From positions 310,001 to 374,000 of the forward strand of contig NZ_JARBJP010000002.1 of the NCBI RefSeq assembly GCF_029309905.1: a stretch of 64,000 nucleotides of DNA, written 5' to 3'. The DNA comes from Brytella acorum (GTDB lineage Bacteria; Pseudomonadota; Alphaproteobacteria; Acetobacterales; Acetobacteraceae). Shown piece after piece: positions 1-64,000 of this stretch. Every line of letters begins with the position of its first letter. The stretch's first letter is position 1. The notes beneath the pieces are model-generated. The model was given only the letters and a program-made list of their open reading frames with translations. It made no database searches and was not told where the DNA came from. The position numbers and the translations under genes were made by a program.

Positions 1-934
1 CGGCGCTGGAAGTGCGGCACACGGCTTCGAAAAGAGAATGCGTCGTGGTGCCGTCACGTCCGGACAGCAGGTCGAGACTGGCCCGGGTCGAGGGATCAAG
101 ACCCAGCACGCCAGTCTCGCCCTGCGATATCGGACGCGACAGACGCGGCATCGCGCCTGCCTGACTGCGGCGAACGTATCCCAGCGCCATGGCGGCGGCG
201 ATGGTTTCTTCTTCCTTGAAATCACCCAGAACGCCAGCCTGGGCAACGTCGAAGGCGCGCGCGATATCGGCCGCTGCTTTGTCCGCCGTTGGAACGACGA
301 CCGACGGTGCGAGTCGGGGCGCGAAATCCGGCGGCACCAGTGCTGCGTCGGCGAGAATCTCCGCCGGATCGAGACGGCCCAGAAGCTCTCCGAGAGCATC
401 GTGGGAGATCGCCTGGGTTTCGAAAACACCGGTTGAAATATCGATCCAGGCCGCGCCGATCTGATCGCTGCCGCCGCGACGGCCATGGGAAGGGCGCGCG
501 AGAGCCAGAAGCAGGTTCTGGCGGCCCGCTTCGAGAAGCTCCTCTTCCGTCAGCGTTCCCGGGGTGACGAGACGCACGATCGCGCGATTGAGCGGGCCTT
601 TGAGCGGCTTTTCACCGGGCTTGGGCGCGCTTTGCGTCTGTTCCGCGACGGCGACACGGAAGCCCCGCCGGATCAGGCGGGCGAGATAGGCCTGAGCGGC
701 GGCGACGGGCACGCCGCACATGGAGATGGGTTCGCCGCCATGCTTGCCTCTTGTGGTCAGCGCAATGTCGAGCGCAAGCGCCGCCGTCTCGGCATCGCCG
801 AAAAACAGTTCGTAAAAATCGCCCATGCGGAAAAACAGGAGCGCGTCCGGCTCCTGCTTTTTCAGGGCGAACCATTGCACCATCGCGGGCGTGGCGCCGT
901 CGGGTGAGGGAGGCGGAGGAACGATGACGCTCAT
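1..934 (-). CDS. mutS: DNA mismatch repair protein MutS, N-terminal part (runs off window)
   Basis: MutS recognises mismatches and small loops in DNA and starts methyl-directed repair with MutL. Translation from the ATG at 934 reads MSVIVPPPPSPDG, then the mismatch-binding domain I with the GDFYELFF segment that holds the Phe-x-Glu base-stacking motif (F and E both present), then the connector domain and the first part of the core domain (about residue 280 onward, QGETGVLGLDPSTR). Only about 311 of roughly 870 residues lie in the window; the lever, ATPase and helix-turn-helix parts are beyond base 1. No frameshift is seen. The next gene downstream in the window (MFS transporter) is also on the minus strand but belongs to an unrelated process. 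Confidence 0.95.
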   Translation of the reverse strand, partial: MSVIVPPPPSPDGATPAMVQWFALKKQEPDALLFFRMGDFYELFFGDAETAALALDIALTTRGKHGGEPISMCGVPVAAAQAYLARLIRRGFRVAVAEQTQSAPKPGEKPLKGPLNRAIVRLVTPGTLTEEELLEAGRQNLLLALARPSHGRRGGSDQIGAAWIDISTGVFETQAISHDALGELLGRLDPAEILADAALVPPDFAPRLAPSVVVPTADKAAADIARAFDVAQAGVLGDFKEEETIAAAMALGYVRRSQAGAMPRLSRPISQGETGVLGLDPSTRASLDLLSGRDGTTTHSLFEAVCRTSSA

Positions 935-988
935 ATCTGCGTGTTTACCGTTACGTTCTGATGAATGGAACCGCGATCCTCGGCACGA

Positions 989-1033
989 GATCAGTCAGCG
1001 GAAGATCAGTCGGCACAGGATCAATCGGCGGGA
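989..1033. repeat. three imperfect 15-bp tandem repeats
   Basis: Three consecutive 15-base units start with GATCAGTC, GATCAGTC and GATCAATC (at 989, 1004 and 1019). They fill most of the short gap between the mutS start and the MFS transporter stop and run into the last codons of the latter. This may be a small slippage product or a cluster of half-sites; no function can be assigned. Confidence 0.5.
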
Positions 1034-2286
1034 TGCCCCGGTGTGGGGTGCAGCCGGGCATTCAGCAGGATCAGCACGGCAATCGAAACGGCGGCACCTC
1101 CGACGATCACCATGAGCGGGATGGCCAGGCCCGTGCCAAGCACGGACGCCATCCTGTTCTGGATCAGGCCGTTGCTGGCCGCGATGAGATTGCCGCACTG
1201 ATACGCAAGGCCTGGGAATGTCGCGCGGACGGATGCTGGCGAAAGTTCGCTCAGATAGGCCGGCACCACGCCCCACGCGCCCTGAATGCAGAACTGGATG
1301 CCGAATGCGCCCACGGCGAGCCATATGGCGCTGTGCGGGAGCGTCCACAGGGGCAGCAGAGGCAGGGTCAGGATGGCGGCGATGGCGATGGCGTATTGTC
1401 GTCCGATCTTTTGCGAAAGTGCGCCGAAGAACAGGCCCCCGACCATGGCCGCGATATTGTAGAACACGACGATCGCGGTGATGGCTGTCGGATGCAGTCC
1501 GCGCTCGAGTCCGAGGAACAGCTTGGGATACAGATCCTGCGAGCCATGGCTGAGGAACGTAAAGGCGGCCATCAGCGCGATGGCGAACACGCAGAGCATG
1601 GGGTTGCCGCTGACGACCGCCCACAGGCCCGGCTCGGACGTATGGGCGCCCTGGGTCTGTCCGGCGGCTTTGCGCGCCAGCCATTCGGGGCTCTCCGGCA
1701 CACGGACCCAGATGTATAAGGCGACGATGATCGCCCCGGCTCCCATGAGGTAAAGTCCCTTCCAGCCGACGAAAGGCAGGAGGAGAAACAGCAGCGACGA
1801 CAACAGGTAACCTGCCGGATAGCCCGATTGCAGAAGACCGGAGGCCCAGCCGCGCCATGAGGGCGGGATGCTCTCCATGATGAGCGACGTGCCGACGCCC
1901 CATTCACCGCCAAGCGCGATGCCGAACAGCGCCCGCAGCGTCAGGAAGACGAAAAGTGTTGGCGCGAAGGCTGAGGCGGCCTCAATGAGCGAGAAGATGA
2001 CGATGGTCGCGATCATGACGGGTTTGCGGCCATATTTGTCGGCCGCGCGCCCGCACAGGAACGCGCCGATCGGGCGTGTCACCAGTGTCAGGGTGGGCGC
2101 GAGCAGAATGGTCTCTATGGAAGCGCCGAAGCTCTTCGCAACGTTATCGAGTGTGAAAAGCACGATGAAAAAGTCACAGGCATCGAGCGTCCAGCCGAGA
2201 AACGACGCCGCGATCACATGTCTGGCTGTGGTCTCGTCATGGGCCGTCACCGCGTTGGGCGCGGAACGGTCGGAATGGGCGTGCAT
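1021..2286 (-). CDS. MFS metabolite:proton symporter (SHS/NanT-like)
   Basis: A 421-residue major facilitator superfamily protein with about 12 predicted membrane helices. The loop between helices 2 and 3 carries the MFS signature GRAADKYGRKP, and the first helix has the WTLDACDFFIV pattern typical of the sialate/lactate/aromatic acid:H+ symporters. The substrate cannot be read from sequence; a carboxylate is the best guess. I chose the ATG at 2286, which has a GAAAGA stretch upstream; an in-frame TTG at 2319 would add 11 residues. It lies between mutS and murJ on the same strand, with 182 bases to murJ, so it is probably its own transcript. Confidence 0.85.
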   Translation of the reverse strand: MHAHSDRSAPNAVTAHDETTARHVIAASFLGWTLDACDFFIVLFTLDNVAKSFGASIETILLAPTLTLVTRPIGAFLCGRAADKYGRKPVMIATIVIFSLIEAASAFAPTLFVFLTLRALFGIALGGEWGVGTSLIMESIPPSWRGWASGLLQSGYPAGYLLSSLLFLLLPFVGWKGLYLMGAGAIIVALYIWVRVPESPEWLARKAAGQTQGAHTSEPGLWAVVSGNPMLCVFAIALMAAFTFLSHGSQDLYPKLFLGLERGLHPTAITAIVVFYNIAAMVGGLFFGALSQKIGRQYAIAIAAILTLPLLPLWTLPHSAIWLAVGAFGIQFCIQGAWGVVPAYLSELSPASVRATFPGLAYQCGNLIAASNGLIQNRMASVLGTGLAIPLMVIVGGAAVSIAVLILLNARLHPTPGHPAD

Positions 2287-2468
2287 GGCGGTCTTTCGAG
2301 GCGGCTCGCCCGGAGACAAGCGGGTTTCGGACTGACGGAGTCATGACGTCGCAGGACGCGACCGCGAATTCGTTGCGCATGAGGGGGGAGCCGACAAGGG
2401 GCCGGGCACCACATTCGCGCGAGAATGCGTCAATGTCGGGTGAAGATGCGTCTCTCCCTGTCCGAACT

Positions 2469-4016
2469 TCAGGGCCGACGGCGACGCAGCCGCCCCAGGA
2501 CGGTGCGTGGAGATGCGATTCCCAGCGCCGCGAGAAGACCGAGATAGAGAGCGCCGGAGGCCGCGATCAGCGCGCCGAGGGCGGAAACGCGCATCGCCGC
2601 ATGCCATTGCGTCATGTCCGGCATGAGCCAATGCGCGACCCCATAGGAAAAGACGGCCATGCCAAGGGCGGATGCGAGCATGAGGGCAAGGCGTTTGATC
2701 AGGAGTCTCGTGGGCGCGAAGACGCCGCGCCGGTGGAGGACCGTGGCCAGCATGCCGACATTGAGCACGGCGGCCAGCGCGCTGGCGAGCGGGGGCCCCA
2801 TATGGGCGAGCGGACGATAGAGAACGAGGTTCAAGGCGAGATTGACGGCGATGGCGACGAATCCGATGCGGACCGGCGTTCGCGTATCGCCATGCGCGTA
2901 GAACCCGGGAGTCAGGACCTTCACCATGATGAAGGCTGGCAGACCGATCGCATAGGCGCGTAAGGCTTGCGCTGTGCAGGTGACGTCATGGGCGTCGAAG
3001 CGGCCGTAACCGAAGAGGGATGCAATGATTTCCGGTGCGAGCGCCATAAGCCCGCAACAGGCGGGCAGGGTCAGCAGGAGGGTATATTCGAGCGCCCGGT
3101 TGTGGGTCTGCTGGCCTTCGGCGCGCTCTCCGTTCGCGGCGTGGCGCGTCAGGACGGGCAGGAGCGTCGTGCCCGCCGCCGCGCCGAGAACGCCGAGCGG
3201 AAGCTGGTTCACGCGATCGGCGAAGTAGATCCAGGAAAGCGATCCCGCCGGGAGCCACGAGGCGATCGTGGTATCGACCGTAAGATTGAGCTGGGTCACG
3301 CCCGATCCGACAAGGGCCGGGGCAAAGCGTCTCAGCATGTCGCGCATCGCGGATGTGAGGCGCGGAATGCCGAAGGTGAGCTTCATGCCCGCGCGGCGAA
3401 CGGCCCAGAACAGGACGGAAAACTGGACCACGCCCGAAATGGTGATGCCGACGGCGCTGGCGCGGACCACGTCATGCGTGATCCACGCACCCACGGCGAT
3501 CGAGGTTATGCCGATGATGTTGAACGCCACGTAAGCCGCCGCCGCGATGGCGAACCGGTGCATGGCGTTCAGGACTCCGGCGACCAGCGCGGCCGCGCAG
3601 ATCAGAACCAGATACGGGAAGGTGATCCGCATCAGCGAAACCGCGAGATCGAAGCGCTGTCCGTTGACACCATAGCCCGAGGCCATGACGCGTGTGATCC
3701 ACGGCATGCAGATCTCGCCCAGAACCGTCAGGACGAGCAGCCACGACACCAGCGCGCTCAGCGCCTCGCTGGCGAACTGACGAGCGTTTTCGTGTCCGTC
3801 ACGCTCGAGCCGCGCGGTGAACATGGGCACGAAGGTCGCATTGAAAGCGCCTTCGCCGAACAGGCTGCGGAACATGTTCGGCAGCCGCGCCGCGATCAGA
3901 TAGGCGTCCTGCACGCCGTTGGCGCCCACGACAGCGGCCATGAGCTGGTCCCGGACGAGGCCGAGCACGCGCGACAGCATGGTCCAGCCGCCAACAGTCA
4001 GGAAATTCTTGATCAT
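2469..4016 (-). CDS. murJ: lipid II flippase MurJ
   Basis: MurJ flips the peptidoglycan precursor lipid II across the inner membrane. The 515-residue product has the MATE/MVF-like hydrophobic profile of about 14 helices and begins MIKNFLTVGGWTMLSR, followed by GLVRDQLMAAVVGAN and the conserved RLPNMFRSLFGEGAFNATFVP segment (split here: RLPNMFRSLF, then GEGAFNATFVP), the hallmark of the family and including essential arginines. I chose the ATG at 4016 because it fits family N termini, although no clear ribosome binding site precedes it; an in-frame GTG at 4076 would add 20 atypical residues. glnD, its frequent neighbour, is absent here. Confidence 0.93.
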   Translation of the reverse strand: MIKNFLTVGGWTMLSRVLGLVRDQLMAAVVGANGVQDAYLIAARLPNMFRSLFGEGAFNATFVPMFTARLERDGHENARQFASEALSALVSWLLVLTVLGEICMPWITRVMASGYGVNGQRFDLAVSLMRITFPYLVLICAAALVAGVLNAMHRFAIAAAAYVAFNIIGITSIAVGAWITHDVVRASAVGITISGVVQFSVLFWAVRRAGMKLTFGIPRLTSAMRDMLRRFAPALVGSGVTQLNLTVDTTIASWLPAGSLSWIYFADRVNQLPLGVLGAAAGTTLLPVLTRHAANGERAEGQQTHNRALEYTLLLTLPACCGLMALAPEIIASLFGYGRFDAHDVTCTAQALRAYAIGLPAFIMVKVLTPGFYAHGDTRTPVRIGFVAIAVNLALNLVLYRPLAHMGPPLASALAAVLNVGMLATVLHRRGVFAPTRLLIKRLALMLASALGMAVFSYGVAHWLMPDMTQWHAAMRVSALGALIAASGALYLGLLAALGIASPRTVLGRLRRRRP

Positions 4017-4122
4017 CAGGGCTTGTAATACCGAATGGTGAATTCGCACATGGGGAGGCACGGAAACGTCCCGCACCGGGCTCTATCAGGAGCGGGGCGG
4101 CAAGGGGAGATACGAAAAGAGC

Positions 4123-4554
4123 ATGTCCCATCTCGCAGGGATTGGAAGAGTGGCCGCTCGTCATGCGGTGCCCCGGATCAGCGCCATGCACATCGATGGC
4201 GTCAAGGACAGCGCAGATCTGGCGCGTCGCCTCGACCGGCTGCGGCGGCTGGCCTGGCTTCTGAACGGCGCGTTCCGTCTGCCCGGTATCCGGACGCGGT
4301 TCGGCGTCGATACGCTGCTCGATCTCGTGCCGGGCGGCGGGGATGCCGTGCAGCTCGCGCTTTCGCTTTATATCGTCTGGGAAGCATGGAGACTGGGCGT
4401 GTCACGTTCCATCCTGCGCCGGATGATGCTCAACGTCGCGATCGAGGCGAGCATCGGCCTCGTGCCGATCGCCGGAGACGTGTTCGATACCGTCTTCAAG
4501 GCCGATCTGCGGAACATGGCGCTGATCGACGCCGAGCTGCGTCGTCGGGCGTGA
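4123..4554 (+). CDS. DUF4112 family membrane-associated protein
   Basis: A 143-residue protein whose core (about residues 35-135) matches the DUF4112 pattern: a basic RRLDRLRRLAWLLNGAF helix, FRLPGIRTRFGVDTLLDLVPGGGD, then hydrophobic helices and GLVPIAGDVFDTVFKADLRN. The two GLVPxxGD/DLVPGGGD motifs are characteristic. The function of the family is unknown; hydrophobic helices suggest membrane association. The start at 4123 has GGGGAGA upstream; a second in-frame ATG at 4186 is possible. It is divergent from murJ (about 106 bases apart) and convergent with the glutathione peroxidase gene. Confidence 0.8.
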   Translation: MSHLAGIGRVAARHAVPRISAMHIDGVKDSADLARRLDRLRRLAWLLNGAFRLPGIRTRFGVDTLLDLVPGGGDAVQLALSLYIVWEAWRLGVSRSILRRMMLNVAIEASIGLVPIAGDVFDTVFKADLRNMALIDAELRRRA

Positions 4555-4590
4555 ACCCCGCGACACAGCCCAACCCTTGGCGCGTCCCCC

Positions 4591-5085
4591 TCAGCGATCG
4601 AGCAGGACGCGCTGGATCTGGCGGATCATGCGACTACCATCGGGTGTGGTCAGGGGCGTATGCCACGAGTGCAGGCGGCCATCGCGCCCGATGAGATATT
4701 TGTAAAAATTCCATCGCGGGCGCGACAGAATGCCGCCCTGTTCGGCCAGCCAGCGGAACAGCGGGATCGTTTGCGGGCCACGAACATGGGCTTTCGCGGC
4801 CATCGGAAAGGTGACGCCGTAATTCTTGTAGCAGGTCACGCCGATCTCCTGGGCGTCGCCGGGCTCCTGCTTGCCGAAATCATTGCTTGGAACGCCGATG
4901 ACGGTGAGGCCGCCGCCGCCGTTGCCATAATGGGACCAGTCGTATTGCAGACCTTCATACTGAGGTGTGAAGCCGCATTTCGACGCCGTGTTGGCGATGA
5001 GAATCGGCTGGCCGCGATAGGCTGAGAGGTCGATGACCGTTTCACCATCCAGGCCGGGAAGCGAAAAATCATAAACCGTCGTCAC
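4591..5085 (-). CDS. glutathione peroxidase
   Basis: Thiol peroxidase of the GPx family (164 residues, usual length 160-185), which reduces hydrogen peroxide and lipid hydroperoxides using glutathione or thioredoxin. Catalytic Cys37 is in ASKCGFTPQYEGL; the partner Gln is in FGKQEPG and the Trp-Asn pair in PRWNFYKYLI, so the full tetrad is present. The start is a GTG preceded by AAGGAG at 8 bases; an ATG just upstream is out of frame. The window also carries gor and gloB, so a complete glutathione-based defence is close by. The gene is divergent from nupC. Confidence 0.92.
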   Translation of the reverse strand: MTTVYDFSLPGLDGETVIDLSAYRGQPILIANTASKCGFTPQYEGLQYDWSHYGNGGGGLTVIGVPSNDFGKQEPGDAQEIGVTCYKNYGVTFPMAAKAHVRGPQTIPLFRWLAEQGGILSRPRWNFYKYLIGRDGRLHSWHTPLTTPDGSRMIRQIQRVLLDR

Positions 5086-5265
5086 GTGTCATGCTCCTTG
5101 CGTCCGGCGCGAAGCCCCGGTGTCTGGTCTAGCCCGGTATCTGGTCCAGGGAGGGACTTTCATACGCGGGGGATTCGGACGCGCCAAGATCTTGAAGCCG
5201 GTCGCGTCTGGACAGGTCGTATCACTGGCGACACAGTTCCGCACCATGCATGACAAGAAGCTCAT

Positions 5266-6498
5266 ATGATCTGGCGCGGAATCCTCGGAATAGCCGTCCT
5301 GCTCGCCATCGGCGTTCTTTTTTCGTCGAACCGACGCGGGATCGACCGCAGGCAGGTGGCCGTGGCGCTTTCCATCCAGATAGCCATCGGCGCCCTCGCG
5401 CTTTTCGTGCCCTGGGGACGCGCGCTGTTCGGCGCTCTGGCGGGCGGCGTGGATGCGGTGCTTTCCTATGGGCAGGTGGGCGCCGCCTTCCTGTTCGGCG
5501 GCCTCGTCGGGCCTCATATGGATGCCGTGTTCGGTCATGACGGCTATGTCTTCGCCTTCCGGGTGTTGCCCGCGATCGTCTATGTCTCGGCGCTCATGGC
5601 GGTGCTGTACCACTGGGGCGTCATGCAGGGGATGGCGCGCCTCATCGGCGGGGGATTGCGCCGTGTTCTGGGCACGACGGCGCTCGAATCCTTTGCGGCC
5701 GTTCTCACGATCTTTCTCGGGCAGAGTGAAATCCCCGTCGCGCTCGCGCCGTTCCTGCATGAAATGACGGAAGCCGAGCTTTTCGCCGTGATGTGTTCCG
5801 GCACGGCGTCCGTGGCGGGTTCCGTGCTCGCCGCCTATGCCGCGCTTGGGGTGCCCATGCCCTATCTGCTTGCCGCTTCCTTCATGGCGATTCCCGGCGG
5901 TCTGCTTTTTGCACGGCTTCTTGAGCCCGTATCGCGCGCGGCGGAGTCCGCTCCGATGCCCAGGGCGGAAGTCCGGAGCGAAACATTGTTCGACGCCGTC
6001 GCGGACGGCGCGATGAGTGGCGCTCGCGTGGCGGTCGCGGTCGGGGCCATGCTGGTCGCATTCGTGGGTCTTATCGCGCTGATCGACGGGGCGCTGGGTC
6101 ATCTGGGCCTGTGGGTTGGGCTGAGGCATCTGAGTCTGCAATATGGGCTTGGCTTCGTTCTCGCGCCCCTGGCGTGGATTATCGGCGTTCCCGCCGGGGA
6201 GTGCATCCAGGCGGCCGGTTTTCTGGGGCAGAAAATCGCCTTCAACGAGTTTGTCGCCTATGTCGGTCTGTCGCCGGTGATTCAGGCGCACGCGCTGTCG
6301 GGCCGCACGATCGCGATCGTCTCGTTCGCGCTTTGCGGGTTCGCAAACCTGTCGAGCATCGGCATTCTGATCGGCGCTTTCGGGAGTATCGTGCCCGAAC
6401 GGCGGGCTTTCATCGCCCGCAAGGCGTTGCGTTGCGTTCTGGCTGGAACGCTGTCGAACGCCATGAGCGCCACGATCGCGGGCATGTTCATTGCCTGA
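5266..6498 (+). CDS. nupC: concentrative nucleoside transporter (CNT family, NupC-like)
   Basis: A 410-residue inner-membrane nucleoside:cation symporter. Family signatures are visible: the VGAAFLFGGL segment, the GQSEIPVALAPFL motif (GQTE-type nucleoside-binding loop), CSGTASVAGSVLAAYAALG, and near the C terminus GLSPVIQAHALSGRT and GFANLSSIGILIGAFG. Length and hydrophobic pattern match CNT proteins. The start ATG follows GACAAGAAGCTCAT with only a weak ribosome binding site. The 180 bases upstream, shared with the divergent gpx gene, show a short imperfect repeat (TGTCTGGTC/TATCTGGTC) but no clear promoter. Confidence 0.92.
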   Translation: MIWRGILGIAVLLAIGVLFSSNRRGIDRRQVAVALSIQIAIGALALFVPWGRALFGALAGGVDAVLSYGQVGAAFLFGGLVGPHMDAVFGHDGYVFAFRVLPAIVYVSALMAVLYHWGVMQGMARLIGGGLRRVLGTTALESFAAVLTIFLGQSEIPVALAPFLHEMTEAELFAVMCSGTASVAGSVLAAYAALGVPMPYLLAASFMAIPGGLLFARLLEPVSRAAESAPMPRAEVRSETLFDAVADGAMSGARVAVAVGAMLVAFVGLIALIDGALGHLGLWVGLRHLSLQYGLGFVLAPLAWIIGVPAGECIQAAGFLGQKIAFNEFVAYVGLSPVIQAHALSGRTIAIVSFALCGFANLSSIGILIGAFGSIVPERRAFIARKALRCVLAGTLSNAMSATIAGMFIA

Positions 6499-6555
6499 GG
6501 TTCAGAGCCCGACTAGTCAGCGAAACGAAGAGGTGTGACGGAGGCAGGGGAAAAC

Positions 6556-7458
6556 ATGGCGGAAAACAGCGTGCAGACGACGGAGGCCTATCCTCATCCG
6601 CTGGATCGCCCGCTTTCGGGACGTCCCCATCCCGATGTCCTTCTGCACTGGCGACTCTATGGCTGCGAGTGGGTGGCGACCATGATCCTCATGATCTGCG
6701 GCGTGGCCAGCAACGTCGTGGTCGGCTCGCCGCTCAGCCCGTTCGCGCGGAGTCTTTCCGTCCATCCGGATCTGATCGCGGCGCTCGAAGGTTTCTGTTT
6801 CGGTTTTGCCAGTACGATTGCCGCGTTTTCTCCGTTCGGACGGGTGAGTGGCGCGCATCTCAGCCCTTCCGTCAGTCTGGCCTTTTCGCTATCCCGGCGC
6901 TTCGCGTGGCTGGACTGCTTTTTTTATGTGCTGGCGCAATGTGGAGGTGCGGTCTCGGGTGTGGCTCTCGTAGCGTTCGCGGGGCAGATCTGGCCCCGCT
7001 GGGGCGCATGGTGCGCGGCGGGAAACTATGCGGCGACGATGCCCTATCCGATGGTGCCCGCGGTCGCCGCGGCACTGGGGGAGTGCGGCACGACCGCCAT
7101 TCTCGTGGGCTGCATTCTTTACACCGGCGCCCGTCCACGCCTGCAAATCCTGACGGCGTTCGTCGCAGGTCCGCTGTTTTTCATTCTCAATCCGTTCGAG
7201 AGCTGGCTTTCCGGTGACAGCACGAATTTTGCGCGCAGTCTCGGCCCTGCCGTCTTTACCGGCGCATGGCGTGATTTCTGGGTCTATGCCGTGGGGCCGG
7301 CGGCGGGTGTGCTGCTTGTCATGGCGCTGATACGGCTTGAGGTTTTCGGCAAGTTGCAGATCGCGGAAGCGCGCCGGGCCTATTTCGGTCATGGCGGGCG
7401 GGCGCCCTATCTTCTTCCGGCGTTCCTCCGGCGTGAGAATACAGGCGCGCATTCCTGA
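6556..7458 (+). CDS. aquaporin-like (MIP family) channel with altered NPA motifs
   Basis: A 300-residue membrane protein with the internally duplicated MIP fold. The first half-helix motif reads SGAHLSPSVSLA where the family has SGAHxNPAVTLA, so NPA becomes SPS. The second reads DSTNFARSLGPA in place of xxMNPARSxGPA, so NPA becomes NFA while the filter Arg is kept. Remaining spacing and hydrophobicity fit aquaporins. Changed NPA boxes suggest an altered pore and possibly other substrates than water or glycerol; this is inference. The start at 6556 was chosen because AGGGG lies 5-6 bases upstream; an in-frame GTG at 6535 lacks a site. It follows nupC by 57 bases on the same strand. Confidence 0.75.
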   Translation: MAENSVQTTEAYPHPLDRPLSGRPHPDVLLHWRLYGCEWVATMILMICGVASNVVVGSPLSPFARSLSVHPDLIAALEGFCFGFASTIAAFSPFGRVSGAHLSPSVSLAFSLSRRFAWLDCFFYVLAQCGGAVSGVALVAFAGQIWPRWGAWCAAGNYAATMPYPMVPAVAAALGECGTTAILVGCILYTGARPRLQILTAFVAGPLFFILNPFESWLSGDSTNFARSLGPAVFTGAWRDFWVYAVGPAAGVLLVMALIRLEVFGKLQIAEARRAYFGHGGRAPYLLPAFLRRENTGAHS

Positions 7459-7476
7459 GTGCGGGCCGCGAGGATG

Positions 7477-7503
7477 TTACATAATTCCCGGAAGATCATG
7501 TAA
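7477..7503. promoter_or_regulatory. spaced inverted repeat TTACAT-N15-ATGTAA
   Basis: TTACAT (7477-7482) and ATGTAA (7498-7503) form a dyad separated by 15 bases in the gap between the aquaporin-like gene and the S10 peptidase gene, with neighbouring bases partly extending it. It could be a regulator binding site for the peptidase gene, or chance. Confidence 0.25.
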
Positions 7504-7591
7504 TTTCGCTGCCGCAACAGGGTTGCCCTGACCCGCGGATCGGTTGAAACTTGCTCTCATGACGGCGAGAAAATCTGGCGAAGGGGACTTC

Positions 7592-9265
7592 ATGCGGCAT
7601 CGGAAACTGGCATTGCGCAATCTCGCGGTTCTTGCCTCATTGGCCGCTGCGCTGACCGCGGCGACGGCTCTGGCGGCGCCCCCGCCGGGCGGACCTCCCG
7701 GTCCGCCTCCGCCCCCACCGGGACCAGGTGCCGGACCGCATCCCGAAGCTTCGGCGTTTCTGTCCCATCCGCAGCATGTCCTGTCGGACGGAACAGTTAC
7801 CGTGCGTGGAAAAGTCATTCCCTATCAGGCTGAGGCCGGGACGCTGATCATCCATCCCGACGGCTGGGATGATGCGAATCCGGGGACGCCCGATGGTCCG
7901 GAAGCCAGGCCGCTGGACGCGAAAGCCTCTGTTTTCTACACGGCTTACTTCAGGAAAGGCGCGAAGGCCGAAAGCCGTCCGATCACCTTCGTCTATAATG
8001 GCGGACCCGGATCGGCGACGGTATGGCTGCATATCGGAGCTTTCGGACCCAGGCGCGTGGTCACGGCCGATGACAGCCATACGCCCGCTGCCCCTTATCA
8101 GGTCATCAACAACGATGACTCGCTTCTGGATGTAACGGATCTCGTTTTCATCGATGCGCCCGGCACCGGCTATGGTCGCGTCATGGGCAGGGATGGCGCG
8201 AAGGCGTTCTATGGCACGGACCCGGATGCCGCGGCGTTCACGGATTTCATCGCGCAGTTCCTCGCACGCCACGGGCGCTACAACTCGCCGAAATATCTGT
8301 TTGGCGAGAGCTACGGCACGACCCGTTCGGCGATCGTCGCCAATATGCTGTCCGAGCGGAAAGGAATCGATCTCAACGGCGTGATCCTGCTGTCCCAGAT
8401 CCTCAACTATGCCAACGGGCCGGATCGCCCCCAGATGAACCCGAGCATGGACCAGCCCTATGTGCTGGCGCTGCCGAGCTTCGCCGCGACCGCGTGGTAT
8501 CATCACAGGCTCCCGAACCAGCCGCAGGATCTGGATGCCTTTTTGCGTGAGGTCGAGCATTTCGCGCTCACGGATTATACCGAAGCTCTTCAGGATGGCA
8601 CCGCCATCACCGATGCGCGCCTCGATGAAGTTGCCCAGAAGCTGCATGGCTATACCGGACTGCCGGTCGATTATCTCAAGCGCGCCAATCTCCGCGTGAA
8701 TGGCGGCGAGTTCGAGAAGACGCTTCTCGGTGCGGAGGGTATGGATACGGGGCGTCTGGACAGCCGGTTCTCCGGACCGAGCATGGACCCGCTGGCCCAG
8801 CGTCCGAGCTACGATCCGCAGTCAGCCGCCATGGAGTCGGCCTATGTCGCGGCTTTCAACGACTACGCGCGCAATACTCTCAAATTCGGTGGCGATCCCG
8901 CCTTCGATGACGGCTATGAAGAATACAAGCTGACCGCGCATAGTATCGGCCGCTGGACGTTCCTTCACAAACAGCCCGACCAGATGGGGCAGGCGCGCGG
9001 CGAGCCCAACGTGCTGCCTGATCTGGCTGCGGCCATGAAGGCGAATCCCGCTCTGCAAGTCATGCTGAACCAGGGGTATTTCGATCTTGGCACACCCTAT
9101 TTCGAGGGCGTGTACGAGATGAGGCATCTGCCCATTCCGCGCGACCTCGCGAAGAACGTCGAGATCAGGCAATATCGTTCGGGGCATATGGTCTATGCGC
9201 ACGCGCCCGCACTCAGGGAATTGCACGATAACGTGGCGTCATTTATCGAGCGTACACATAAATAA
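7592..9265 (+). CDS. secreted serine carboxypeptidase, peptidase family S10
   Basis: A 557-residue exported serine carboxypeptidase-like protein. An N-terminal signal peptide (basic MRHRKLALRNL, then a hydrophobic stretch ending TALAA) is followed by a proline-rich linker (PPPGGPPGPPPPPPGPG). The S10 hallmarks are all present: NGGPGS (oxyanion hole), catalytic Ser near residue 239 in GESYGTT, Asp near 498 in GYFDLGTP, and His near 531 in SGHMVY. It should trim C-terminal residues of peptides in the periplasm or outside the cell. The ATG at 7592 has GAAGGGG at 7 bases; an in-frame TTG at 7544 and ATG at 7559 would put extra residues before the signal peptide. It is transcribed alone. Confidence 0.88.
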   Translation: MRHRKLALRNLAVLASLAAALTAATALAAPPPGGPPGPPPPPPGPGAGPHPEASAFLSHPQHVLSDGTVTVRGKVIPYQAEAGTLIIHPDGWDDANPGTPDGPEARPLDAKASVFYTAYFRKGAKAESRPITFVYNGGPGSATVWLHIGAFGPRRVVTADDSHTPAAPYQVINNDDSLLDVTDLVFIDAPGTGYGRVMGRDGAKAFYGTDPDAAAFTDFIAQFLARHGRYNSPKYLFGESYGTTRSAIVANMLSERKGIDLNGVILLSQILNYANGPDRPQMNPSMDQPYVLALPSFAATAWYHHRLPNQPQDLDAFLREVEHFALTDYTEALQDGTAITDARLDEVAQKLHGYTGLPVDYLKRANLRVNGGEFEKTLLGAEGMDTGRLDSRFSGPSMDPLAQRPSYDPQSAAMESAYVAAFNDYARNTLKFGGDPAFDDGYEEYKLTAHSIGRWTFLHKQPDQMGQARGEPNVLPDLAAAMKANPALQVMLNQGYFDLGTPYFEGVYEMRHLPIPRDLAKNVEIRQYRSGHMVYAHAPALRELHDNVASFIERTHK

Positions 9266-9371
9266 TACGGCGGAAAGGCGCGCGGGGTTCACAGAGCGGT
9301 CATCAATGATCTAGAACATCCGCCGCATTCAGGCGCGGCGTGCCGCGCTCTTCCGTCGAGAGAGTTACGTC

Positions 9372-10256
9372 ATGTCCGCTTCCGTTTCGTACCCGATGCC
9401 TGTGATCGACGCCCCTCTGACGGGGATCGTTCCTTACGAAGGGCATCCGGGTCAGTATCGCCTCGCGTCGCCGAGCAAGGAATACGCGCATCTGCACGCC
9501 TGCGAGGTGCTTTCCGTTCATCACTGGACGGATCGGTTGTTCAGCTTCACCTGCACGCGTGATCCGGGCCTGCGGTTCGAGAACGGCCAGTTCGCGATGA
9601 TCGGCATCGAGGTCGAGGGCAAGCCGCTCCTGCGCGCCTATTCGATCGCTTCGGCCAATTACGAAGAGCATCTCGAATTTCTCTCGATCGCCGTCGAGGA
9701 CGGTCCGCTGACGTCGCGTCTGCGTCACGTCAAGGTGGGTGATACCGTTCTCGTGGGCCGCAAGCCGGTGGGCACGCTGCTGCTCGACAATCTGCGTCCG
9801 GGCCGAAATCTGTATTTCCTCTCGACAGGCACGGGCCTTGCGCCGTTCATGAGCCTCATCAAGGACCCTGAGGCTTACGAGCGTTATGAGAATGTCGTCC
9901 TCAGCCATACGGTGCGTGTGTCGGGCGAACTGGCCTATGCGAACCATATCCGCCATGAACTGCCGCAGCACGAGTTCCTGGGAGAGGACGTGGCCGAGAA
10001 GCTTCGTTACTACCCCGCTGTGACGCGCGAGGACTTCGCCGTGACGGACCGCATCACCACATTGCTCGAAAACGGCAAGATTTTCGAGGATCTGGGGATT
10101 CCGAAACTGGACCCGGAGCATGACCGTGTCATGATCTGCGGCTCGCCGGAAATGCTCGCCGATACTGAAAAGCTTCTGCTGGCCATGGGATTCGACGAAG
10201 GCAACATGAACCATCAGGGTGCCTATGTGGTTGAAAAGGCATTCGTCCAGCGTTGA
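9372..10256 (+). CDS. fpr: ferredoxin--NADP reductase
   Basis: FAD-dependent reductase (294 residues) that passes electrons between NADPH and ferredoxin or flavodoxin. The FAD-binding segment RAYSIASANYEEHLEF and the NADP-binding segment STGTGLAPFMSLI are intact, followed by ICGSPEML and a C terminus ending GAYVVEKAFVQR, the pattern of subclass bacterial/alphaproteobacterial Fpr. The N terminus (about 35 residues before HLHACEVLSVHHWTD) is somewhat long. It precedes gor by 45 bases, so the two NADPH-linked redox genes may be cotranscribed, which fits an oxidative stress role. Confidence 0.93.
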   Translation: MSASVSYPMPVIDAPLTGIVPYEGHPGQYRLASPSKEYAHLHACEVLSVHHWTDRLFSFTCTRDPGLRFENGQFAMIGIEVEGKPLLRAYSIASANYEEHLEFLSIAVEDGPLTSRLRHVKVGDTVLVGRKPVGTLLLDNLRPGRNLYFLSTGTGLAPFMSLIKDPEAYERYENVVLSHTVRVSGELAYANHIRHELPQHEFLGEDVAEKLRYYPAVTREDFAVTDRITTLLENGKIFEDLGIPKLDPEHDRVMICGSPEMLADTEKLLLAMGFDEGNMNHQGAYVVEKAFVQR

Positions 10257-10301
10257 GGCTTTCGGGCCCTTAATCTCTTTTCGTCCGTCAGGAGTGCCGC
10301 C

Positions 10302-11693
10302 GTGCAGGAGTTCGACCTTTTTGTGATCGGGGCGGGCTCCGGCGGTGTGCGATGCGCACGAATCGCCGCCCAGCACGGTGCGAGCGTGGGCGTGGCGGAG
10401 GCCCGTCACTGGGGCGGGACCTGCGTCAATCTGGGCTGCGTGCCCAAGAAGCTGATGGTTTATGCTGCCGAATATGGCGGCATGGCCGACGATGCGCGGG
10501 CGTTCGGCTGGGACATGAACGCCGGTCCCCATCACTGGGATCGCCTGATCGCGGCCAAAGACCGCGAAATCGCCCGTCTCAACGGGATCTATACCTCCAT
10601 GCTCGAGCGTGCGGGCGTCGCGCTGTTCGAAGGTCATGCCCGACTGATCGACGCCCATACCATCGAGATAGGCGCGGGCGACCTTAATCCCGGAGCCGAA
10701 CCCGTCAGGGTGCGGGCCAGACGGATTGTCATCGCGACGGGCTCGCATCCCGTGCGGCCAGACATCGCAGGTGCCGAGCTTGCGATCGTTTCGGACGACG
10801 CCTTTCACTTGGCCGAAAGGCCGCAGCGGATCTGCATCGTGGGCGGCGGCTATATCGGCGTCGAATTCGCCGGGATTTTCGCGGGGCTCGGTTCGCAGGT
10901 CGATCTCATCTATCGCCAGCCTCTGCCCCTGCGCGGATTTGACGACGAACTGCGCGAGCATCTGGCAGATCTGATCCCGACATATGGTATAACCATCCAT
11001 CCCGGGTGTTCTCCGCGGAACATACGACGGGGAGAAGAGGGCGGTTTCGTCGTTCCCCTTTCCGATGGAACATCGATCGAGACGGACTGCGTGTTTTTTG
11101 CAACGGGCCGCGAACCGGCGATTGCGAAGCTGGGGCTGGAGACGACGAATATCGGCGTGACAGACGGTCGTATCGTCGTGGACAATCAGTTCGAGACGTC
11201 GGAGCCGGACATTTACGCGATCGGAGACGTGACGGACACGTTCAATCTCACCCCGACCGCGATTGCCGAAGGTCATATCCTTGCGGACCGGCTGTTCGCC
11301 GCGAAGTCGCGCAACTGGTCTTTCGCAACCACGCCCAAGGCGGTTTTCTTCTCCGAGCCTCTGGCGACGGTCGGCCTGACGGAAGCCGAAGCCGCGGCGG
11401 AGACGTCACTCGATATCTATACCGCGCAGTTCCGCCCGATGCGCCAGACGATAACCGGACGCGCCCGCAAAACCTTCATGAAGCTCGTCGTATGCGCGCG
11501 CACGCAGCGCGTTCTGGGCGCGCATATGATCGGCGATGCGGCCCCGGAGCTGATGCAGGGCCTTGCCATCGCGATTACGGCGAAGCTGACCAAGGACGAC
11601 TTCGACCATACGATCGGCATTCACCCGACGACGGCCGAAGAAATCGTGACGATGCGCACGCCGACGCGGCACGTCCCGCAGGCCGGGTCCTGA
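10302..11693 (+). CDS. gor: glutathione-disulfide reductase
   Basis: NADPH-dependent flavoprotein that regenerates reduced glutathione. Residues: FAD-binding GAGSGG near the N terminus, redox-active Cys41 and Cys46 in GGTCVNLGCVPKK, NADP-binding GGGYIGVEFAG, the FAD motif YAIGDVTD, and the active-site His near the C terminus in IGIHPTTAEE. The sequence KKLMVYAAEY after the redox motif favours glutathione reductase over dihydrolipoamide dehydrogenase. The start is GTG at 10302 with AGGAG upstream. At 463 residues it is full length. It probably works with the nearby glutathione peroxidase. Confidence 0.95.
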   Translation: MQEFDLFVIGAGSGGVRCARIAAQHGASVGVAEARHWGGTCVNLGCVPKKLMVYAAEYGGMADDARAFGWDMNAGPHHWDRLIAAKDREIARLNGIYTSMLERAGVALFEGHARLIDAHTIEIGAGDLNPGAEPVRVRARRIVIATGSHPVRPDIAGAELAIVSDDAFHLAERPQRICIVGGGYIGVEFAGIFAGLGSQVDLIYRQPLPLRGFDDELREHLADLIPTYGITIHPGCSPRNIRRGEEGGFVVPLSDGTSIETDCVFFATGREPAIAKLGLETTNIGVTDGRIVVDNQFETSEPDIYAIGDVTDTFNLTPTAIAEGHILADRLFAAKSRNWSFATTPKAVFFSEPLATVGLTEAEAAAETSLDIYTAQFRPMRQTITGRARKTFMKLVVCARTQRVLGAHMIGDAAPELMQGLAIAITAKLTKDDFDHTIGIHPTTAEEIVTMRTPTRHVPQAGS

Positions 11694-11704
11694 GGAACGA
11701 ACGA

Positions 11705-12535
11705 TCAGCTCCTCGCGCCGAGAAAACCGAGAAGATCCGAATTTAGCTGCTCATGGTGGCTGGCAAAAAGTCCATGAGGCGCGCTTTCATATGTCGTGAA
11801 ACGCGCATGCGGAATGAGCAGCGCGGCTCGGGCGCTGGAGATCTCCACCGGGACGCAGCTGTCATCGGTGCCGTGAATCACCAGCGTCGGCACTCCGGCG
11901 AAAGCTGGCATATCGGCCGTGAAGTCAGTGGTGCCCCAGGCTTCGATACATTCGAGCGTGGCCATCGGGCTTGCCATGACGGCAAGGAGAAAAGACCAGT
12001 CTAGAATGGCGTCGCTGACGGGATGGAAAAGGGTGCTCACCCCGTAGAACGTGCGCATGAACTGGCGCAGGAAATGGAAGCGGTCCTTGCGGATGCTGCT
12101 TTTCATTTCCGCGATCAGTTCGAAATCGATCCCATCCGGATTGGCGGAGGATCGCATGAGCCCGGGCAGGACCGTTGAGATCAGCACGGTGGATCTGACC
12201 AGCGCGCTTCCATGGCGCGACAGGTAGCGCGCGACCTCGCCGCCGCCCATCGAAAAGCCGACGAGCGTTACGTCCGAAAGCTCCAGCGTGTTGATGATCG
12301 TCGCCAGGTCTTCGGCAAGCGTGTCGTAATCATAGGGACCGATCGGATGGCTCGACTGCCCGAAGCCGCGACGATCGTAGGCAATGACGCGATAGCCCGC
12401 TTCCTGAAGCGCCAGCGTCTGATACTCCCACATATCGCCCGTCAGCGGCCATCCGTGGATCAGCAGAACGGCGGGTCCGACGCCGCTGTCCTTGACGTGC
12501 AGATTGATGCCGTCCCGTGTGGTGATGAAGCCCAT
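11705..12535 (-). CDS. alpha/beta hydrolase (non-heme chloroperoxidase/arylesterase-like)
   Basis: A 276-residue alpha/beta hydrolase of the bacterial haloperoxidase/esterase group. Visible: oxyanion loop LLIHGWPLTGDMW, nucleophile elbow GFSMGGGE (Ser), acidic residue in VIHGTDDSCVP, and the catalytic His in APHGLFASH. Halogenation in vitro is a side activity of this family; the natural reaction is more likely ester hydrolysis or perhydrolysis, substrate unknown. The ATG at 12535 is preceded by a strong AGGAGG about 9 bases upstream. It converges on gor, only 11 bases apart. Confidence 0.85.
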   Translation of the reverse strand: MGFITTRDGINLHVKDSGVGPAVLLIHGWPLTGDMWEYQTLALQEAGYRVIAYDRRGFGQSSHPIGPYDYDTLAEDLATIINTLELSDVTLVGFSMGGGEVARYLSRHGSALVRSTVLISTVLPGLMRSSANPDGIDFELIAEMKSSIRKDRFHFLRQFMRTFYGVSTLFHPVSDAILDWSFLLAVMASPMATLECIEAWGTTDFTADMPAFAGVPTLVIHGTDDSCVPVEISSARAALLIPHARFTTYESAPHGLFASHHEQLNSDLLGFLGARS

Positions 12536-12809
12536 GGCCTAACCCTCCTCTGAAAAGGTCGTCGGGGGGTAGCCCGGCGACACCTGCATGTTCCGTCCTG
12601 TATACCCAATGGGGCCAACGGTCAGAGCGTGCGCGGGTTGCGCGGAGGGCCAGTGTTCGACGTGCGGGGAGGCGGGGTGGTGGAACGATAACGAACCGGC
12701 TTGCGCCTTCGCTCGATCAGAACGCGGTCGGTCCCATTTTATGAATTTTATCAGACAAGGCCCTCAGGGGCGCCATCCTGGGCTGGATGCGCTCCCGATC
12801 GACAAGGCC

Positions 12810-13196
12810 TCAGCGCGGCGCGACCCAGCCATTGCCGGTCGCGTCACCGAGCTGGCCGCTCTGCGTCGGGTTGCTCGCGCCATAGGCCGAACCGAATTTG
12901 CTGAGATCGGCACCAGTCACGGCGTCGCGCTGGATCTTGTCGAGGTGGTCCGGGTCCGGGCCGTGCTGGAACTCTGTCGAAGGTGCGTCCTGATAGCCGG
13001 GCGGCAGCGTGTGTCGGCCCTTCGCCGTGACGTGTTCGCCGCTTCCCCGATATTCGACGCCGCCATTCGCCGGGGTCTGGCCCTGCGTCGTGGGGCGGGT
13101 CGGAGCGGGCGTGCCGGGGGACGTGGTGGTCTGGGCCGCCGCGGGAAGGGCTGTGAGAATGGCTGCGAGAGGAAGTGCGTAACGGAGCATCGCCAT
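12810..13196 (-). CDS. small secreted hypothetical protein
   Basis: A 128-residue protein of unknown function. The N terminus (MAMLRYALPLAAILTALPAAAQ) is a clear signal peptide with an Ala-x-Ala cleavage site after about residue 21. The mature part starts with a Thr/Pro/Gln-rich low-complexity segment (about 22-45), then a polar region with GSGEHVTAKGRHTLPPGYQD and FQHGPDPDHLDKIQRD, lacking Cys. AAGG lies 9 bases before the start. It is divergent from alkB. No family is recognised; the signal peptide and the site upstream argue that it is real. The 274 bases between this gene and the hydrolase gene hold nothing I can support. Confidence 0.65.
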   Translation of the reverse strand: MAMLRYALPLAAILTALPAAAQTTTSPGTPAPTRPTTQGQTPANGGVEYRGSGEHVTAKGRHTLPPGYQDAPSTEFQHGPDPDHLDKIQRDAVTGADLSKFGSAYGASNPTQSGQLGDATGNGWVAPR

Positions 13197-13340
13197 GAGA
13201 GCGACCTTTCATGATAGGCTCCGCAGCAGGCAGCGGGGGAGCTGGAAACATTCGTGGCGGACGAATGTCGCCCTCGGCGTCATAATTACGGCTTCGGGAC
13301 GCCGGTTCAAGAGCCGAGGCGCTTTTGTGGAAGACAAGAC

Positions 13341-13976
13341 ATGTCTGATCTTCTTTCGACCCTGCGGCGGCGCGTCGAACTGGCTGATGGCGCGTGGTTT
13401 CTGCCCGGAGCGATCGCCGAATCCGCGCCGGATCTTCTGGCGGCCATAAATTTCGTGGCAAGCGTTTCTCCGTTCAGGACGCTGACCACGCGTCGCGGCG
13501 GTCGCCTCTCGGCGGCCATGACGAGTTGCGGCACCCATGGCTGGCATTCGGATCGGTCGGGCTATCGCTATCTCGAAGACGATCCGCTGACGCACCGGGC
13601 CTGGCCGGACATGCCTACGCTCCTTCGCGATCTTGCCGGTCGTGTCGCCGGTGAGGCGGGATATCCGGGTTTTGTCCCCCAGATCGGTCTGATCAACCGA
13701 TACGCCCCTGGCGCTCGCATGGGGCTTCATCAGGACCGCGACGAGCCCGACCTGTCGGCGCCGGTTGTCTCGTTCTCTCTCGGATTGACGGCGCGTTTTC
13801 TGTTCGGGGGGCTGGAACGAGACGCACCCACCACGTCCGTCGTTCTCGAACATGGCGATGCGGTCGTCTGGGGCGGCGCTTCCAGGCTGGCTTTTCATGG
13901 AGTGTCCACGGTCCGGCCCGGTCATCATCCCCTGACGGGCGCGTTTCGTTATAATCTGACGTTCCGGATAATCTGA
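13341..13976 (+). CDS. alkB: AlkB-like alpha-ketoglutarate-dependent DNA dioxygenase
   Basis: Fe(II)/2-oxoglutarate dioxygenase that directly reverses alkyl damage in DNA. The 211-residue product shows the AlkB pattern: CGTHGWHSDRSGYRY substrate loop, NRYAPGARMGLHQDRDE with iron ligands at about His130 and Asp132, distal His near 185 in AFHGVS, and the C-terminal 2-oxoglutarate Arg in RYNLTFR. Length fits AlkB (about 216). I chose the ATG at 13341, with GGAAG upstream; an in-frame GTG at 13254 would add 29 atypical residues. No Ada-like regulator is next to it. Confidence 0.9.
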   Translation: MSDLLSTLRRRVELADGAWFLPGAIAESAPDLLAAINFVASVSPFRTLTTRRGGRLSAAMTSCGTHGWHSDRSGYRYLEDDPLTHRAWPDMPTLLRDLAGRVAGEAGYPGFVPQIGLINRYAPGARMGLHQDRDEPDLSAPVVSFSLGLTARFLFGGLERDAPTTSVVLEHGDAVVWGGASRLAFHGVSTVRPGHHPLTGAFRYNLTFRII

Positions 13977-14127
13977 CCTTTCGGCGGCTCGGTGAGGACC
14001 GTTGGGAGACGAAAAGAGATCGTCCTTGATGCCGGGCAGGGCGAACACGTTTCTTTTGCCTGTTCGTCGGCCGGTTTTCCCGGCATAAACGGCCCCCCGA
14101 AGTGCTTTGTGACAGGATAAAAACTTC

Positions 14128-15519
14128 ATGCACGCCGAACGCGCACCTGCTGTCCCCGTCGGCTGGACGCCGTCGAGCTGGCGGTCGCACCCTGCCCGCC
14201 AGATGCCGCACTATGATGATGCGGCGCTTCTCGAAACCGTCGAGGCTCGCCTGCGTCGTTATCCTCCGCTGGTTTTCGCCGGTGAGACGCGTCGTCTTAA
14301 AGCGCAGCTTGCCAAGGCGGCGCGCGGCGAGGCTTTCGTTCTCCAGGGCGGCGCTTGCGCGGAGAGCTTTAACGAATTTACGGCCGATATCGTGCGCGAT
14401 ACGTTTCGCGTGCTGCTACAGATGGCTGTGGTCCTGACATTCGCCGCGAAAGTTCCGGTCGTGAAGATCGGGCGCATGGCGGGCCAGTACGCCAAGCCGC
14501 GCTCGTCGGATACCGAGACCCAGAACGGCGTGACGCTGCCCTGCTATCGGGGCGATATCATAAACGGTCCGGAATTCACGGCGGAAACGCGGCTGCCGGA
14601 CCCGCGCCGGATGGAGACCGGTTATTTCCAGTCCGCGGGCGTGATGAATCTGCTGCGCGCCTTTGCTTCGGGCGGCTATGCCAATCTGCATCAGGTCCAT
14701 CGCTGGAATCTCGGCTTTGTCGAGCGTTCGCCGCTCGCCGAACGGTACCGCCATCTGGCCCAGCGCATTGACGAGACGCTGTCGTTCATGGGCGCCTGCG
14801 GGTTCGACCAGACCGCGCCGCAGATCAACGAGACGGATTTCTATACATCGCATGAGGCGCTTCTGCTTCCCTACGAGCAGGCATTGACGCGCGTCGATAG
14901 TCTGAGCGGCGAGTGGTACGACTGCTCGGCGCATTTTGTCTGGATCGGCGATCGTACACGCCAGCCCGAAGGGGCGCATGTCGAGTTCCTGCGCGGTGTG
15001 CGCAATCCCATCGGGATCAAGGTCGGTCCGACGACCACGATCTCCGATCTCGAAAAGCTGCTCGAAATTCTCAATCCGGCGGACGAAGCCGGACGCATCA
15101 CGCTCATTTCGCGTATGGGAGCGACAAAGGTGCGCGAGCATCTTCCGCCGCTGCTCGAAGCCGTGCGCCGCACGGGCCGCACCGTGACGTGGCTCTGCGA
15201 TCCGATGCATGGCAATACGATTTCGACGGCCGACAAGATCAAGACGCGCTCTTTCGATGCGATTTTGCAGGAAGTCCGTGGCTTTTTCGACGTTTTCAGC
15301 GAGGCAGGTCTCCGTCCGGGCGGCATCCATGTCGAGATGACCGGCCAGAATGTGACCGAATGCGTCGGCGGTGCCCACTGCCTGACGGAAGCGGATCTGG
15401 CGGGGCGCTACGAGACGTTCTGTGATCCGCGCCTCAATGCCGAGCAGTCGCTGGAAATGGCGTTTTTGCTTGCCGAGGAACTCAAGGGGCATTTCTCGTC
15501 GTCGGAAAGGAACATGTAA
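14128..15519 (+). CDS. class II 3-deoxy-7-phosphoheptulonate (DAHP) synthase
   Basis: First enzyme of the shikimate pathway, joining phosphoenolpyruvate and erythrose 4-phosphate. The 463-residue sequence is of the plant/actinobacterial class II type: [95 protein letters not shown] and [15 protein letters not shown]. The metal-binding Cys (GGACAES), His and Glu are in place. It lacks the N-terminal regulatory extension of the Mycobacterium enzyme. Its stop overlaps the start of the next gene by one base (TAATG), implying translational coupling with pncB. Confidence 0.95.
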
Positions 15520-16754
15520 TGGAAACCCAGCGGAATGGAGACGGTGCGATCAGAGCTTCGATCGAGTTGGCTCTGAGCCGCGCGGAGGGGCCGAAGAAAC
15601 TCCTGGATGCGAAAGCGATCGGTGCATCCACGGACGCCTATTTCAACCGTACGCAGGACATCGTCTCTCATTTCGGCGAAAGTCGCGTGACATACGCGCT
15701 GTTCATCCGCCGCCCCGTGATCGCGGCTACCGGCTTCCTCTCGGTGTGGCTTGAAAATGTCGCGCGCGAGCAGGGGATCGATATCGATTTCCGGGCGGTT
15801 TTTCCCGACAGCTCGTGGGTCGGGGCCGGCGAGCCACTGGCCTATATCACCGGTGCGTTTTCCAAACTGGCGCCGCTGGAAACGCTGGCCCTCCAGCGCA
15901 TGGGCGCATGCTGCGTGGCGGCGCATAACGCCTACCAGATGTCCCTGATCCTGCCCCATGTGGCGTTTCTCGCGATGGACGCCCGTCACTGCGCGGGGGA
16001 CATGATGCAGGAAATGATGGCTTATGGCGCCGCGGTCGGCTCCGAAGCCGCACGCCGCGATGGCGCCAAGGGCTTCATCGGCAACGCCAATGACGTTACG
16101 GCGCCGTTCTTCGGGAGATCGCACGGGCTGGGAACCATGCCCCATGCCCTCATCGGCTATGCGGGCAGTACCGTGCGTGCGGCGGAAATGTATCGCGAGG
16201 TCTATCCCAACGAAGACCTGGTCGTTCTTGTGGATTATTTCGGCCAGGAGGTCACGGACGCCCTGGCCGTTTGCCGCCGGTTTCCGGATCTGGCGGCCGC
16301 GGGGCGCCTCAGCGTGCGGCTCGACACCCATGGCGGCCGCTTCCTCGAAGGACTTGATCCCCAGGAGTCGTATGCAGTCCTTGAACGTCATACGCCGGGC
16401 ACGATACGGCGTTACCGCTCCGATCAGGAACTGCGCAATCTCGTGGGAACGGGCGTGTCGGCGGCAGCGATCTGGCGCATGCGCGAAGTGCTCGATCAGG
16501 CCGGTTTTCCCCACGTGAAGATCGTGGCGTCTTCAGGTTTCGGTACGGAAAAATGCATGGCCATGGTGGATGCCCATGCGCCGATCGACGTGATCGGAAC
16601 CGGCTCGTTCATTCCCAATCAGTGGAACGAAACCTATGCGACCGCCGATATCGTCGCTTATGACGGTGTCGCGCGCGTCAAGGTCGGGAGAGAGTTCCTT
16701 CTCGGTCGCTACGAAGCGCACCCGACAGATTCACAGGGAAGGGGCGTGAAATGA
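15519..16754 (+). CDS. pncB: nicotinate phosphoribosyltransferase
   Basis: A 411-residue enzyme of the NAPRTase family, which converts nicotinate and PRPP to nicotinate mononucleotide in NAD salvage. Family features are FNRTQDIVSHFG near the N terminus, TGAFSKLAPLETLALQ, the phosphate-binding STVRAAEMYREVYP region, RLDTHGGRF and, near the C terminus, VKIVASSGFGTEK and DVIGTGSFIP. It starts one base inside the DAHP synthase stop and overlaps the next gene by 4 bases (ATGA), so the three genes form one transcription unit. The link to aromatic amino acid synthesis is not obvious. Confidence 0.88.
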   Translation: METQRNGDGAIRASIELALSRAEGPKKLLDAKAIGASTDAYFNRTQDIVSHFGESRVTYALFIRRPVIAATGFLSVWLENVAREQGIDIDFRAVFPDSSWVGAGEPLAYITGAFSKLAPLETLALQRMGACCVAAHNAYQMSLILPHVAFLAMDARHCAGDMMQEMMAYGAAVGSEAARRDGAKGFIGNANDVTAPFFGRSHGLGTMPHALIGYAGSTVRAAEMYREVYPNEDLVVLVDYFGQEVTDALAVCRRFPDLAAAGRLSVRLDTHGGRFLEGLDPQESYAVLERHTPGTIRRYRSDQELRNLVGTGVSAAAIWRMREVLDQAGFPHVKIVASSGFGTEKCMAMVDAHAPIDVIGTGSFIPNQWNETYATADIVAYDGVARVKVGREFLLGRYEAHPTDSQGRGVK

Positions 16755-17176
16755 GTGATGATCCCATGGAAGCACCGGAGGAAGATCGCGGCTGGTCCGT
16801 ACGCATCATCGACCTTTCGGGCGCGTCCGACGACGATGACGGCGTCGTGGAAGTGGTCAAGGGCTTCCTCGATCTTCCGCATGCGAATGCCTTTGCACGC
16901 GCCTATGTTCGGGACAGCCTCGAGCGTTGCAGGCAGTCGGGGGTAACCGGGCGCGAAGTTCTGGAGGCGTGGTACGCTTTCGGTGAGGACGCCGTGGTGG
17001 TCGATGCGGGCGACGACGGATGGAAATCGACGACAGAACTCGATGATTTCGTGGCGCAGCCCGCGACGGCCATGGAGCGTGACTGGCGCGCCATCGATCC
17101 CCGTCGCCTCGTTGACGAGGATGAGTTTCCCGACGACCTGACGGATGACCGGCCGGAAGATCCCGCCGAAGCGTAG
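16751..17176 (+). CDS. small acidic hypothetical protein
   Basis: A 141-residue, strongly acidic protein with no recognised domain. It has a Asp-rich segment (SGASDDDDG) near residue 25, a central helical part (LPHANAFARAYVRDSLERCRQ and EVLEAWYAFGED), and an acidic tail rich in Asp, Glu and Pro. No signal peptide or membrane segment. It overlaps pncB by 4 bases and ends 42 bases before gltX, so it is cotranscribed with DAHP synthase and pncB. The tight coupling argues for a real protein; its role is unknown. Confidence 0.7.
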   Translation: MSDDPMEAPEEDRGWSVRIIDLSGASDDDDGVVEVVKGFLDLPHANAFARAYVRDSLERCRQSGVTGREVLEAWYAFGEDAVVVDAGDDGWKSTTELDDFVAQPATAMERDWRAIDPRRLVDEDEFPDDLTDDRPEDPAEA

Positions 17177-17218
17177 TCCGCTCTGGAAAGAGCGGCGCGG
17201 TCGCGGCATAGAGACGCC

Positions 17219-18556
17219 ATGAAACTGCGCTTCGCTCCGAGTCCGACCGGATACCTGCATGTTGGCAATGCCCGTCTGGCCGTTGCCAACGCCCTCTTCG
17301 CGCGCCGGCACGGCGGAAAATTCCTCCTGCGTATCGACGATACCGATCGCGAGCGTTCACGCGCGGAATACGAATCCGCCATCGAGACGGATCTGCGCTG
17401 GCTCGGGCTGGACTGGGACGAGAAGATTCATCAGTCCGAGCGCATGGAGCACTATGAGGCCGCGATTGAGGCCCTGAAGGCCTCCGGTCGGCTTTATCCG
17501 TGTTTCGAGAGCGAGCTTGAACTGACCGCCAAGCGGGAAATGCGTCTGCGGGCGGGCAAGGCGCCCGTTTACGATCGGGCCATGCTGAAGATGACGGCCG
17601 AGCAGCGCGAACGGGCCGAAGCCAATGGCAAGGTTCCCTACTGGCGGTTCAAGCTCAGCGATACGACGCGGCGTTGGCATGATCTCGTGATGGGAGAGTG
17701 CACGGTCAAGCTGCCCTCCATTTCCGATCCGGTCCTGCTGCGCGCGGATGGCACGATTCTCTACACGCTGGCTTCCGTCGTGGACGACATCGCGCTCGGC
17801 GTGACGCATATCGTGCGCGGCGAAGATCACGTGACCAATACCGGCGTCCAGCTCGATATCATCGAGGCGCTGGGCGTTCTTCCGTCACGCTTCAAATTCG
17901 CGCATCTGCCGCTGCTTCTGGATGACGAAGGGCGCAAGCTGTCCAAGCGCCTCGATGCGCTGGCCCTGCGGGCGCTGCGCAGCGATGGCGTCGAGGCTGA
18001 CGCCGTCGTCTCCTATCTCGCTCGGATCGGAAGTTCCGATGATCCGGTGCCGATGACCGTTCAGCAGGCGGCGGAGACCTTCGATCTCACGCGCATGTCG
18101 CGTTCGGCGGCGCGTTTCGACATGCGGCAGCTCCTCGGTCTCAACCGCCGTATGCTACATGAACGCAGTTTTGATGAGATGCGTGACAGGCTTCCCGCCC
18201 ATGCGACGGAAGATTTCTGGAATGTCATTCGCGGGAATATCGACCTGACCTGCGAGATCGCGCATTGGTGGCACGTCGTTGCGGGTGACATCGTACCGCC
18301 GGAGTTGCCGGACGATATGGTGTTTCTCGAACAGGCTGTCACCGTTCTGCCGCCTGGACCCTGGGAAGCGGAAACGTGGAAAGCCTGGACGGGAGCCCTT
18401 CGCGAACTGTCCGGTCGCTCGGGAAAGGCGATGTTCCGGCCGCTACGCCTTGCCCTCACGGGTGAGGAAGCCGGCCCGGAACTTCATGCCTTGTGTCGTC
18501 TGATGGGACATGATCGCGTCAAGCGCCGACTGGAAGAAGCGGCCCGTTCCGCCTGA
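17219..18556 (+). CDS. gltX: glutamate--tRNA ligase
   Basis: Class I aminoacyl-tRNA synthetase (445 residues). The HIGH motif appears as HVGN within RFAPSPTGYLHVGNAR, followed by FLLRIDDTD, and the KMSKS loop appears as KLSKR. HIVRGEDHVTNT and LPSRFKFAHLPLL are also typical. It is at the short end for GluRS, which often has about 470 residues. Many alphaproteobacteria carry two GluRS genes, one of which can charge tRNA-Gln for later amidation; sequence alone does not show which this is. It lies 42 bases after the small acidic gene. Confidence 0.92.
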   Translation: MKLRFAPSPTGYLHVGNARLAVANALFARRHGGKFLLRIDDTDRERSRAEYESAIETDLRWLGLDWDEKIHQSERMEHYEAAIEALKASGRLYPCFESELELTAKREMRLRAGKAPVYDRAMLKMTAEQRERAEANGKVPYWRFKLSDTTRRWHDLVMGECTVKLPSISDPVLLRADGTILYTLASVVDDIALGVTHIVRGEDHVTNTGVQLDIIEALGVLPSRFKFAHLPLLLDDEGRKLSKRLDALALRALRSDGVEADAVVSYLARIGSSDDPVPMTVQQAAETFDLTRMSRSAARFDMRQLLGLNRRMLHERSFDEMRDRLPAHATEDFWNVIRGNIDLTCEIAHWWHVVAGDIVPPELPDDMVFLEQAVTVLPPGPWEAETWKAWTGALRELSGRSGKAMFRPLRLALTGEEAGPELHALCRLMGHDRVKRRLEEAARSA

Positions 18557-18637
18557 CCAGGTCTTCGCCGCACTGACGAAACGCTAAGGCGACGCATCGC
18601 CCTGGCGAAACAATGTGCGTGTCGAGAGAGTGGCCTT

Positions 18638-19654
18638 ATGGACGAACAGAAAAACCGCTTCCGGTTGCGCCGCTTCGGGCGACGACAGATTACTGAAGAT
18701 CTGAGTGAAGCCAGACGGGCAACACTCCTGAAAAAACGCGCCGTGGACGCTGAGAAGCGTTTCAAGGCGCATATTCTTCAGGAAAAAGAGGCCGAAAAAG
18801 TCCAGAGAATTGGCCTGGCTGATAGTATCTGGACGGATATATACCATCATCTTTTGACGATGGGCTGGGCTGTATTCCTGGTATGGTCCGTTGTCATCTA
18901 TATCGGAATCAACCTTTTCTTCGCTCTGCTCTATCTGGGTCTGGGCGCCCATGTCACAGGCGCCAGACCCGGTCATATCAATGATCTCTTTTTTTTCAGC
19001 GTGCAGACTTTTTCGACCGTCGGTTATGGTGTCATGGCGCCCGTGGGTGGTGCCGCGAATACCATCTGCCTGATCGAAGTTTATATGGGCATCATGGTGA
19101 ACGCCCTCGTCACCGGGGCCGTATTCGCGCGTTTTGCCCGTCCAAGAGCGCGCGTGCTGTTTTCGAGCAAAGCCGTCATCAGCTGCGAGCACGGCACGCC
19201 AGCGCTGTGTATCCGAATTGCGAACTGCCGACGGAGCGCCCTTCTTTCGGTGGATGTCGAGCTTTCACTTTCCCGGCTCGTGATGGGCGAAAACGGCCAT
19301 CCCGTCCGGCGCTTCGAGCCCATGCAGCTTCAGCAGAGCCACATTCCGCTGTTGCGTTTTGCTTTCGTGCTTGGCCACGTCATTGACGCCAGCAGCCCCC
19401 TCTCAGAGCATGAGCCGGGTTTGCCCTCCGATGATGAGGCCGAAGTCATGGTCACCGTAACCGGCATCGACGAAGCCACAGGACAGAGCATGCTGGCGCG
19501 CGCATCCTATCGCTTCGAGCATGTCGATCATGGGCATCGTTTCGTGGATATCGTCGATGTTCGGGAGGGTGGAAAACTCTCGGTGGATTTCCGTCGCTTC
19601 CACGACACCGAGGAAGAGGTTCTCTGGAAAGACGAGGACGGACAGGCGGGCTGA
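18638..19654 (+). CDS. inward-rectifier potassium channel (KirBac family)
   Basis: A 338-residue prokaryotic Kir channel. A basic, charged N-terminal region (residues 1-60) leads to a slide helix (SIWTDIYHHLLTMGW), outer helix, pore helix and the selectivity filter TVGYG within FSTVGYGVMAP, inner helix (GIMVNALVTGAVFARFARPRAR), then an immunoglobulin-like cytoplasmic domain with VRRFEPMQL and RHD-type acidic tail. All are typical of KirBac. It would conduct K+ and may help maintain potential or pH homeostasis in acid. The start has GAGAG upstream. It converges with pssA, 19 bases apart. Confidence 0.9.
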   Translation: MDEQKNRFRLRRFGRRQITEDLSEARRATLLKKRAVDAEKRFKAHILQEKEAEKVQRIGLADSIWTDIYHHLLTMGWAVFLVWSVVIYIGINLFFALLYLGLGAHVTGARPGHINDLFFFSVQTFSTVGYGVMAPVGGAANTICLIEVYMGIMVNALVTGAVFARFARPRARVLFSSKAVISCEHGTPALCIRIANCRRSALLSVDVELSLSRLVMGENGHPVRRFEPMQLQQSHIPLLRFAFVLGHVIDASSPLSEHEPGLPSDDEAEVMVTVTGIDEATGQSMLARASYRFEHVDHGHRFVDIVDVREGGKLSVDFRRFHDTEEEVLWKDEDGQAG

Positions 19655-19673
19655 ATGCGCTGCCCGCCCAGCC

Positions 19674-20540
19674 TTACTCGACCGGTTCCGATAGGGCGTC
19701 GGCTTCGCGTTTCAGCTTGTGAAAGCTGCGTCGGCTGAAGGGCAGCATGCCGATATAGACCAGACCCGCGACCGCAAGCGCCCCCCAGGGATCGGCGATC
19801 ATGATCGCGGCATAGGCGCCGGCGCCCAGCATGATGGGCAGGACGAACGGAGAGGGGATCTTGAAGTTCTTGAACGACCAGACTGGAAGCGTCGAGACGA
19901 GCAGGCCGGCGGTCGTCACGAGACAGATGATGGCCGTGAGCGGGTGACGCGCGAACAGGCTGACATTCTCCCAGCCCATCTTGTCGGCTTCCAGTCCCAG
20001 AAAGACAGGGAACATCGCGACACCGGCTCCTGCGGGCGCGGGAACGCCCGTGAAGAAGCTGTGCGAATATTCGGGCTTCTCGGTATCGTCGAGGCTCGCG
20101 TTGAAGCGCGCCAGGCGCAGCGCCATGCAGACCGTGAACATGATGCACGGTATGAAGGCGTAGCGGCCCGAATGGTCGAGCGACCAGAGATAAAGCAGAA
20201 ACGAAGGCGCCACGCCGAAGCACACGAAATCCGACAGAGAGTCGAATTCCGCACCAAATCGCGAGGTGCCGTGAAGCATGCGCGCGATGCGACCATCCAG
20301 ACCGTCGATACAGGCGGAGAGCAGGAGGGCCGCGGCGGCCTCGCCGAAATGATGCTCGAGAGCGAAGCGCATGCCGCTCAGTCCCGAGCAGAGACCGAGC
20401 ATGGTCAGGATATTGGGTATGAGACGATTGAAGGACGGCCCCCTGACGCGTCTGCGATGGGGGCGACCGATCCTTCTCAGGCGACGTCGAATCCTGCGGC
20501 CGGTGGCGGCCGGCGCGGGAGGCACTGGGCTTTCGGACAC
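19674..20540 (-). CDS. pssA: CDP-diacylglycerol--serine O-phosphatidyltransferase
   Basis: Membrane CDP-alcohol phosphatidyltransferase (288 residues) that makes phosphatidylserine. The CDP-OH motif is intact: DGLDGRIARMLHGTSRFGAEFDSLSD contains Asp-Gly-x-x-Ala-Arg (here written DGRIAR) and the two downstream Asp residues (shown in pieces: DGLDGRIARM and FGAEFDSLSD). A basic N-terminal stretch rich in Arg precedes the first helix. The start is a GTG with GGAA upstream. It follows psd by 15 bases on the same strand, giving the psd-pssA pair for phosphatidylethanolamine synthesis. Confidence 0.93.
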   Translation of the reverse strand: MSESPVPPAPAATGRRIRRRLRRIGRPHRRRVRGPSFNRLIPNILTMLGLCSGLSGMRFALEHHFGEAAAALLLSACIDGLDGRIARMLHGTSRFGAEFDSLSDFVCFGVAPSFLLYLWSLDHSGRYAFIPCIMFTVCMALRLARFNASLDDTEKPEYSHSFFTGVPAPAGAGVAMFPVFLGLEADKMGWENVSLFARHPLTAIICLVTTAGLLVSTLPVWSFKNFKIPSPFVLPIMLGAGAYAAIMIADPWGALAVAGLVYIGMLPFSRRSFHKLKREADALSEPVE

Positions 20541-20555
20541 GGCGGTTCCGCGACC

Positions 20556-21233
20556 TCAGAGATGCGCGATGACGGTTTCGCCGCCAATCATGGTCTGCCC
20601 CGCCGTCACCAGCGGCGTAACGCCGTGCGGCAGATAGAGATCCGTCCGCGATCCGAAGCGGATCAGGCCGAAACGCTGGCCAGCCGTCACCTCTTGCCCT
20701 TCCTCGACTTGGCAGACGATGCGGCGCGCGATCAGCCCGGCAATCTGGACGATCGCCATTTGCCGCCCGTCGGCAAGCGTGAGGGCGATTTCGTTGCGTT
20801 CGTTGAGTTCCGATGCCTTGTCGAGGCTCGCATTGACGAACTGGCCGGGATGGTAGGCGATCGCCGAGACGCGGCCCGCCGCGGGCATGCGATTGATGTG
20901 CACGTCGAGCACGGACAGGAACGTGGCGACGCGCCACACAGGTTCGCTGCCCATGTTCAGGGCGGCGGGAGGAGAGACGAGTTCGACGGAGGTGACATGT
21001 CCGTCGGCGGGTGCGACGGCGATATCGCTGCGCTCCGGCGTCACGCGCTCCGGATCACGGAAAAAATAGAGGCAGAAAGCGAAACCGGCCGCGCCGACAT
21101 TGCCGACCAGCCGTGTCAGACGCCAGGGCGTCACGCGACCAAGCAGCGCAATTCCCCCGGAGATCGCGAGGAAAGGAAGCCCGGCGCGGTTCGGCGGGGC
21201 AAGAACGGTTCGGAAGGACTGGATCAGCGACAT
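20556..21233 (-). CDS. psd: phosphatidylserine decarboxylase (short, PSD-A type)
   Basis: Pyruvoyl-dependent enzyme (225 residues) producing phosphatidylethanolamine. It belongs to the short family: an N-terminal membrane-associated region (PFLAISGGIALLG), FFRDPERVTP, VAPADGHVTSVE, SVLDVHINRMPAAG and the self-cleavage site GSRTDLYLP, in which the Ser becomes the pyruvoyl group. I chose the ATG at 21233 because the open frame continues far upstream through the neighbouring methyltransferase region without family similarity. It forms an operon with pssA. Confidence 0.92.
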   Translation of the reverse strand: MSLIQSFRTVLAPPNRAGLPFLAISGGIALLGRVTPWRLTRLVGNVGAAGFAFCLYFFRDPERVTPERSDIAVAPADGHVTSVELVSPPAALNMGSEPVWRVATFLSVLDVHINRMPAAGRVSAIAYHPGQFVNASLDKASELNERNEIALTLADGRQMAIVQIAGLIARRIVCQVEEGQEVTAGQRFGLIRFGSRTDLYLPHGVTPLVTAGQTMIGGETVIAHL

Positions 21234-21300
21234 GCGCGCAGTCTTACGACAGCCCGCGATCCGGTCAAGCGAGACGACGTTACTCCGATGATCCTCCCAA

Positions 21301-22074
21301 TCACGATGGGCTCGTTTCCACGACCTGTCGCGGGATGGGCGCCGCGCGTGCTTCCGCCTGAAGCGGAGGCAGCCCCGCATAGAGGTTCTTGCGCGCGATG
21401 ACGACATGGACGCCAGCCAGTGCGCGCCCGGCGACGATCCGGCCGCAAAGCCCCGCGACGCGGTCCATCGTCCGCGCCGCGCTCCGGCTGAGCCGCAGGG
21501 CGGGCGGCGGCAGCCACAGCGCGCCCGTCGCGTATTCCGTGCGAAACAGGCCGCGTGCGAGCAGCGTATCGAGCTGGCTGGACGAAAAAGGAGATCCGTA
21601 GCCGAACGGCGTGGAGTCGCGATGGGCCCAGATCCCGGAACGATTGGGTACGATGAGCACGAGATGCCCGTCATCCGTCATCGCTTTCCACGTGGCCCTC
21701 AGGAGCGCGGTCTGGCTGGAGAGTTCGAGTCCGTGCATCATCACGACGATATCGAGACTGAGGTCGTCGAAAGGCAGGGCGTTCGAGCCGGTCACGCAGT
21801 CACGTCTTCGCCATGGCCCATCGCTTCCGATTGCGGGTGCACGCGTTATCTGCGTGTCGAATCGCGCCGTCCCGGCCCATCGCGCGTTTTCCACCTGGGG
21901 CCATCGCTCGAGGATGGGCGCCGCGAAGCCGAGGCCCAGGACGCGTCGTCCCATGGGATTGGGAAAAAGAGGAAGGGCCTGGTCCGCGAGGAGGTCCGCT
22001 GTCAGGGCGCCCCGGCGTGTCGCGTAGAATGCGGCGGCGTCGGGAGGCAGGGATGGTTTACGACGCGTCAGCAT
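21301..22074 (-). CDS. class I SAM-dependent methyltransferase-like protein
   Basis: A 257-residue methyltransferase-type (type 11) protein. The nucleotide-binding region is weak: VLGLGFAAPILERW replaces the usual DxGxGxG motif, and the acidic residue after strand 2 is not obvious; the ALPFDDLSLDIVVMMHGLELS motif IV and the following HLVLIVPNRSGIWAHRDSTPFGYG are well kept. This gene is often found divergent from gloB in alphaproteobacteria, as here, but its substrate is unknown. It lies 67 bases upstream of psd on the same strand and may be cotranscribed with it. Confidence 0.75.
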   Translation of the reverse strand: MLTRRKPSLPPDAAAFYATRRGALTADLLADQALPLFPNPMGRRVLGLGFAAPILERWPQVENARWAGTARFDTQITRAPAIGSDGPWRRRDCVTGSNALPFDDLSLDIVVMMHGLELSSQTALLRATWKAMTDDGHLVLIVPNRSGIWAHRDSTPFGYGSPFSSSQLDTLLARGLFRTEYATGALWLPPPALRLSRSAARTMDRVAGLCGRIVAGRALAGVHVVIARKNLYAGLPPLQAEARAAPIPRQVVETSPS

Positions 22075-22139
22075 GAGAGGAAGCTAGAGCACGACGGCGG
22101 TTTGCGTAAGCAGGTGGCGCCGCAAAAGGAGAGAAAAGG

Positions 22140-22859
22140 ATGCTCGACATAAGGCGGATTCCCGTACTGTCAGACAATTACGCATGGTTGCTGCATGACA
22201 CCGAGCGCGGTGTCACGGCCGTCGTCGATCCGGGAGAAGCCGCGCCGATCGAGGCCGTCATTGGCGATGGCGCGCTGGATCTGATCCTGTTGACCCACCA
22301 TCACGCCGATCACGTCGGGGGAGCGGATGCGCTTCGCCGACGCTACGGCGCCAGAGTGATCGGGGCCGCGTCCGAGCGCAGACGGCTTCCGGTTCTCGAT
22401 GAGGGCGTATCGGACGGCGATGCGGTCATGGTGGGCGCGGAGAGAGCGCATGTGATTGCGACGCCGGGTCACGCGGATGGCCATGTGAGCTATGTCTTCC
22501 CCTCCGTCCCGGCGCTTTTCTGTGGTGATACGCTGTTCTCGATGGGGTGCGGCCGTCTGCTTGAGGGTAGCGCTGAACAGCTCTATGCGAGTCTGCATCG
22601 GTTTGACGATCTGTCCGATGATACACTTGTGTGCTGCGGACATGAATATACGCTGTCGAATGCGAAATTCGCGGTGCATGTCGATCCGGATAACGTCGCG
22701 CTGCAAAAGCGTCTGCACGAAGTGGAACATCTGCGGGATGGGGGCGAGGCCACAATTCCCGTGACGCTCGGGACCGAGCGAGCCACAAATCCCTTTCTGC
22801 GCGCAGCCGACGTCCGGACATTCGCGGCCCTTCGCAAGGAAAAGGACAGTTTCCGATGA
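22140..22859 (+). CDS. gloB: hydroxyacylglutathione hydrolase (glyoxalase II)
   Basis: Metallo-beta-lactamase fold enzyme (239 residues) that splits S-lactoylglutathione, the second step of methylglyoxal detoxification. The metal motif THHHADHVGG is intact, with further ligands in TPGHADGHVSY, CGDTLFSMGCGRLLEG and CCGHEYTLSNAKF. The C-terminal substrate-binding part (ATNPFLRA) is present. Glyoxalase I is not in the window. The gene overlaps the following HAD gene by 4 bases (ATGA). Confidence 0.95.
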   Translation: MLDIRRIPVLSDNYAWLLHDTERGVTAVVDPGEAAPIEAVIGDGALDLILLTHHHADHVGGADALRRRYGARVIGAASERRRLPVLDEGVSDGDAVMVGAERAHVIATPGHADGHVSYVFPSVPALFCGDTLFSMGCGRLLEGSAEQLYASLHRFDDLSDDTLVCCGHEYTLSNAKFAVHVDPDNVALQKRLHEVEHLRDGGEATIPVTLGTERATNPFLRAADVRTFAALRKEKDSFR

Positions 22860-23515
22860 ACGATACGGCGAATAATCTCGAAGATCGCGCCTGGAGCGCG
22901 TTCGAACTGTCGGATCGCGCCTTCGAGGCGGTGATTTTCGATTGCGACGGCACGCTGGCGGATACGGCGTGTATTCACTACCGGGCGTTTCGGAACGCCC
23001 TTTCAGAACAGGATATCGCTCTACCCGCCGACTGGTATGGAGAACGCACCGGCTATTCCCGCGCCATGATCTTCGATGCGATCCGTGCGGATTTTCATGT
23101 GAAGTTCGATGACGCCGCGATCGCTCATCGCGCTGAGCAGCTCTACGTGGACATGATCGATGATGTCGCGCCTGTGGACCCTGTCGCGGCGATCGCCCGG
23201 CGTCTTTACGGTTCGGTGCCGATCGCCGTCGCATCGGCGGGGCAGAGAAAGATCGTTGAAGCCACCCTGCGATCGATCGGGATCGAAGGGCTGTTCGATC
23301 AGATCGTCACGGTGGAGGATGTTCCACACGGCAAGCCCGAGCCGGATCTCTTCCTTCTGGCGGCGAAGAAGCTTGGCGTCGCGCCCCGGGCCTGCCTGGT
23401 TTTCGAGGATAGCGACGAAGGCATGGAAGCCGCGAAACGCGCGGATATGGAAGCCATCGACGTTCGCCCGGTTCTGACGCGGACGCCTGAATGGCAGAAG
23501 CGGTCCTTCAGTTAA
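22856..23515 (+). CDS. HAD superfamily phosphatase, subfamily IA (YqaB-like)
   Basis: A 219-residue haloacid dehalogenase-type hydrolase. Motif I is FDCDGTLADT (nucleophile Asp and acid-base Asp), motif II ASAGQRK, motif III Lys in GKPEPDLF, motif IV FEDSDEGMEAAKRADM. The cap domain between motifs I and II matches beta-phosphoglucomutase/sugar phosphatase relatives. Its substrate is not identifiable; a small sugar phosphate is likely. It is translationally coupled to gloB, and its 3' end overlaps the convergent DUF2125 gene by 8 bases. Confidence 0.85.
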   Translation: MNDTANNLEDRAWSAFELSDRAFEAVIFDCDGTLADTACIHYRAFRNALSEQDIALPADWYGERTGYSRAMIFDAIRADFHVKFDDAAIAHRAEQLYVDMIDDVAPVDPVAAIARRLYGSVPIAVASAGQRKIVEATLRSIGIEGLFDQIVTVEDVPHGKPEPDLFLLAAKKLGVAPRACLVFEDSDEGMEAAKRADMEAIDVRPVLTRTPEWQKRSFS

Positions 23516-24563
23516 GCTTCTGTTCCGACCCCTGCGAAACGATCTTCCGAAGAAGATCAACCGGCCATTGAGGAATGCCGTCGCGAATTTGAATGGCGGC
23601 ATCCGTCTGGTCGGGAATGCGATCCAGATGCGACAGCCCATCGTCCAGGACATCATGCAGAGCCGCGGCCTGCGTGAGAGCCTGCCGGACAGTCGGCAGC
23701 TCCGTATAGGCCCGGGCCGTTTGGCGTAATCCTTCAAAATGCAGCGTGATGCTGCCTGAGCGATCCGGCAACGTGACGGAGCCGGCGCCACGGACCGTCA
23801 ATGCCCCCAGCCGTCCCGCGACGTCCTGCACCAGCAGGCGCTCATAGCCGTGGGGCTCGTCCCAGTCGGCCTTCCCTGAAGAAAGGGCTGCGATCGCCAG
23901 ATGGACGTTCTGTGGTGGCCAGCCGGGTGCGAACGCTTTCCACGCGCTGTCGCCGGGCCAGGTGACGATGGCGGCTTCTGATGAAAGATCGACGGCCAGA
24001 CGTGTCGCGTCCGCCGGTGCGCGGGGCGTAACAGTGACCCTTGCGTGGATTCGAGACGCCGTCACATGGATCGGTTGCGGAGCGGTGGCGTCGATGGTCA
24101 CGAAAGGCGCGCTGAATGCCATTGTGCGGGTCGGGATCTGTGCGCTCGTTTCCGGAACCACGACATATCCGTCCTGAGTGGTCGCCGCGAGAAAAACCCG
24201 TGTCGCGTCGTCACGATCCATGACGATGAGGCGATAGGTGCCGTTCAGGTGAAGGATGATGCCGTGCGGATGGAAAATCGAGAAATCGACCACGAGGGAA
24301 GGACCGCCCATCGCGAGGCCCGACTTCGGCACGCTCAGACGCGGGTCACTGAAAACGACGCTGACACGCCCGATTCCTCCGGACGGATGACGCGCGCTGA
24401 ATGAGAATGACACGCCGTTCCGGGCAAGGTTCTGACGCAGACTGTCGAGGCGTCTGTCGAGCACATAGCTCATCGCACCCCAGAATGTAGCCCCGACGGC
24501 AATCGCTCCGAGGAAGAGGGCGCCGAGCAGAAGATATGTTTTTCTCGTAGGACGCAGGGTCAT
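23508..24563 (-). CDS. DUF2125-type membrane-anchored protein
   Basis: A 351-residue protein with an N-terminal membrane anchor (about residues 8-30, YLLLGALFLGAIAVGATFWGA) and a long periplasmic part rich in beta strands, with segments such as SARHPSGGIGRVSVVFSDPRL (in pieces SARHPSGGIG, RVSVVFSDPRL) and SGSITLHFEGL. This arrangement matches the alphaproteobacterial DUF2125 family, whose function is unknown; the assignment is from overall pattern. It lies 106 bases after plsC on the same strand. Confidence 0.7.
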   Translation of the reverse strand: MTLRPTRKTYLLLGALFLGAIAVGATFWGAMSYVLDRRLDSLRQNLARNGVSFSFSARHPSGGIGRVSVVFSDPRLSVPKSGLAMGGPSLVVDFSIFHPHGIILHLNGTYRLIVMDRDDATRVFLAATTQDGYVVVPETSAQIPTRTMAFSAPFVTIDATAPQPIHVTASRIHARVTVTPRAPADATRLAVDLSSEAAIVTWPGDSAWKAFAPGWPPQNVHLAIAALSSGKADWDEPHGYERLLVQDVAGRLGALTVRGAGSVTLPDRSGSITLHFEGLRQTARAYTELPTVRQALTQAAALHDVLDDGLSHLDRIPDQTDAAIQIRDGIPQWPVDLLRKIVSQGSEQKLN

Positions 24564-24669
24564 TTCATCGCAACGGAACAGGCTCGCCCGGAGAGGCAGA
24601 TAGCTGAGCCTGTCGCTGGGAGGGAAAGACCGTAAAAATCAGTCACGCCGTCGTTTTCCGCTAGCGGGT

Positions 24670-25410
24670 CTACAGGACATCCGCTGTACGGCTTTCCGAT
24701 GAGGAAGCCTGCGGACGCGCGTTCAGTTCGTCCCATGCGGTCGTGATGGCGGCGATCAGGGCGCCCCGGCCATTGGCGGTCGCCAGGGGCGTGCCGATGG
24801 TGACGTGGATCGTGCCCGGATACTTCATGAGGCCGCGTCGCGGCCAGCACCGGCCGGAATCCGTGGCGACCGGAATGACGGGTGCCGTGCTCTGTTTGGC
24901 GAGAGCAACGATGCCCGGCTGCAACGGCTGTTTTTCGCCGGGAAGACCACGTGTTCCTTCAGGAAAGATGATGATCTGGCGCTCGTCGGAAAAGGCGGAT
25001 TGCGTAGCGTCCATGAGACCACGCAACGCGCGCGCGCCGGCATGGCGTTCGACCGGAATCATGCCGGCGAGCAGAAGCATCGGGCCGACGATCGGAAGAC
25101 GCGTCAGCTCCGCCTTGATGATATAGGCCGGTCGCGGGACGAGGTTCATCCATATGAACCCGTCGAAAAACGACTGATGCTGGCAGGCTATGAGAGCCGG
25201 TCCATGCAGCAGATGTTCCTGTCCCGTGACTTCGATCCGAATGTCGCAGATGCGCGTCAGCCCGGCCAGGACCAGGCGCGACCAAAGTTTCGCATAGCGG
25301 AGCGCGGCGTGTCGACGTCCCGTCAGGCGGATGGGAATGGTCCCTATCCCCATGACGAGCGTGAGAACCACGAGATAGACGGAAAACAGGAAGGCTCGGA
25401 TCGTTGTCAT
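24670..25410 (-). CDS. plsC: 1-acyl-sn-glycerol-3-phosphate acyltransferase
   Basis: Acylates lysophosphatidic acid to phosphatidic acid at the inner membrane. The 246-residue product has one N-terminal membrane helix (residues 5-25), the catalytic HQSFFDG (His-x4-Asp), the substrate motif FPEGTRG, and VIPVATDSGRCW. I chose the ATG at 25410, preceded by CCAGGG; the longer open frame upstream lacks similarity. It ends the ftsE-ftsX-ydcF-plsC run, an arrangement seen in other alphaproteobacteria, tying phospholipid synthesis to division. Confidence 0.92.
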   Translation of the reverse strand: MTTIRAFLFSVYLVVLTLVMGIGTIPIRLTGRRHAALRYAKLWSRLVLAGLTRICDIRIEVTGQEHLLHGPALIACQHQSFFDGFIWMNLVPRPAYIIKAELTRLPIVGPMLLLAGMIPVERHAGARALRGLMDATQSAFSDERQIIIFPEGTRGLPGEKQPLQPGIVALAKQSTAPVIPVATDSGRCWPRRGLMKYPGTIHVTIGTPLATANGRGALIAAITTAWDELNARPQASSSESRTADVL

Positions 25411-25486
25411 GATGCCCTGGATTTCTCCTGACCGGATATCGCCGTCTGCACACCAGAAAACGGCTGCGCAGGCAAGGGAGCGTGCT

Positions 25487-26089
25487 TCACGATCCCGGTG
25501 CCAGCGGTGCCAGCGGTGCACGGCGCGTCACGCCGAGCAGCGAGCCCAGCCATTTGCCGTATTCGCGCATCATGAGAATGGCTCCGTGGCGGGTCAGAAT
25601 ATGCTCCGGCGCCGGGGAACGGACTGGATAAGGTTCCAGGACCAGTTCGGGGGCGGCCCTGTGAATTTCCATCATGGCCCGGCGGATATGATAGCCCGCC
25701 GTCACCACGACGACGCTGCGAATGCCTTGAGAACGGGCCCATTCAGCCGTTTCGATTCCGTTGCCGATCGTCGTGACGGCCCGCCGTCCGAGAGTGATCC
25801 GGCTTGTCATGACGGATGGAACCGACACGCGTGCTTCGCTGAGAACCTGGGCCAGTGTCGCGTGTCGATCCACGCCCGAGATGAGAAGTCGCTGTCCGTA
25901 GCCTTCGCGCAGCAGGGTCAGGGAGGTGTCGATGCGGTTCGGACCGCCAGTCAGGGCGACGATCCCATCACAATGCGGCGGCTGACGCGGCGCACGCAGC
26001 GCATCGGCCGAAAACCAGAGAAAACCAGCCGTTATGAGAAGGACGGGCACAAGTACGAAGGCGAGGACCGCGTGGAAAGGATGTTTCAT
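25487..26089 (-). CDS. YdcF/ElyC-like DUF218 membrane protein
   Basis: A 200-residue protein with an N-terminal membrane helix (FHAVLAFVLVPVLLITAGFLWF) and a DUF218 domain: DGIVALTGGPNRID, RLLISGVDRH, TIGNGIETAEWA, VVVVTAGYHIRRAMMEI. Family members such as ElyC and SanA act in envelope maintenance, but the biochemical activity is unknown. It overlaps ftsX by 4 bases and precedes plsC. A second DUF218 gene lies at 60131-60658. Confidence 0.85.
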   Translation of the reverse strand: MKHPFHAVLAFVLVPVLLITAGFLWFSADALRAPRQPPHCDGIVALTGGPNRIDTSLTLLREGYGQRLLISGVDRHATLAQVLSEARVSVPSVMTSRITLGRRAVTTIGNGIETAEWARSQGIRSVVVVTAGYHIRRAMMEIHRAAPELVLEPYPVRSPAPEHILTRHGAILMMREYGKWLGSLLGVTRRAPLAPLAPGS

Positions 26090-27027
26090 GGCAGCCGCCT
26101 CAGCCACAGGCGAACGCTGAATTCCGATACGATCCAGCCGACGAACGCCATGACGAACGGGACGGACGCCGCCAGTTCGAGAAAGGGGACGGGAAAGCCG
26201 AGCGCCGCCTGCATCCATGCACCAGCATCGGCGGGCCATGCGATCCCGCTCAGTCGGACGTCGCCGAAGGGGGCCATGATCCGGGCCAGCACCGTCAGGG
26301 CCGGCCAGACGGCGAGGGCGCCGCATAAACCTCCGAGACCTGTCATCAGCGCGGTCTGGCGTGCGATGCGTCCGGCGATCATGCCGTCGCTCGCGCCGAG
26401 CGCATGAAGAATTTCCACGGTTTTTCTTCGGGACAAAAGCACCATCCGGACTGACAGCATCACAACGCCCGCCGTGGCGCAAAGTGCCAGCCCCATCACG
26501 CCGACGGCTGAAATCCGCAGACTGGTGGCGAGAAGTCCCAGTCGGCTACCCCAGGAGGCACTTGGCTCGATCGCGGCATCCGGGGCCGCGTCCCGAAGGG
26601 TATGAAGGACCTGATCCATCGACGCGTCTCTGTCGGGAATGACGGTCAGAACGGTCGGCAGGGAAAGGGTGCCGGAGGCCCCGCCACCAAGCCAGGGCGC
26701 GAGGAGCGCGTCCAGTTCGCTTCGAGAGAGGCGTTTTACGGTGTGGATGACAGGCGATCCATTGAGTTTCTCGATGAGTTTGTCAGCGTTCTGATGTGTC
26801 GCTTCGTCCGGTGCGGATGTGTCCGGATCCGTCGTCGACAGTTCGACGAAAATGGTGCGCGTGAGAGCGTTTCGCCAGTGATCCTGAAGCGCCGTGGCGC
26901 CGCTCCAGCCGCCGAGCGCCAGGGTGGCGAGCGCTGCCATGGCGGCGATCACGGCCATGAGCCCACGATCGCCGCCGTGGCGGTTCAAGCCGTCGGCCGA
27001 TGCACGAATGCGCGGGGACGTTTTCAT
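26086..27027 (-). CDS. ftsX: cell division protein FtsX
   Basis: Permease-like partner of FtsE, which controls septal peptidoglycan hydrolases. The 313-residue protein has a cytoplasmic N terminus, a first helix (VIAAMAALATLALGGWSG), a periplasmic domain (about 60-165), and three more helices with RMVLLSRRKTVEILHALGASDGMIAGRIAR (in pieces RKTVEILHALGA, SDGMIAGRIAR), the conserved FtsX coupling loop. It overlaps ftsE by 4 bases (ATGA) and the YdcF-like gene by 4 bases. Confidence 0.88.
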   Translation of the reverse strand: MKTSPRIRASADGLNRHGGDRGLMAVIAAMAALATLALGGWSGATALQDHWRNALTRTIFVELSTTDPDTSAPDEATHQNADKLIEKLNGSPVIHTVKRLSRSELDALLAPWLGGGASGTLSLPTVLTVIPDRDASMDQVLHTLRDAAPDAAIEPSASWGSRLGLLATSLRISAVGVMGLALCATAGVVMLSVRMVLLSRRKTVEILHALGASDGMIAGRIARQTALMTGLGGLCGALAVWPALTVLARIMAPFGDVRLSGIAWPADAGAWMQAALGFPVPFLELAASVPFVMAFVGWIVSEFSVRLWLRRLP

Positions 27028-27707
27028 GGCAGGGGCGCGGTTCCGCCAGCGACGCGCCCCTGCGCGATTTCTATGGAGGGGGCCGGGAAGTCCCTGAGCA
27101 GAGTTTCATTATGCGTGGCCACGATCACCGTCGTGCCGTGGCCGCAGATCTCCTGGAAAAGCCCGAGAAGACGGCGGCTTTCGGTCTCTTCAAGGGCATT
27201 CGTCGGTTCGTCCGCCAGCAGGATATCGGGTCGCACCACCAGCGCGCGCGCGATGGCGACGCGCTGGCACTCGCCGCCGGAAAGCTGATCGGGATAGGCG
27301 TTTTCACGGCCTGCAAGTCCCAGCCAGGCCAGTATGTCACAACTTTCTCGCGCGATGAGTCGTGGATCGGTACCAGCGAGGCGGAGCGGAAGCGCGACAT
27401 TTTCCAGTGCAGTGAGTTGCTCGAGGAGGCGGTAATCCTGATGGATCGTCCCGATACGGCGACGCAGCCGGGTGAGTTGGCTGCGTTTCGCTCTGGCGGG
27501 TTCCACGCCGAGAATATCCATCTGGCCGGAAGTGGGGCGCAGCGAGAGGCCCAGCACCGCGAGGAGGGTGGATTTTCCCGCGCCGGACGCACCTGTCAGC
27601 CAGCGAAACTCCCCTTTGGCGACGGTGAATGAAATGCTATTGAGAGCGCCTGCCAGACCCCGATGTGCGGTTGGGTAACGCGCATGGACGTTTTGTAGGT
27701 GAATCAA
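27024..27707 (-). CDS. ftsE: cell division ATP-binding protein FtsE
   Basis: ABC ATPase (227 residues) partner of FtsX. Walker A GASGAGKST, Q-loop IGTIHQDYRLL, signature LSGGECQR, Walker B ILLADEPTNAL and H-loop VATHNE are all intact. The start I prefer is a TTG at 27707: GGAGA lies about 7 bases upstream and the product begins MIHLQNVHARYP, matching family N termini; a TTG at 27734 would add MFFFFRRVA. The ATP-binding motifs here are a useful contrast with the degenerate ATPase at 49769-50464. Confidence 0.93.
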   Translation of the reverse strand: MIHLQNVHARYPTAHRGLAGALNSISFTVAKGEFRWLTGASGAGKSTLLAVLGLSLRPTSGQMDILGVEPARAKRSQLTRLRRRIGTIHQDYRLLEQLTALENVALPLRLAGTDPRLIARESCDILAWLGLAGRENAYPDQLSGGECQRVAIARALVVRPDILLADEPTNALEETESRRLLGLFQEICGHGTTVIVATHNETLLRDFPAPSIEIAQGRVAGGTAPLP

Positions 27708-27863
27708 GGCGACTCTCCGGAAAAAGAAGAACAATCAGGCTATTATTGCCGTCTGGTTCATGAAAAATTAAGAGCGGCGGCGTAGATCCAAACGGGTCAC
27801 GGCAGGAAGATTCCGCATCGTTATGTCGGACAGTCAGTCTGGAGAACAGTCAGGAAGGATCGG

Positions 27864-28496
27864 ATGCGGATTGTTTGTCCGAAGTGCGGCGCAGCTTACG
27901 AAGTGCCGGAAGCCATGCTCCAGGTTCCGAGGGTTCTTAAATGCGCCCATTGTGGTGAGTCCTGGCAGTGTCATGTTCCTGAAGACCGTCCGGATGACGG
28001 CGTCGCGCCGGCAGAGGAAGACGATACCAGCGCGGATCAGGATCATTTTCATGATGACGAGTCCCTGATTCCCGCATCTGCTGAAGATGCCGGAGCCGCA
28101 GCCCCCGATCTTCCTCCTGCTCCTGTCGATGAGTCGCATGTTGTTCCGGAAGATGCGCTGCGTGAAATGCACGACCCGGAAGCGCCTGCGCCCGCGACGG
28201 TAGGGGAAGAGTCAGCGATCGGTGAAGATGCCGTGGCCGCGGCCATGGCGCGGGCGGCGTTGAACAACGCGGTGGCTGAAAGAGATGCCCGTCTCGCCGA
28301 CGAGCAGAGGCGCGAGGCTTCGCCCGCTCCCGTGCAGACTGTGCGCCCCCTGGGATCCAGGGCATTCTGGTCGTTCGCATGGGGAGCGTCCGTCGTCGGG
28401 CTCGCGGCCCTGGGGGGACTTGTCTGGCTGGAACATGGCTGGATCGTGACGGCCTGGCCGCCGAGCGCTCACCTGTTCACATATTTCGCGCACTGA
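27864..28496 (+). CDS. zinc-ribbon (MJ0042-type) membrane protein
   Basis: A 210-residue protein starting with a zinc ribbon, two CxxC pairs in CPKCGAAYEVP and CAHCGESWQC, of the MJ0042 type. A long acidic, Pro/Ala-rich linker (about 45-165) follows, then one membrane helix near residues 170-190 (FAWGASVVGLAALGGLVWLEH). This layout, and the position divergent from ftsE, are common in alphaproteobacteria. Role unknown. Its last 20 bases overlap the convergent gene at 28477. Confidence 0.82.
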   Translation: MRIVCPKCGAAYEVPEAMLQVPRVLKCAHCGESWQCHVPEDRPDDGVAPAEEDDTSADQDHFHDDESLIPASAEDAGAAAPDLPPAPVDESHVVPEDALREMHDPEAPAPATVGEESAIGEDAVAAAMARAALNNAVAERDARLADEQRREASPAPVQTVRPLGSRAFWSFAWGASVVGLAALGGLVWLEHGWIVTAWPPSAHLFTYFAH

Positions 28497-28884
28497 CGGC
28501 TGCGAGCGTGGCGCCTGCGGCTGCAAGCGCCATCAGCATGAAACCGTCGAAAATCAGCGAGGAGGGCGAGAGCAGATGGCCGGCTATGGTCATCTGCGTC
28601 GGAATTGCGCTCGCCACATGTGCCATGACATCGCGAGCCTGCGGATCGGCACCCGCGGCGCCAACGGTCACGGCCTGCATCACATGCGGCAGGGCGCCCC
28701 ATCCGATTCCGATCACGAGCAGCAGCGGCGCTAGAAGTTCGGCGATCTGCTGGACGAAATAGAAGGCGAAATAGCAGGCCGCCCACAAGGCCGTTCGTGC
28801 GAACGCCCAGTCCCGGTTCGGGGAAATCCGATCCTGGCTTGAGCTGAGCAGACGTTCCGAGCCGGGGCGTGAAGGGGTTTCCAT
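28477..28884 (-). CDS. hypothetical membrane protein
   Basis: A 135-residue protein, family not recognised. After a polar N terminus (about 30 residues) there are two or three hydrophobic helices: TALWAACYFAFYFVQQIAELL (in part), APLLLVIGIGWGALPHVM and, at the C terminus, LIFDGFMLMALAAAGATLAAV. The ATG at 28884 is used; a TTG 15 bases upstream is possible. It converges with the zinc-ribbon gene (20-base overlap) and is divergent from the histidine kinase gene at 29101. Confidence 0.65.
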   Translation of the reverse strand: METPSRPGSERLLSSSQDRISPNRDWAFARTALWAACYFAFYFVQQIAELLAPLLLVIGIGWGALPHVMQAVTVGAAGADPQARDVMAHVASAIPTQMTIAGHLLSPSSLIFDGFMLMALAAAGATLAAVSARNM

Positions 28885-29011
28885 CTTTAACTGTTCCAAG
28901 TCACCCAGAGGGCCAGTGAGCGCGGCCGGAGCGTTGGTCCGCAGAAATTCAGGATCGGTTCCGCACGGGACGGTCTCGTGTTCTTGAGGTAGCCGCCGAA
29001 GCCATCAAATG

Positions 29012-29029
29012 CAATGTTAGGGAACATTG
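29012..29029. promoter_or_regulatory. perfect dyad CAATGTT-AGGG-AACATTG
   Basis: Seven-base arms (29012-29018 and 29023-29029) around a 4-base centre lie 72 bases before the start of the first histidine kinase gene and between two divergent genes. The surroundings are AT-richer than average. It is a good candidate for a dimeric regulator site; a short RNA hairpin is the alternative. No U tract follows, so it is not a terminator. Confidence 0.4.
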
Positions 29030-29100
29030 TAGAGTTTGGGTTGGCAAGGTCGATCTTCTGAAGGAAGGACGGCCATGTGTGCGGGCGGGAAGAGAGCCGG

Positions 29101-30987
29101 ATGCCGATGATCGACGAAGGTGAGCGCCCCCGGGTCCTGTTGGTTGAGGATTCGGATGCGCAGGCCAGTATCCTGACCACACTTCTCGTCGAAAACGGCT
29201 TCGAGGTTCAACGCGTCGGCAGTGGTGAAGAGGCGCTTGCCAGCCTCGAACAGACGCTGCCCCATCTGGTCGTTTCGGATTATCACCTGCCGGGCATGAC
29301 CGGTGGCCAGATGGCCCGCCAGTTCCGGATGAACGCCAGCACGCGCGCCACGCCCGTGCTGATGCTGACGGAGGATGTCGCACCGGGACTGGAGCGCGAA
29401 GGGCTTGAGAGCGGCGCGGATGCGTACATTTCCAAGTCCGCCCATCCCGACCTTCTGGCGCTTCGGATACGGGCGCTGCTCCGTGAGGGATCGGATATCC
29501 TCTCCTCCGAGGAGGCCGGACCCTTCCGCCGCGCCCGGATCGTGATTGTGACAGGGCCTTCGGAGGGTGATGACGAGGAAGACGAGACGTGTTCCGGGGA
29601 GCCGATCTGGGTGCGGGATGCGCAGGGCGTATCTCTCGGCGAACTGCTCTGGCAGGATGGGCATACGGTTACGACGGTGGCGGGATCGGGCGAACTCGTC
29701 ATGGGTGGATGGCTTCGCGGTGACGAAGCGCCCGATTGTCTGGTGATAGACCTGACGTCGCCCGGCATGGACGGTGTGAGCTTTTGCCGCAGGCTTGAGG
29801 CCCGGCGACAGGCCGTCCTCGATGCGGGCGGATCACCGTTTCGTATCCTGGGCGTGATCGACGCGACGCGGTTTCGCCTTCACTCCGCCGCGGATCTTTT
29901 CGAGGCCGGCATTGACGACCTCGTGCCGAGCGACGTGGCGCCGGATGTGCTGGCGCTGCGTATCCGCGTGATGGTGCGGCGCAAACTCGCGCAGGACGAG
30001 TTGCGTCGGCAGGAAATCAAGCAGCAGCTCCGCGAGGTGGCCCTTCAGACCGCGCAGAGCGAGGCGCGCGCGATCGCCGCCAAGGCCACCATGGCCGAAG
30101 CGCTCGCTCACGCCAATGCGGAGCTGGGCGAAGCCAATGCGCGGCTGATCGAGACGCAGGCCAAGCTGGTCCAGACGGCCAAAATGGCGTCTCTCGGTGA
30201 GCTGGTCGCGGGCATCGCCCACGAAATCAACAATCCCCTCGCCTTTACGCTGGCGCACGAAGAGACGGTGGCGCGGGCGCTGGGAGAGCTTGAAACGCTG
30301 ACCTGCGCCGAGGAACGACCCGATCGCGAGAAACAGTTGATCGAGAAATGCAGCGCCCGGATCAGTTCGATGCGGCTGGGCCTTCAGCGCATCCAGAACC
30401 TCGTCCTGAGCCTCAGGCGATTTTCGAGGCTGGACGAGAGCGCGTTCCAGGATGTCGATATCGTCGAAGCGATCGATACGGCGCTCGTGCTGCTGGCGCA
30501 CAAGCTGGGACAGGACATCATTGTTGAGCGCAATCTTCAGGCGCCCTCCATGCTCGTATGCCAGCCGGCGCTTGTTCATCAGGTCGTCATGAATATCGTA
30601 AGCAACGCCGCCGATGCGCTGAGGGGATCTGTACCCAGGGACTTCGAGGACGAAAAGAGCCCGATCGGGCGCATCGTCGTCGAAACGGCCATGCTGACGC
30701 TCGAAGAAGGCCTGCGATACGTGATCAGTGTTGCGGATGACGGCCCAGGTGTGCCACCCGATATCCGGACCCGCATCTTCGAGCCTTTCTTCACAACGAA
30801 GCCTGTCGGGATGGGCACGGGACTTGGTCTGGCGATCGCTTATGGTGTCATTGAAGCGCACGGGGGCAGCATTGACATACGCGAGGCCAATCTTCAGGGC
30901 GGTCGACGCGAAGGCGCGCGCTTCACAATTTCGATCCCTGTGCGTATGAGCGCAGCCGGACCAGTCACGATCGGACGCAAGGCATGA
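29101..30987 (+). CDS. soluble sensor histidine kinase with two N-terminal receiver domains
   Basis: A 628-residue protein: receiver 1 (about residues 5-125; acidic pair in LVEDSD, phosphoacceptor Asp in [16 protein letters not shown]), receiver 2 (about 140-290; Asp in [13 protein letters not shown] but no acidic pair at its start, so partly degenerate), a coiled coil (about 295-360), then the kinase: H-box [18 protein letters not shown]-box [14 protein letters not shown]1 [14 protein letters not shown] and G2 [11 protein letters not shown]. No membrane segment. I chose the ATG at 29101, with GGAAGAGAG upstream. It overlaps the next gene by 4 bases, so the two multi-domain proteins are probably partners; no DNA-binding regulator is adjacent. 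Confidence 0.88.
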
Positions 30988-32924
30988 CAGAGACCGTGAG
31001 CCCCGCGTCCGCCAGGCGCAGTCGAATCCTTCTCGTCGATGACGAGGCGGAGATTCTGGTGGCCCTGACGGATCTGCTTGAAGACGAATTCGATATTCTG
31101 GCCTCAACCGATCCTGAAGAGGCGCTGGAACTCCTGCGGAAAGCGCCGGACGTCGCCGTCATCGTTTCCGACCAGCGGATGCCCGGCATGACGGGAGACC
31201 AGTTTCTTCATCAGGCGCGTGACATCTCCGACGCCAACGGCATTCTGCTGACGGGCTATGCGGATCTGGCGGCCGTGGTATCGGCTCTCAATCAGGGCCG
31301 CATACGGTTCTATGCGCACAAACCCTGGGAGTCGGATGGATTGCGGGCGATGGTCCGCGAAGTGGCCGGGCATTGCCGCCTGGAACGCGCGCTGCGCACC
31401 GAGCGTGCCCTGCTGCACGGGTTGATGGAAACACTGCCAGTCGGCCTGGTTTTTACCGACGCGCAAGGGCGCACCATCCGGCACAATGTCGGGGGAGGGC
31501 GCGTCGTGTCCGACGAGGAGGACGTGTACGAGGCGGATCTTTATCCGCGGCTGGAACCCTCCGAAGTGGAAATGATGCGCGCCAGGACCCGTGAAGCCGG
31601 ACATGACGAGCATCTGTCCGTCTATTCGCAGAACGGGACCCAGCGTTGGCATGAGTTCACGCGCAGCGCCCTGCCGTGGCCGCGCCGTCCAAACGGGGAC
31701 GTCGTGCCGGTTGATGAGCGCTGGCAGGTTTCCGTCGATCGTGACGTGACGGAGCGCATGGCGATGGAGGCCCAGCTCCGGCAGGACGACAAGATGCGCG
31801 CGCTGGGCACGCTCGCGGGCGGCATCGCGCATGATTTCAACAATCTTCTGGCCGCCATTCTGGGCTCTCTCGAACTGCTGGCCGACATGGCGCCGCCTCA
31901 GGACGAGATGGCCATGCGGCTTTTGGAAAATGCCAGCGAGTCGGCGCGTCGCGGAACGGTTCTGACGCGCAGGCTTCTGGAATTTGGCCGCCCGAAATCG
32001 GCGTCTCTTCAGCCGGTTGCGCTCGGCCCGTTGATTCACGGCATGCATGACCTGCTCGTGCAGAGCCTGAGCCGCCGCACGGCGGAGGACGGGCGGCCTA
32101 TCGGGCGATGCACGCTCAATATGGCAGCGGTGCCGTCGGATCGGTCGCTGCCCCTGGTCTACAGCGATCCGGGACAGCTGGAGATGGCGCTTCTCAATCT
32201 GTGCATCAACGCCCGCGACGCCATGCCTGACGGCGGTTGCGTGACCATCGAGACGCAGGTCGTGCCAGCGACGACGGATGGACCGGCGCATGTGGTGGTG
32301 ACGGTTGCCGATGAAGGTTGCGGTATGTCGCAGGAGACGATGGCCCGCATCTTCGAACCCTTTTTCACGACCAAGGGAATCGGGAGCGGGACCGGGCTGG
32401 GGCTTTCGACCATCTATGGTTTTCTGCGGCGCTGTAACGGCGATGTGCGCGTCCAGAGCGCGGCGGGAGAAGGCACCAGAATGTCTCTCTGGCTGCCGGA
32501 ATGCCAGAAGCAGGAAGTTCTCGAGCAGGGGCGTACGGCAGCGGTCGCGCGTGCTTTGAAGCCGCGTCGCATCCTGGTGGTCGACGACGAGGATTCCGTT
32601 CGCCTCGTGACGGAGCAGTTCCTGCGGCACGATGGCCATGAGGTGACCTGCGCGTCGGACGGTTCCGTCGCGCTTCAGCTTCTCGCCGACGGGGCGCGTT
32701 TCGATCTCGTCGTGCTCGACCTCATGATGCCCGGCATGAGCGGTCGCGAATGCGGTGAGGCGCTGGAAAGGATCGCGCCGGATCTGCCCATCCTCTACGT
32801 CAGTGGCTACGCCGATCCGGGCAGCCTGCCGGAGGGCGCGTTCGTGCTAGGCAAGCCTTTTACGCCACAGACCCTGCGCAACGCCGTCGCGGGTGCGCTG
32901 CCGTCAAACGTTCACGCCGCCTGA
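30984..32924 (+). CDS. hybrid histidine kinase: receiver-PAS-kinase-receiver
   Basis: A 646-residue soluble protein. An N-terminal receiver (about 13-130; LLVDDEAEI, Asp in VSDQRMPGMTG, Lys in YAHKPWES) resembles the RpfG/HD-GYP-associated receivers. A PAS-like domain (about 140-255; LMETLPVGLVFTDAQGRTI) follows, then a CckA-like kinase core (AGGIAHDFNNLLAAILG, INARDAMPDGG, VADEGCGM, FFTTKG, GTGLGLSTIYG) and a C-terminal receiver (about 525-640; LVVDDEDSVR, Asp in VVLDLMMPGMSG, Lys in LGKPF). It is coupled to the preceding kinase gene. The output of this pair is not visible in the window. About 50 bases separate it from hslV, which has its own promoter. Confidence 0.88.
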   Translation: MTETVSPASARRSRILLVDDEAEILVALTDLLEDEFDILASTDPEEALELLRKAPDVAVIVSDQRMPGMTGDQFLHQARDISDANGILLTGYADLAAVVSALNQGRIRFYAHKPWESDGLRAMVREVAGHCRLERALRTERALLHGLMETLPVGLVFTDAQGRTIRHNVGGGRVVSDEEDVYEADLYPRLEPSEVEMMRARTREAGHDEHLSVYSQNGTQRWHEFTRSALPWPRRPNGDVVPVDERWQVSVDRDVTERMAMEAQLRQDDKMRALGTLAGGIAHDFNNLLAAILGSLELLADMAPPQDEMAMRLLENASESARRGTVLTRRLLEFGRPKSASLQPVALGPLIHGMHDLLVQSLSRRTAEDGRPIGRCTLNMAAVPSDRSLPLVYSDPGQLEMALLNLCINARDAMPDGGCVTIETQVVPATTDGPAHVVVTVADEGCGMSQETMARIFEPFFTTKGIGSGTGLGLSTIYGFLRRCNGDVRVQSAAGEGTRMSLWLPECQKQEVLEQGRTAAVARALKPRRILVVDDEDSVRLVTEQFLRHDGHEVTCASDGSVALQLLADGARFDLVVLDLMMPGMSGRECGEALERIAPDLPILYVSGYADPGSLPEGAFVLGKPFTPQTLRNAVAGALPSNVHAA

Positions 32925-32939
32925 GACGGGCCAGGGGCT

Positions 32940-32967
32940 CTTGCCATGACCGGGTGACGTCCTATCT
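32940..32967 (+). promoter_or_regulatory. sigma-32 (RpoH) type heat-shock promoter of hslVU
   Basis: CTTG (32940-32943), 17 bases, then CCTATCT (32961-32967) matches the alphaproteobacterial RpoH consensus CTTG-N17/18-CYTATnT. It lies directly before hslV, a classic heat-shock gene. The -10 element ends 9 bases before the hslV ATG, so transcription should begin within a few bases of the start codon. Confidence 0.7.
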
Positions 32968-32976
32968 TTCTTAGCT

Positions 32977-33555
32977 ATGCAAGATACATCCTACTCACAC
33001 GATCCCGTCGGGTGGCACGGCACCACCATCCTCTGCGTCCGTCGGGACGGGGAGGTCGCGATGGCGGGGGATGGCCAGGTGACGCTTGGCCAGACCGTCA
33101 TCAAGGGCAATGCCCGCAAGGTCAGGCGTATCGGCCCTGGGAACTCCATTCTCGCCGGTTTCGCAGGCGCCACAGCCGATGCCTTCACCCTTCTGGAGCG
33201 TCTGGAGGCCAAGCTCGAGCGCTATCCCGATCAGCTCGAACGGGCCTGCGTCGATCTCGCAAAGGACTGGCGGACCGATCGCTACCTGCGGCGTCTCGAA
33301 GCGATGATGGCGGTCGCCGATGCCACGCGCTCCTTCACCCTGACAGGGAACGGGGACGTTCTGGAGCCCGAGGATGGCATTATCGCCATTGGCTCGGGCG
33401 GGAATTATGCCCTGTCCGCCGCGCGGGCGCTGATCGACATCGAAGGGCTTACGGCTGAGGATATTGCGCGCCGCGCCATGAAAATCGCCGGTGACATCTG
33501 CGTCTATACGAACCATTCCGTCCGGGTCGAGACGCTGGGCAAGGAGACGGCATGA
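32977..33555 (+). CDS. hslV: ATP-dependent protease subunit HslV
   Basis: Proteolytic subunit (192 residues) of the HslUV heat-shock protease. The catalytic Thr follows a short propeptide: [13 protein letters not shown], with Thr16 becoming the N-terminal nucleophile after processing, as usual for alphaproteobacterial HslV, which have a longer leader than E. coli. [20 protein letters not shown] and [16 protein letters not shown] are conserved. There is no purine-rich ribosome binding site before the ATG; the preceding bases are pyrimidine-rich, and the promoter places the transcript start nearly at the codon, so leaderless initiation is likely. It overlaps hslU by 4 bases. Confidence 0.95.
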
Positions 33556-34865
33556 TGGATGTTCCCAATTTTTCGCCCCGCGAGATCGTCTCCGAACTGG
33601 ACCGCTTCATCATTGGTCAGAACGACGCCAAGAGGGCGGTCGCGATCGCCATGCGCAATCGCTGGCGCCGGTCGCAGCTTTCCGAGGCCATGCGCGACGA
33701 GGTGGTGCCGAAAAACATTCTGATGATCGGCCCGACCGGCTGCGGCAAGACCGAAATCGCCCGTCGTCTTGCGAAGCTGGCGCAGTCACCGTTTCTCAAG
33801 GTGGAAGCCACGAAGTTCACCGAAGTCGGCTATGTCGGGCGCGATGTGGAGTCCATCATACGCGATCTGATCGAGGTATCGATCGGCATGCTGCGGGAGA
33901 CGCGCCGCAAGGACGTGCAGGCCAAGGCGGAACAGGCAGCCGAAGGGCGTCTGATCGATGCGCTTGTGGGCGAAAAAGCATCGGCGGACACCAAGGTGAA
34001 ATTCCGCCAGATGCTGCGCAACGGGGAGCTTGAAGACAAGGAAGTCGAGCTTCAGCTTTCGGGCGATGGTTCCGCCGCGCCGGATATGTCGAACATGACG
34101 CCGGGCACGGTCATCAACTTCAACGATATGATGAAGGGCATGATGAACCGCATGCCGCAGCGCCGCAAAGTGACGGTCGGAGCGGCGCGTGATCTTCTCG
34201 CGCGGGAAGAGGCCGACAAGATGCTCGATGCGGAGGCCCTGACGCGCGAGGCTGTGCGACACGCGGAAAATAACGGCATCGTTTTCATCGACGAGATCGA
34301 CAAGGTCTGCGCGCGTTCGTCGGAAGGCGGGACGCGCAGCGGGGACGTCTCGCGCGAGGGCGTGCAGCGTGATCTTCTGCCCCTGATCGAAGGCACGACG
34401 GTCACGACCAAATACGGGCCGGTGAAAACGGATCATATCCTCTTCATCGCGTCGGGTGCGTTCCATCTGGCGAAACCTTCCGATCTCCTGCCGGAACTAC
34501 AGGGACGTCTGCCGATCCGCGTGGAGCTCAAGGGCCTGAACCGCGACGATCTGCGGTGTATCCTGCTGGAGCCGGAACATTCGTTGCTCAAGCAATATGT
34601 GGCTCTTCTGGCCACCGAGGGCGTCACGCTCGACTTTACGGATGGCGCCGTAGATTCGATCGCGGCACTGGCCGCCGATATCAACGAGCGTGTCGAGAAT
34701 ATCGGTGCGCGACGTCTTGCGACCGTCCTTGAACGTCTGCTGGAAGATGTGTCCTTCAGCGCGCCCGACCGCGATGGCGACAAGGTCTCCATCACGGAAG
34801 CCGATGTGCATGACAGGGTCGAGCCCCTGGCGCGCAAGGGCGATCTCAGCCGGTTCATTCTGTGA
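33552..34865 (+). CDS. hslU: ATP-dependent protease ATPase subunit HslU
   Basis: AAA+ unfoldase (437 residues) of HslUV. Walker [10 protein letters not shown] near residues 61-69, the pore loop GYVGRDVES, an inserted I-domain (about 110-220), Walker [10 protein letters not shown], the sensor region IASGAFH, and the C-terminal LEDVSFSAP and SRFIL, whose last residues dock into HslV. AAGGAG precedes the start. It overlaps hslV (ATGA) and ends at the sufE start. Confidence 0.96.
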
Positions 34866-35320
34866 TGGGGGCTGTGACGGGGGGAGCATTCGTCCGGCCG
34901 CAGGAAGCCACGGCGCGGGAAGCGGTCGAGGAAATCGGCGCGGAACTTGCGATGTTCGACGACTGGATGGACCGATACCAGTACATCATCGAACTTGGAC
35001 GGAAGCTGCCGGAATTTGCGCTGGAATGGCAGAACGACGCCCATCGTGTGCCGGGCTGCCAGAGCCAGGTCTGGCTCGAGGCTCGGGAAGAGGGGGGGAA
35101 GCTCTATTTCGCCGGGGCCTCGGACGCCGCCATCGTCTTGGGTCTCGTGGCCCTGCTTTTACGGGTGTATTCCGGCCGGTCGCCGGAAGAAATCATGCAG
35201 ACCGATCCGGTCTTCCTGCATGAACTCGGATTGGTCAAGGCGCTCTCCACCAATCGCGGCAATGGTGTCGAAGCCATGGCGCGGGCGATCATGGCGCGTG
35301 CCGCGACCGCCCGCGTCTGA
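34865..35320 (+). CDS. sufE: sulfur acceptor protein SufE
   Basis: SufE (151 residues) takes sulfur from the cysteine desulfurase SufS for iron-sulfur cluster assembly. The active Cys65 is in HRVPGCQSQVWLEA; FYGLAxxxS-type ending is seen as LSTNRGNGVEAMARAIM. The usual YQYIIELGRKLPEF start is present. I use the ATG at 34865, one base overlapping the hslU stop; a GTG three bases earlier is possible. No other suf gene is nearby. A strong terminator follows. Confidence 0.93.
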   Translation: MGAVTGGAFVRPQEATAREAVEEIGAELAMFDDWMDRYQYIIELGRKLPEFALEWQNDAHRVPGCQSQVWLEAREEGGKLYFAGASDAAIVLGLVALLLRVYSGRSPEEIMQTDPVFLHELGLVKALSTNRGNGVEAMARAIMARAATARV

Positions 35321-35331
35321 CGACGTGTCGT

Positions 35332-35374
35332 GTAAGCTGACCGGTTGGAACTCCGGTCAGCTTACGGTCTTTTT
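35332..35374 (+). terminator. rho-independent terminator after sufE
   Basis: A perfect 13-base stem (GTAAGCTGACCGG and its complement, arms 35332-35344 and 35353-35365) with an 8-base loop is followed by GGTCTTTTT. It ends the hslVU-sufE transcript, and because the opposite side is A-rich it may also serve the convergent small gene. Confidence 0.85.
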
Positions 35375-35382
35375 CGGAAGTC

Positions 35383-35580
35383 TTATTTCGGCGTGGCCGG
35401 TGTCGTCGACGCGTCGCATTTCACGAACTTGCCCTTTGCGTCGCGGCAGGGCTTGGGCTTCGTCGGGGTTTCACATTTCGTGAACTTGCCCTTGGCGTCG
35501 TGGCACGGAGGCTTGGCATGGGCCAGCGGCGCACCCAGCAGCATGAGCGACAATGTGGCGACGGCGAACTTGCGGATCAT
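35383..35580 (-). CDS. small secreted peptide with duplicated Cys motif
   Basis: A 65-residue precursor. The signal peptide (MIRKFAVATLSLMLLGAPLAHA) leaves a mature peptide of about 43 residues built from two copies of PCxDAKGKFxKC: PCHDAKGKFTKCE and PCRDAKGKFVKCD, joined by TPTKPK and ending in a Thr/Pro/Ala tail. The four Cys could form two small disulfide loops of 10 residues each, or bind a metal. The mature peptide is Lys-rich and basic. No family is recognised. AAAGG stands upstream of the start. It converges on sufE, sharing the terminator region. Confidence 0.75.
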   Translation of the reverse strand: MIRKFAVATLSLMLLGAPLAHAKPPCHDAKGKFTKCETPTKPKPCRDAKGKFVKCDASTTPATPK

Positions 35581-35661
35581 GGAAAGGTCTTTCTTTTCGG
35601 AGCGGGCCGCGCTGTGGTCGGATCGCGGTTGAGTGTAAAATAGCGGACGAACGGGGAAAAA

Positions 35662-36939
35662 TCATGGTCGTTCTTGGTCCGTATTGTGATTCTGTTCCGG
35701 GGGGTAGAGGCGGGCCGCGACGCGCTCCATGGTGAGACCCTGAACCAGAATGGTGAAGACGACGACGCCGTAACATATCGGAAGAAGCAGATCGCGCATC
35801 TCTCCGGGCGGCAAGCCGAGCGCCAGCGAGACCGAAATCCCTCCACGGAGGCCGCCCCAGGTGAGAACGGTCAACATACGTCTTTTGCGGCTCCAGTCCC
35901 GAAGATACACTGGCAGCATCGCCAGAAAGACGCTCAGCCCGCGCACCATGATGGAAAGCGGTATGATCGCGAGGGTGGCGAGCAGCGAAAAGGCTTTCGC
36001 GTCGATTTCCAGCAGTTCGAACCCGATCAGAAGAAACAGCATCACGTTCAGGATTTCGTCGATCAGCGACCACGCGATATCCAGTTCATCGCGGGACGGG
36101 CGGTCGAGAATGGCGTGGGCATGGTGAGTGCCCAGACTCATCCCGGCAACGACGACCGCGATGGCTCCGGACATGCCCAGCATGTTTGCGACGCTGAATG
36201 TTCCGGTGGCGAGTGCCAGAGAAACCAGCAGATCGATATGTGAATCCCGTGTCAGACGCAGGAGGGCCAGACCCGCGCCTCCGGCCAGCATGCCGAGCAG
36301 AGCGCCGCCGATGGCTTCACGTACGAAATCCGTGGCGACTTCTGCGACCGTTACGCTTTCATGGCCTGTCGCGAACCCGATCGTCACGCCGAAAATCACC
36401 ACGGCTACGCCGTCGTTGAAGAGGCTTTCTCCGGCAAAGATCGCCTGAAGCGGCTTCGGCAGACCCAGTCGGGCCAGCATGCCGACGACGGATACGGGAT
36501 CGGTTGGGGCGAGAATGGCGCCGAGGACGATGCACCAGCTGAACGCCACGGACGTGCCCAGCCATGGAAAAATCAGCCAGGCGGAGATCGCCAGCAATGC
36601 GACGGCAAGAACCGTGCCCAGGATGGAGAGCGCTGTGACCGCCGCCAGTCGCGATCGCAGATGGGCGAGATCGACCTGCATGGCGCCCGCGAAAAGCAGC
36701 AGGCACAGAGCGCCGTTCAGGAACGATTGCGGCAGGTTGATCGCGCCGAGAATCGAGCGGGGCAAGGCGCGCAGGTCATGAGCGGGGACGAGCGGATTGG
36801 CCATCATGATGGCGAGCGAGGTCAGAAGCGAGAAGACCAGAACACCGATCGTATTGGGCAGGCGCAGGATGCGTTTGTTGGCAATGCTGAACAGTGCCGA
36901 CAGCACGAGGAGCAGGGCAATCAGGCTGATGGTATCCAT
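35662..36939 (-). CDS. Na+/H+ antiporter, CPA1 family
   Basis: A 425-residue cation:proton antiporter with about 12 membrane helices. The CPA1 ion-binding motifs are clear: GAILAPTDPVSVVGML and FAGESLFNDGVAVVIF (the ND pair), then LTWGGLRGGISVSLALGLP. Short C-terminal tail. It likely exports Na+ or K+ for protons; the precise ion is not certain. Downstream is the small Cys-repeat gene on the same strand (81 bases away), upstream is gcd with terminators between. Confidence 0.9.
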   Translation of the reverse strand: MDTISLIALLLVLSALFSIANKRILRLPNTIGVLVFSLLTSLAIMMANPLVPAHDLRALPRSILGAINLPQSFLNGALCLLLFAGAMQVDLAHLRSRLAAVTALSILGTVLAVALLAISAWLIFPWLGTSVAFSWCIVLGAILAPTDPVSVVGMLARLGLPKPLQAIFAGESLFNDGVAVVIFGVTIGFATGHESVTVAEVATDFVREAIGGALLGMLAGGAGLALLRLTRDSHIDLLVSLALATGTFSVANMLGMSGAIAVVVAGMSLGTHHAHAILDRPSRDELDIAWSLIDEILNVMLFLLIGFELLEIDAKAFSLLATLAIIPLSIMVRGLSVFLAMLPVYLRDWSRKRRMLTVLTWGGLRGGISVSLALGLPPGEMRDLLLPICYGVVVFTILVQGLTMERVAARLYPPEQNHNTDQERP

Positions 36940-36979
36940 ATCTCCGGATCATACGGTGTTTATGGCGAGCGGAACGTAA

Positions 36980-37001
36980 AAGCCCGCTGAAAAGCGGGCT
37001 T
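36980..37001 (-). terminator. rho-independent terminator downstream of gcd
   Basis: AAGCCCGCT and its complement (36980-36988 and 36993-37001) flank a 4-base loop. On the minus strand the stem is followed by TTAC, giving a short T run. It lies between the end of gcd and the start of the antiporter, both on the minus strand. Confidence 0.6.
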
Positions 37002-37038
37002 CTGATAACCTATGGCTGGTTTTTGTCCCTGAAGTCGA

Positions 37039-37070
37039 CCGACCCTCTTCCGTAGAAGAGGGTCGGTTTT
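37039..37070. terminator. strong hairpin just past the gcd stop
   Basis: Perfect 12-base stem (CCGACCCTCTTC, 37039-37050, with 37055-37066) and a 4-base loop. A T run follows only on the plus strand; on the minus strand it immediately follows the gcd stop and is preceded by an A run. It may stabilise the 3' end of the gcd message or stop antisense reads. Confidence 0.55.
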
Positions 37071-37075
37071 GCGTT

Positions 37076-39514
37076 TCAGTGGTGCTCGGGCAGGGCATAG
37101 GCGATCAGATAGTCGCCCAGCTTGGTGCCGAAGGAGCCATGACCTCCCGCGTAAGTCACGATGTATTGACGTCCGTTGGCCATATAGGACATCGGCGTCG
37201 ACTGACCACCGGCGGGAAGACGATCCTGCCAGAGGATCTTTCCATCCGTGACGTCATAGGCGCGAATGTAGCGGTCCATCGACGAGGTAAGGAACGCGAC
37301 GTTCCCCGCCGTCGCGAGCGGGCCGCCGAGACTTGGCACGCCAACTGTCAGCGGCGGCAGCGGGATGAAGCGGTACGGTGAGGCTTCGAGACTGTCGCGC
37401 AGTGTGCCGTTGCGATGCTGCCAGACGATTCTGTTCGTGCGCAGATCGATCCCGGCCATGTAGCCCCACGGCGGACGTTTGCAGGGGAGCGGCAGACCGA
37501 TGCGTGTGAGCGCCGGATTCAGGAACGGGTTGAGCTTGACGCCGTAGGGGATACCGTAATTCGGCTGAAGTCCGCTCTCGCCACCCGTGCCGGCGCCGGT
37601 ATCTTTCGGCCAGAGAGGATTGTGCGGGCCACGGGGCACCAGCTGCGACACGAAGGGCAATGCGATCGGATTGGCGATCGCGATCTGTCGCTGGGGATCG
37701 ACGGCCATGCCGCCCCACTCGAACATGCCGAGATTGCCGGGGAAAACGAGGGTGCCGCGCTCGGAGGGCGGCGTAAAGGTGCCGCGATAATCGAGCTGAT
37801 GGAACGCGATGCGGCAGACGAGCTGGTCGAAGAGGCTCGCGCCCCACATGTCCTTGCCCGTCAGCAGTTCCTCCGGACGGAAAGTCAGCTTCGAGAAGGG
37901 CTGGGTCGGCGAGACGTGATCGCCCGGCGCCGCACCCTGGGGAACGGGGCGTTCGGGGGCGTCGACGATCGGATGTCCGTCACGCCGGTCGAGCACGAAG
38001 ACGTTGCCTGTCTTGGTCGGCGCATACAGAGCGGGAATGACCGTGCCGTCCTTCTGCGTGACGTCGGCAAGGCTCATCTGGGAAGGAACGTCCATGTCCC
38101 AGACGTCGTGGTGAACCGTCTGGTAGAACCAGGCCAGCTTGCCGGTATCGGCGTGCAGCGCCAGCACGCCTGAGGCATAGCGCTCCGAATCGGCGCTACG
38201 GTTGCCGCCCCACTCGTCCGGTGTCTGCACTCCGGTCGGGATGTAGATCAGGCCGAGCTTCGGATCGTAGGAGGACGTGATCCACGAATTGGGCGAATTC
38301 GCTACGAATTTGTGTCCGTCTTCCGGCATCTGGTTCGGATCGGGATTGCCCGGATCGAACACCCAGACGAGCTTGCCCGTGAACACGTCGAAAGCGCGCG
38401 TGACGCCGGATGGCTCATGGATCGAGCCGTTATCGGTGACGGCGCCGGAAATGATGACCAGCTTGTCCGTCACGATGGGGGGAGAAGTGGGTTCGTAATC
38501 GCCGACCTTGGTGTACGGCATGCCGGGCGTGCGCAGGTCGAGTTCGCCGTTCTGGCCGAAGCTGGGGCATGCCTTGCCGCTATCGGCGTCCACCGCGAAC
38601 AGGCGACCGTCATTGACGGGGAGGAAGATCCGATGGAGGCACTCGCCCGCGGGCGCCGGGCTGCCATCGGATGTCACGGCCGTATCGCTGGATTCATGAT
38701 ATGAGACGCCACGGCAGGTGAGGTGCTGAAAGCCGGGATTGACGTAAAGATGCGGATCGAACACCCACTTCGTCTTTCCCGACGCGCCGTCGACCGCATA
38801 GAGTTTCTGATGCGTCGAGCAAAGATACAGCGTGCCGTTCACGGCCAGAGGGGTCGCCTCGTTCGTCGTTTCGCCCGGATCATTCGGTCCCTTGAGATCG
38901 CCGGTCCGCAGCGTCCACGCGACCTGAAGCGCGCCTACGTTTCGTGAAGTGATCTGAGCGAGCGGCGAGAAGCGGTCTCCACGCTGGGTGCGCCCATAGG
39001 CGCGCCAGTCGCCATCCGGCATGTGGCTCTGATCGGTCGCGTCCATGGCGTTGTCGGCGATCTTGTCGGTCGGCAGGCTGTCCGCGCGATCTCCGGGATC
39101 GCCCATGAACGCCACGACGACCGTGGCCGCCGAAATCACGACGGCGGCGCTGAGGGGCAGTTTCGCGATCGTTCCGGCGGGGATCTGACGCGTAACCGCG
39201 GGAATGAGCAGCCATGCTCCCAGAAGGATGACGAGGTCGCATCGCGGCAGGAGCGACCAGAAGTCCATGCCGACCTCGCTGATCGCCCAGGCCACCGAAC
39301 CGAGCAGCACGATGGTGTAGAGCCATAACGCGGCCTGACGGCCGCTATGGACGAGGAAGGCGACGCCCAGGAGCGCGAGCCCGCAGACGGCGTAATAGGT
39401 CGTATCGCCGTAGGATAGGAGCCAGAGGCCGCCGATTGCGAGATAGGCGCCGCAAAGCGCGAATATCACAACAGTCAGCGTGGCCCAGGCGCGAGACCTG
39501 GAGTGAACGGTCAT
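37076..39514 (-). CDS. gcd: membrane-bound PQQ-dependent glucose dehydrogenase
   Basis: Quinoprotein (812 residues) oxidising glucose to gluconolactone on the periplasmic side and passing electrons to ubiquinone. The N terminus holds five membrane helices (about residues 8-130), followed by the eight-bladed PQQ propeller: DWRAYGRTQRGDRFSPLAQI, LYLCSTHQKLYAVDGASGK, CRGVSYH, GAVTDNGS, the catalytic Asp in GNRSADSERYASG, HHDVWDMDVPSQ and TYAGGHGSFGT. Length equals that of Gluconobacter and E. coli enzymes. The ATG at 39514 has GGGAAA upstream. The gene is a hallmark of oxidative sugar metabolism in acetic acid bacteria and is divergent from rpmI. Confidence 0.95.
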   Translation of the reverse strand: MTVHSRSRAWATLTVVIFALCGAYLAIGGLWLLSYGDTTYYAVCGLALLGVAFLVHSGRQAALWLYTIVLLGSVAWAISEVGMDFWSLLPRCDLVILLGAWLLIPAVTRQIPAGTIAKLPLSAAVVISAATVVVAFMGDPGDRADSLPTDKIADNAMDATDQSHMPDGDWRAYGRTQRGDRFSPLAQITSRNVGALQVAWTLRTGDLKGPNDPGETTNEATPLAVNGTLYLCSTHQKLYAVDGASGKTKWVFDPHLYVNPGFQHLTCRGVSYHESSDTAVTSDGSPAPAGECLHRIFLPVNDGRLFAVDADSGKACPSFGQNGELDLRTPGMPYTKVGDYEPTSPPIVTDKLVIISGAVTDNGSIHEPSGVTRAFDVFTGKLVWVFDPGNPDPNQMPEDGHKFVANSPNSWITSSYDPKLGLIYIPTGVQTPDEWGGNRSADSERYASGVLALHADTGKLAWFYQTVHHDVWDMDVPSQMSLADVTQKDGTVIPALYAPTKTGNVFVLDRRDGHPIVDAPERPVPQGAAPGDHVSPTQPFSKLTFRPEELLTGKDMWGASLFDQLVCRIAFHQLDYRGTFTPPSERGTLVFPGNLGMFEWGGMAVDPQRQIAIANPIALPFVSQLVPRGPHNPLWPKDTGAGTGGESGLQPNYGIPYGVKLNPFLNPALTRIGLPLPCKRPPWGYMAGIDLRTNRIVWQHRNGTLRDSLEASPYRFIPLPPLTVGVPSLGGPLATAGNVAFLTSSMDRYIRAYDVTDGKILWQDRLPAGGQSTPMSYMANGRQYIVTYAGGHGSFGTKLGDYLIAYALPEHH

Positions 39515-39579
39515 TCGGATTTCCCGTGCTGTAAGGATATTGGGACTGTCTCGCCATAAAGCCGCGCATGGCGTCAAGT

Positions 39580-39589
39580 GTGATATCAC
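39580..39589. promoter_or_regulatory. palindrome GTGATATCAC upstream of gcd
   Basis: A perfect 10-base palindrome lies 66 bases upstream of the gcd start, next to TTGACG on the minus strand, which could be a -35 element; a matching -10 is not obvious. Candidate regulator site in the shared gcd/rpmI region. Confidence 0.3.
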
Positions 39590-39651
39590 GTTGCAGGCGC
39601 GTCAGGTTTGCTTCTGACGGCGCGCCGTGAGGAAAGTTCCGCTGAAAACGG

Positions 39652-39678
39652 TTGAGTGAACAGCGTGGTTCGTATATG
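39652..39678 (+). promoter_or_regulatory. possible promoter of rpmI-rplT
   Basis: TTGAGT (39652-39657) and TATATG (39673-39678) with a 15-base spacer resemble a sigma-70 promoter in the gap before rpmI, where a housekeeping promoter is expected. The spacer is short, so this is tentative. Confidence 0.3.
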
Positions 39679-39761
39679 AGCCGCGCTTCGACACGCGTCC
39701 GGGCCTGTAGGGCATGCCCGGCCGTGTGCTGGCCTTCTTTCGGGAGGGGCGGCGCTGGGGT

Positions 39762-39782
39762 TGCCGGACTTCGCGTCCGGCA
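39762..39782 (+). promoter_or_regulatory. hairpin in the rpmI 5' leader
   Basis: TGCCGGAC (39762-39769) and GTCCGGCA (39775-39782) form a perfect 8-base stem with a 5-base loop, ending 27 bases before the rpmI start. In many bacteria the rpmI-rplT message is repressed by L20 binding to its leader; this structure could be part of such a control, but I do not recognise an L20 site. Confidence 0.4.
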
Positions 39783-39809
39783 GGCACTGACAAGACCAAG
39801 GAGAATGAA

Positions 39810-40013
39810 ATGCCCAAGATGAAGACGAAGTCGTCGGTCAAGAAGCGGTTCAAGATCACCGCGACCGGCAAGGTGATGTGTGGTCCGGGCAACAAACGCC
39901 ACGGTCTGATCAACCGTCCGCAGAAAATGAAGCGCACCAATCGCGGCCCGCAGACCATGACGGACATGGATGCGAAGACCGTGAAGCAGTGGGCCCCCTA
40001 CGGGCTGGCGTGA
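39810..40013 (+). CDS. rpmI: 50S ribosomal protein L35
   Basis: L35 (67 residues) of the large ribosomal subunit: [34 protein letters not shown]. Start at 39810, chosen for the AAGGAG just upstream; an open frame continues upstream without similarity. It is followed after 11 bases by rplT. infC, the usual first gene of this operon, is not adjacent. Confidence 0.97.
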
Positions 40014-40024
40014 GGAGATAGGGC

Positions 40025-40399
40025 ATGGCACGAGTTAAACGCGGCGTAACCACCCACGCACGTCACAAGAAGGTTCTGGATCTCGCCAAGGGCTACCGCG
40101 GCCGGTCTTCGACCAATTATCGCATCGCCATCGAGCGCGTCGAAAAGGCGCTTCGCTATGCGTATCGCGATCGTCGCAACAAGAAGCGCGATTTCCGCGC
40201 CCTGTGGATTCAGCGTATCAACGCCGCCGTCCGCGAGCACGGTCTGACCTACAGCAAGTTCATCAACGGTCTGGCCAAGGCCGGCATCGAGATCGACCGC
40301 AAGGTTCTCGCCGCCATCGCTTATGACGACGCCGCCACTTTCGGCGAAATCGTCAAGGCCGCCCAGAGCGCGCTGGAGCAGGAAACGGCGAAGGCCTGA
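40025..40399 (+). CDS. rplT: 50S ribosomal protein L20
   Basis: L20 (124 residues) binds 23S rRNA early in assembly. [20 protein letters not shown] and [15 protein letters not shown], then [19 protein letters not shown] and [20 protein letters not shown] are conserved. It is cotranscribed with rpmI; a strong terminator-like hairpin lies 45 bases downstream, before pheS. Confidence 0.97.
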
Positions 40400-40443
40400 T
40401 TTCAGGTTCTTCCCTGATTTTCAGGCTCTATCAAGGTTTGCTC

Positions 40444-40486
40444 GAAAACGGGTCGTCCTGTATCAGGACGGCCCGTTTTCTTTTTT
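40444..40486 (+). terminator. rho-independent terminator (possible attenuator) between rplT and pheS
   Basis: A long stem of 17 base pairs with one mismatch (arms 40444-40460 and 40464-40480, 3-base loop) is followed by six T (40481-40486). It should end the rpmI-rplT transcript at least partly; if pheST is read from the same promoter it would act as an attenuator. Confidence 0.85.
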
Positions 40487-40523
40487 GGATGGGTGTTGGT
40501 TCTTGGGTATGGAGCACGGAGCG

Positions 40524-41594
40524 ATGGGCGACGATCTCGGCGCGCTGAGAGACGAAACGCTGGCAGCACTCGCGCAGGCGGAGGATCATACCGCCTGGGA
40601 TGCGATCCGCGTTGGTACGCTGGGAAAATCAGGTCGTCTGACGCGTCTGCTCAAGGAGCTCGGACGCATGAGCCCCGAAGAGCGCAAGGCGCGCGGGCAG
40701 GCGCTCAACCAGCTGCGTGACGAACTCAATGTCGCTGTGGAAGCACGGGGCCAGGAAATCGCCGCGGCCGCTCTGGATGCGCGTCTGAAGACCGAGCGCG
40801 TCGATGTGACGATGCCCGCGTCGCTTGCGCCGTGCGGCCTGCTCCATCCCATCATGCGCACGATCGACGAAATGACCGCCATTTTCGCCGCGATGGGATT
40901 TTCCGTGGCCGAAGGCCCGGACATCGAGACGCAGTGGCACAACTTCTCCGCCCTCAACACGCCCGATCACCATCCCGCCCGCACCGAGCACGACACGTTC
41001 TATCTCCCGCCCCAGAACGAGGGTGCGCCGGAGCGCGTGTTGCGGACCCAGACGTCCGGCGTGCAGATCCGCACCATGCTCACGCAGGAGCCCCCCATCC
41101 GCATCATCGCGCCAGGGCGCACCTATCGCGCGGATCACGATGCCACGCATTCGCCAATGTTTCATCAATGCGAGGGCCTGGTGGTCGAAAAGGGCGTAAC
41201 CCTTGGCCATCTCAAAGGCTGTCTGATCGAATTCCTGCGCGTGTTCTTCGACAAGCCCGATCTGCCCGTGCGCTTTCGCGCGTCCTATTTTCCGTTCACC
41301 GAACCTTCGATGGAAGTGGATATCGGATGGTCGCGCCAGACGGGCGTCGTCGGCGGGGGCGAGGACTGGCTCGAGGTGCTGGGCGCGGGCATGACGCATC
41401 CGCGCGTTCTCGCGAATTGCGGTCTGGATCCGGCGGAATGGCAGGGTTTCGCTTTCGGCATGGGCATCGAGCGCCTGACCATGCTCAAGCACGGCATTCC
41501 CGATTTGCGGTCCTTCTACGAAAGCGATCTGCGCTGGCTGCGTCATTACGGTTTCTCGCCGTTCGCGTCCGTCACTCTGGCGGAAGGAGTCTGA
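40524..41594 (+). CDS. pheS: phenylalanine--tRNA ligase alpha subunit
   Basis: Catalytic subunit (356 residues) of the alpha2-beta2 synthetase. An N-terminal coiled coil (about 1-85) is followed by class II motif 2 (PGRTYRADHDATHSPMFHQ), YFPFTEPSMEVDI, and motif 3 GFAFGMGIERLTML. I prefer the ATG at 40524, which has GGAG upstream and begins MGDDLGALRDE; another ATG at 40509 is in frame. The open frame continues upstream through the terminator without similarity. pheT follows after 4 bases. Confidence 0.95.
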   Translation: MGDDLGALRDETLAALAQAEDHTAWDAIRVGTLGKSGRLTRLLKELGRMSPEERKARGQALNQLRDELNVAVEARGQEIAAAALDARLKTERVDVTMPASLAPCGLLHPIMRTIDEMTAIFAAMGFSVAEGPDIETQWHNFSALNTPDHHPARTEHDTFYLPPQNEGAPERVLRTQTSGVQIRTMLTQEPPIRIIAPGRTYRADHDATHSPMFHQCEGLVVEKGVTLGHLKGCLIEFLRVFFDKPDLPVRFRASYFPFTEPSMEVDIGWSRQTGVVGGGEDWLEVLGAGMTHPRVLANCGLDPAEWQGFAFGMGIERLTMLKHGIPDLRSFYESDLRWLRHYGFSPFASVTLAEGV

Positions 41595-41598
41595 GGTC

Positions 41599-44061
41599 AT
41601 GAAGTTCACGCTGTCCTGGCTGCGCGAGCACCTCGATTTCACCGCGTCTCTGGACGAAATCCTCGCCAGGCTGAATACGATCGGCCTCGAGGTCGAGAGC
41701 GTTCACAATCCGGCCGACGCCCTCAGGGGATTTCGCGTCGCCAAGATCCTCGAAGCGCACCGCCATCCCGACGCGGACCGGTTGCAGGTCTGCGTCGTCG
41801 CGGCAGGCGGGGCTTTCGAGCACGTTCAGGTCGTTTGCGGCGCTCCGAATGCGCGGGCCGGGCTGCATGTGATTTTCGCGCCGCCGGGCACCTACATTCC
41901 CGGCTCCGACATCACCATCAAGGCGGGCAGGATTCGCGGGCAGGAAAGCGGCGGCATGCTGTGCTCGCTGCGTGAGCTTGGGCTCGGCGCGGAGTCCGAC
42001 GGAATCGCGGAACTGCCGGAGAACGTGGTGCTCGGGCAGTCCTATGCCGAGTTCGCGAAGCTGGATGACCCGGTCATCGAGATTGCGATCACGCCCAACC
42101 GCGGCGACGCGCTCGGTGTGCGCGGCGTCGCACGCGATCTCGCGGCGGCGGGGATCGGCCATCTCAAGCCCTGGCTGATCGAAACCGTCGAGGGCGGGTT
42201 TGCGTCTCCGATCGGTTGGAAGATCGCCTATCCGGAAGCCTGTCCCTATGTCGTCGGGCGCCTGGTGCGCGGCGTGAGGAACGGTCCGAGCCCGGCCTGG
42301 CTGCGCCAGCGTCTCGAAGCCGTGGGCGTGAAGTCGATCTCGGCGCTGGTCGATGTCACCAACTATCTGGCGTTCGATCTCGGTCGCCCACTGCATGTTT
42401 TCGATGCGGCCAGGATTTCTGGTGGCACGCTGACGCTGACTCGTGCCGCGCGCGAAACGTTTGCGGGGCTGGATGGACGTGAATACGTGCTGGGTACGGA
42501 TGATCTCGTCATCGCCGACCAAGCCGGGGTTCAGTCGCTCGCGGGCATCATGGGCGGCGAGGAGACCGGCGTTTCCGATGCCACGACGGATGTTTTCATC
42601 GAGTCGGCCCTGTTCGACGCCGTGCGTATCGCGTTGACCGGCCGTCGCCTCGGCATTCATACGGATGCGCGGCAGCGTTTCGAGCGGGGCATCGATCCGG
42701 CGCTCGTGGGGCCCGGACTCGAAGCGGCCACGCGCATGATCGTCGATCTTTGCGGCGGTGAGGCCAGCGATGTCGTTTCGGCGGGCGAGACTCCGAAATG
42801 GCAGCGCGATGCGTGGCTGCGTTTCGAGCGGATCGAGACCGTCGGCGGTCTCTCCGTCGCTCCGGACGACGCGGTGCGCACGCTGGAGCATCTGGGATTC
42901 GAGGTTCTCGAACGCGAGGCAAAACGCGCGCGCTTCGCTGTGCCGTCCTGGCGCAACGATATCGCCACGGGCGTCGTGCTCGATCAGGCGCCGCATCTGC
43001 CGGTGGACCGCGCCGCGACGGCTGCCGCCGAGGTGCATGCGGTCGAGGCCGAGTGCGATCTGATCGAGGAAATCCTGCGTCTGCACGGGCTGGACGCCAT
43101 ACCCGCGCAAAAGCTGCCCCAGCCGACGATGGTCCCGGCCGCCGCGCTGGATGCGCGTCAGACGCGCAAGGGGCAGGTACGGCGTTTCTGCGCGGCACGC
43201 GGGCTGATGGAGACTGTCGGCTTCTCCTTCGTCTCGCACGAGGATGCAGCGCTGTTCGGCGTGGCCGCGGACGGGCTTCGCCTGCTGAACCCGATCGCGA
43301 CCGATCTCGACCAGCTGCGCCCGACACCGCTCGCCAATCTGGTCCGCGCGTGGCAGCGCAATGCGGCACGCGGCCATGAGGCCACGGGTTTCTTCGAAGT
43401 CGGACCGGCTTTTCTGCCCGACGGTCAGGTGACGATGCTCGCCGGACTGCGCGGCGGGACGACACCGCGCGCACCGGGCGGCGTTTCACGCGAGATGACG
43501 CTGTGGGATGCGAAAGCGGATCTGGAGGGATTGCTGGATTTGCTGGGACTGCCCTGCGAAGCGCTTTCTGTGACCGCCGATGCGCCGGGGCACTATCATC
43601 CGGGTCGTTCAGGACAGGTCCGCCAGGGGCCGAAGGTCGTCCTTGGCGCGTTCGGCGAACTGCATCCGACGGTTACGCGGGAAATGGGGATCGACGGCAC
43701 GCTGGTCGCCTTCGAGCTTTATCTCGATGCGGTGCCATTGCCGAAGAGCCGACGCAAGGCGGCGCCTGATCTGTCATCGCTCCAGCCGGTCCGTCGCGAT
43801 TTCGCGTTTATGGCCGGTGCCGACGTCGAAGTGCAGGGCGTTCTGCGCGCAGCGCGCGGCGCGGAGCGCAATCTGATTTCCGAAGTCAGGCTGTTCGATG
43901 TTTACGAAGGCGCGCCGCTCGAGGCCGGTCAACGTTCGCTCGGCGTCGAAGTCACGCTGCAACCCCAGAAAGTCAGCCTGACGGATACCGAAATCGAGGC
44001 TGTGAGCGAAAAAATCGTGGCGGCCGTCACACGCGCGACCGGCGCGACCCTGAGGCGCTGA
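41599..44061 (+). CDS. pheT: phenylalanine--tRNA ligase beta subunit
   Basis: 820-residue beta subunit. It begins MKFTLSWLREHLDF, has the tRNA-binding OB domain (about 40-150; KILEAHRHPDADRLQVC), B3/B4 editing region (about 200-370; VTNYLAFDLGRPLHVFD), B5 domain (about 400-475), a catalytic-like core and the C-terminal anticodon-binding FDX-ACB domain (ending with TLQPQKVSLTDTEIEAV). Full length for the family. pheS precedes and lpxB follows 5 bases later. Confidence 0.96.
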   Translation: MKFTLSWLREHLDFTASLDEILARLNTIGLEVESVHNPADALRGFRVAKILEAHRHPDADRLQVCVVAAGGAFEHVQVVCGAPNARAGLHVIFAPPGTYIPGSDITIKAGRIRGQESGGMLCSLRELGLGAESDGIAELPENVVLGQSYAEFAKLDDPVIEIAITPNRGDALGVRGVARDLAAAGIGHLKPWLIETVEGGFASPIGWKIAYPEACPYVVGRLVRGVRNGPSPAWLRQRLEAVGVKSISALVDVTNYLAFDLGRPLHVFDAARISGGTLTLTRAARETFAGLDGREYVLGTDDLVIADQAGVQSLAGIMGGEETGVSDATTDVFIESALFDAVRIALTGRRLGIHTDARQRFERGIDPALVGPGLEAATRMIVDLCGGEASDVVSAGETPKWQRDAWLRFERIETVGGLSVAPDDAVRTLEHLGFEVLEREAKRARFAVPSWRNDIATGVVLDQAPHLPVDRAATAAAEVHAVEAECDLIEEILRLHGLDAIPAQKLPQPTMVPAAALDARQTRKGQVRRFCAARGLMETVGFSFVSHEDAALFGVAADGLRLLNPIATDLDQLRPTPLANLVRAWQRNAARGHEATGFFEVGPAFLPDGQVTMLAGLRGGTTPRAPGGVSREMTLWDAKADLEGLLDLLGLPCEALSVTADAPGHYHPGRSGQVRQGPKVVLGAFGELHPTVTREMGIDGTLVAFELYLDAVPLPKSRRKAAPDLSSLQPVRRDFAFMAGADVEVQGVLRAARGAERNLISEVRLFDVYEGAPLEAGQRSLGVEVTLQPQKVSLTDTEIEAVSEKIVAAVTRATGATLRR

Positions 44062-44066
44062 ACGCC

Positions 44067-45275
44067 ATGCCTCATGGTTCTGTGCCCGTTCACGTGATCT
44101 GGCTGCTGGCAGGCGAGCCCAGCGGTGATATTCTGGGCGCGCGCCTGATGGAGGCCCTGCATGCGCGGGACAGCCATCTCGTATTCGTGGGGGTCGGCGG
44201 CCCGCGCATGGAGGCGCTGGGGCTGAGAAGCCTCTTCCCCATGCGGGAGCTTGCGGTCATGGGGCTGGTCGAAGTCCTGCCGCGTCTCAGGTCACTGTCC
44301 CGTCGTCTGAACGAGGCGGTCACGGATATCGAACGTCGTCATCCCGATATGATCGTGACGGTGGACAGTCCGGGTTTTTCGCTTCGTTTGCTGCGTCGCG
44401 TTGCGCATCTGGACATCCCGCGGGTGCATTTCGTGGCGCCTCAGGTCTGGGCATGGCGCGCGGAGCGGGTAAAAAAATTTCCCGGCCTGTGGGACAAGAT
44501 GCTGTGTCTTCTCCCATTCGAAGCGGAATGGTTCGCGCAGCGCGGGATTACAGCGCATTTCGTGGGCCATCCCGTTCTTCAGTCCGAAGCGGATAAAGGC
44601 GATGCGAGGCGTTTTCGCCTTCGGCACGGTATCGCGCCGGATGTTCCGATCGTGGTACTGATGCCGGGCAGTCGGCGGAGCGAGGTGCCGAAGCTGCTGC
44701 CCGTTTTTGGCAAGACGCTGGCTCTTCTCAAGCAGCGCATTCCCAACATACATGCGGTGGTTCCAATCTCGCCTGTCGTGGCCGCAACCGTGAAGAAGGC
44801 CGTTGCGGCATGGCCGGTGACGCCGAGTATCATCACGGACATGCATGACAAGCATGATGCGTTCGCAGCGGCGGGCGCGGCTCTCACGAAATCGGGCACG
44901 TCGACTCTCGAACTGGCGCTGGCGGGCGTCCCGATGGCGGTTACTTACCGCGTCAATCCTGTCACGGCGCTGATCGCGCGACGCATGATACAGGTTCCTT
45001 ACGTGGCGATGATCAACCTGCTCGCGGGTCGGGAAGTGGTGCCCGAACTGTTACAGGAAAAATGCCGTCCTGATATTCTGGCGGATACCGTTTATAAGCT
45101 GCTTACCGATCGCCGGGCCGCTCAAGCGCAGCGCGATGCCTTTGCGACGACCCTGCCGCAGCTCGCGCCCCCGCCCGGCGCTCCCGCGAGTACCGCCGCC
45201 GGTGCGGCCGCGGTGGAAATTCTCGCTCTTCTGGCCGAGCCCCGGTCAGGCGTCCCTCAACCGGCGGCTCCGTAA
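44067..45275 (+). CDS. lpxB: lipid-A-disaccharide synthase
   Basis: GT19 glycosyltransferase (402 residues) joining UDP-diacylglucosamine and lipid X in lipid A synthesis. [86 protein letters not shown] and the C-terminal [23 protein letters not shown] and PELLQ are conserved. It sits 5 bases after pheT rather than in the usual lpxD-fabZ-lpxA cluster. Its last 19 bases overlap the convergent hisI. Confidence 0.95.
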
Positions 45276-45679
45276 AGAGTCTCGGCGGAGACGCGGGGCG
45301 CTTCGGTCTCACGGAAGCCTTTGGGAGTAAAGGCGCGGTAAAAGCAGCTCAACCGCCCCGTGTGGCAGGCGACGCCGGTCTGGCGCACGAGCAGGAGGAT
45401 CGCGTCCCCGTCGCAGTCCAGACGCGCCTCGATCAATTGCTGACGCTGGCCGGATGTTTCACCCTTGCGCCAGAGTCTGGAGCGGCTGCGGGAATAATAG
45501 CAGACCTGTCCGCTCGCCAGCGTCTCCGCCAGCGCCTCGCGGTTCATCCACGCCATCATCAGCACGGTGCCGTCCGTATCGGCGGACTGGGCGATCGCGG
45601 CGACGAGGCCGTTAGCATCGAAATCGACACTGTCCAGCATGGCTTCGAGAGCGTCGTGGGTTGGCGCGCGATACGACAT
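45257..45679 (-). CDS. hisI: phosphoribosyl-AMP cyclohydrolase
   Basis: Zinc enzyme (140 residues) opening the adenine ring in histidine synthesis. [48 protein letters not shown] and the metal ligands in [14 protein letters not shown] are intact. The ATG at 45679 follows the ygfZ stop (TGAAATG), with GAGGAAA as the ribosome binding site inside ygfZ. It is the monofunctional form, without the HisE domain. Its 3' end overlaps lpxB. Confidence 0.96.
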
Positions 45680-45680
45680 T

Positions 45681-46478
45681 TCAGGGTTTTTCCTCGAACC
45701 ATTCAGGCAGGTGGACGTCGAGCGACTGCGTTGCGCATGTGAGCGGCGCATTCCAGGCCTCACGTCGCAGGAACGCAAGCCCCGATTTGTCGGAGACGGA
45801 TCGCAGTTCTCCCACATCCTTGCCCTCAGATGTGATGGTCGTACCAAAGGGCGGCAGCGGCGTTTCGCTGCGCACCGGGACGAGACGACGGCGCAGAAGG
45901 GCGCGATAATGCGTCCGCGCCGTGAGTTCCTGCCCCATGTAGCAACCCTTGGTCCATGACACACCGTGCAGCCAGTCGAAATTGGCTTCCAGCAGCAGTG
46001 TCTGTTCCGGTTTGCAATCGACCGGCTCGGGCAGTCCCAGTGCGATGCGATGGGCTTCGTAAGCCGCATACTGATCGGAAGGCTCCGCGTGCTCGGAAAT
46101 CGCGCGCCAGCCCGCCTCGGGGAGGCGAGGATCGGCCGCCACAACGCCTTTATCGGCGCGTTGCGCTTCGGCCCATCCCGCCGATACGTGCAGATCCGTC
46201 ACGGCAAGATTGACATCCGCGCGCAGTTTGAAACGTGAAAGGCGGCTGACGAGCATCTCGGCATGCGCGTCCCAGACGTCGAGCAGCAGGCGCTCTCCAT
46301 CGGCGAAAATAAAGAAATCCGCGAGGTAACGGCCTTGCGGCGTCAGGAACGCCGCCCAGACGGCTTTGCCGGCCCAGGCCAGAGTCACGTCGTTGGACAC
46401 GAGGCCCTGGAGAAATTGTGTTCGGTCAGATCCCGTGACGGCGACGACGCGTCGATCGGGAAGGCATGTCGTTGGCAT
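45681..46478 (-). CDS. ygfZ: folate-binding YgfZ/IbaG-type iron-sulfur repair protein
   Basis: A 265-residue protein of the GcvT-like folate-binding family. [10 protein letters not shown] near the N terminus and the signature [13 protein letters not shown] with its conserved Cys are present; YgfZ supports repair or assembly of certain iron-sulfur proteins using tetrahydrofolate. The ATG at 46478 has GGAAAC upstream; an in-frame GTG at 46511 would add 11 residues. It is translationally close to hisI, and divergent from the pseudo-cyclase operon. Confidence 0.9.
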
Positions 46479-46570
46479 GGGCGATGTTTCCGGTCTTCGG
46501 TCTGCATTCACGATGGCAGGAGGGCCACAGGACGGGCAGGCGTGTTTTGTGAAGAAACGTGCTTAAGCTC

Positions 46571-46600
46571 TTGGCGTTATTAAATCATCGTGTCTAATAA
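46571..46600 (+). promoter_or_regulatory. possible promoter of the pseudo-cyclase/MCE operon
   Basis: TTGGCG (46571-46576), 18 bases, TAATAA (46595-46600) lie in a distinctly AT-rich stretch before the operon, 34 bases upstream of the TTG start. A second -10-like TACAAT is at 46611-46616. Moderate match to sigma-70; no other operon promoter is evident. Confidence 0.45.
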
Positions 46601-46634
46601 TGGTCAGCGATACAATTCTTAACGAGGATCACTC

Positions 46635-48965
46635 TTGGCTGCCAACGAGATCGTTGATCCATCGGGCAAAACCTTGCGACGTCGTCGGCGCACGTTATTG
46701 CAGATCGGTGGCCCCCTGTTTGGCGTCGTCGCGGTCGTCGCCGTTATTCTCGGAATTTCACTGCGTTCGTACCTTGTCAACCGGGCTGGCGTTCTTGATC
46801 TGACGCGGAACATGCTTTTTCTGCAGCAGCAGGAACTGAAAGTGCGGGTTTCCGACTACCTTGCGCCAGCGCCCGCGACGGCGGAAATTGCGCGCGATAT
46901 TCTTGCTCACGAAACGCTCGAGAGCGAGCCGAACGACGTGCCGCCGCAGTTGTTCCTGTCCTATGCGCAATCCATGCTCAAGAATGTCGCACAGGTGGAA
47001 AGCTTTTATCTGGCTGACGAAAATCATCGTTTCTGGTTCGTCGGACGCATGGACGATAACGGCGCGCAGCGCGTGGAATGCTCCCATCTTGTCGCTGACG
47101 GCAACGGAGGGCATTTTCATCAATGGATCTACGATACCGACGGAAAGCTGCTGCGCACGGCGGATGTCGACGCGACCGGGTATGATCCCGTCGGACGCCC
47201 CTGGTATAAGGGCGCGATGGGCAACCGGCATCTCTACTGGGCCGACCCTTACGCGCTGCGCAATAATCAGTCCCTGGTCGTGACGGCATCGACCCGTTTC
47301 AATCTTCAAAGCGGCGAAACGGCTGTTTTCGCAATCAATATCTCTCTTCGCAGCCTTTCCGAATTCCTGCGTAAGCTGAATATGGGCAAGTCCGGCCGGG
47401 CCGTCATCGTGGATGGCGCGGGCCACGTCGTGGCGGGAGAGGGGCTGGAGGATCTGGCGCGTAAATCCGACTGGGATTTCGCCCACATGACGCTCGACCC
47501 GGCGAAGGAACCAGTTTTTTCCCGGATGCTCTCGATGTATCACGTGCTTGGCGCGGGGCCACGCATCGTCAAGCAGGCGACGGGCGATTACGTAACGATT
47601 GCAACGCCGATCGATCATGCGCGGCAAAAAGGATGGGTGCTTCTGCTCGCGGCACCCGAAAAGGATTTTGCCTCCTTTACGCGCTCGGCGGGGCGTCAGA
47701 ATCTTCTGCTCTCAGGCGTTGTCGGACTGCTCGCGGCCGTGCTGGCCGGTTTTCTCATTCGTCAGAACCGTCGAACAGAGCATGTTTTGCAGGTTCTGGA
47801 AGACGAGCGGGAGATGCGGGTTGTCGAAAACGGTGTGCTGGGCACGATTGCGGCCCAGCCGGATCTGTTCGATCCGGAACATGGCGCCGAAATTCTCAGC
47901 GAAAGCCTGGCGAGCATTGGCGAGGCACGTCGGGTGAGCTTCTGGCGGCTGGTCGGGAACGACGAGCGCCTTCTTTGCGAAGATGCTTATGACAGCCAGA
48001 CGCGGGTGCACAGTACGGGTCTGGAACTGTCGAGCGCGGATCTCGGGACTTTCGTCAAGGCTCTCATCGACGATGAAATCATAGAAAGTGCTGACGCCGC
48101 CGGAGACGAGCGGCTGCGCGCCTTTCAACGCCTGTTCATGCGCGATATCGGAACGCGCAAGCTTCTTCTTGTGCCCATCAGCGCCAACGGCAAGGTCCTG
48201 GGTATGGTCGCTCTCGAAGAGGCGAGCCGCGCCAAGGCCATCGCTTATCTCGCCGCATTTGTTGGCGGCGTCGCGGCTGTGCGCTTCGCGGCGGCGGGAG
48301 AACAGGAAGCGGCGCATGAAAGCAGCCCCGTTTCAGCCACGAGCGATGCTGCCGTGCGTCTGGAGGAAGGGTTCATGCTGGCCCCGGGCGCGGATGCCGA
48401 CGATCCTCTTCCGGCGGGGCGCTACCCGATGGTGTCGGTGGCGACGGTTCTTTTCGGGGCGTCCGTGTCACGGGATTTCGAAGATGAAGTCGATCTCCTC
48501 CCGGTTGTGCAGAAAATCGCGGGACAAGTGCAGGAAATCGCGCGGGAACATCATCTTTTTTCGGCTCAGGTCATCGGCAATCGACTCCTTCTGATCGGAG
48601 GCTGCGGCAAGGAGCCGGATTACGACGCTGTCCTGCGTCTCGCGGACGCGGTGCTGGCCATTCGTGAGGTTTGCATCAACACGCTCGCGGACGCGGATCT
48701 GTCTTCAAGCTTCCGCATCGGAATGGATGTCGGCGCGGCCATCGGCGCCCAGCTGGGAGATGTGCCCGGTGTGTTCAACATCTGGGGCGACGCCGTTCAG
48801 ATTTCGGAATTGCTGGCCGACAGCATGCCGGATACGGCGACCATTCAGGTTTCTGAAAGCGCTTACACTCTTCTGCGCGACCGTTATCTTTTCCGTCCGC
48901 GCGGCAAATTTTATCTGCCCCGTTCCGGCGTGACACGCAGTTTCATCATGGCGGGCCGCCGTTGA
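46635..48965 (+). CDS. Cache-TM-GAF protein with degenerate class III cyclase domain (pseudo-cyclase)
   Basis: A 776-residue sensor-like membrane protein. Segments: TM1 (about 22-45), periplasmic Cache-type domain (about 50-330, with FYLADENHRFWFVGRMDD, DPVGRPWYKGAM), TM2 (about 355-377), GAF-like domain (about 400-555) and a class III nucleotide cyclase fold (about 596-770). The cyclase keeps structural motifs (VLFGAS, RIGMDVG, NIWGDAV, VSESAYTLL) but the residues for catalysis are changed: first metal Asp is Ser610, second metal Asp is Asn649, the base-selecting Lys is Gln645 and Asp is Asn715, and the transition-state Asn and Arg are Gln722 and Leu726. It should not make cyclic nucleotides. 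The start is a TTG with AGGA 7 bases upstream. It overlaps the MlaE-like gene by 4 bases (TTGA). Confidence 0.85.
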   Translation: MAANEIVDPSGKTLRRRRRTLLQIGGPLFGVVAVVAVILGISLRSYLVNRAGVLDLTRNMLFLQQQELKVRVSDYLAPAPATAEIARDILAHETLESEPNDVPPQLFLSYAQSMLKNVAQVESFYLADENHRFWFVGRMDDNGAQRVECSHLVADGNGGHFHQWIYDTDGKLLRTADVDATGYDPVGRPWYKGAMGNRHLYWADPYALRNNQSLVVTASTRFNLQSGETAVFAINISLRSLSEFLRKLNMGKSGRAVIVDGAGHVVAGEGLEDLARKSDWDFAHMTLDPAKEPVFSRMLSMYHVLGAGPRIVKQATGDYVTIATPIDHARQKGWVLLLAAPEKDFASFTRSAGRQNLLLSGVVGLLAAVLAGFLIRQNRRTEHVLQVLEDEREMRVVENGVLGTIAAQPDLFDPEHGAEILSESLASIGEARRVSFWRLVGNDERLLCEDAYDSQTRVHSTGLELSSADLGTFVKALIDDEIIESADAAGDERLRAFQRLFMRDIGTRKLLLVPISANGKVLGMVALEEASRAKAIAYLAAFVGGVAAVRFAAAGEQEAAHESSPVSATSDAAVRLEEGFMLAPGADADDPLPAGRYPMVSVATVLFGASVSRDFEDEVDLLPVVQKIAGQVQEIAREHHLFSAQVIGNRLLLIGGCGKEPDYDAVLRLADAVLAIREVCINTLADADLSSSFRIGMDVGAAIGAQLGDVPGVFNIWGDAVQISELLADSMPDTATIQVSESAYTLLRDRYLFRPRGKFYLPRSGVTRSFIMAGRR

Positions 48966-49768
48966 AGCGTGTGATTGAAAAGATCCGGGCTTTCCTGCAC
49001 GGGCTGGGCGCGATGACCCGTCGTCAGCTCCGCTTCAGCCTCATGCTCGTCGGCGTAGGCTGGGGAGTGTTGCGCGAAGCCATACGTCCCAATTCATGGC
49101 GTCGCAGCGTGCGGATGGAATATCGCCATTCCCTGAGGGCGGCGGCGGGCGGCGGTATCGTCAGTACGCTGGTCGTTTCCGCGCTGACAGGGTTCGGGAT
49201 CGTTGCGCAGACGATCTACTGGCTGAATGTCGTCGGAATGGAAGCGACGACCGATTCCATCCTCGCGACGGTGCTCGTGCGTGAAATCGCGCCGGTGCTC
49301 GTTGGGATCATCCTGCTCGGACGCAACGGAATGCTGGGCCTGACGCAGATCGGCATGCTGACCATGGGTGGACAGATGCGCACCTTCGAGGCGGAAGGGA
49401 TCGACCCGTTTCTGTTTTTCATGGTGCCCCGAGCCCTGGCCATGACACTGGCTTCATTCGCGCTCGGTATGCTGTTCAGCATCGTGTCGCTGTCGGTGGG
49501 CTATATCGTCTGCTGGGCGGAGAATATCGTCACGCAGTCCATCTGGTCCTTTCTCTATGATATTCTTCGTGCGCTGGAGCCGCGGGATTACGTCTCGATC
49601 CCGCTCAAATTTCTGCTCAGCGGTTTCTTCGTCAGCCTCTCCTGCACGCTGACGGGTATGGACGTGACACGCGATGATGACATCGCCACCTTGATGCCGC
49701 GAGGTTTTGCGCGTGGAATCATGGTTCTCATGGTGATCAACGTGGCGTTGACGGTAGGATTTGCCTGA
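48962..49768 (+). CDS. MlaE-like ABC lipid transporter permease
   Basis: A 268-residue permease of the MlaE/Ttg2B family. An amphipathic N-terminal region (RFSLMLVGVGWGVLREA) precedes about five membrane helices, with the family loop VREIAPVLVGIILLGRNGM and RTFEAEGIDPFLFFMVPRALAM (in pieces RTFEAEGIDPF, FMVPRALAM), where classical MlaE has LRELGPVL, GxxGxxxxAELG and EALxxxGxDPxxYLVxPR. The AELG motif reads TQIGML here, so the protein is divergent. It is expected to pass phospholipid between MCE protein and membrane. Start TTG overlapping the previous stop; the ATPase-like gene abuts directly. Confidence 0.83.
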   Translation: MKRVIEKIRAFLHGLGAMTRRQLRFSLMLVGVGWGVLREAIRPNSWRRSVRMEYRHSLRAAAGGGIVSTLVVSALTGFGIVAQTIYWLNVVGMEATTDSILATVLVREIAPVLVGIILLGRNGMLGLTQIGMLTMGGQMRTFEAEGIDPFLFFMVPRALAMTLASFALGMLFSIVSLSVGYIVCWAENIVTQSIWSFLYDILRALEPRDYVSIPLKFLLSGFFVSLSCTLTGMDVTRDDDIATLMPRGFARGIMVLMVINVALTVGFA

Positions 49769-50464
49769 ATGCGTTCCACTGAACCTGTCATCGAGATGCG
49801 TCAGGCCCGGCCTGCTTTCGACCAGGCGGGCCTGATGTCGGTCGCTTACGATCTGCGCCTCATGCCGGGTGACTGCGCGTTGATCCGGTCGCGCGACCGG
49901 GAGCGTTCCGGGCTGTTCGGGGATCTGTGCGCCGGAATGGTGCCGCTCTATTCGGGCACGCTGCGATGCATGGGTCTCGACTGGACGCAACTCGAGGTGC
50001 AGGAACAATGGGCCCTGCGCGCGCGCATCGGACGCATCGCCCAGATCGGTGCCTGGGTCGACATGTTCGGCACGCATCTGAACATTCTCACCCCGGTTCT
50101 GCACCATACGACCACGCCTGAAGACCAACTGGTCGAAGAGGCGTCGCGTCTTGCCGTGCGGTTTGGCCTGCCGGGTCTGCCCACCGTCGCGCCGGGGCGT
50201 CTCTCGACGCTGGACCTGCGGAGATCCGCACTGGTGCGCGCCTTCATGGGGGATCCGTCATTGCTGTTGCTGGAAGAGCCTGTAGGGCCCGAGACGCCCG
50301 AACTGCTGGATACATTTCTCGGCGTTCTGACTCACGCGCGGAATGAGGGCACGGCCGTCATCTGGTTCGCACGGAACGACGACGTCTGGAACTCGTATCT
50401 CAAGCAGGCCACCCACCATTTTCTCCTTCTCGATGAAGGTCTCATTCCCATGCGAGGTGTCTGA
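49769..50464 (+). CDS. degenerate ABC ATPase-like (MlaF-like) protein without Walker A
   Basis: A 231-residue protein that aligns along its length with MlaF-type ATPases by position and hydrophobic pattern, but has lost the nucleotide-binding motifs. At the Walker A position (about 41-49) it has SRDRERSGL, with no GxGK(S/T). The signature motif LSGG reads LSTLD (145-149). Walker B keeps SLLLLEEP (Asp changed to Glu169, catalytic-position Glu170 kept). The H-loop position reads FARND with no His. The Q-loop Gln (Q92) remains. No hydrolysis is expected. It lies between the permease and MCE genes exactly where a working MlaF is normally found; I see no frameshift. Confidence 0.8.
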   Translation: MRSTEPVIEMRQARPAFDQAGLMSVAYDLRLMPGDCALIRSRDRERSGLFGDLCAGMVPLYSGTLRCMGLDWTQLEVQEQWALRARIGRIAQIGAWVDMFGTHLNILTPVLHHTTTPEDQLVEEASRLAVRFGLPGLPTVAPGRLSTLDLRRSALVRAFMGDPSLLLLEEPVGPETPELLDTFLGVLTHARNEGTAVIWFARNDDVWNSYLKQATHHFLLLDEGLIPMRGV

Positions 50465-51417
50465 TGCTGCGTATACGCCATCATGATCGTGAGCAGCCTT
50501 TGCTTCGCGTTCGCTACGCTGACGAACTTGTCGGGGCGTTCGTTCTGTTCTGCATCGGGCTGTTCGTCGCCGCGGTGATCGAAGCCGGGGTGCTCCATGA
50601 CTGGATTTCGCCTCCCGCGCGTCTGCGGCTGGTCCTGCCGGAGAGCGGGGTCGCGGGTCTTGCCGTCGGCAACGACGTGGAACTCATGGGCATTCGCGTG
50701 GGCTCCATCAGCGCCGTGCATCTCAACCAGGAAAGCCGGATGTATGCGGTCGCCAACATCGACCCGCAGTTCAAGAGCTTCATCCGGCGCGACAGCACGG
50801 CGACGATCCGGCGGCGTTTCGTCGTGGCCGGAGCGTCCTATATCGATCTGTCGCGCGGGAAAGGGACCGTCATGGACTGGCAGTTCGCCGAACTGTCGGC
50901 GAAGATCGAAGCCAATCCGGCGGACATGATCACCTCGACCTTGAATGACATCCGTACGAATATCGTGCCCGTCATGCATAACGCGCAGGCCATCACCGCG
51001 GATCTCAAAGCGGTCGCGGACAACGTAAAAGCCGGGAAAGGCACTGTGGGCGGGCTGCTCGTGGACGATGCGCTGCTCAGGCGCGCGGACGCGACGGTGG
51101 CAACGCTTCAGGACACGATCGAGCGTTTGAAACCCATCGAAGGGCAGGTGGGTGGTGTGCTGACGAAAGCCGATGGAACGATGCGCAATCTGCGCGATAC
51201 GAGCGGTGCGCTGCGGAAAATGACCCCCACTGTGAACAGCGCCCTGCATCATGCGGACGATGCGACGGCGCAGCTTCCCGCACTTCTGACGCAGGCGCAG
51301 GCGACGGCGGACAGCCTGAAAAAGCTTACCGATCAGCTGCGCGGCCTGTGGCTTCTGGGCGGCCATGGGAGCGTGCAGAAGCCTCAACGGCTTGCGCCTC
51401 GGGACATACGGCCATGA
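50464..51417 (+). CDS. MCE domain (MlaD-like) lipid-binding protein
   Basis: A 317-residue protein with an N-terminal cytoplasmic part, one membrane helix (about 22-45), one MCE domain (about 50-130; SGVAGLAVGNDVELMGIRVG, with SISAVHL and RRFVVAGASYIDLSRG) and a long helical C-terminal part (about 150-300) with repeated hydrophobic heptads, such as the T-x-x-L-x-D-T patterns. Family members form hexameric tunnels that carry phospholipids through the periplasm. The long tail resembles MCE proteins with a helical needle. Start ATG overlaps the preceding stop by one base (TGATG); the next gene overlaps by 4 bases. Confidence 0.88.
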   Translation: MLRIRHHDREQPLLRVRYADELVGAFVLFCIGLFVAAVIEAGVLHDWISPPARLRLVLPESGVAGLAVGNDVELMGIRVGSISAVHLNQESRMYAVANIDPQFKSFIRRDSTATIRRRFVVAGASYIDLSRGKGTVMDWQFAELSAKIEANPADMITSTLNDIRTNIVPVMHNAQAITADLKAVADNVKAGKGTVGGLLVDDALLRRADATVATLQDTIERLKPIEGQVGGVLTKADGTMRNLRDTSGALRKMTPTVNSALHHADDATAQLPALLTQAQATADSLKKLTDQLRGLWLLGGHGSVQKPQRLAPRDIRP

Positions 51418-52253
51418 AGCGGTTCATGAAGTGCAGCGTTGCGACGGTCCTGCTGATGGGCGGCTGTTCATCGGCGCAGAAGACTTTTCCGCGTGTGGAC
51501 GACGCCTTCGAGAATGACATGGATGTCGGACATTCGTCCTTCGATCTCGAACATCCCGGTCAGGCCGTGAGCGAATATGAGGCCGCCTACAAGCGGGCGC
51601 TTCTGAGAGATGATGTCTCCGCGCTGCACGATGCGGGTTTCAATCTGGCCGTGGCACGGCTGACCCTTGGTCGACCCGATGAGGCGCTGGAGACCGTATC
51701 CCGGACGCGGGCCGATCTCGCGCTTCGTGGCGTCGATGTCAGCAGCCTCGTGGATCTGAGCGTTGTGGAGGCCGCCGCCCAATACCGTGCGGGTCATTAT
51801 GAGGACGCGCTTCGGCAGGCCGCCGCCGTCGCGGATCGAAGCGGCGTCGAGCCAGGATTGCGGGAGAGGGCCGCCTTTCTGGCGGGTCTGTCGGCCGATA
51901 CGCTTGGGCGCCCCGATGTCGTCGCACGCAGCCTCGGCGTGATCTCCGGCGATCCGCGTGCGCCCGTTCACGAGCAAGCGGATCACAAGGAGCTTGCAAG
52001 CCGGCTCGATCTCTCGAACGGTCAGACGGAGGCAGCCTGGAATGAAGCGGCCGGGGCGGCCGACCTCCGGCGTGGCATGCTGGATTATCGCGGCATGACG
52101 CGTGCGCTGCGTCTCGCGGCGCGCGCGGCCCATGCGGCGGGACGCACTGATCTGGAAGCCGAATTCACGACCCGCGCTGCGCAGAGCGAAGCCCAGATGC
52201 CTCAGGTCAAGGCTGTTTCGAGGGATGCTCCGAGCGACTTGCCTGCACGGTAA
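51414..52253 (+). CDS. repeat-containing (TPR-like) lipoprotein
   Basis: A 279-residue lipoprotein: the signal peptide ends in the lipobox LMGGC with Cys18, followed by SSAQKTFPRV. No Asp directly after the Cys, so outer-membrane sorting is likely. The mature part has helical repeats of the TPR type (ALHDAGFNLAVARLTLGRPDEALETV, in pieces; AAAQYRAGHYEDALRQAAAVA; RAAFLAGLSADTLGRPDV). It could connect the MCE tunnel to the outer membrane or organise partners. It is translationally coupled to the MCE gene (ATGA). Its last 47 bases overlap the convergent DUF3325 gene. Confidence 0.8.
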   Translation: MKRFMKCSVATVLLMGGCSSAQKTFPRVDDAFENDMDVGHSSFDLEHPGQAVSEYEAAYKRALLRDDVSALHDAGFNLAVARLTLGRPDEALETVSRTRADLALRGVDVSSLVDLSVVEAAAQYRAGHYEDALRQAAAVADRSGVEPGLRERAAFLAGLSADTLGRPDVVARSLGVISGDPRAPVHEQADHKELASRLDLSNGQTEAAWNEAAGAADLRRGMLDYRGMTRALRLAARAAHAAGRTDLEAEFTTRAAQSEAQMPQVKAVSRDAPSDLPAR

Positions 52254-52494
52254 GTCCCATGGCGGCAATGACGCCTCCCAGCGTCATCGTGCCGATCCAG
52301 TATTCGAGGCCGACACCGCCATAGGCGGCCAGACACGCGCCGAGCGCGGCCGCTGGCAGCAGGATGCTGACGAGCAGCAGAATTCCGGGCGCGAACGCTT
52401 TGTGTTGGCCCAGAAGACGCAGGATCCTGGGCTGACGCTGCGTATGCGCCAGAAAGGCGAGAGTCCAGAGTAGGATGGATAGGGCGATTGTCAT
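52207..52494 (-). CDS. DUF3325 membrane protein
   Basis: A 95-residue protein with three hydrophobic helices (ALSILLWTLAFLAHTQ, GILLLVSILLPAAALGACLAA, WIGTMTLGGVIAAMGL), matching the DUF3325 family usually found at the end of iron-siderophore PepSY operons. It overlaps the PepSY gene by 4 bases and the convergent lipoprotein gene by 47 bases at its 3' end. Function unknown; accessory to iron uptake is inferred. Confidence 0.8.
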   Translation of the reverse strand: MTIALSILLWTLAFLAHTQRQPRILRLLGQHKAFAPGILLLVSILLPAAALGACLAAYGGVGLEYWIGTMTLGGVIAAMGLTVQASRSEHPSKQP

Positions 52495-53939
52495 GCCTGA
52501 CGCCCCGGAGGCAGACGGGTCCAGGCGTAGAGTGCCGCCACGCCTGCGAGGGCGGCCACCACGTCGACGGCGACGAATACGTTGGCTCCCAGATGGGCGG
52601 TCCAGCCTGGACGGGTCAGACTATCGAGGAGCGGAAGGGCAAGTCCCAGACACCCGATCCAGGCCAGAAATCCCCGCCATGCGAAGAGGCTCTTCCGGCG
52701 GAAACTGCCGATGAGCGCTCCCGTGAAGACCGTCACGGCCATGGCGAAGAAGCTTCGCCACTCCCAGAGTGACCGCATCGGAAAATCGATCGGAAGCAGA
52801 CGGTTCATCCAGAGCAGGAACAGTGCCGAGGCGGGAAATCCGAGAATGACCGTCATGGCGAGAGTTTCGGCGACAGCGAAGAGCGCGTCTTTCTCTTTCG
52901 TGCGGCGGTAACGGAGCAGAAACAGGATCAGGCCGCTTGTCATGAGCCCCGCGCCTGCGAGACCGGAACCGAAATACATCCAGCGCAGAGGCAGCGGCAC
53001 CCACCGAGCGAAATGCACCCCGCGGAACGCCTGCTGGGAGATGGAAACCGCATCGCCGTGATGAACGGTGCGGCGCAACTCTCCCGTCGGGCTGAAATCG
53101 GCCTCGTCACGCATGAGCAGAAAGGTCGCGCTGTCGGCGCGCGTGGCCGTCACGCCGTTCCTGCCGAACAGCAGAGAACCCACATGCCCGGGGCCGTAAA
53201 TCCGTTCGGCCTGGGCCAGGATCGGCCTGAGATCGGGAATGTCATAGGAAACGGCTTTTTCTGGCGGTTGGTGGCCGCCGCGCAGATCGGGCAGGATCGC
53301 GCCGGAATGCGCGACAACGCCCGTATAAGCCGTCGAGATGAGGAACGGCAGAACGAGGATGCCTGAAAGCACATGAAGGTCCATCCACGCCCGTGGCCGG
53401 GCCGCGAAGGGACGAAAAATCAGGAGATCGGAGAAGAGCGAACGGAGGTGAATGACGAGGCCGGAGCCAATCGCGACCAGCAGCGCGATACCCGCGCAAT
53501 CGACAACCTGCCGACCGAGATCGTGGCCGAGGTCGAGCGTAAAGTGAAGATCGTAAAAGAACTGTCCTCCCACGGTCTGACGGGCATGCAGGGCGTCGCC
53601 CGTCTCGGGATCGAGGGCTTCCTTTACGGCCGCGTCGGCTTTGCCGTAGCGGATGCGGAGGACCGGGTCGCGCTCCGTCGGGAGATCTATGGAAGCGTTC
53701 TGCCCTTGCTGCCGCAGGGTTTCAACGCGCGCGCGCGCGGCCTCGACCAGTGTATCGGAGAGGGGAATGCGTGTCGTTCTCTGGATTTCGGGCTGCATCC
53801 AGCGGCCGATCTCGGTGTCGAAGGACGTGAGCGTGCCACCGGCGAAAATGACGAGGATGACGAGACCTCCGAGGAACCCGACCCAGCGATGCAGCCAGCC
53901 CATGCGTCCGCGGAGCGTATCGGTCGCCACTCTCGTCAT
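52491..53939 (-). CDS. PepSY-associated transmembrane protein (iron-uptake reductase-like)
   Basis: A 482-residue protein of the PepSY TM family: MGWLHRWVGFLGGLVILVIFAGG at the N terminus, HFTLDLGHDLGRQVVD with periplasmic PepSY regions, DLHVLSGILVLPFLISTAYTG, then several helices and a SFRRKSLFAW segment toward the C terminus. Conserved His residues in the helices suggest heme binding and reduction of siderophore iron, as proposed for relatives (PiuB/FsrB). The ATG at 53939 overlaps the DUF3649 stop by 4 bases; a long open frame upstream is not used. Confidence 0.85.
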   Translation of the reverse strand: MTRVATDTLRGRMGWLHRWVGFLGGLVILVIFAGGTLTSFDTEIGRWMQPEIQRTTRIPLSDTLVEAARARVETLRQQGQNASIDLPTERDPVLRIRYGKADAAVKEALDPETGDALHARQTVGGQFFYDLHFTLDLGHDLGRQVVDCAGIALLVAIGSGLVIHLRSLFSDLLIFRPFAARPRAWMDLHVLSGILVLPFLISTAYTGVVAHSGAILPDLRGGHQPPEKAVSYDIPDLRPILAQAERIYGPGHVGSLLFGRNGVTATRADSATFLLMRDEADFSPTGELRRTVHHGDAVSISQQAFRGVHFARWVPLPLRWMYFGSGLAGAGLMTSGLILFLLRYRRTKEKDALFAVAETLAMTVILGFPASALFLLWMNRLLPIDFPMRSLWEWRSFFAMAVTVFTGALIGSFRRKSLFAWRGFLAWIGCLGLALPLLDSLTRPGWTAHLGANVFVAVDVVAALAGVAALYAWTRLPPGRQA

Positions 53940-54247
53940 TTCAGCCATAGCCATGTCAGCAGCGCGGCGAGGAAAAACGCTGTCAGCGCGATCACGCCCC
54001 GCCCGTCGCGACGCCAGCCGAATCCGATCAGAATCGAGAGGGGGATGAGGGCCGTGGCGAGCGTCTGTCCGATCAGGAAATCGTCGCGCCGGGGTGGGTG
54101 GGTGAGATGGCCGAAATCCGCAACGACCAGCCATGAAGTCGCATAGGCGAGCGTGATGACGGCGATCAACATGCAGGACCGCCGCCAGGAGAGAGAGGGC
54201 GGTCGCGAGGTAATCTTCGGAGCGGGCGAACTGCGAACCATTCGCAT
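53936..54247 (-). CDS. DUF3649 membrane protein
   Basis: A 103-residue membrane protein with three hydrophobic helices (MLIAVITLAYATSWLVVADFGH, LIGQTLATALIPLSILIGFGWR, VIALTAFFLAALLTWLWLK), matching DUF3649, the first gene of the DUF3649-PepSY-DUF3325 trio. The start at 54247 (MRMVRSS) is a guess; frames continue upstream to a TTG at 54331. An inverted repeat overlaps this start. The trio normally goes with a TonB-dependent siderophore receptor, which is not in the window. Confidence 0.75.
   Translation of the reverse strand: MRMVRSSPAPKITSRPPSLSWRRSCMLIAVITLAYATSWLVVADFGHLTHPPRRDDFLIGQTLATALIPLSILIGFGWRRDGRGVIALTAFFLAALLTWLWLK
54232..54246. promoter_or_regulatory. inverted repeat TGCGAA-CCA-TTCGCA at the DUF3649 start
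   Basis: Six-base arms (54232-54237 and 54241-54246) overlap the first codons after the presumed start of the DUF3649 gene. It does not resemble the Fur box that an iron operon would suggest. Possible operator or chance. Confidence 0.25.
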
Positions 54248-54353
54248 ATTGCTACGGAGAACTTGCGGACTTGTAAAGGCAGTCCGATAGGTCTTCGTCA
54301 CGACGTGGCGTGGAAGGGGCATCTTTCGCAAAAAATGCCCTGGTGGACTGCGA

Positions 54354-55397
54354 TCAGTGACCTTCGGTCATGGGAGTCATCCCCAGTGCCTTGAGGAGCA
54401 GCCGGTCACGATGTTCGGCGGGATTTGGCGTCGTCAGGAGCTTGTCGCCGCAGAAAATCGAGTTGGCTCCCGCGAGAAAGGCCAGAGCATGGGTCTCGTC
54501 GCTCATCTGTTCGCGTCCGGCGGCGAGGCGCACATGGCTCGCAGGCATGGTGATGCGCGCCGCCGCGATGATCCGCACGAAGGTCAGGGGATCCACCGCA
54601 TCGGCTTCGGCGAGAGGCGTCCCGGCAACCCGGACCAGCATGTTGATCGGCACGCTTTCGGGATGCTGGGGGAGGGAAGCCAGGGTGGCGAGCAGGCCCG
54701 CGCGGTCATCGGGGGCCTCTCCCATGCCGACGATCCCGCCACAGCAGACGTTGATGCCTGCGTTCCGCACGTTTTCGAGGGTATCGAGTCGTTCCTGGTA
54801 AGTCCGGGTCGAGATGATCTTGTCGTAGTATTCGGGTGAGGTATCGAGGTTATGGTTGTAATAATCGAGACCGGAATCGCGAAGACGTTTGCTCTGATGG
54901 GCGTCGAGCATCCCGAGCGTCACGCATGTTTCCAGTCCAAGCGACTTCACCCCCTCGATCATGGCGCAGACGGTGTCGAGATCGCGTTCTTTCGGTGAGC
55001 GCCATGCCGCGCCCATGCAGAAGCGTCCGGCGCCTGCCGCCTTGGCGGCGCGGGCTTCGGTCAGAACTTTCTCCACGGCCATGAGCTTTTCGGCCTTTAC
55101 GCCGTCCTCATGCTTGGCGCTCTGCGGGCAGTAGGCGCAGTCTTCGGGGCAGCCGCCTGTCTTGATCGAAAGAAGCGTTGAGATCTGTACTTTTGTGGGA
55201 TCGAAAAAAGCCCGATGGGCGGTTTGCGCGCGGTAGATCAATTCGGGAAAGGGCAGGGCGATGACGGCAGCGACTTCCTCACGTGTCCAGTCATGCCGGA
55301 TTTCCGGGTGCCAGGGTTGGGGATGCGAAGGGTGGGCGCTCCGAAGGGGCGAGGCGGCGTGCGTGCCGCTTTCCGGGCGGGTCATGACGTCGGACAT
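54354..55397 (-). CDS. bioB: biotin synthase
   Basis: Radical SAM enzyme (347 residues) inserting sulfur into dethiobiotin. The 4Fe-4S motif is [27 protein letters not shown]-type region ([16 protein letters not shown]) and [13 protein letters not shown] supply 2Fe-2S ligands. The ATG at 55397 has GGAG 7 bases upstream. The N terminus is about 35 residues longer than in E. coli, rich in Pro and His. Other bio genes are absent nearby. It is divergent from the diiron protein gene, and both may share a regulator. Confidence 0.95.
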
Positions 55398-55535
55398 GCG
55401 GAGCTCCGTAAACCTTGAAAAAAGAGGTGCGAACTGCACCGGGGCACGCAGCGATGCCACAGCGCGGGCATATTTGTCACCTGAACTTGCGCAAGTTGCT
55501 ACCCAAACGGGTCGGAACGTGGCATGGAGCCGGGC

Positions 55536-56360
55536 ATGAAACACTGGCGTATCGAACAGCTTGACTGGGATGCGTTCGACGTATCGAAGGTCGATCCGGA
55601 CATCATTCCTGTGGTGAAAGCTGCGGCGGTGGTCGAGCGCAATGGCCTTGATTACGCGATCTATCTCGGCAATGTCTTCGTTGGCGATCCTGATTTTCGC
55701 GCGGCCGCGGATAACTGGGCCGTCGAGGAAGTGCAGCACGGCGACGCTCTGGGGAAATGGGCGATGCTCGCCGACCCCACGTGGGATTACATGGAAGCCT
55801 TCGCCCGCTATCGCGCGACCTATCACATCGAGCAGGACGTGGATGCTTCGATTCGAGGATCACGCTGCGGCGAGTTGATTGCCCGATGTATGGTCGAGAC
55901 GGGAACGTCATCGTTTTACACGGCCCTTGCCGATGCCACTGACGAGCCCGTGCTTAAGGCGCTCTGCAAACAGATCGCGGCAGACGAATATCGTCATTTC
56001 AAGCTCTTCTACGATCACATGCACCGCTATCTCAAACGCGAGAAGCTCGGTGTCCTGGCGCGCACGCGTATTGCCCTGGGGCGTGTGACCGAGAGTGAGG
56101 ACGACGAACTCGCCACCGCCTATTACACAACCAACGAATCTGCCGATCGTCCTTACAATCACGAGCAATGCATCGCGGCCTACATGTCTCGCGCGATGGG
56201 CGTCTATCAGCCACATCATATCAAACGTGTCACAAGCATGATTTTCAAGACGATCGGTCTGACGCCTCACTCACGGCTCCAGGCGCTCACCTCGCGCGCG
56301 ATGTATGCGCTGATCCAGATGCGGCTGCGCAAGTTCCGCAAGGTGGCGCCGGCCCAGTAA
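55536..56360 (+). CDS. diiron ferritin-like protein
   Basis: A 274-residue four-helix-bundle diiron protein. Iron ligands are visible as the [11 protein letters not shown] motif (Glu-x-x-His) near residue 66 and [12 protein letters not shown] (second Glu-x-x-His) near residue 150, with an additional Glu in [10 protein letters not shown]. The spacing resembles acyl-ACP desaturases and rubrerythrin-like proteins, but I cannot assign a substrate. The ATG at 55536 has GGAG upstream; an ATG at 55524 is in frame. Divergent from bioB. Confidence 0.75.
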
Positions 56361-56442
56361 GAAGCCAGTGGGGAGAGTCCGGCGGTGAGAAGCCTGTAAC
56401 GGCGCGTGGAATAATCTGTTATGTTTTTTACATTCCGGCTCC

Positions 56443-56452
56443 CCCAATTGGG
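56443..56452. promoter_or_regulatory. palindrome CCCAATTGGG before the Dabb gene
   Basis: A perfect 10-base palindrome 46 bases upstream of the Dabb gene, just after an AT-rich segment (TTATGTTTTTTACATT) that may contain the promoter. Possible operator, tentative. Confidence 0.25.
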
Positions 56453-56497
56453 TTAGGATGGAACGTGAACCCGTCGTCGAGAGTCGGAGTTATTCTG

Positions 56498-57121
56498 ATG
56501 ACCTATCGTCCCAGTTTTCGTACGTCATGCGGCATGGCGTCCGCAGTCGTGCTCGCCACCTGCTCTTTCTTTGCGACAGGCGCGAAAGCCGATCCCTACT
56601 CGCTTCCGATCGCCTCCTATGGACCCGTTCCGGTCGGAGCCACGCCTTCCGCGTCCACCGTCTCGCTCCAGCAGCTTGCGGCACAGGTCGGTCTGGCGGC
56701 CTTCACGGCGCCGAACTGGCACGAGGGGACACTGCGTCATATTGTGATGTTCCGCTACAAGTCTTCCAGCACCCCCGCGCAGCGTTCCGAGGTGACGGCT
56801 CGATTCCTGCATCTGGCTCAGGACTCCCGTCGTGCCGATGGCAAGCCTCTGGTCGTGTCGATCGAGACAGGCATGCAGACGAGCGGAGAGGGCACGGATG
56901 ACGGTCTTCAGCAGGCATTCCTGCTGACCTTCCGTTCGGAAGGAGACAGGAATTACTACGTCGGCAAGCCGGTCATTACAGATTCGGCCTATTTTGATCC
57001 GGCTCATGAAGCTTTCAAGCAGTTTGCGGCCCCCTATCTTGAAAAGGTGGTCGTTTTTGATTTCTCCGTGCAGGCAGTGTCCGCGCCGTCCGCTTCACAT
57101 GGCAAGCGTCGGGGCCGTTAA
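56498..57121 (+). CDS. secreted Dabb (stress-responsive alpha/beta barrel) protein
   Basis: A 207-residue exported protein: signal peptide (MTYRPSFRTSCGMASAVVLATC, ending ATGAKA), then a Dabb-type ferredoxin-like domain (about 75-190) with LRHIVMFRYKSSS at its start, QQAFLLTFRSEGDRNYYV and ending PYLEKVVVFDFS. Dabb domains are usually cytoplasmic dimers, so export is unusual. A GGAG site is 8 bases upstream of the ATG. Basic C terminus (HGKRRGR). Function unknown. Confidence 0.8.
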   Translation: MTYRPSFRTSCGMASAVVLATCSFFATGAKADPYSLPIASYGPVPVGATPSASTVSLQQLAAQVGLAAFTAPNWHEGTLRHIVMFRYKSSSTPAQRSEVTARFLHLAQDSRRADGKPLVVSIETGMQTSGEGTDDGLQQAFLLTFRSEGDRNYYVGKPVITDSAYFDPAHEAFKQFAAPYLEKVVVFDFSVQAVSAPSASHGKRRGR

Positions 57122-57218
57122 TTTCCGGGAGCGCTAAATTCCGACGTTGGTATCTGTGCAACGCTGAAACAAACTGTATGCTGTGATGCAATATCCTGCT
57201 TTCGCTAGGATTGAATGC

Positions 57219-59315
57219 ATGTATAGGAGCATACAGAACGTGAATTCTGTTAAACGCACGCGTTTTCTGGGTCTTCTGGCCGCAGTGAGTGCGATCGCCC
57301 TGAATGGCGGCGCATCGGCTCACGCCGCTTCCGAGAAGGTTCAGCCCTACAAGAACGGTTGGGGCTTCGATGTCGCCGGGATGGACAAGAGCGTCAAGGC
57401 TGGCGACAATTTCTTTCGCTATGCCAACGGCACCTATCTCGATCATATCCAGATCCCCCCTGACAAATCGACGTTCGGTCCGTTTTCGATCCTCGCCGAT
57501 GTCGCGCGCGAGCGCGTTCAGGGTATTCTGACGGCTGCGGGCAAAACCGCTCCGGCGGGTGATCCGACGACGACGGAAGCCAAGCTCGGGGTCTATTACG
57601 CGACGTTCCTCGACGAAGCGCGGGCCGAACAGCTCGGCGCCACGCCTCTGAAGGGCGATCTGGATCAGGTGAAGGCCGTCCATGACGCCGCTTCCCTCGC
57701 CGAACTTTTCGGCAGGGCACAGAGTTCGTTCCAGTTCAATCCTTTCAGCGTTGGAATTGGTCCGGACGCCAAAGACCCAACGCAGAATGCGCTTGAAATC
57801 GGTCAGGGTAGTCTCGGTCTCCCGGATCGCGACTATTATCTAAAACCGGAATTCGCGAAAAAGAAAACGGCCTATCAGGCCTATATTGCCAAGATGCTGG
57901 GTCTCGTCGGCTGGGAGAATCCGGCGGACGCGGCGGCGAAGGTCGTGGCGCTCGAAACCGAGATCGCAAAAATTCAGTGGGCGCGCGTGGATCGCCGTGA
58001 TCCGGTCAAGACCTACAATCCCACGACGATCGGCGACCTGTCCAAGAGTGCGCCAGGCATCGAATGGATCACGTTGTTCAAGGCGGCTGGCCTTCCGACC
58101 AGCGATATCTCCGGAACCCGGATCATTGTCGACGAGCCCAGCGCCGTCGCCGGAACCGCGAAGGTCATCAAGGCGGCGGATCTCGATGTCATCCGGGCAT
58201 GGCTGGCCTTCCATCTCGCTGACAACGCCGCCCCGGCGCTTTCAAAGGCCTTCGTGCAGGCCGATTTCGAGTTCAATGCTCATGAGCTGAACGGCCAGCA
58301 GCAGTTGTCGGAGCGCTGGAAGCGCGCTGTCGGCGCAACGGGCCGCGCCATGGGGTTTGCGATCGGCAAGGTGTATGTCGACAAGTATTTCCCGCCTTCG
58401 GCCAAGGCCAGCATCACGGAACTGACCCAGCAGGTTAAGGCCGCTTTCGCCGAGCGACTGCATCATGTTACGTGGATGGCGCCCGAGACGCGTGACGCGG
58501 CCGAGCAGAAGCTCAACAACTTCCTGATCATCGTCGGCTATCCCGCGAAGTGGCGCACCTATGACGGCCTGGTCGTCAAGAATGGCGACATCTATGGCAA
58601 CATGGAGCGTTCGAGCGCCTTCGAATGGCAGTACGAACTGAGCCACTTCGGCAAGCCCGTCGATCGCGAAGAGTGGCTCATGACGCCGCAGACCGTGAAC
58701 GCCTACAACAACCCGACGCAGGTTGAAGTCGTGTTCCCCGCTGCGATCCTTCAGCCGCCGTTCTTCGATCCGAAAGGCGATGCCGCCGTCAATTACGGCG
58801 CGATCGGTGGTGTGATTGGCCATGAGATGACCCACTCCTTCGACGACCAGGGCCGTCAGTTCGACGAGCATGGCCGCCTTCACCAGTGGTGGAAGGACGA
58901 GGACGTCAAGCGCTTCCAGGCGCTCGCGGACAAGTTCGGCAAGCAGTATGACGCGTTCGAGGTCGTGCCGGGCACGCATCTCAACGGCAAGCTGACGATG
59001 GGCGAGAACATCGCCGACCTTGGTGGTCTGACGCTGGCGCTCGACGCCTATCACGCTTCTCTTCATGGCAAGCCCGCGCCGGTCGTTCATGGCCTGACGG
59101 GTGACCAGCGCGTGTTCCTGGGCTGGGCCCAGGTCTGGCGCGAGAAGGTGCGTGACGATGCGGCGCGCAATTATGCGACGGTCGATCCGCATTCGGCGCC
59201 GCAGGCCCGCGTCAACATCCCGATGCACAATATCGATGCGTGGTACAAGGCGTTCGACGTGAAGCCGGGTGAGAAGCTGTATCTGACACCGGAAGAACGC
59301 GTGAAGATCTGGTAA
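57219..59315 (+). CDS. secreted M13 family metallopeptidase (PepO/neprilysin-like)
   Basis: A 698-residue zinc endopeptidase. A signal peptide (KRTRFLGLLAAVSAIALNGG, ending ASAHA) precedes the large M13 fold: FFRYANGTYLDHIQIP near the N terminus, NAYNNPTQVEVVFPAAILQPPFF, the zinc motif HEMTH (about 535-539) and ENIADLGG (Glu near 597) which supplies the third ligand. It probably degrades small peptides in the periplasm. I use the ATG at 57219; a GTG at 57240 preceded by AGGAG at 10 bases is equally possible and gives a tidy signal peptide. Confidence 0.9.
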   Translation: MYRSIQNVNSVKRTRFLGLLAAVSAIALNGGASAHAASEKVQPYKNGWGFDVAGMDKSVKAGDNFFRYANGTYLDHIQIPPDKSTFGPFSILADVARERVQGILTAAGKTAPAGDPTTTEAKLGVYYATFLDEARAEQLGATPLKGDLDQVKAVHDAASLAELFGRAQSSFQFNPFSVGIGPDAKDPTQNALEIGQGSLGLPDRDYYLKPEFAKKKTAYQAYIAKMLGLVGWENPADAAAKVVALETEIAKIQWARVDRRDPVKTYNPTTIGDLSKSAPGIEWITLFKAAGLPTSDISGTRIIVDEPSAVAGTAKVIKAADLDVIRAWLAFHLADNAAPALSKAFVQADFEFNAHELNGQQQLSERWKRAVGATGRAMGFAIGKVYVDKYFPPSAKASITELTQQVKAAFAERLHHVTWMAPETRDAAEQKLNNFLIIVGYPAKWRTYDGLVVKNGDIYGNMERSSAFEWQYELSHFGKPVDREEWLMTPQTVNAYNNPTQVEVVFPAAILQPPFFDPKGDAAVNYGAIGGVIGHEMTHSFDDQGRQFDEHGRLHQWWKDEDVKRFQALADKFGKQYDAFEVVPGTHLNGKLTMGENIADLGGLTLALDAYHASLHGKPAPVVHGLTGDQRVFLGWAQVWREKVRDDAARNYATVDPHSAPQARVNIPMHNIDAWYKAFDVKPGEKLYLTPEERVKIW

Positions 59316-59365
59316 AAATGTCTTCCACTCCTGCCGCGCTCTAGGCTTGCCAAAAAGTGGCAGGG

Positions 59366-59380
59366 GTGGTGTGACACCAC
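59366..59380. promoter_or_regulatory. palindrome GTGGTGT-G-ACACCAC
   Basis: Perfect 7-base arms around one base (59366-59380), 32 bases before the OpuAC-like gene; a weaker hairpin (TGCCA/TGGCA, near 59349-59363) stands just upstream. Candidate operator controlling the OpuAC-like/YdcF-like pair. Confidence 0.35.
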
Positions 59381-59411
59381 ATTCTGAAGTCTTCACGAGG
59401 AGTACGCATCC

Positions 59412-60134
59412 ATGACCAGCATAACGCTCGGCCACTTGCGCGACACATTGCATGCCGGATGTGCGGCAGCCGTAGCGCGGGTGCTCGATGCCTATGAAAT
59501 GGATGTGTCGTTCGTCGATGCGTCTCCGGATGAACTTCCGGATATGCTGGAAGCGGGCGAGATCGATCTGCTCGTTTCCGTCTGGCTCCCTCGTGACGAA
59601 AAGCTCGTCAACGCCGGTTTCAGGTCCCTGGGCGAGTTGTATCTGCCGCAGAATCTATGGGCTGCTACGACTCCCCTGCCGCCGATCGACAGGATTGGCA
59701 CGGGCGACGTGGCCTGCGTCATCACGACTCCCGAGCTTGCGCCTGTCGTTCAGGCCGCCCTGGAGACGCTTCCTGCGTTGCGCGGGGTTTCCATCGAGAT
59801 CGTCGATGACGAGGAAATTTACGATCGTGTGATCCGGTTTTCGGAGGCGAGGCCGTGCATTGTGGCGCTGGCACAGCCTCATGCGCTTTTCCATGCCGAC
59901 GTTTTGCACCAGATTGAGGATCCGGAATTTCGGCTCGGTCGGGAAATGCGGGCGTGTATGATTTTGCGCGAGAGTGTGGCGTCACGCCTGGACTCCGACA
60001 TGATCGACGAGCTTTCGGAGATGATGCTCGGCAACAAGGTCATGAGTGCTCTGGATTATCTGATCAGGGTTGAAGGCGTTGATCCTGAAGATGCGGCGGA
60101 ATCCTGGCAGCGGGGTCGTCTGATCCCGCGTTGA
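59412..60134 (+). CDS. cytosolic OpuAC-like (glycine betaine-binding type) protein
   Basis: A 240-residue protein resembling substrate-binding proteins of betaine/choline ABC transporters (OpuAC fold): SITLGHLRDTLHAG at the start and GEIDLLVSVWLPRDEKL where these proteins have GDID...WLP. There is no signal peptide or lipobox, so it stays in the cytoplasm, and no transporter gene is adjacent. It may be a ligand sensor or scavenger. SD-like AGGAG precedes it (CACGAGGAGTACGC before the ATG). It overlaps the YdcF-like gene by 4 bases (TTGA). Confidence 0.75.
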   Translation: MTSITLGHLRDTLHAGCAAAVARVLDAYEMDVSFVDASPDELPDMLEAGEIDLLVSVWLPRDEKLVNAGFRSLGELYLPQNLWAATTPLPPIDRIGTGDVACVITTPELAPVVQAALETLPALRGVSIEIVDDEEIYDRVIRFSEARPCIVALAQPHALFHADVLHQIEDPEFRLGREMRACMILRESVASRLDSDMIDELSEMMLGNKVMSALDYLIRVEGVDPEDAAESWQRGRLIPR

Positions 60135-60658
60135 ACGCATCACTGGTGATTGTTTTCGGGGCGGCTCCCAGAGCGGATAATACGCCCAGCAGGGCGATGC
60201 GGCTTCGGGTCGCCGCTGCGGCGCGATTTGCTTCTGATCATCCGGACGCACGGATTCTCCTGACCGGCGGTGTCAGCCACCGTCAGAAGCGTTCCGGGCC
60301 GAGTGAGGCCGCGATCATGGCGGCGCTTCTCAAGGCAAACGGAGTGTCAGGATCTGAAGTATGGCTCGAAGATCAGGCGACCGATACGTTCGACTCGGTT
60401 GTGTTCTGCAACGATTTTCTGCGTGCGCGGGGATATGCAGGGCCTGTATGGGTATGTTCCAGTCGCTATCATCTGCCGCGTTGCGCCTTGTTGATGCGGA
60501 TGCTCGGCTGGAAAGTGTATTGTATGCGGGCGCTTGAAGAACGGCGCGAACGCGGTGATCATGATTATGTGTATCGGGTCTATTGGCGTCTGAGAGAAAT
60601 TCCAGCCATCCTGTGGGATGGTTTTCTGATGCTTCGTCATCGTTCGTGTCTTCGTTAA
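60131..60658 (+). CDS. YdcF-like DUF218 protein
   Basis: A 175-residue DUF218 protein without an N-terminal membrane helix: LVIVFGAAPRADN, ILLTGGVSH, SEAAIMAALL, ATDTFDSVVFCND and VCSSRYHLPRCALLMRML correspond to the family core. It starts with a TTG overlapping the preceding stop, implying translational coupling with the OpuAC-like gene. Its paralogue at 25487-26089 is membrane-anchored. Activity unknown. Confidence 0.8.
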   Translation: MNASLVIVFGAAPRADNTPSRAMRLRVAAAARFASDHPDARILLTGGVSHRQKRSGPSEAAIMAALLKANGVSGSEVWLEDQATDTFDSVVFCNDFLRARGYAGPVWVCSSRYHLPRCALLMRMLGWKVYCMRALEERRERGDHDYVYRVYWRLREIPAILWDGFLMLRHRSCLR

Positions 60659-60676
60659 CAGAACAGGTGTGGTTTG

Positions 60677-61552
60677 ATGTTTCAGGCTCCTGACGCTTCC
60701 GCCGTGTTCGATACGTTTAAGAACCGAAGCGACGAGGACTGGCTTTCCATTCTGGTATCGTCTCTCCAGATTCCTGAAATAGATGGCGCGCATATGCCGC
60801 GCTTCCCGCCCGATGATCTCCAGCGCGAGATTCACGGCCATAGCGGAGAGGTGTCGCTACACGAGGCTCATGTATTTTATCGTGAGATCAAGGCCTATTG
60901 TTCCTATGTCGGCCGCCCCGTGATGCCGGAGACGCGGGTTCTCGATTTCGGTTGCGGCTGGGGACGCGTGACGCGCCTTTTCATGAAAGACGTGCGCCCC
61001 GACAATCTGTTCGGGGTGGATTCGACATCGCGATTCCTGATCGAGGCGCGACGCTGCAATCCGGCTCTGAATTTCCTGTCTTGCCAGTTGGTGCCCCCCC
61101 TGCTGATGGGAGATGGCACATTCGACCTCATTACCTCCTGGTCCGTATTTTCGCATCTGGACGAATTTCTCGCCGGTCATTGGATCCGCGAGTTTCATCG
61201 CCTGCTTAGACCGGGGGGTATCGCCATTCTGACGACCCAAAGTCGCCGGTTCATCGGATTCTGTGCCGAAATGAGAGCGCGTCGGGCTTCGGGAATGCGT
61301 CTCGAGCACGGATGGTATGAAGCGTGTGCGGACAGTTTCACGGATGAGGCCCACGCGAATTCACGTTATGAAGCCGGAATGTTTCTGCATGCCGCGTCCG
61401 TTCAGGCACCTCATCCGCAGGCGCATTACGGCGAGGCGATTATTCCCCGGAATTACGTGGTCAAGCAGTGGGGCAGTCTGTTCCGTCTGGTTGAGTTTCT
61501 CGACAATCCGGTGCGACTGCCGCAGGTCATGATCGTCCTCCAGAAAATCTGA
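60677..61552 (+). CDS. SAM-dependent methyltransferase
   Basis: A 291-residue class I methyltransferase. The SAM-binding motif is VLDFGCGWGRVTRLFM, with acidic residue in LFGVDSTSRFLIEARR; motif IV FDLITSWSVFSHLDE and LLRPGGIAILTTQS follow. The substrate is unknown. The ATG at 60677 follows AGGTGTGG. It is 18 bases after the YdcF-like gene on the same strand and probably cotranscribed, and converges on the permease gene 11 bases apart. Confidence 0.85.
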   Translation: MFQAPDASAVFDTFKNRSDEDWLSILVSSLQIPEIDGAHMPRFPPDDLQREIHGHSGEVSLHEAHVFYREIKAYCSYVGRPVMPETRVLDFGCGWGRVTRLFMKDVRPDNLFGVDSTSRFLIEARRCNPALNFLSCQLVPPLLMGDGTFDLITSWSVFSHLDEFLAGHWIREFHRLLRPGGIAILTTQSRRFIGFCAEMRARRASGMRLEHGWYEACADSFTDEAHANSRYEAGMFLHAASVQAPHPQAHYGEAIIPRNYVVKQWGSLFRLVEFLDNPVRLPQVMIVLQKI

Positions 61553-61563
61553 AGAATAGGAGT

Positions 61564-63102
61564 TCAGCGAATGGCTGCGCGACGCGCCCATTCGTGGAGA
61601 GCAAAGGCGCCGATCATGCCCGCGACGTCTGTTCCCGCCGTATTCATGAGGCTGCGGCCGCCGAATGGTCCTGCCCATGAAAGAGCAAACAGTCCAAGAA
61701 AATAGACGAGCATCCAGCTGCTGCTGCGTATATCGGCCCGCAGCAGGGTCCTGCCGCCGGTTGTCGCGCGCCAGGCCATCAAGGCCAGCGCCAGAACCAT
61801 GACCGTCGGCATCAGCCAGCGTAGCGTGTTCCAGCCTGCCCAGAGCACGATCAGTGTGGCGATGCCGAAAGAGAGCGGAGAGAGGAGGCCGAAGCCGCGA
61901 ACGCGGAAAGGTCTCGCCATGTCGGGGCGGCTATGTCGCAATCCTGCCGCGCTGGTGGGGGCGAGGGCATAGCTGAGCATCAGGGCTGAGGAGACGACGG
62001 AGATCAGGGCCTGCCACGACGGAAAGGGCAGGGTCCAGAAGAGCGCCAGTGCGAAGCTCAGGGCAAGCGCGGGGCCGGGGACGCCGGTTTTCGCGTCCAC
62101 GCGGCTGAACAGGGCAGGAAGCGTGCCGCCTTTCGCCCACGCATAGACGACGCGCGGCGTCGCGGAGAGATAGATGTTGCCGGTACCGGTCGGTGACAGG
62201 ATGGCGTCGATGACGACCAGCGTTGCCAGTGCCCCCAGTCCGAGAGCAACCGCGATATCGTGGAAAGGCAGGGGAAGATGGCTGGAAATGTCATTCCAGC
62301 CATTGGCCAGTTCCGACGCCGGAAGACTACCGATGAACGCTGTCTGCAGGAGGACATACACCAGGGTGGAAAGCGCCACGGATGCTACGAGGGCGATCGG
62401 AATCGTGCGTTGGGGATTTTTGACCTCGCTGGCGACCGCAAGGATCGGCGTCAGCCCGAGATAGGCGAAAATGATGCCGCCCGTGGAAACGGCGACCTGA
62501 ACTCCCGAAGCGCCATGAGGGGCGAAGCCATGAGCCGAGAAGTTCGCGCCGTGCATGTGGGCGAGCAACAGAATGATGACCAGCCCCGGCACGCAGAATT
62601 TGAAAACGGTGACGATGTTGTTGATGAGCGCGAACGTGGCGATTCCACGCCGGTTGATCGCATAGAGAACGGCGAGGACCGCCGTCTGGAGGCACCAGCC
62701 CGTCAGTGTCGGATTTCCGGCCGCATCCCTGTTGAGGCCGGGAATCCAAGCCCCAGCATATTGACGCGCGGCCACGATTTCGATGGCGATCAGGCTCGTA
62801 AAAGCGATGGTCGTGATCAGACCCATTAAAAAACCCGCGACCGGGCCATGGGATGTTTCGGGAAAACGGACGACACCGCCCGCGACGGGCAGGGCAGCGC
62901 CGAGTTCACAGTAAATAACGCCGAGCAGCAGGACGGCGACGCCGCCGATGATCCAGGACAGGATACTGGCGGGACCAGCCACGTCCGCGACATGCGCGGC
63001 GGCGAAGAGCCAGCCCGACCCGAAAATCGAGCCAAAGCCGATCATCGTGAGATCGAGAAGGCCAAGATTGCGTTTGAAGGCGTCGGGACGGGTCTCTGAC
63101 AT
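61564..63102 (-). CDS. APC family amino acid permease
   Basis: A 512-residue permease with about 12 helices. The family start TMIGFGSIFGSGWLFAA and the segment LGAALPVAGGVVRFPE are clear. Substrate amino acid not determinable. The ATG at 63102 is preceded by AGGAG; an in-frame start at 63123 lacks this. It ends 11 bases from the convergent methyltransferase. Confidence 0.9.
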   Translation of the reverse strand: MSETRPDAFKRNLGLLDLTMIGFGSIFGSGWLFAAAHVADVAGPASILSWIIGGVAVLLLGVIYCELGAALPVAGGVVRFPETSHGPVAGFLMGLITTIAFTSLIAIEIVAARQYAGAWIPGLNRDAAGNPTLTGWCLQTAVLAVLYAINRRGIATFALINNIVTVFKFCVPGLVIILLLAHMHGANFSAHGFAPHGASGVQVAVSTGGIIFAYLGLTPILAVASEVKNPQRTIPIALVASVALSTLVYVLLQTAFIGSLPASELANGWNDISSHLPLPFHDIAVALGLGALATLVVIDAILSPTGTGNIYLSATPRVVYAWAKGGTLPALFSRVDAKTGVPGPALALSFALALFWTLPFPSWQALISVVSSALMLSYALAPTSAAGLRHSRPDMARPFRVRGFGLLSPLSFGIATLIVLWAGWNTLRWLMPTVMVLALALMAWRATTGGRTLLRADIRSSSWMLVYFLGLFALSWAGPFGGRSLMNTAGTDVAGMIGAFALHEWARRAAIR

Positions 63103-63247
63103 CGGCTCCTGGGGGGTTCTCACGGATCAAGACCGCGAATGTGACCCCCATTCGTTTCGTTATCAATAGGGCTATCGGCAACCGGTCCTGTGCACGCGGC
63201 TGTTCGTGCGAAATCGCTGGTTACGGAAGGAGCTTGGAAGTGCGGAT

Positions 63248-64000
63248 TCAGGCGGCTCGACCGCCATTGACGATACCGGGCATCCATGGCTGCTGCTCGC
63301 GCAGTTTCCCGGCTTCCGCAGGTGCGCTGCGAATGACCATCGCCTGCGTCGTTGCAAGTTCGATGACGCGTTCCGGTTTGTCTCCGAAGAACTCCGAGAA
63401 AGCGCGCGCTACGCCTTCGATAATGGAATGATCGTGCGTCAGAATGATTCCGCCCGGCACCATGCGGGGGTAGAAAAACTCCAGCCCGGCGAGCGTGGCG
63501 TCGTGAAGATCCACATCGAGGTGAACGAAGCTGAAGCGCAGGTCTTCCAGACCATGCGCGGTCTCAGGGAAAATACCGCGATGATAATGCACATCCGTAT
63601 AGCCCCGGAGCGCATTCTTCACGCGCGGGAGCGTGCCTTTGAACTGCCCGCTGCTGAAAACTTTCCCGTCCTTTGTCGAGGGCTCAGGGAGGCCCTCGAA
63701 CGTATCGAACAGATGCAGTGGGCGGCTACCCTTGGCGGCACACAACACGGCGGCTGATGCGCCCTGATAGACACCGAACTCCGCCATGACGCCAGGAAGC
63801 GCGGCCTGGGCCTGGGCGAACTCGTGAAGCATGAAGGCTTCGTCACTGCTGAGCAGGGAAGCACTGCGTCGCGTGGCGTCTCGCAGGCGCTCGATGGTGA
63901 CGGGTTTCTTGTGACCGGCGAGAAGACTCATCTGAAGCCGGTTCTGAAGACCGCAGGTGAGCGAGCGGGCCAGGGAATTACCACCGATGAAACGGCGCAG
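63248..64000 (-). CDS. TylF/MycF-like O-methyltransferase (5' end probably beyond window)
   Basis: A SAM-dependent methyltransferase of the macrocin O-methyltransferase type: GVMAEFGVYQGASAAVL (SAM-binding motif), LHLFDTFEGLPEP, FVHLDVDLHDATLAGLEFFYPRM (in pieces FVHLDVDLHDAT, LEFFYPRM), PGGIILTHDHS (metal ligands) are characteristic. An ATG at 63931 would give 227 residues but has no ribosome binding site, and the reading frame stays open to base 64000, so I treat the gene as partial. About 145 bases separate it from the permease start. Confidence 0.8.
   Translation of the reverse strand: MRRFIGGNSLARSLTCGLQNRLQMSLLAGHKKPVTIERLRDATRRSASLLSSDEAFMLHEFAQAQAALPGVMAEFGVYQGASAAVLCAAKGSRPLHLFDTFEGLPEPSTKDGKVFSSGQFKGTLPRVKNALRGYTDVHYHRGIFPETAHGLEDLRFSFVHLDVDLHDATLAGLEFFYPRMVPGGIILTHDHSIIEGVARAFSEFFGDKPERVIELATTQAMVIRSAPAEAGKLREQQPWMPGIVNGGRAA

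Follow-up and report, generated by a model that had tools for sequence, protein, structure and literature searches.

How an MCE lipid transport system that has no working ATPase drives lipid movement, and in which direction, is the question raised by five adjacent genes in the window, the 64,000-nucleotide stretch of Brytella acorum DNA analysed here, where an ATPase has been retained as a part but appears to have been disarmed. A preliminary description of these genes had proposed an operon-like unit that joins a Cache/GAF/pseudocyclase sensor to an MlaE-MCE transporter with a degenerate ATPase, and both the Pfam matches and the motif counts agree with that proposal. The genes, referred to as A to E, are listed in Table 1 together with the two sites at which permease and ATPase are expected to meet.

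Table 1. Coordinates of the five genes and of the permease-ATPase contact sites in the window
Feature	Position	Strand	Remark
Gene A, sensor, 776 aa	46635..48965	+	TTG start
Gene B, MlaE-type permease, 268 aa	48962..49768	+	TTG start
Gene C, predicted pseudo-ATPase, 231 aa	49769..50464	+	ATG start
Gene D, MCE protein, 317 aa	50464..51417	+	ATG start
Gene E, predicted TPR lipoprotein, 279 aa	51414..52253	+	ATG start
B residues 137-140 codons, coupling helix	49370..49381	+	Gly137 and Arg140 where canonical MlaE is acidic
C residues 51-52 codons (Gly-Asp)	49919..49924	+	Asp52 at the canonical MlaF Arg/Lys position

The five co-directional open reading frames and their junctions were found in the sequence as they had been described, with TTGA at A/B, TGA directly followed by ATG at B/C, TGATG at C/D, and ATGA at D/E. 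The start of gene E was taken as 51414; a mechanical list of open reading frames had placed it at 51348. Conservation of the gene order across species had been proposed as a check, and the order A-B-C-D-E was retained in all 80 named loci of acetic acid bacteria, these being the best 80 of 106 and selected through a pattern in gene D. Genes B, C and D lay side by side in 20/20 loci of another set and in 36 of 38 further loci, the exceptions being L080, which has no D and E, and L106. In 3 of these 38 loci (L077, L083 and L107, all from a single genus) the retrieved neighbourhood contained no gene A, so the sensor is dispensable there. In the loci examined, C adjoins B wherever a complete B was found, and the genes that flank the five-gene unit differ from locus to locus. 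The unit and its motif losses are common to several genera, which is beyond chance, and the unit is retained in acetic acid bacteria and some of their relatives. A search of the 5.6-kb unit against plasmids in near mode gave no match, and a search for related loci with the C alignment yielded no conserved stretch. Gene A is only 461 aa long at locus L118, and gene E is short at L121, L148 and L180, the last of which sits at a contig end.

The median dN/dS values over 86 pairs were 0.104 for A, 0.088 for B, 0.119 for C, 0.075 for D, and 0.204 for E. Gene D matched PF02470 (MCE/MlaD) with an E-value of 9.4e-14 (51.9 bits, cut-off 25.1); it has a single MCE domain, a long C-terminal region and, by hydropathy, one N-terminal transmembrane helix, and its relatives in the PDB are MlaD, YebT and Mce. 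Gene E carries the lipobox MGGCSS, whose cysteine at residue 18 was conserved without exception in alignments of 17 and of 41 orthologs. Its structural model is a 12-helix TPR-like solenoid (pLDDT 90.8) whose best fold matches include TPR proteins, while the Pfam TPR matches stay under the cut-off; E is thus predicted from the model to be a TPR lipoprotein. As had been claimed, MlaB and MlaC are missing: neither a STAS (MlaB-like) nor an MlaC gene is among the five, and STAS had no Pfam match in any of the five window proteins.

The Pfam domains of gene A are dCache_1, GAF and Guanylate_cyc. Hydropathy places transmembrane helices at about residues 21-39 and 357-375 with the dCache_1 domain in the periplasm between them, followed by the GAF domain at 418-529 and a class III cyclase-like domain at 619-769. 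Profile comparison with the PDB returned adenylate cyclases at 7e-29 and the receptor PctA at 8e-20. Both dCache_1 and Guanylate_cyc were found in 21/21 aligned orthologs, and the GAF domain (PF01590) in 17/21. Pfam found neither a kinase nor a GGDEF, EAL or receiver domain in gene A. The six active-site positions of the cyclase domain that were compared, which we take to be the two metal-binding Asp, the base-selecting residues, and the transition-state Asn and Arg, all differ in the window from the active template (A, N, S, N, Q and L). Among 100 orthologs, from which one sensor of <700 aa was left out, the first Asp was kept in 78, the second in 1, the Lys and the base-selecting Asp in 0 each, the Asn in 20, and the Arg in 6; at the base-selecting Asp, 99/100 sequences have Asn. 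From its residues, the cyclase domain looks catalytically dead, and a search of the Brytella acorum genome for a second class III cyclase found only the window's own.

The sensory half of A resembles an amino-acid receptor. Counted along the printed alignments, the window protein retains five of six PctA pocket equivalents, Y121, R126, W128, Y129 and Y144, which are also mostly retained among the orthologs (the Y129 equivalent as Y or F). The equivalent of PctA D173 is Asn235 in the window; among 100 sequences, 89 carry Asn at this position, 6 carry Ser and 5 carry Asp. Because the D173 position is altered, window A does not carry the full dCache_1AA amino-acid sensor motif, the roles of whose residues are described in the available parts of PMC10104139 and PMC11245519. 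PctA-type dCache_1 receptors thus have the Cache domain and most pocket residues in common with A; unlike them, A has a changed D173 position and ends in GAF and what looks like a dead cyclase output.

Gene B is an MlaE-type permease, with an E-value of 1.1e-33 against PF02405 (117 bits, cut-off 22.5) and of 4.8e-18 against the MlaE chains in the PDB; it stays under the NCBIfam cut-offs of TIGR00056 and NF033619. In an unrooted tree of 62 rows, the B group was set apart from canonical MlaE with 100/100 support. The two deepest rows of the window-type clade are long branches. Column counts were made over 101 window-type sequences and 41 canonical MlaE, and E. coli numbering (B107 = R97, B137 = E127) was counted along the printed alignments. 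The lipid-contact pair is retained in B, with R107, the equivalent of E. coli MlaE Arg97, and E108 each present in 99/101.

Gene C scored 20.2 bits against Pfam ABC_tran, which is under the 25-bit cut-off. Its AlphaFold model (pLDDT 90.6, pTM 0.90) has the ABC nucleotide-binding-domain fold, a RecA-like part with a helical subdomain. Among the 50 matches listed, Z ranged from 21.7 to 24.8, with LolD at 24.8 and MlaF (6xgz) at 23.1 over 225 aligned residues at 3.1 A. Foldseek gave MlaF 6xgz as the best match; VIA and the sequence profile put LolD or MacB first, and in the profile comparison with the PDB, MacB, LolD and BceA were nearer than MlaF. The catalytic motifs have largely gone. The comparison covers 138 C sequences (129 distinct, some genomes entering both locus sets), leaving out L106, which is broken, and L108 and L109, which are ordinary nucleotide-binding domains with a Walker A, and a canonical MlaF set that leaves out L234, in which Walker A is unreadable. 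The Walker A Lys was present in 0/138 C and in 41/41 canonical MlaF, the latter mostly from the same genomes, and all Walker A glycine positions are lost in C, the glycines and the Lys in the window protein included. The signature glycines (columns 147 and 148) remained in 2 and 7 of the 138, compared with 41 and 41 in the canonical set, and are Thr147-Leu148 in the window. The H-loop His was kept in 2/138 compared with 41/41 (Arg202 in the window), and the Walker B Asp in 1/138 compared with 41/41, with Glu in 134, the window among them. Other residues have become nearly invariant among the 138: R84 (138), H113 (136), R89 (131), W96 (131), D149 (133), and E169 (134).

Taken together, motifs and modelled fold indicate that C is a conserved pseudo-ATPase, and because the median dN/dS is 0.119 it appears to be maintained and not decaying. 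The best reading of these losses is that the usual route of ATP hydrolysis would be closed to C. The claim that both nucleotide-using domains have lost their activity agrees with the motif losses in C and in the cyclase, but it needs tempering because window C still has the Q-loop Gln92 and a Glu170 at the catalytic-Glu position, the latter shared by only 12/138 orthologs, the window included.

Two dead-looking nucleotide domains in one operon could mean that the unit is a signalling device: MlaE, C and the MCE protein might report the state of lipids or the envelope to A, or the sensor together with B-C-D might relay a signal to some further partner. BceAB-type transporters are tied to sensor kinases, and BceAB-type ATPases are among the PDB sequence relatives of C. 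However, the Pfam result for A and its dead-looking cyclase leave protein contact as the only visible output, and B retains the lipid-contact residues R107 and E108, so we consider this explanation unlikely. Alternatively, C and the pseudocyclase may bind nucleotides at altered sites and so sense the energy state, with ATP or GTP, for instance, locking C closed, which would make the unit nucleotide-gated and not nucleotide-powered. The new near-invariant residues of C and the Asn that takes the base-selecting position of the cyclase would suit such a role, but the Walker A glycines and Lys are all lost from C, and in the cyclase domain 1/100 sequences keep the second metal-binding Asp and 0/100 the substrate Lys, so this too seems improbable.

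The contact between B and C was altered in charge. At position 137, 36 of 41 canonical MlaE are acidic and 98 of 101 B have Gly; at position 140, Asp in 37/41 canonical MlaE stands against Arg or Lys in 99/101 B; and at position 52, 133/138 C are acidic and 40/41 canonical MlaF are basic. In a screen that required >80% in each of the two groups, B140 was the only site to pass in B and C52 the only one in C, with four weaker charge inversions also in the C nucleotide-binding domain. According to the available parts of PMC7784689, MlaE Glu127 (B137) touches MlaF Arg52 (C52) in E. coli, and the B140 and C52 inversions sit at this reported contact. The association between B140 and C52 within the family gave p = 0.0003 by Fisher test and 0.02 with one genus counted once, values that are uncorrected for ancestry. 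In 10/138 orthologs, mostly on deep branches, an acidic C52 occurs with Ala, His or Asn at B140, so not every ortholog has the charge pair. As read from these residues, the inversion favours docking of C on its own permease B and argues against the borrowing of a normal MlaF by B.

Such borrowing is nonetheless conceivable from the gene content. A search for a second complete mla locus had been suggested, and the Brytella acorum genome has an intact MlaE-MlaF pair on contig C9 and a four-gene MlaE/MlaF/MCE/ABC_trans_aux operon on contig C4; these loci rule out the notion that the genome has no other Mla system. The C4 permease has a long N-terminal part in which Pfam found no STAS, so the C4 operon is Mpc-like by gene order and lipoprotein family only. 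Among 26 genomes checked that have an unbroken canonical MlaE, an intact MlaF lies beside it in this genome and in the 25 others. Some ABC systems are known to share an ATPase, and B could therefore still be ATP-powered by an intact MlaF from another locus, with C as a competing regulator or inhibitor. The idea that the system borrows an ATPase thus has candidate lenders, but the B coupling helix has no acidic residues to meet a basic residue 52, C itself carries an acidic 52, and C adjoins B in every locus with a complete B, which together make this quite unlikely. Decay or mis-sequencing, for which one could cite the frame changes that break the operon in genome G165 (locus L106), where the canonical mlaE is broken too so that assembly errors are likely, is hardly credible and is ruled out for the window-type unit by losses common to the 138 orthologs, a dN/dS of ~0.1, and a confidently predicted fold for C.

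We favour, with a probability of roughly 0.42, a sensor-gated, envelope-spanning MCE lipid conduit that would operate without ATP hydrolysis and is laid out like Brucella Mpc. This reading builds on the conservation of the unit, the loss of catalytic motifs, purifying selection, the retained fold and the charge inversion. By analogy with MlaFEDB, two B and six D would form an inner-membrane port and a periplasmic tube, whose far end TPR lipoprotein E may serve or anchor. C would be the docking and coupling part; like MlaF it would bind the coupling helix of its permease, with the signs of the charge pair reversed. In A, the Cache domain, whose pocket may derive from the amino-acid type, would read a small ligand in the periplasm, a carboxylate being the likeliest, and a conformational signal could pass through GAF and pseudocyclase to C by direct contact. 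C would then open or close the permease, and lipid would run down its gradient. A bolder form of the proposal makes the unit an ABC-derived, ligand-gated lipid channel, in which a periplasmic carboxylate on the Cache domain replaces ATP, moves the nucleotide-binding-domain dimer and opens the MCE bridge, so that acetic acid bacteria let lipids flow hydrolysis-free when their surroundings are acidic or rich in oxidation products; we regard this form as doubtful. If the sensor does gate the conduit, a signal input would be directly linked to lipid flow, with a coupling that can be tested residue by residue at B140 and C52, and a lipid system of organisms known for vinegar and sugar-alcohol oxidation would contain a maintained ABC pseudo-ATPase. 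Since ordinary ATP-driven paralogs occur in the same genomes, both types can be compared within one strain.

Movement or gating of lipids by the unit probably proceeds in a manner not yet described. A literature search of open-licence PMC papers found no described system of this kind, in line with the statement that no system with this layout was known; that statement holds only in part, because Brucella abortus Mpc (MpcE-MpcF-MpcD-MpcA), in the available parts of PMC12436622, shares the set of permease, nucleotide-binding domain, long MCE protein and lipoprotein. Of the five window genes, four match this set, namely the MlaE-type permease, the MlaF-type domain, the single-MCE protein (331 aa in MpcD, near the length of D) and the lipoprotein. 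Mpc differs in that its nucleotide-binding domain is intact, MpcF being homologous to MlaF with a well conserved ABC part, and in its STAS domain on the permease and PqiC-like lipoprotein. The window unit has instead a Cache/GAF/pseudocyclase gene ahead of the permease and a predicted TPR lipoprotein, and it lacks the intact operon ATPase of Mla and Mpc. With E. coli Mla (MlaFEDB, MlaC, MlaA) it shares MlaE and MCE/MlaD homologs, the nucleotide-binding-domain fold and the coupling-helix contact site; it has no MlaB or MlaC gene, and the C-terminal region of D is longer. E. coli MlaF requires Lys47 and Glu170, as K47A and E170Q do not complement (available parts of PMC7784689 and PMC7367683), and the Lys47 equivalent is absent from C. 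The minimal MlaEFD of Veillonella parvula, as far as the accessible text of PMC10665443 describes it, is alike in having MlaE, F and D without MlaA, B and C, and a long MlaD proposed to span the periplasm. Unlike the window unit, it has no sensor gene, a beta-barrel is predicted at the end of its MlaD, and its permease and ATPase reportedly look like the MlaE and MlaF of model diderms. In Pqi and Let (PqiA/PqiB, LetA/LetB), MCE transport relies on an integral membrane protein lacking an ATPase domain (available parts of PMC12436622), which sets a precedent for hydrolysis-free MCE systems; PqiA and LetA belong to another membrane-protein family, whereas the window unit retains MlaE together with its apparent pseudo-nucleotide-binding domain.

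The five genes, A to E, lie on the plus strand of the window (G000:C2:310001-374000, in a genome of 3.3 Mb), and inspection of the open reading frames found the common direction and the four junctions present as they had been described from the sequence. Hydropathy analysis of the sensor protein encoded by gene A indicated two transmembrane helices, at about 21-39 and 357-375, and a third peak at 535-553. The start codon of gene A is TTG, and TTG (10) or GTG (6) was the start chosen by script in 16 of the 20 orthologs of the first set of relatives' loci; a weak start for the sensor gene may be a kept feature.

Features of the window unit and of the Mpc-like operon in the same genome
Feature	Position	Strand	Assignment
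Unit A-E	46635-52253	+	five open reading frames
Gene A	from 46635	+	dCache_1, GAF and Guanylate_cyc domains (Pfam)
Gene B		+	MlaE (Pfam)
Gene C		+	NBD-like protein; Pfam 20.2 bits, under the 25-bit cut-off
Gene D		+	MCE (Pfam)
Gene E		+	lipoprotein; weak TPR matches (Pfam)
Operon on contig C4 (G000)	L055:1757-5223		MlaE/MlaF/MCE/ABC_trans_aux, Mpc-like order

The pseudo-ATPase operon is almost certainly real and old. Relatives of gene C at E < 1e-30 were found in 21 of 100 genomes, the own one counted (20/60 in the same family and 1/40 outside it). Genes A, B and D stand beside C in all 20 loci other than the window, and gene E was located in 17 of these by tblastn and in L045, L052 and L053 by profile. 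At E 1e-22 the C profile was passed by 138 of the 397 genomes of the family, spread over 39 of 102 genera, the 138 including an ordinary ATPase with an intact Walker A (G210) and a short fragment (G328). The profile was also passed by 180/395 genomes of the order sample, by 14/385 of the class sample at 1e-20 (six strong, < 1e-60, among them G095 and G830 from two other families) and by 36/398 of the phylum sample (six strongly), where, as in the class sample, the weak matches score about as ordinary ATPases do.

Named genomes were scanned by way of gene D, which gave 106 loci; in the best 80 of these, from Asaia, Gluconobacter, Acetobacter, Gluconacetobacter, Bombella, Saccharibacter, Neokomagataea and other genera, the order A-B-C-D-E on a single strand was present in 80/80. 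Stop-to-start gaps of 20 bases or fewer occur in these 80 at C-D in 80, D-E in 74 and B-C in 69, but at A-B in no more than 44. The unit is conserved but its surroundings are not: lpxB, for instance, is a flanking gene in 5/20, 2/38 and 9/80 loci of the three sets. Among the 38 further fetched loci, L084-L086 stop at contig ends, and L080 (G434) has lost D and E, unrelated sequence coming after its A-B-C. Gene A is absent from L077, L083 and L107 of one genus, which carry B-C-D-E; the next upstream gene on the same strand of L077 looks by eye like a peptide-transport binding protein, and in this genus permease residue B140 is Asp or Asn and residue C52 of the NBD-like protein is Leu or Gly. 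The operon at L106 is broken: in its genome, G165, both this operon and the canonical mlaE/mlaF (L234) are interrupted by frame changes, the relatives are intact, and the breaks look like assembly error.

Gene C is a maintained pseudo-ATPase. When 138 window-type C proteins were compared with 41 canonical MlaF proteins (from the own genome and 39 loci of related unit-carrying genomes), every motif residue scored was present in 41/41 of the latter, whereas the former retained the Walker A Lys in 0, the Walker B Asp in 1 (Glu in 134), the H-loop His in 2, the signature Gly-Gly in 2 and 7, the catalytic Glu in 12 and the Q-loop Gln in 25. The ATPase is degenerate, as the preliminary description had it, but the window's own copy still has the Q-loop Gln and the Glu at the catalytic position. 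Other residues are newly near-invariant in the 138 (R84 in 138, H113 in 136, E169 in 134, D149 in 133, R89 and W96 in 131 each). The median dN/dS of C was 0.119 over 86 close, non-independent pairs, within the range of the other unit genes (0.075 for D to 0.204 for E), and the AlphaFold model has a confident NBD fold (pLDDT 90.6), with structural matches to LolD (Z 24.8) and to MlaF (Z 23.1); C may descend from MlaF or from another NBD. MlaF K47A and E170Q are reported to kill Mla function in E. coli (PMC7367683), so an ATP-driven system should not tolerate the loss of these motifs without effect.

The proposed check for a second mla operon in the genome found an intact operon of Mpc-like order on contig C4 (see table), together with an intact MlaE-MlaF pair on C9 and further MCE genes on C2, C7 and C8. 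No Pfam match was found in the long N-terminal part of the C4 operon's permease. A canonical MlaE accompanies the window type in 26 of the 27 genomes checked, G165 being the 27th, and an intact MlaF adjoins it in 25 fetched genomes and the own one.

The MlaE coupling helix is placed between TM2 and TM3 in section 6 of PMC7784689, with MlaE-MlaF contacts E127-R52, Q128-L96, S131-R157, M135-Y108 and R142-E112. By counting along the alignment, MlaE E127 corresponds to B137 and R97/E98 to B107/B108, the latter two each retained in 99/101 window-type permeases. B137 is acidic in 36/41 canonical permeases and Gly in 98/101 of the window type; B140 is Asp in 37/41 and Arg/Lys in 99/101, respectively. 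C52 is Arg/Lys in 40/41 canonical MlaF and Asp/Glu in 133/138 window-type proteins. A charge-inversion screen of all sites gave one strong site per protein, B140 and C52, with four weak ones besides in C. Because these inversions coincide with a known contact, the alignments favour a placement of C on the coupling helix of B, which canonical MlaF would fit poorly. In the larger set of 138 orthologs B140 is basic in 124, and charge is lost at both sites in 4, at C52 alone in 1 and at B140 alone in 10; these ten lie mostly on deep branches, and given such exceptions the charge pair is not universal. B, C and D probably make up a single complex.

The cyclase domain of A aligns to active adenylate cyclases (7e-29), and none of 100 orthologs has a complete active-site set: one has the second metal Asp, none has the base-selecting Lys or the base-selecting Asp, 20 have the transition-state Asn and 6 the transition-state Arg. 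The first metal Asp, absent in the window, is present in 78/100, and one metal residue is thus retained by most family members. No second PF00211 match was found in G000, the window's dead domain being the only class III cyclase match. The Cache domain is nearest to MCP receptors, including PctA, whose Y121, R126, W128, Y129 and Y144 correspond to Y183 (87/100), R188 (92/100), W190 (98/100), Y/F191 (99/100) and Y206 (86/100) of A. At the position of PctA D173, which is termed critical in PMC11245519, stands N235 of A, a residue that is Asn in 89, Ser in 6 and Asp in 5 of the 100 orthologs. R126 is reported to bind the ligand carboxyl group (PMC10104139). From these residues we infer that the ligand would be a carboxylate and not, or not only, an amino acid; an organic acid, as a guess, would suit acetic acid bacteria. 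That the sensor acts on the B-C-D complex is plausible, at about even odds.

The best reading, to which we give a probability of roughly 0.4 as a whole, is that the unit gates lipid flow without ATP hydrolysis. No description of an MCE system with a pseudo-ATPase was found in searches of a library of open-licence papers; Pqi and Let, described in PMC12436622, show that an MCE system can do without an ATPase. The same source gives the order of Brucella Mpc as MlaE-NBD-long MCE-lipoprotein, which is that of window genes B-E, and the window unit differs from Mpc in three changes: its NBD is dead, its lipoprotein is of the TPR type, and a sensor gene precedes the set.
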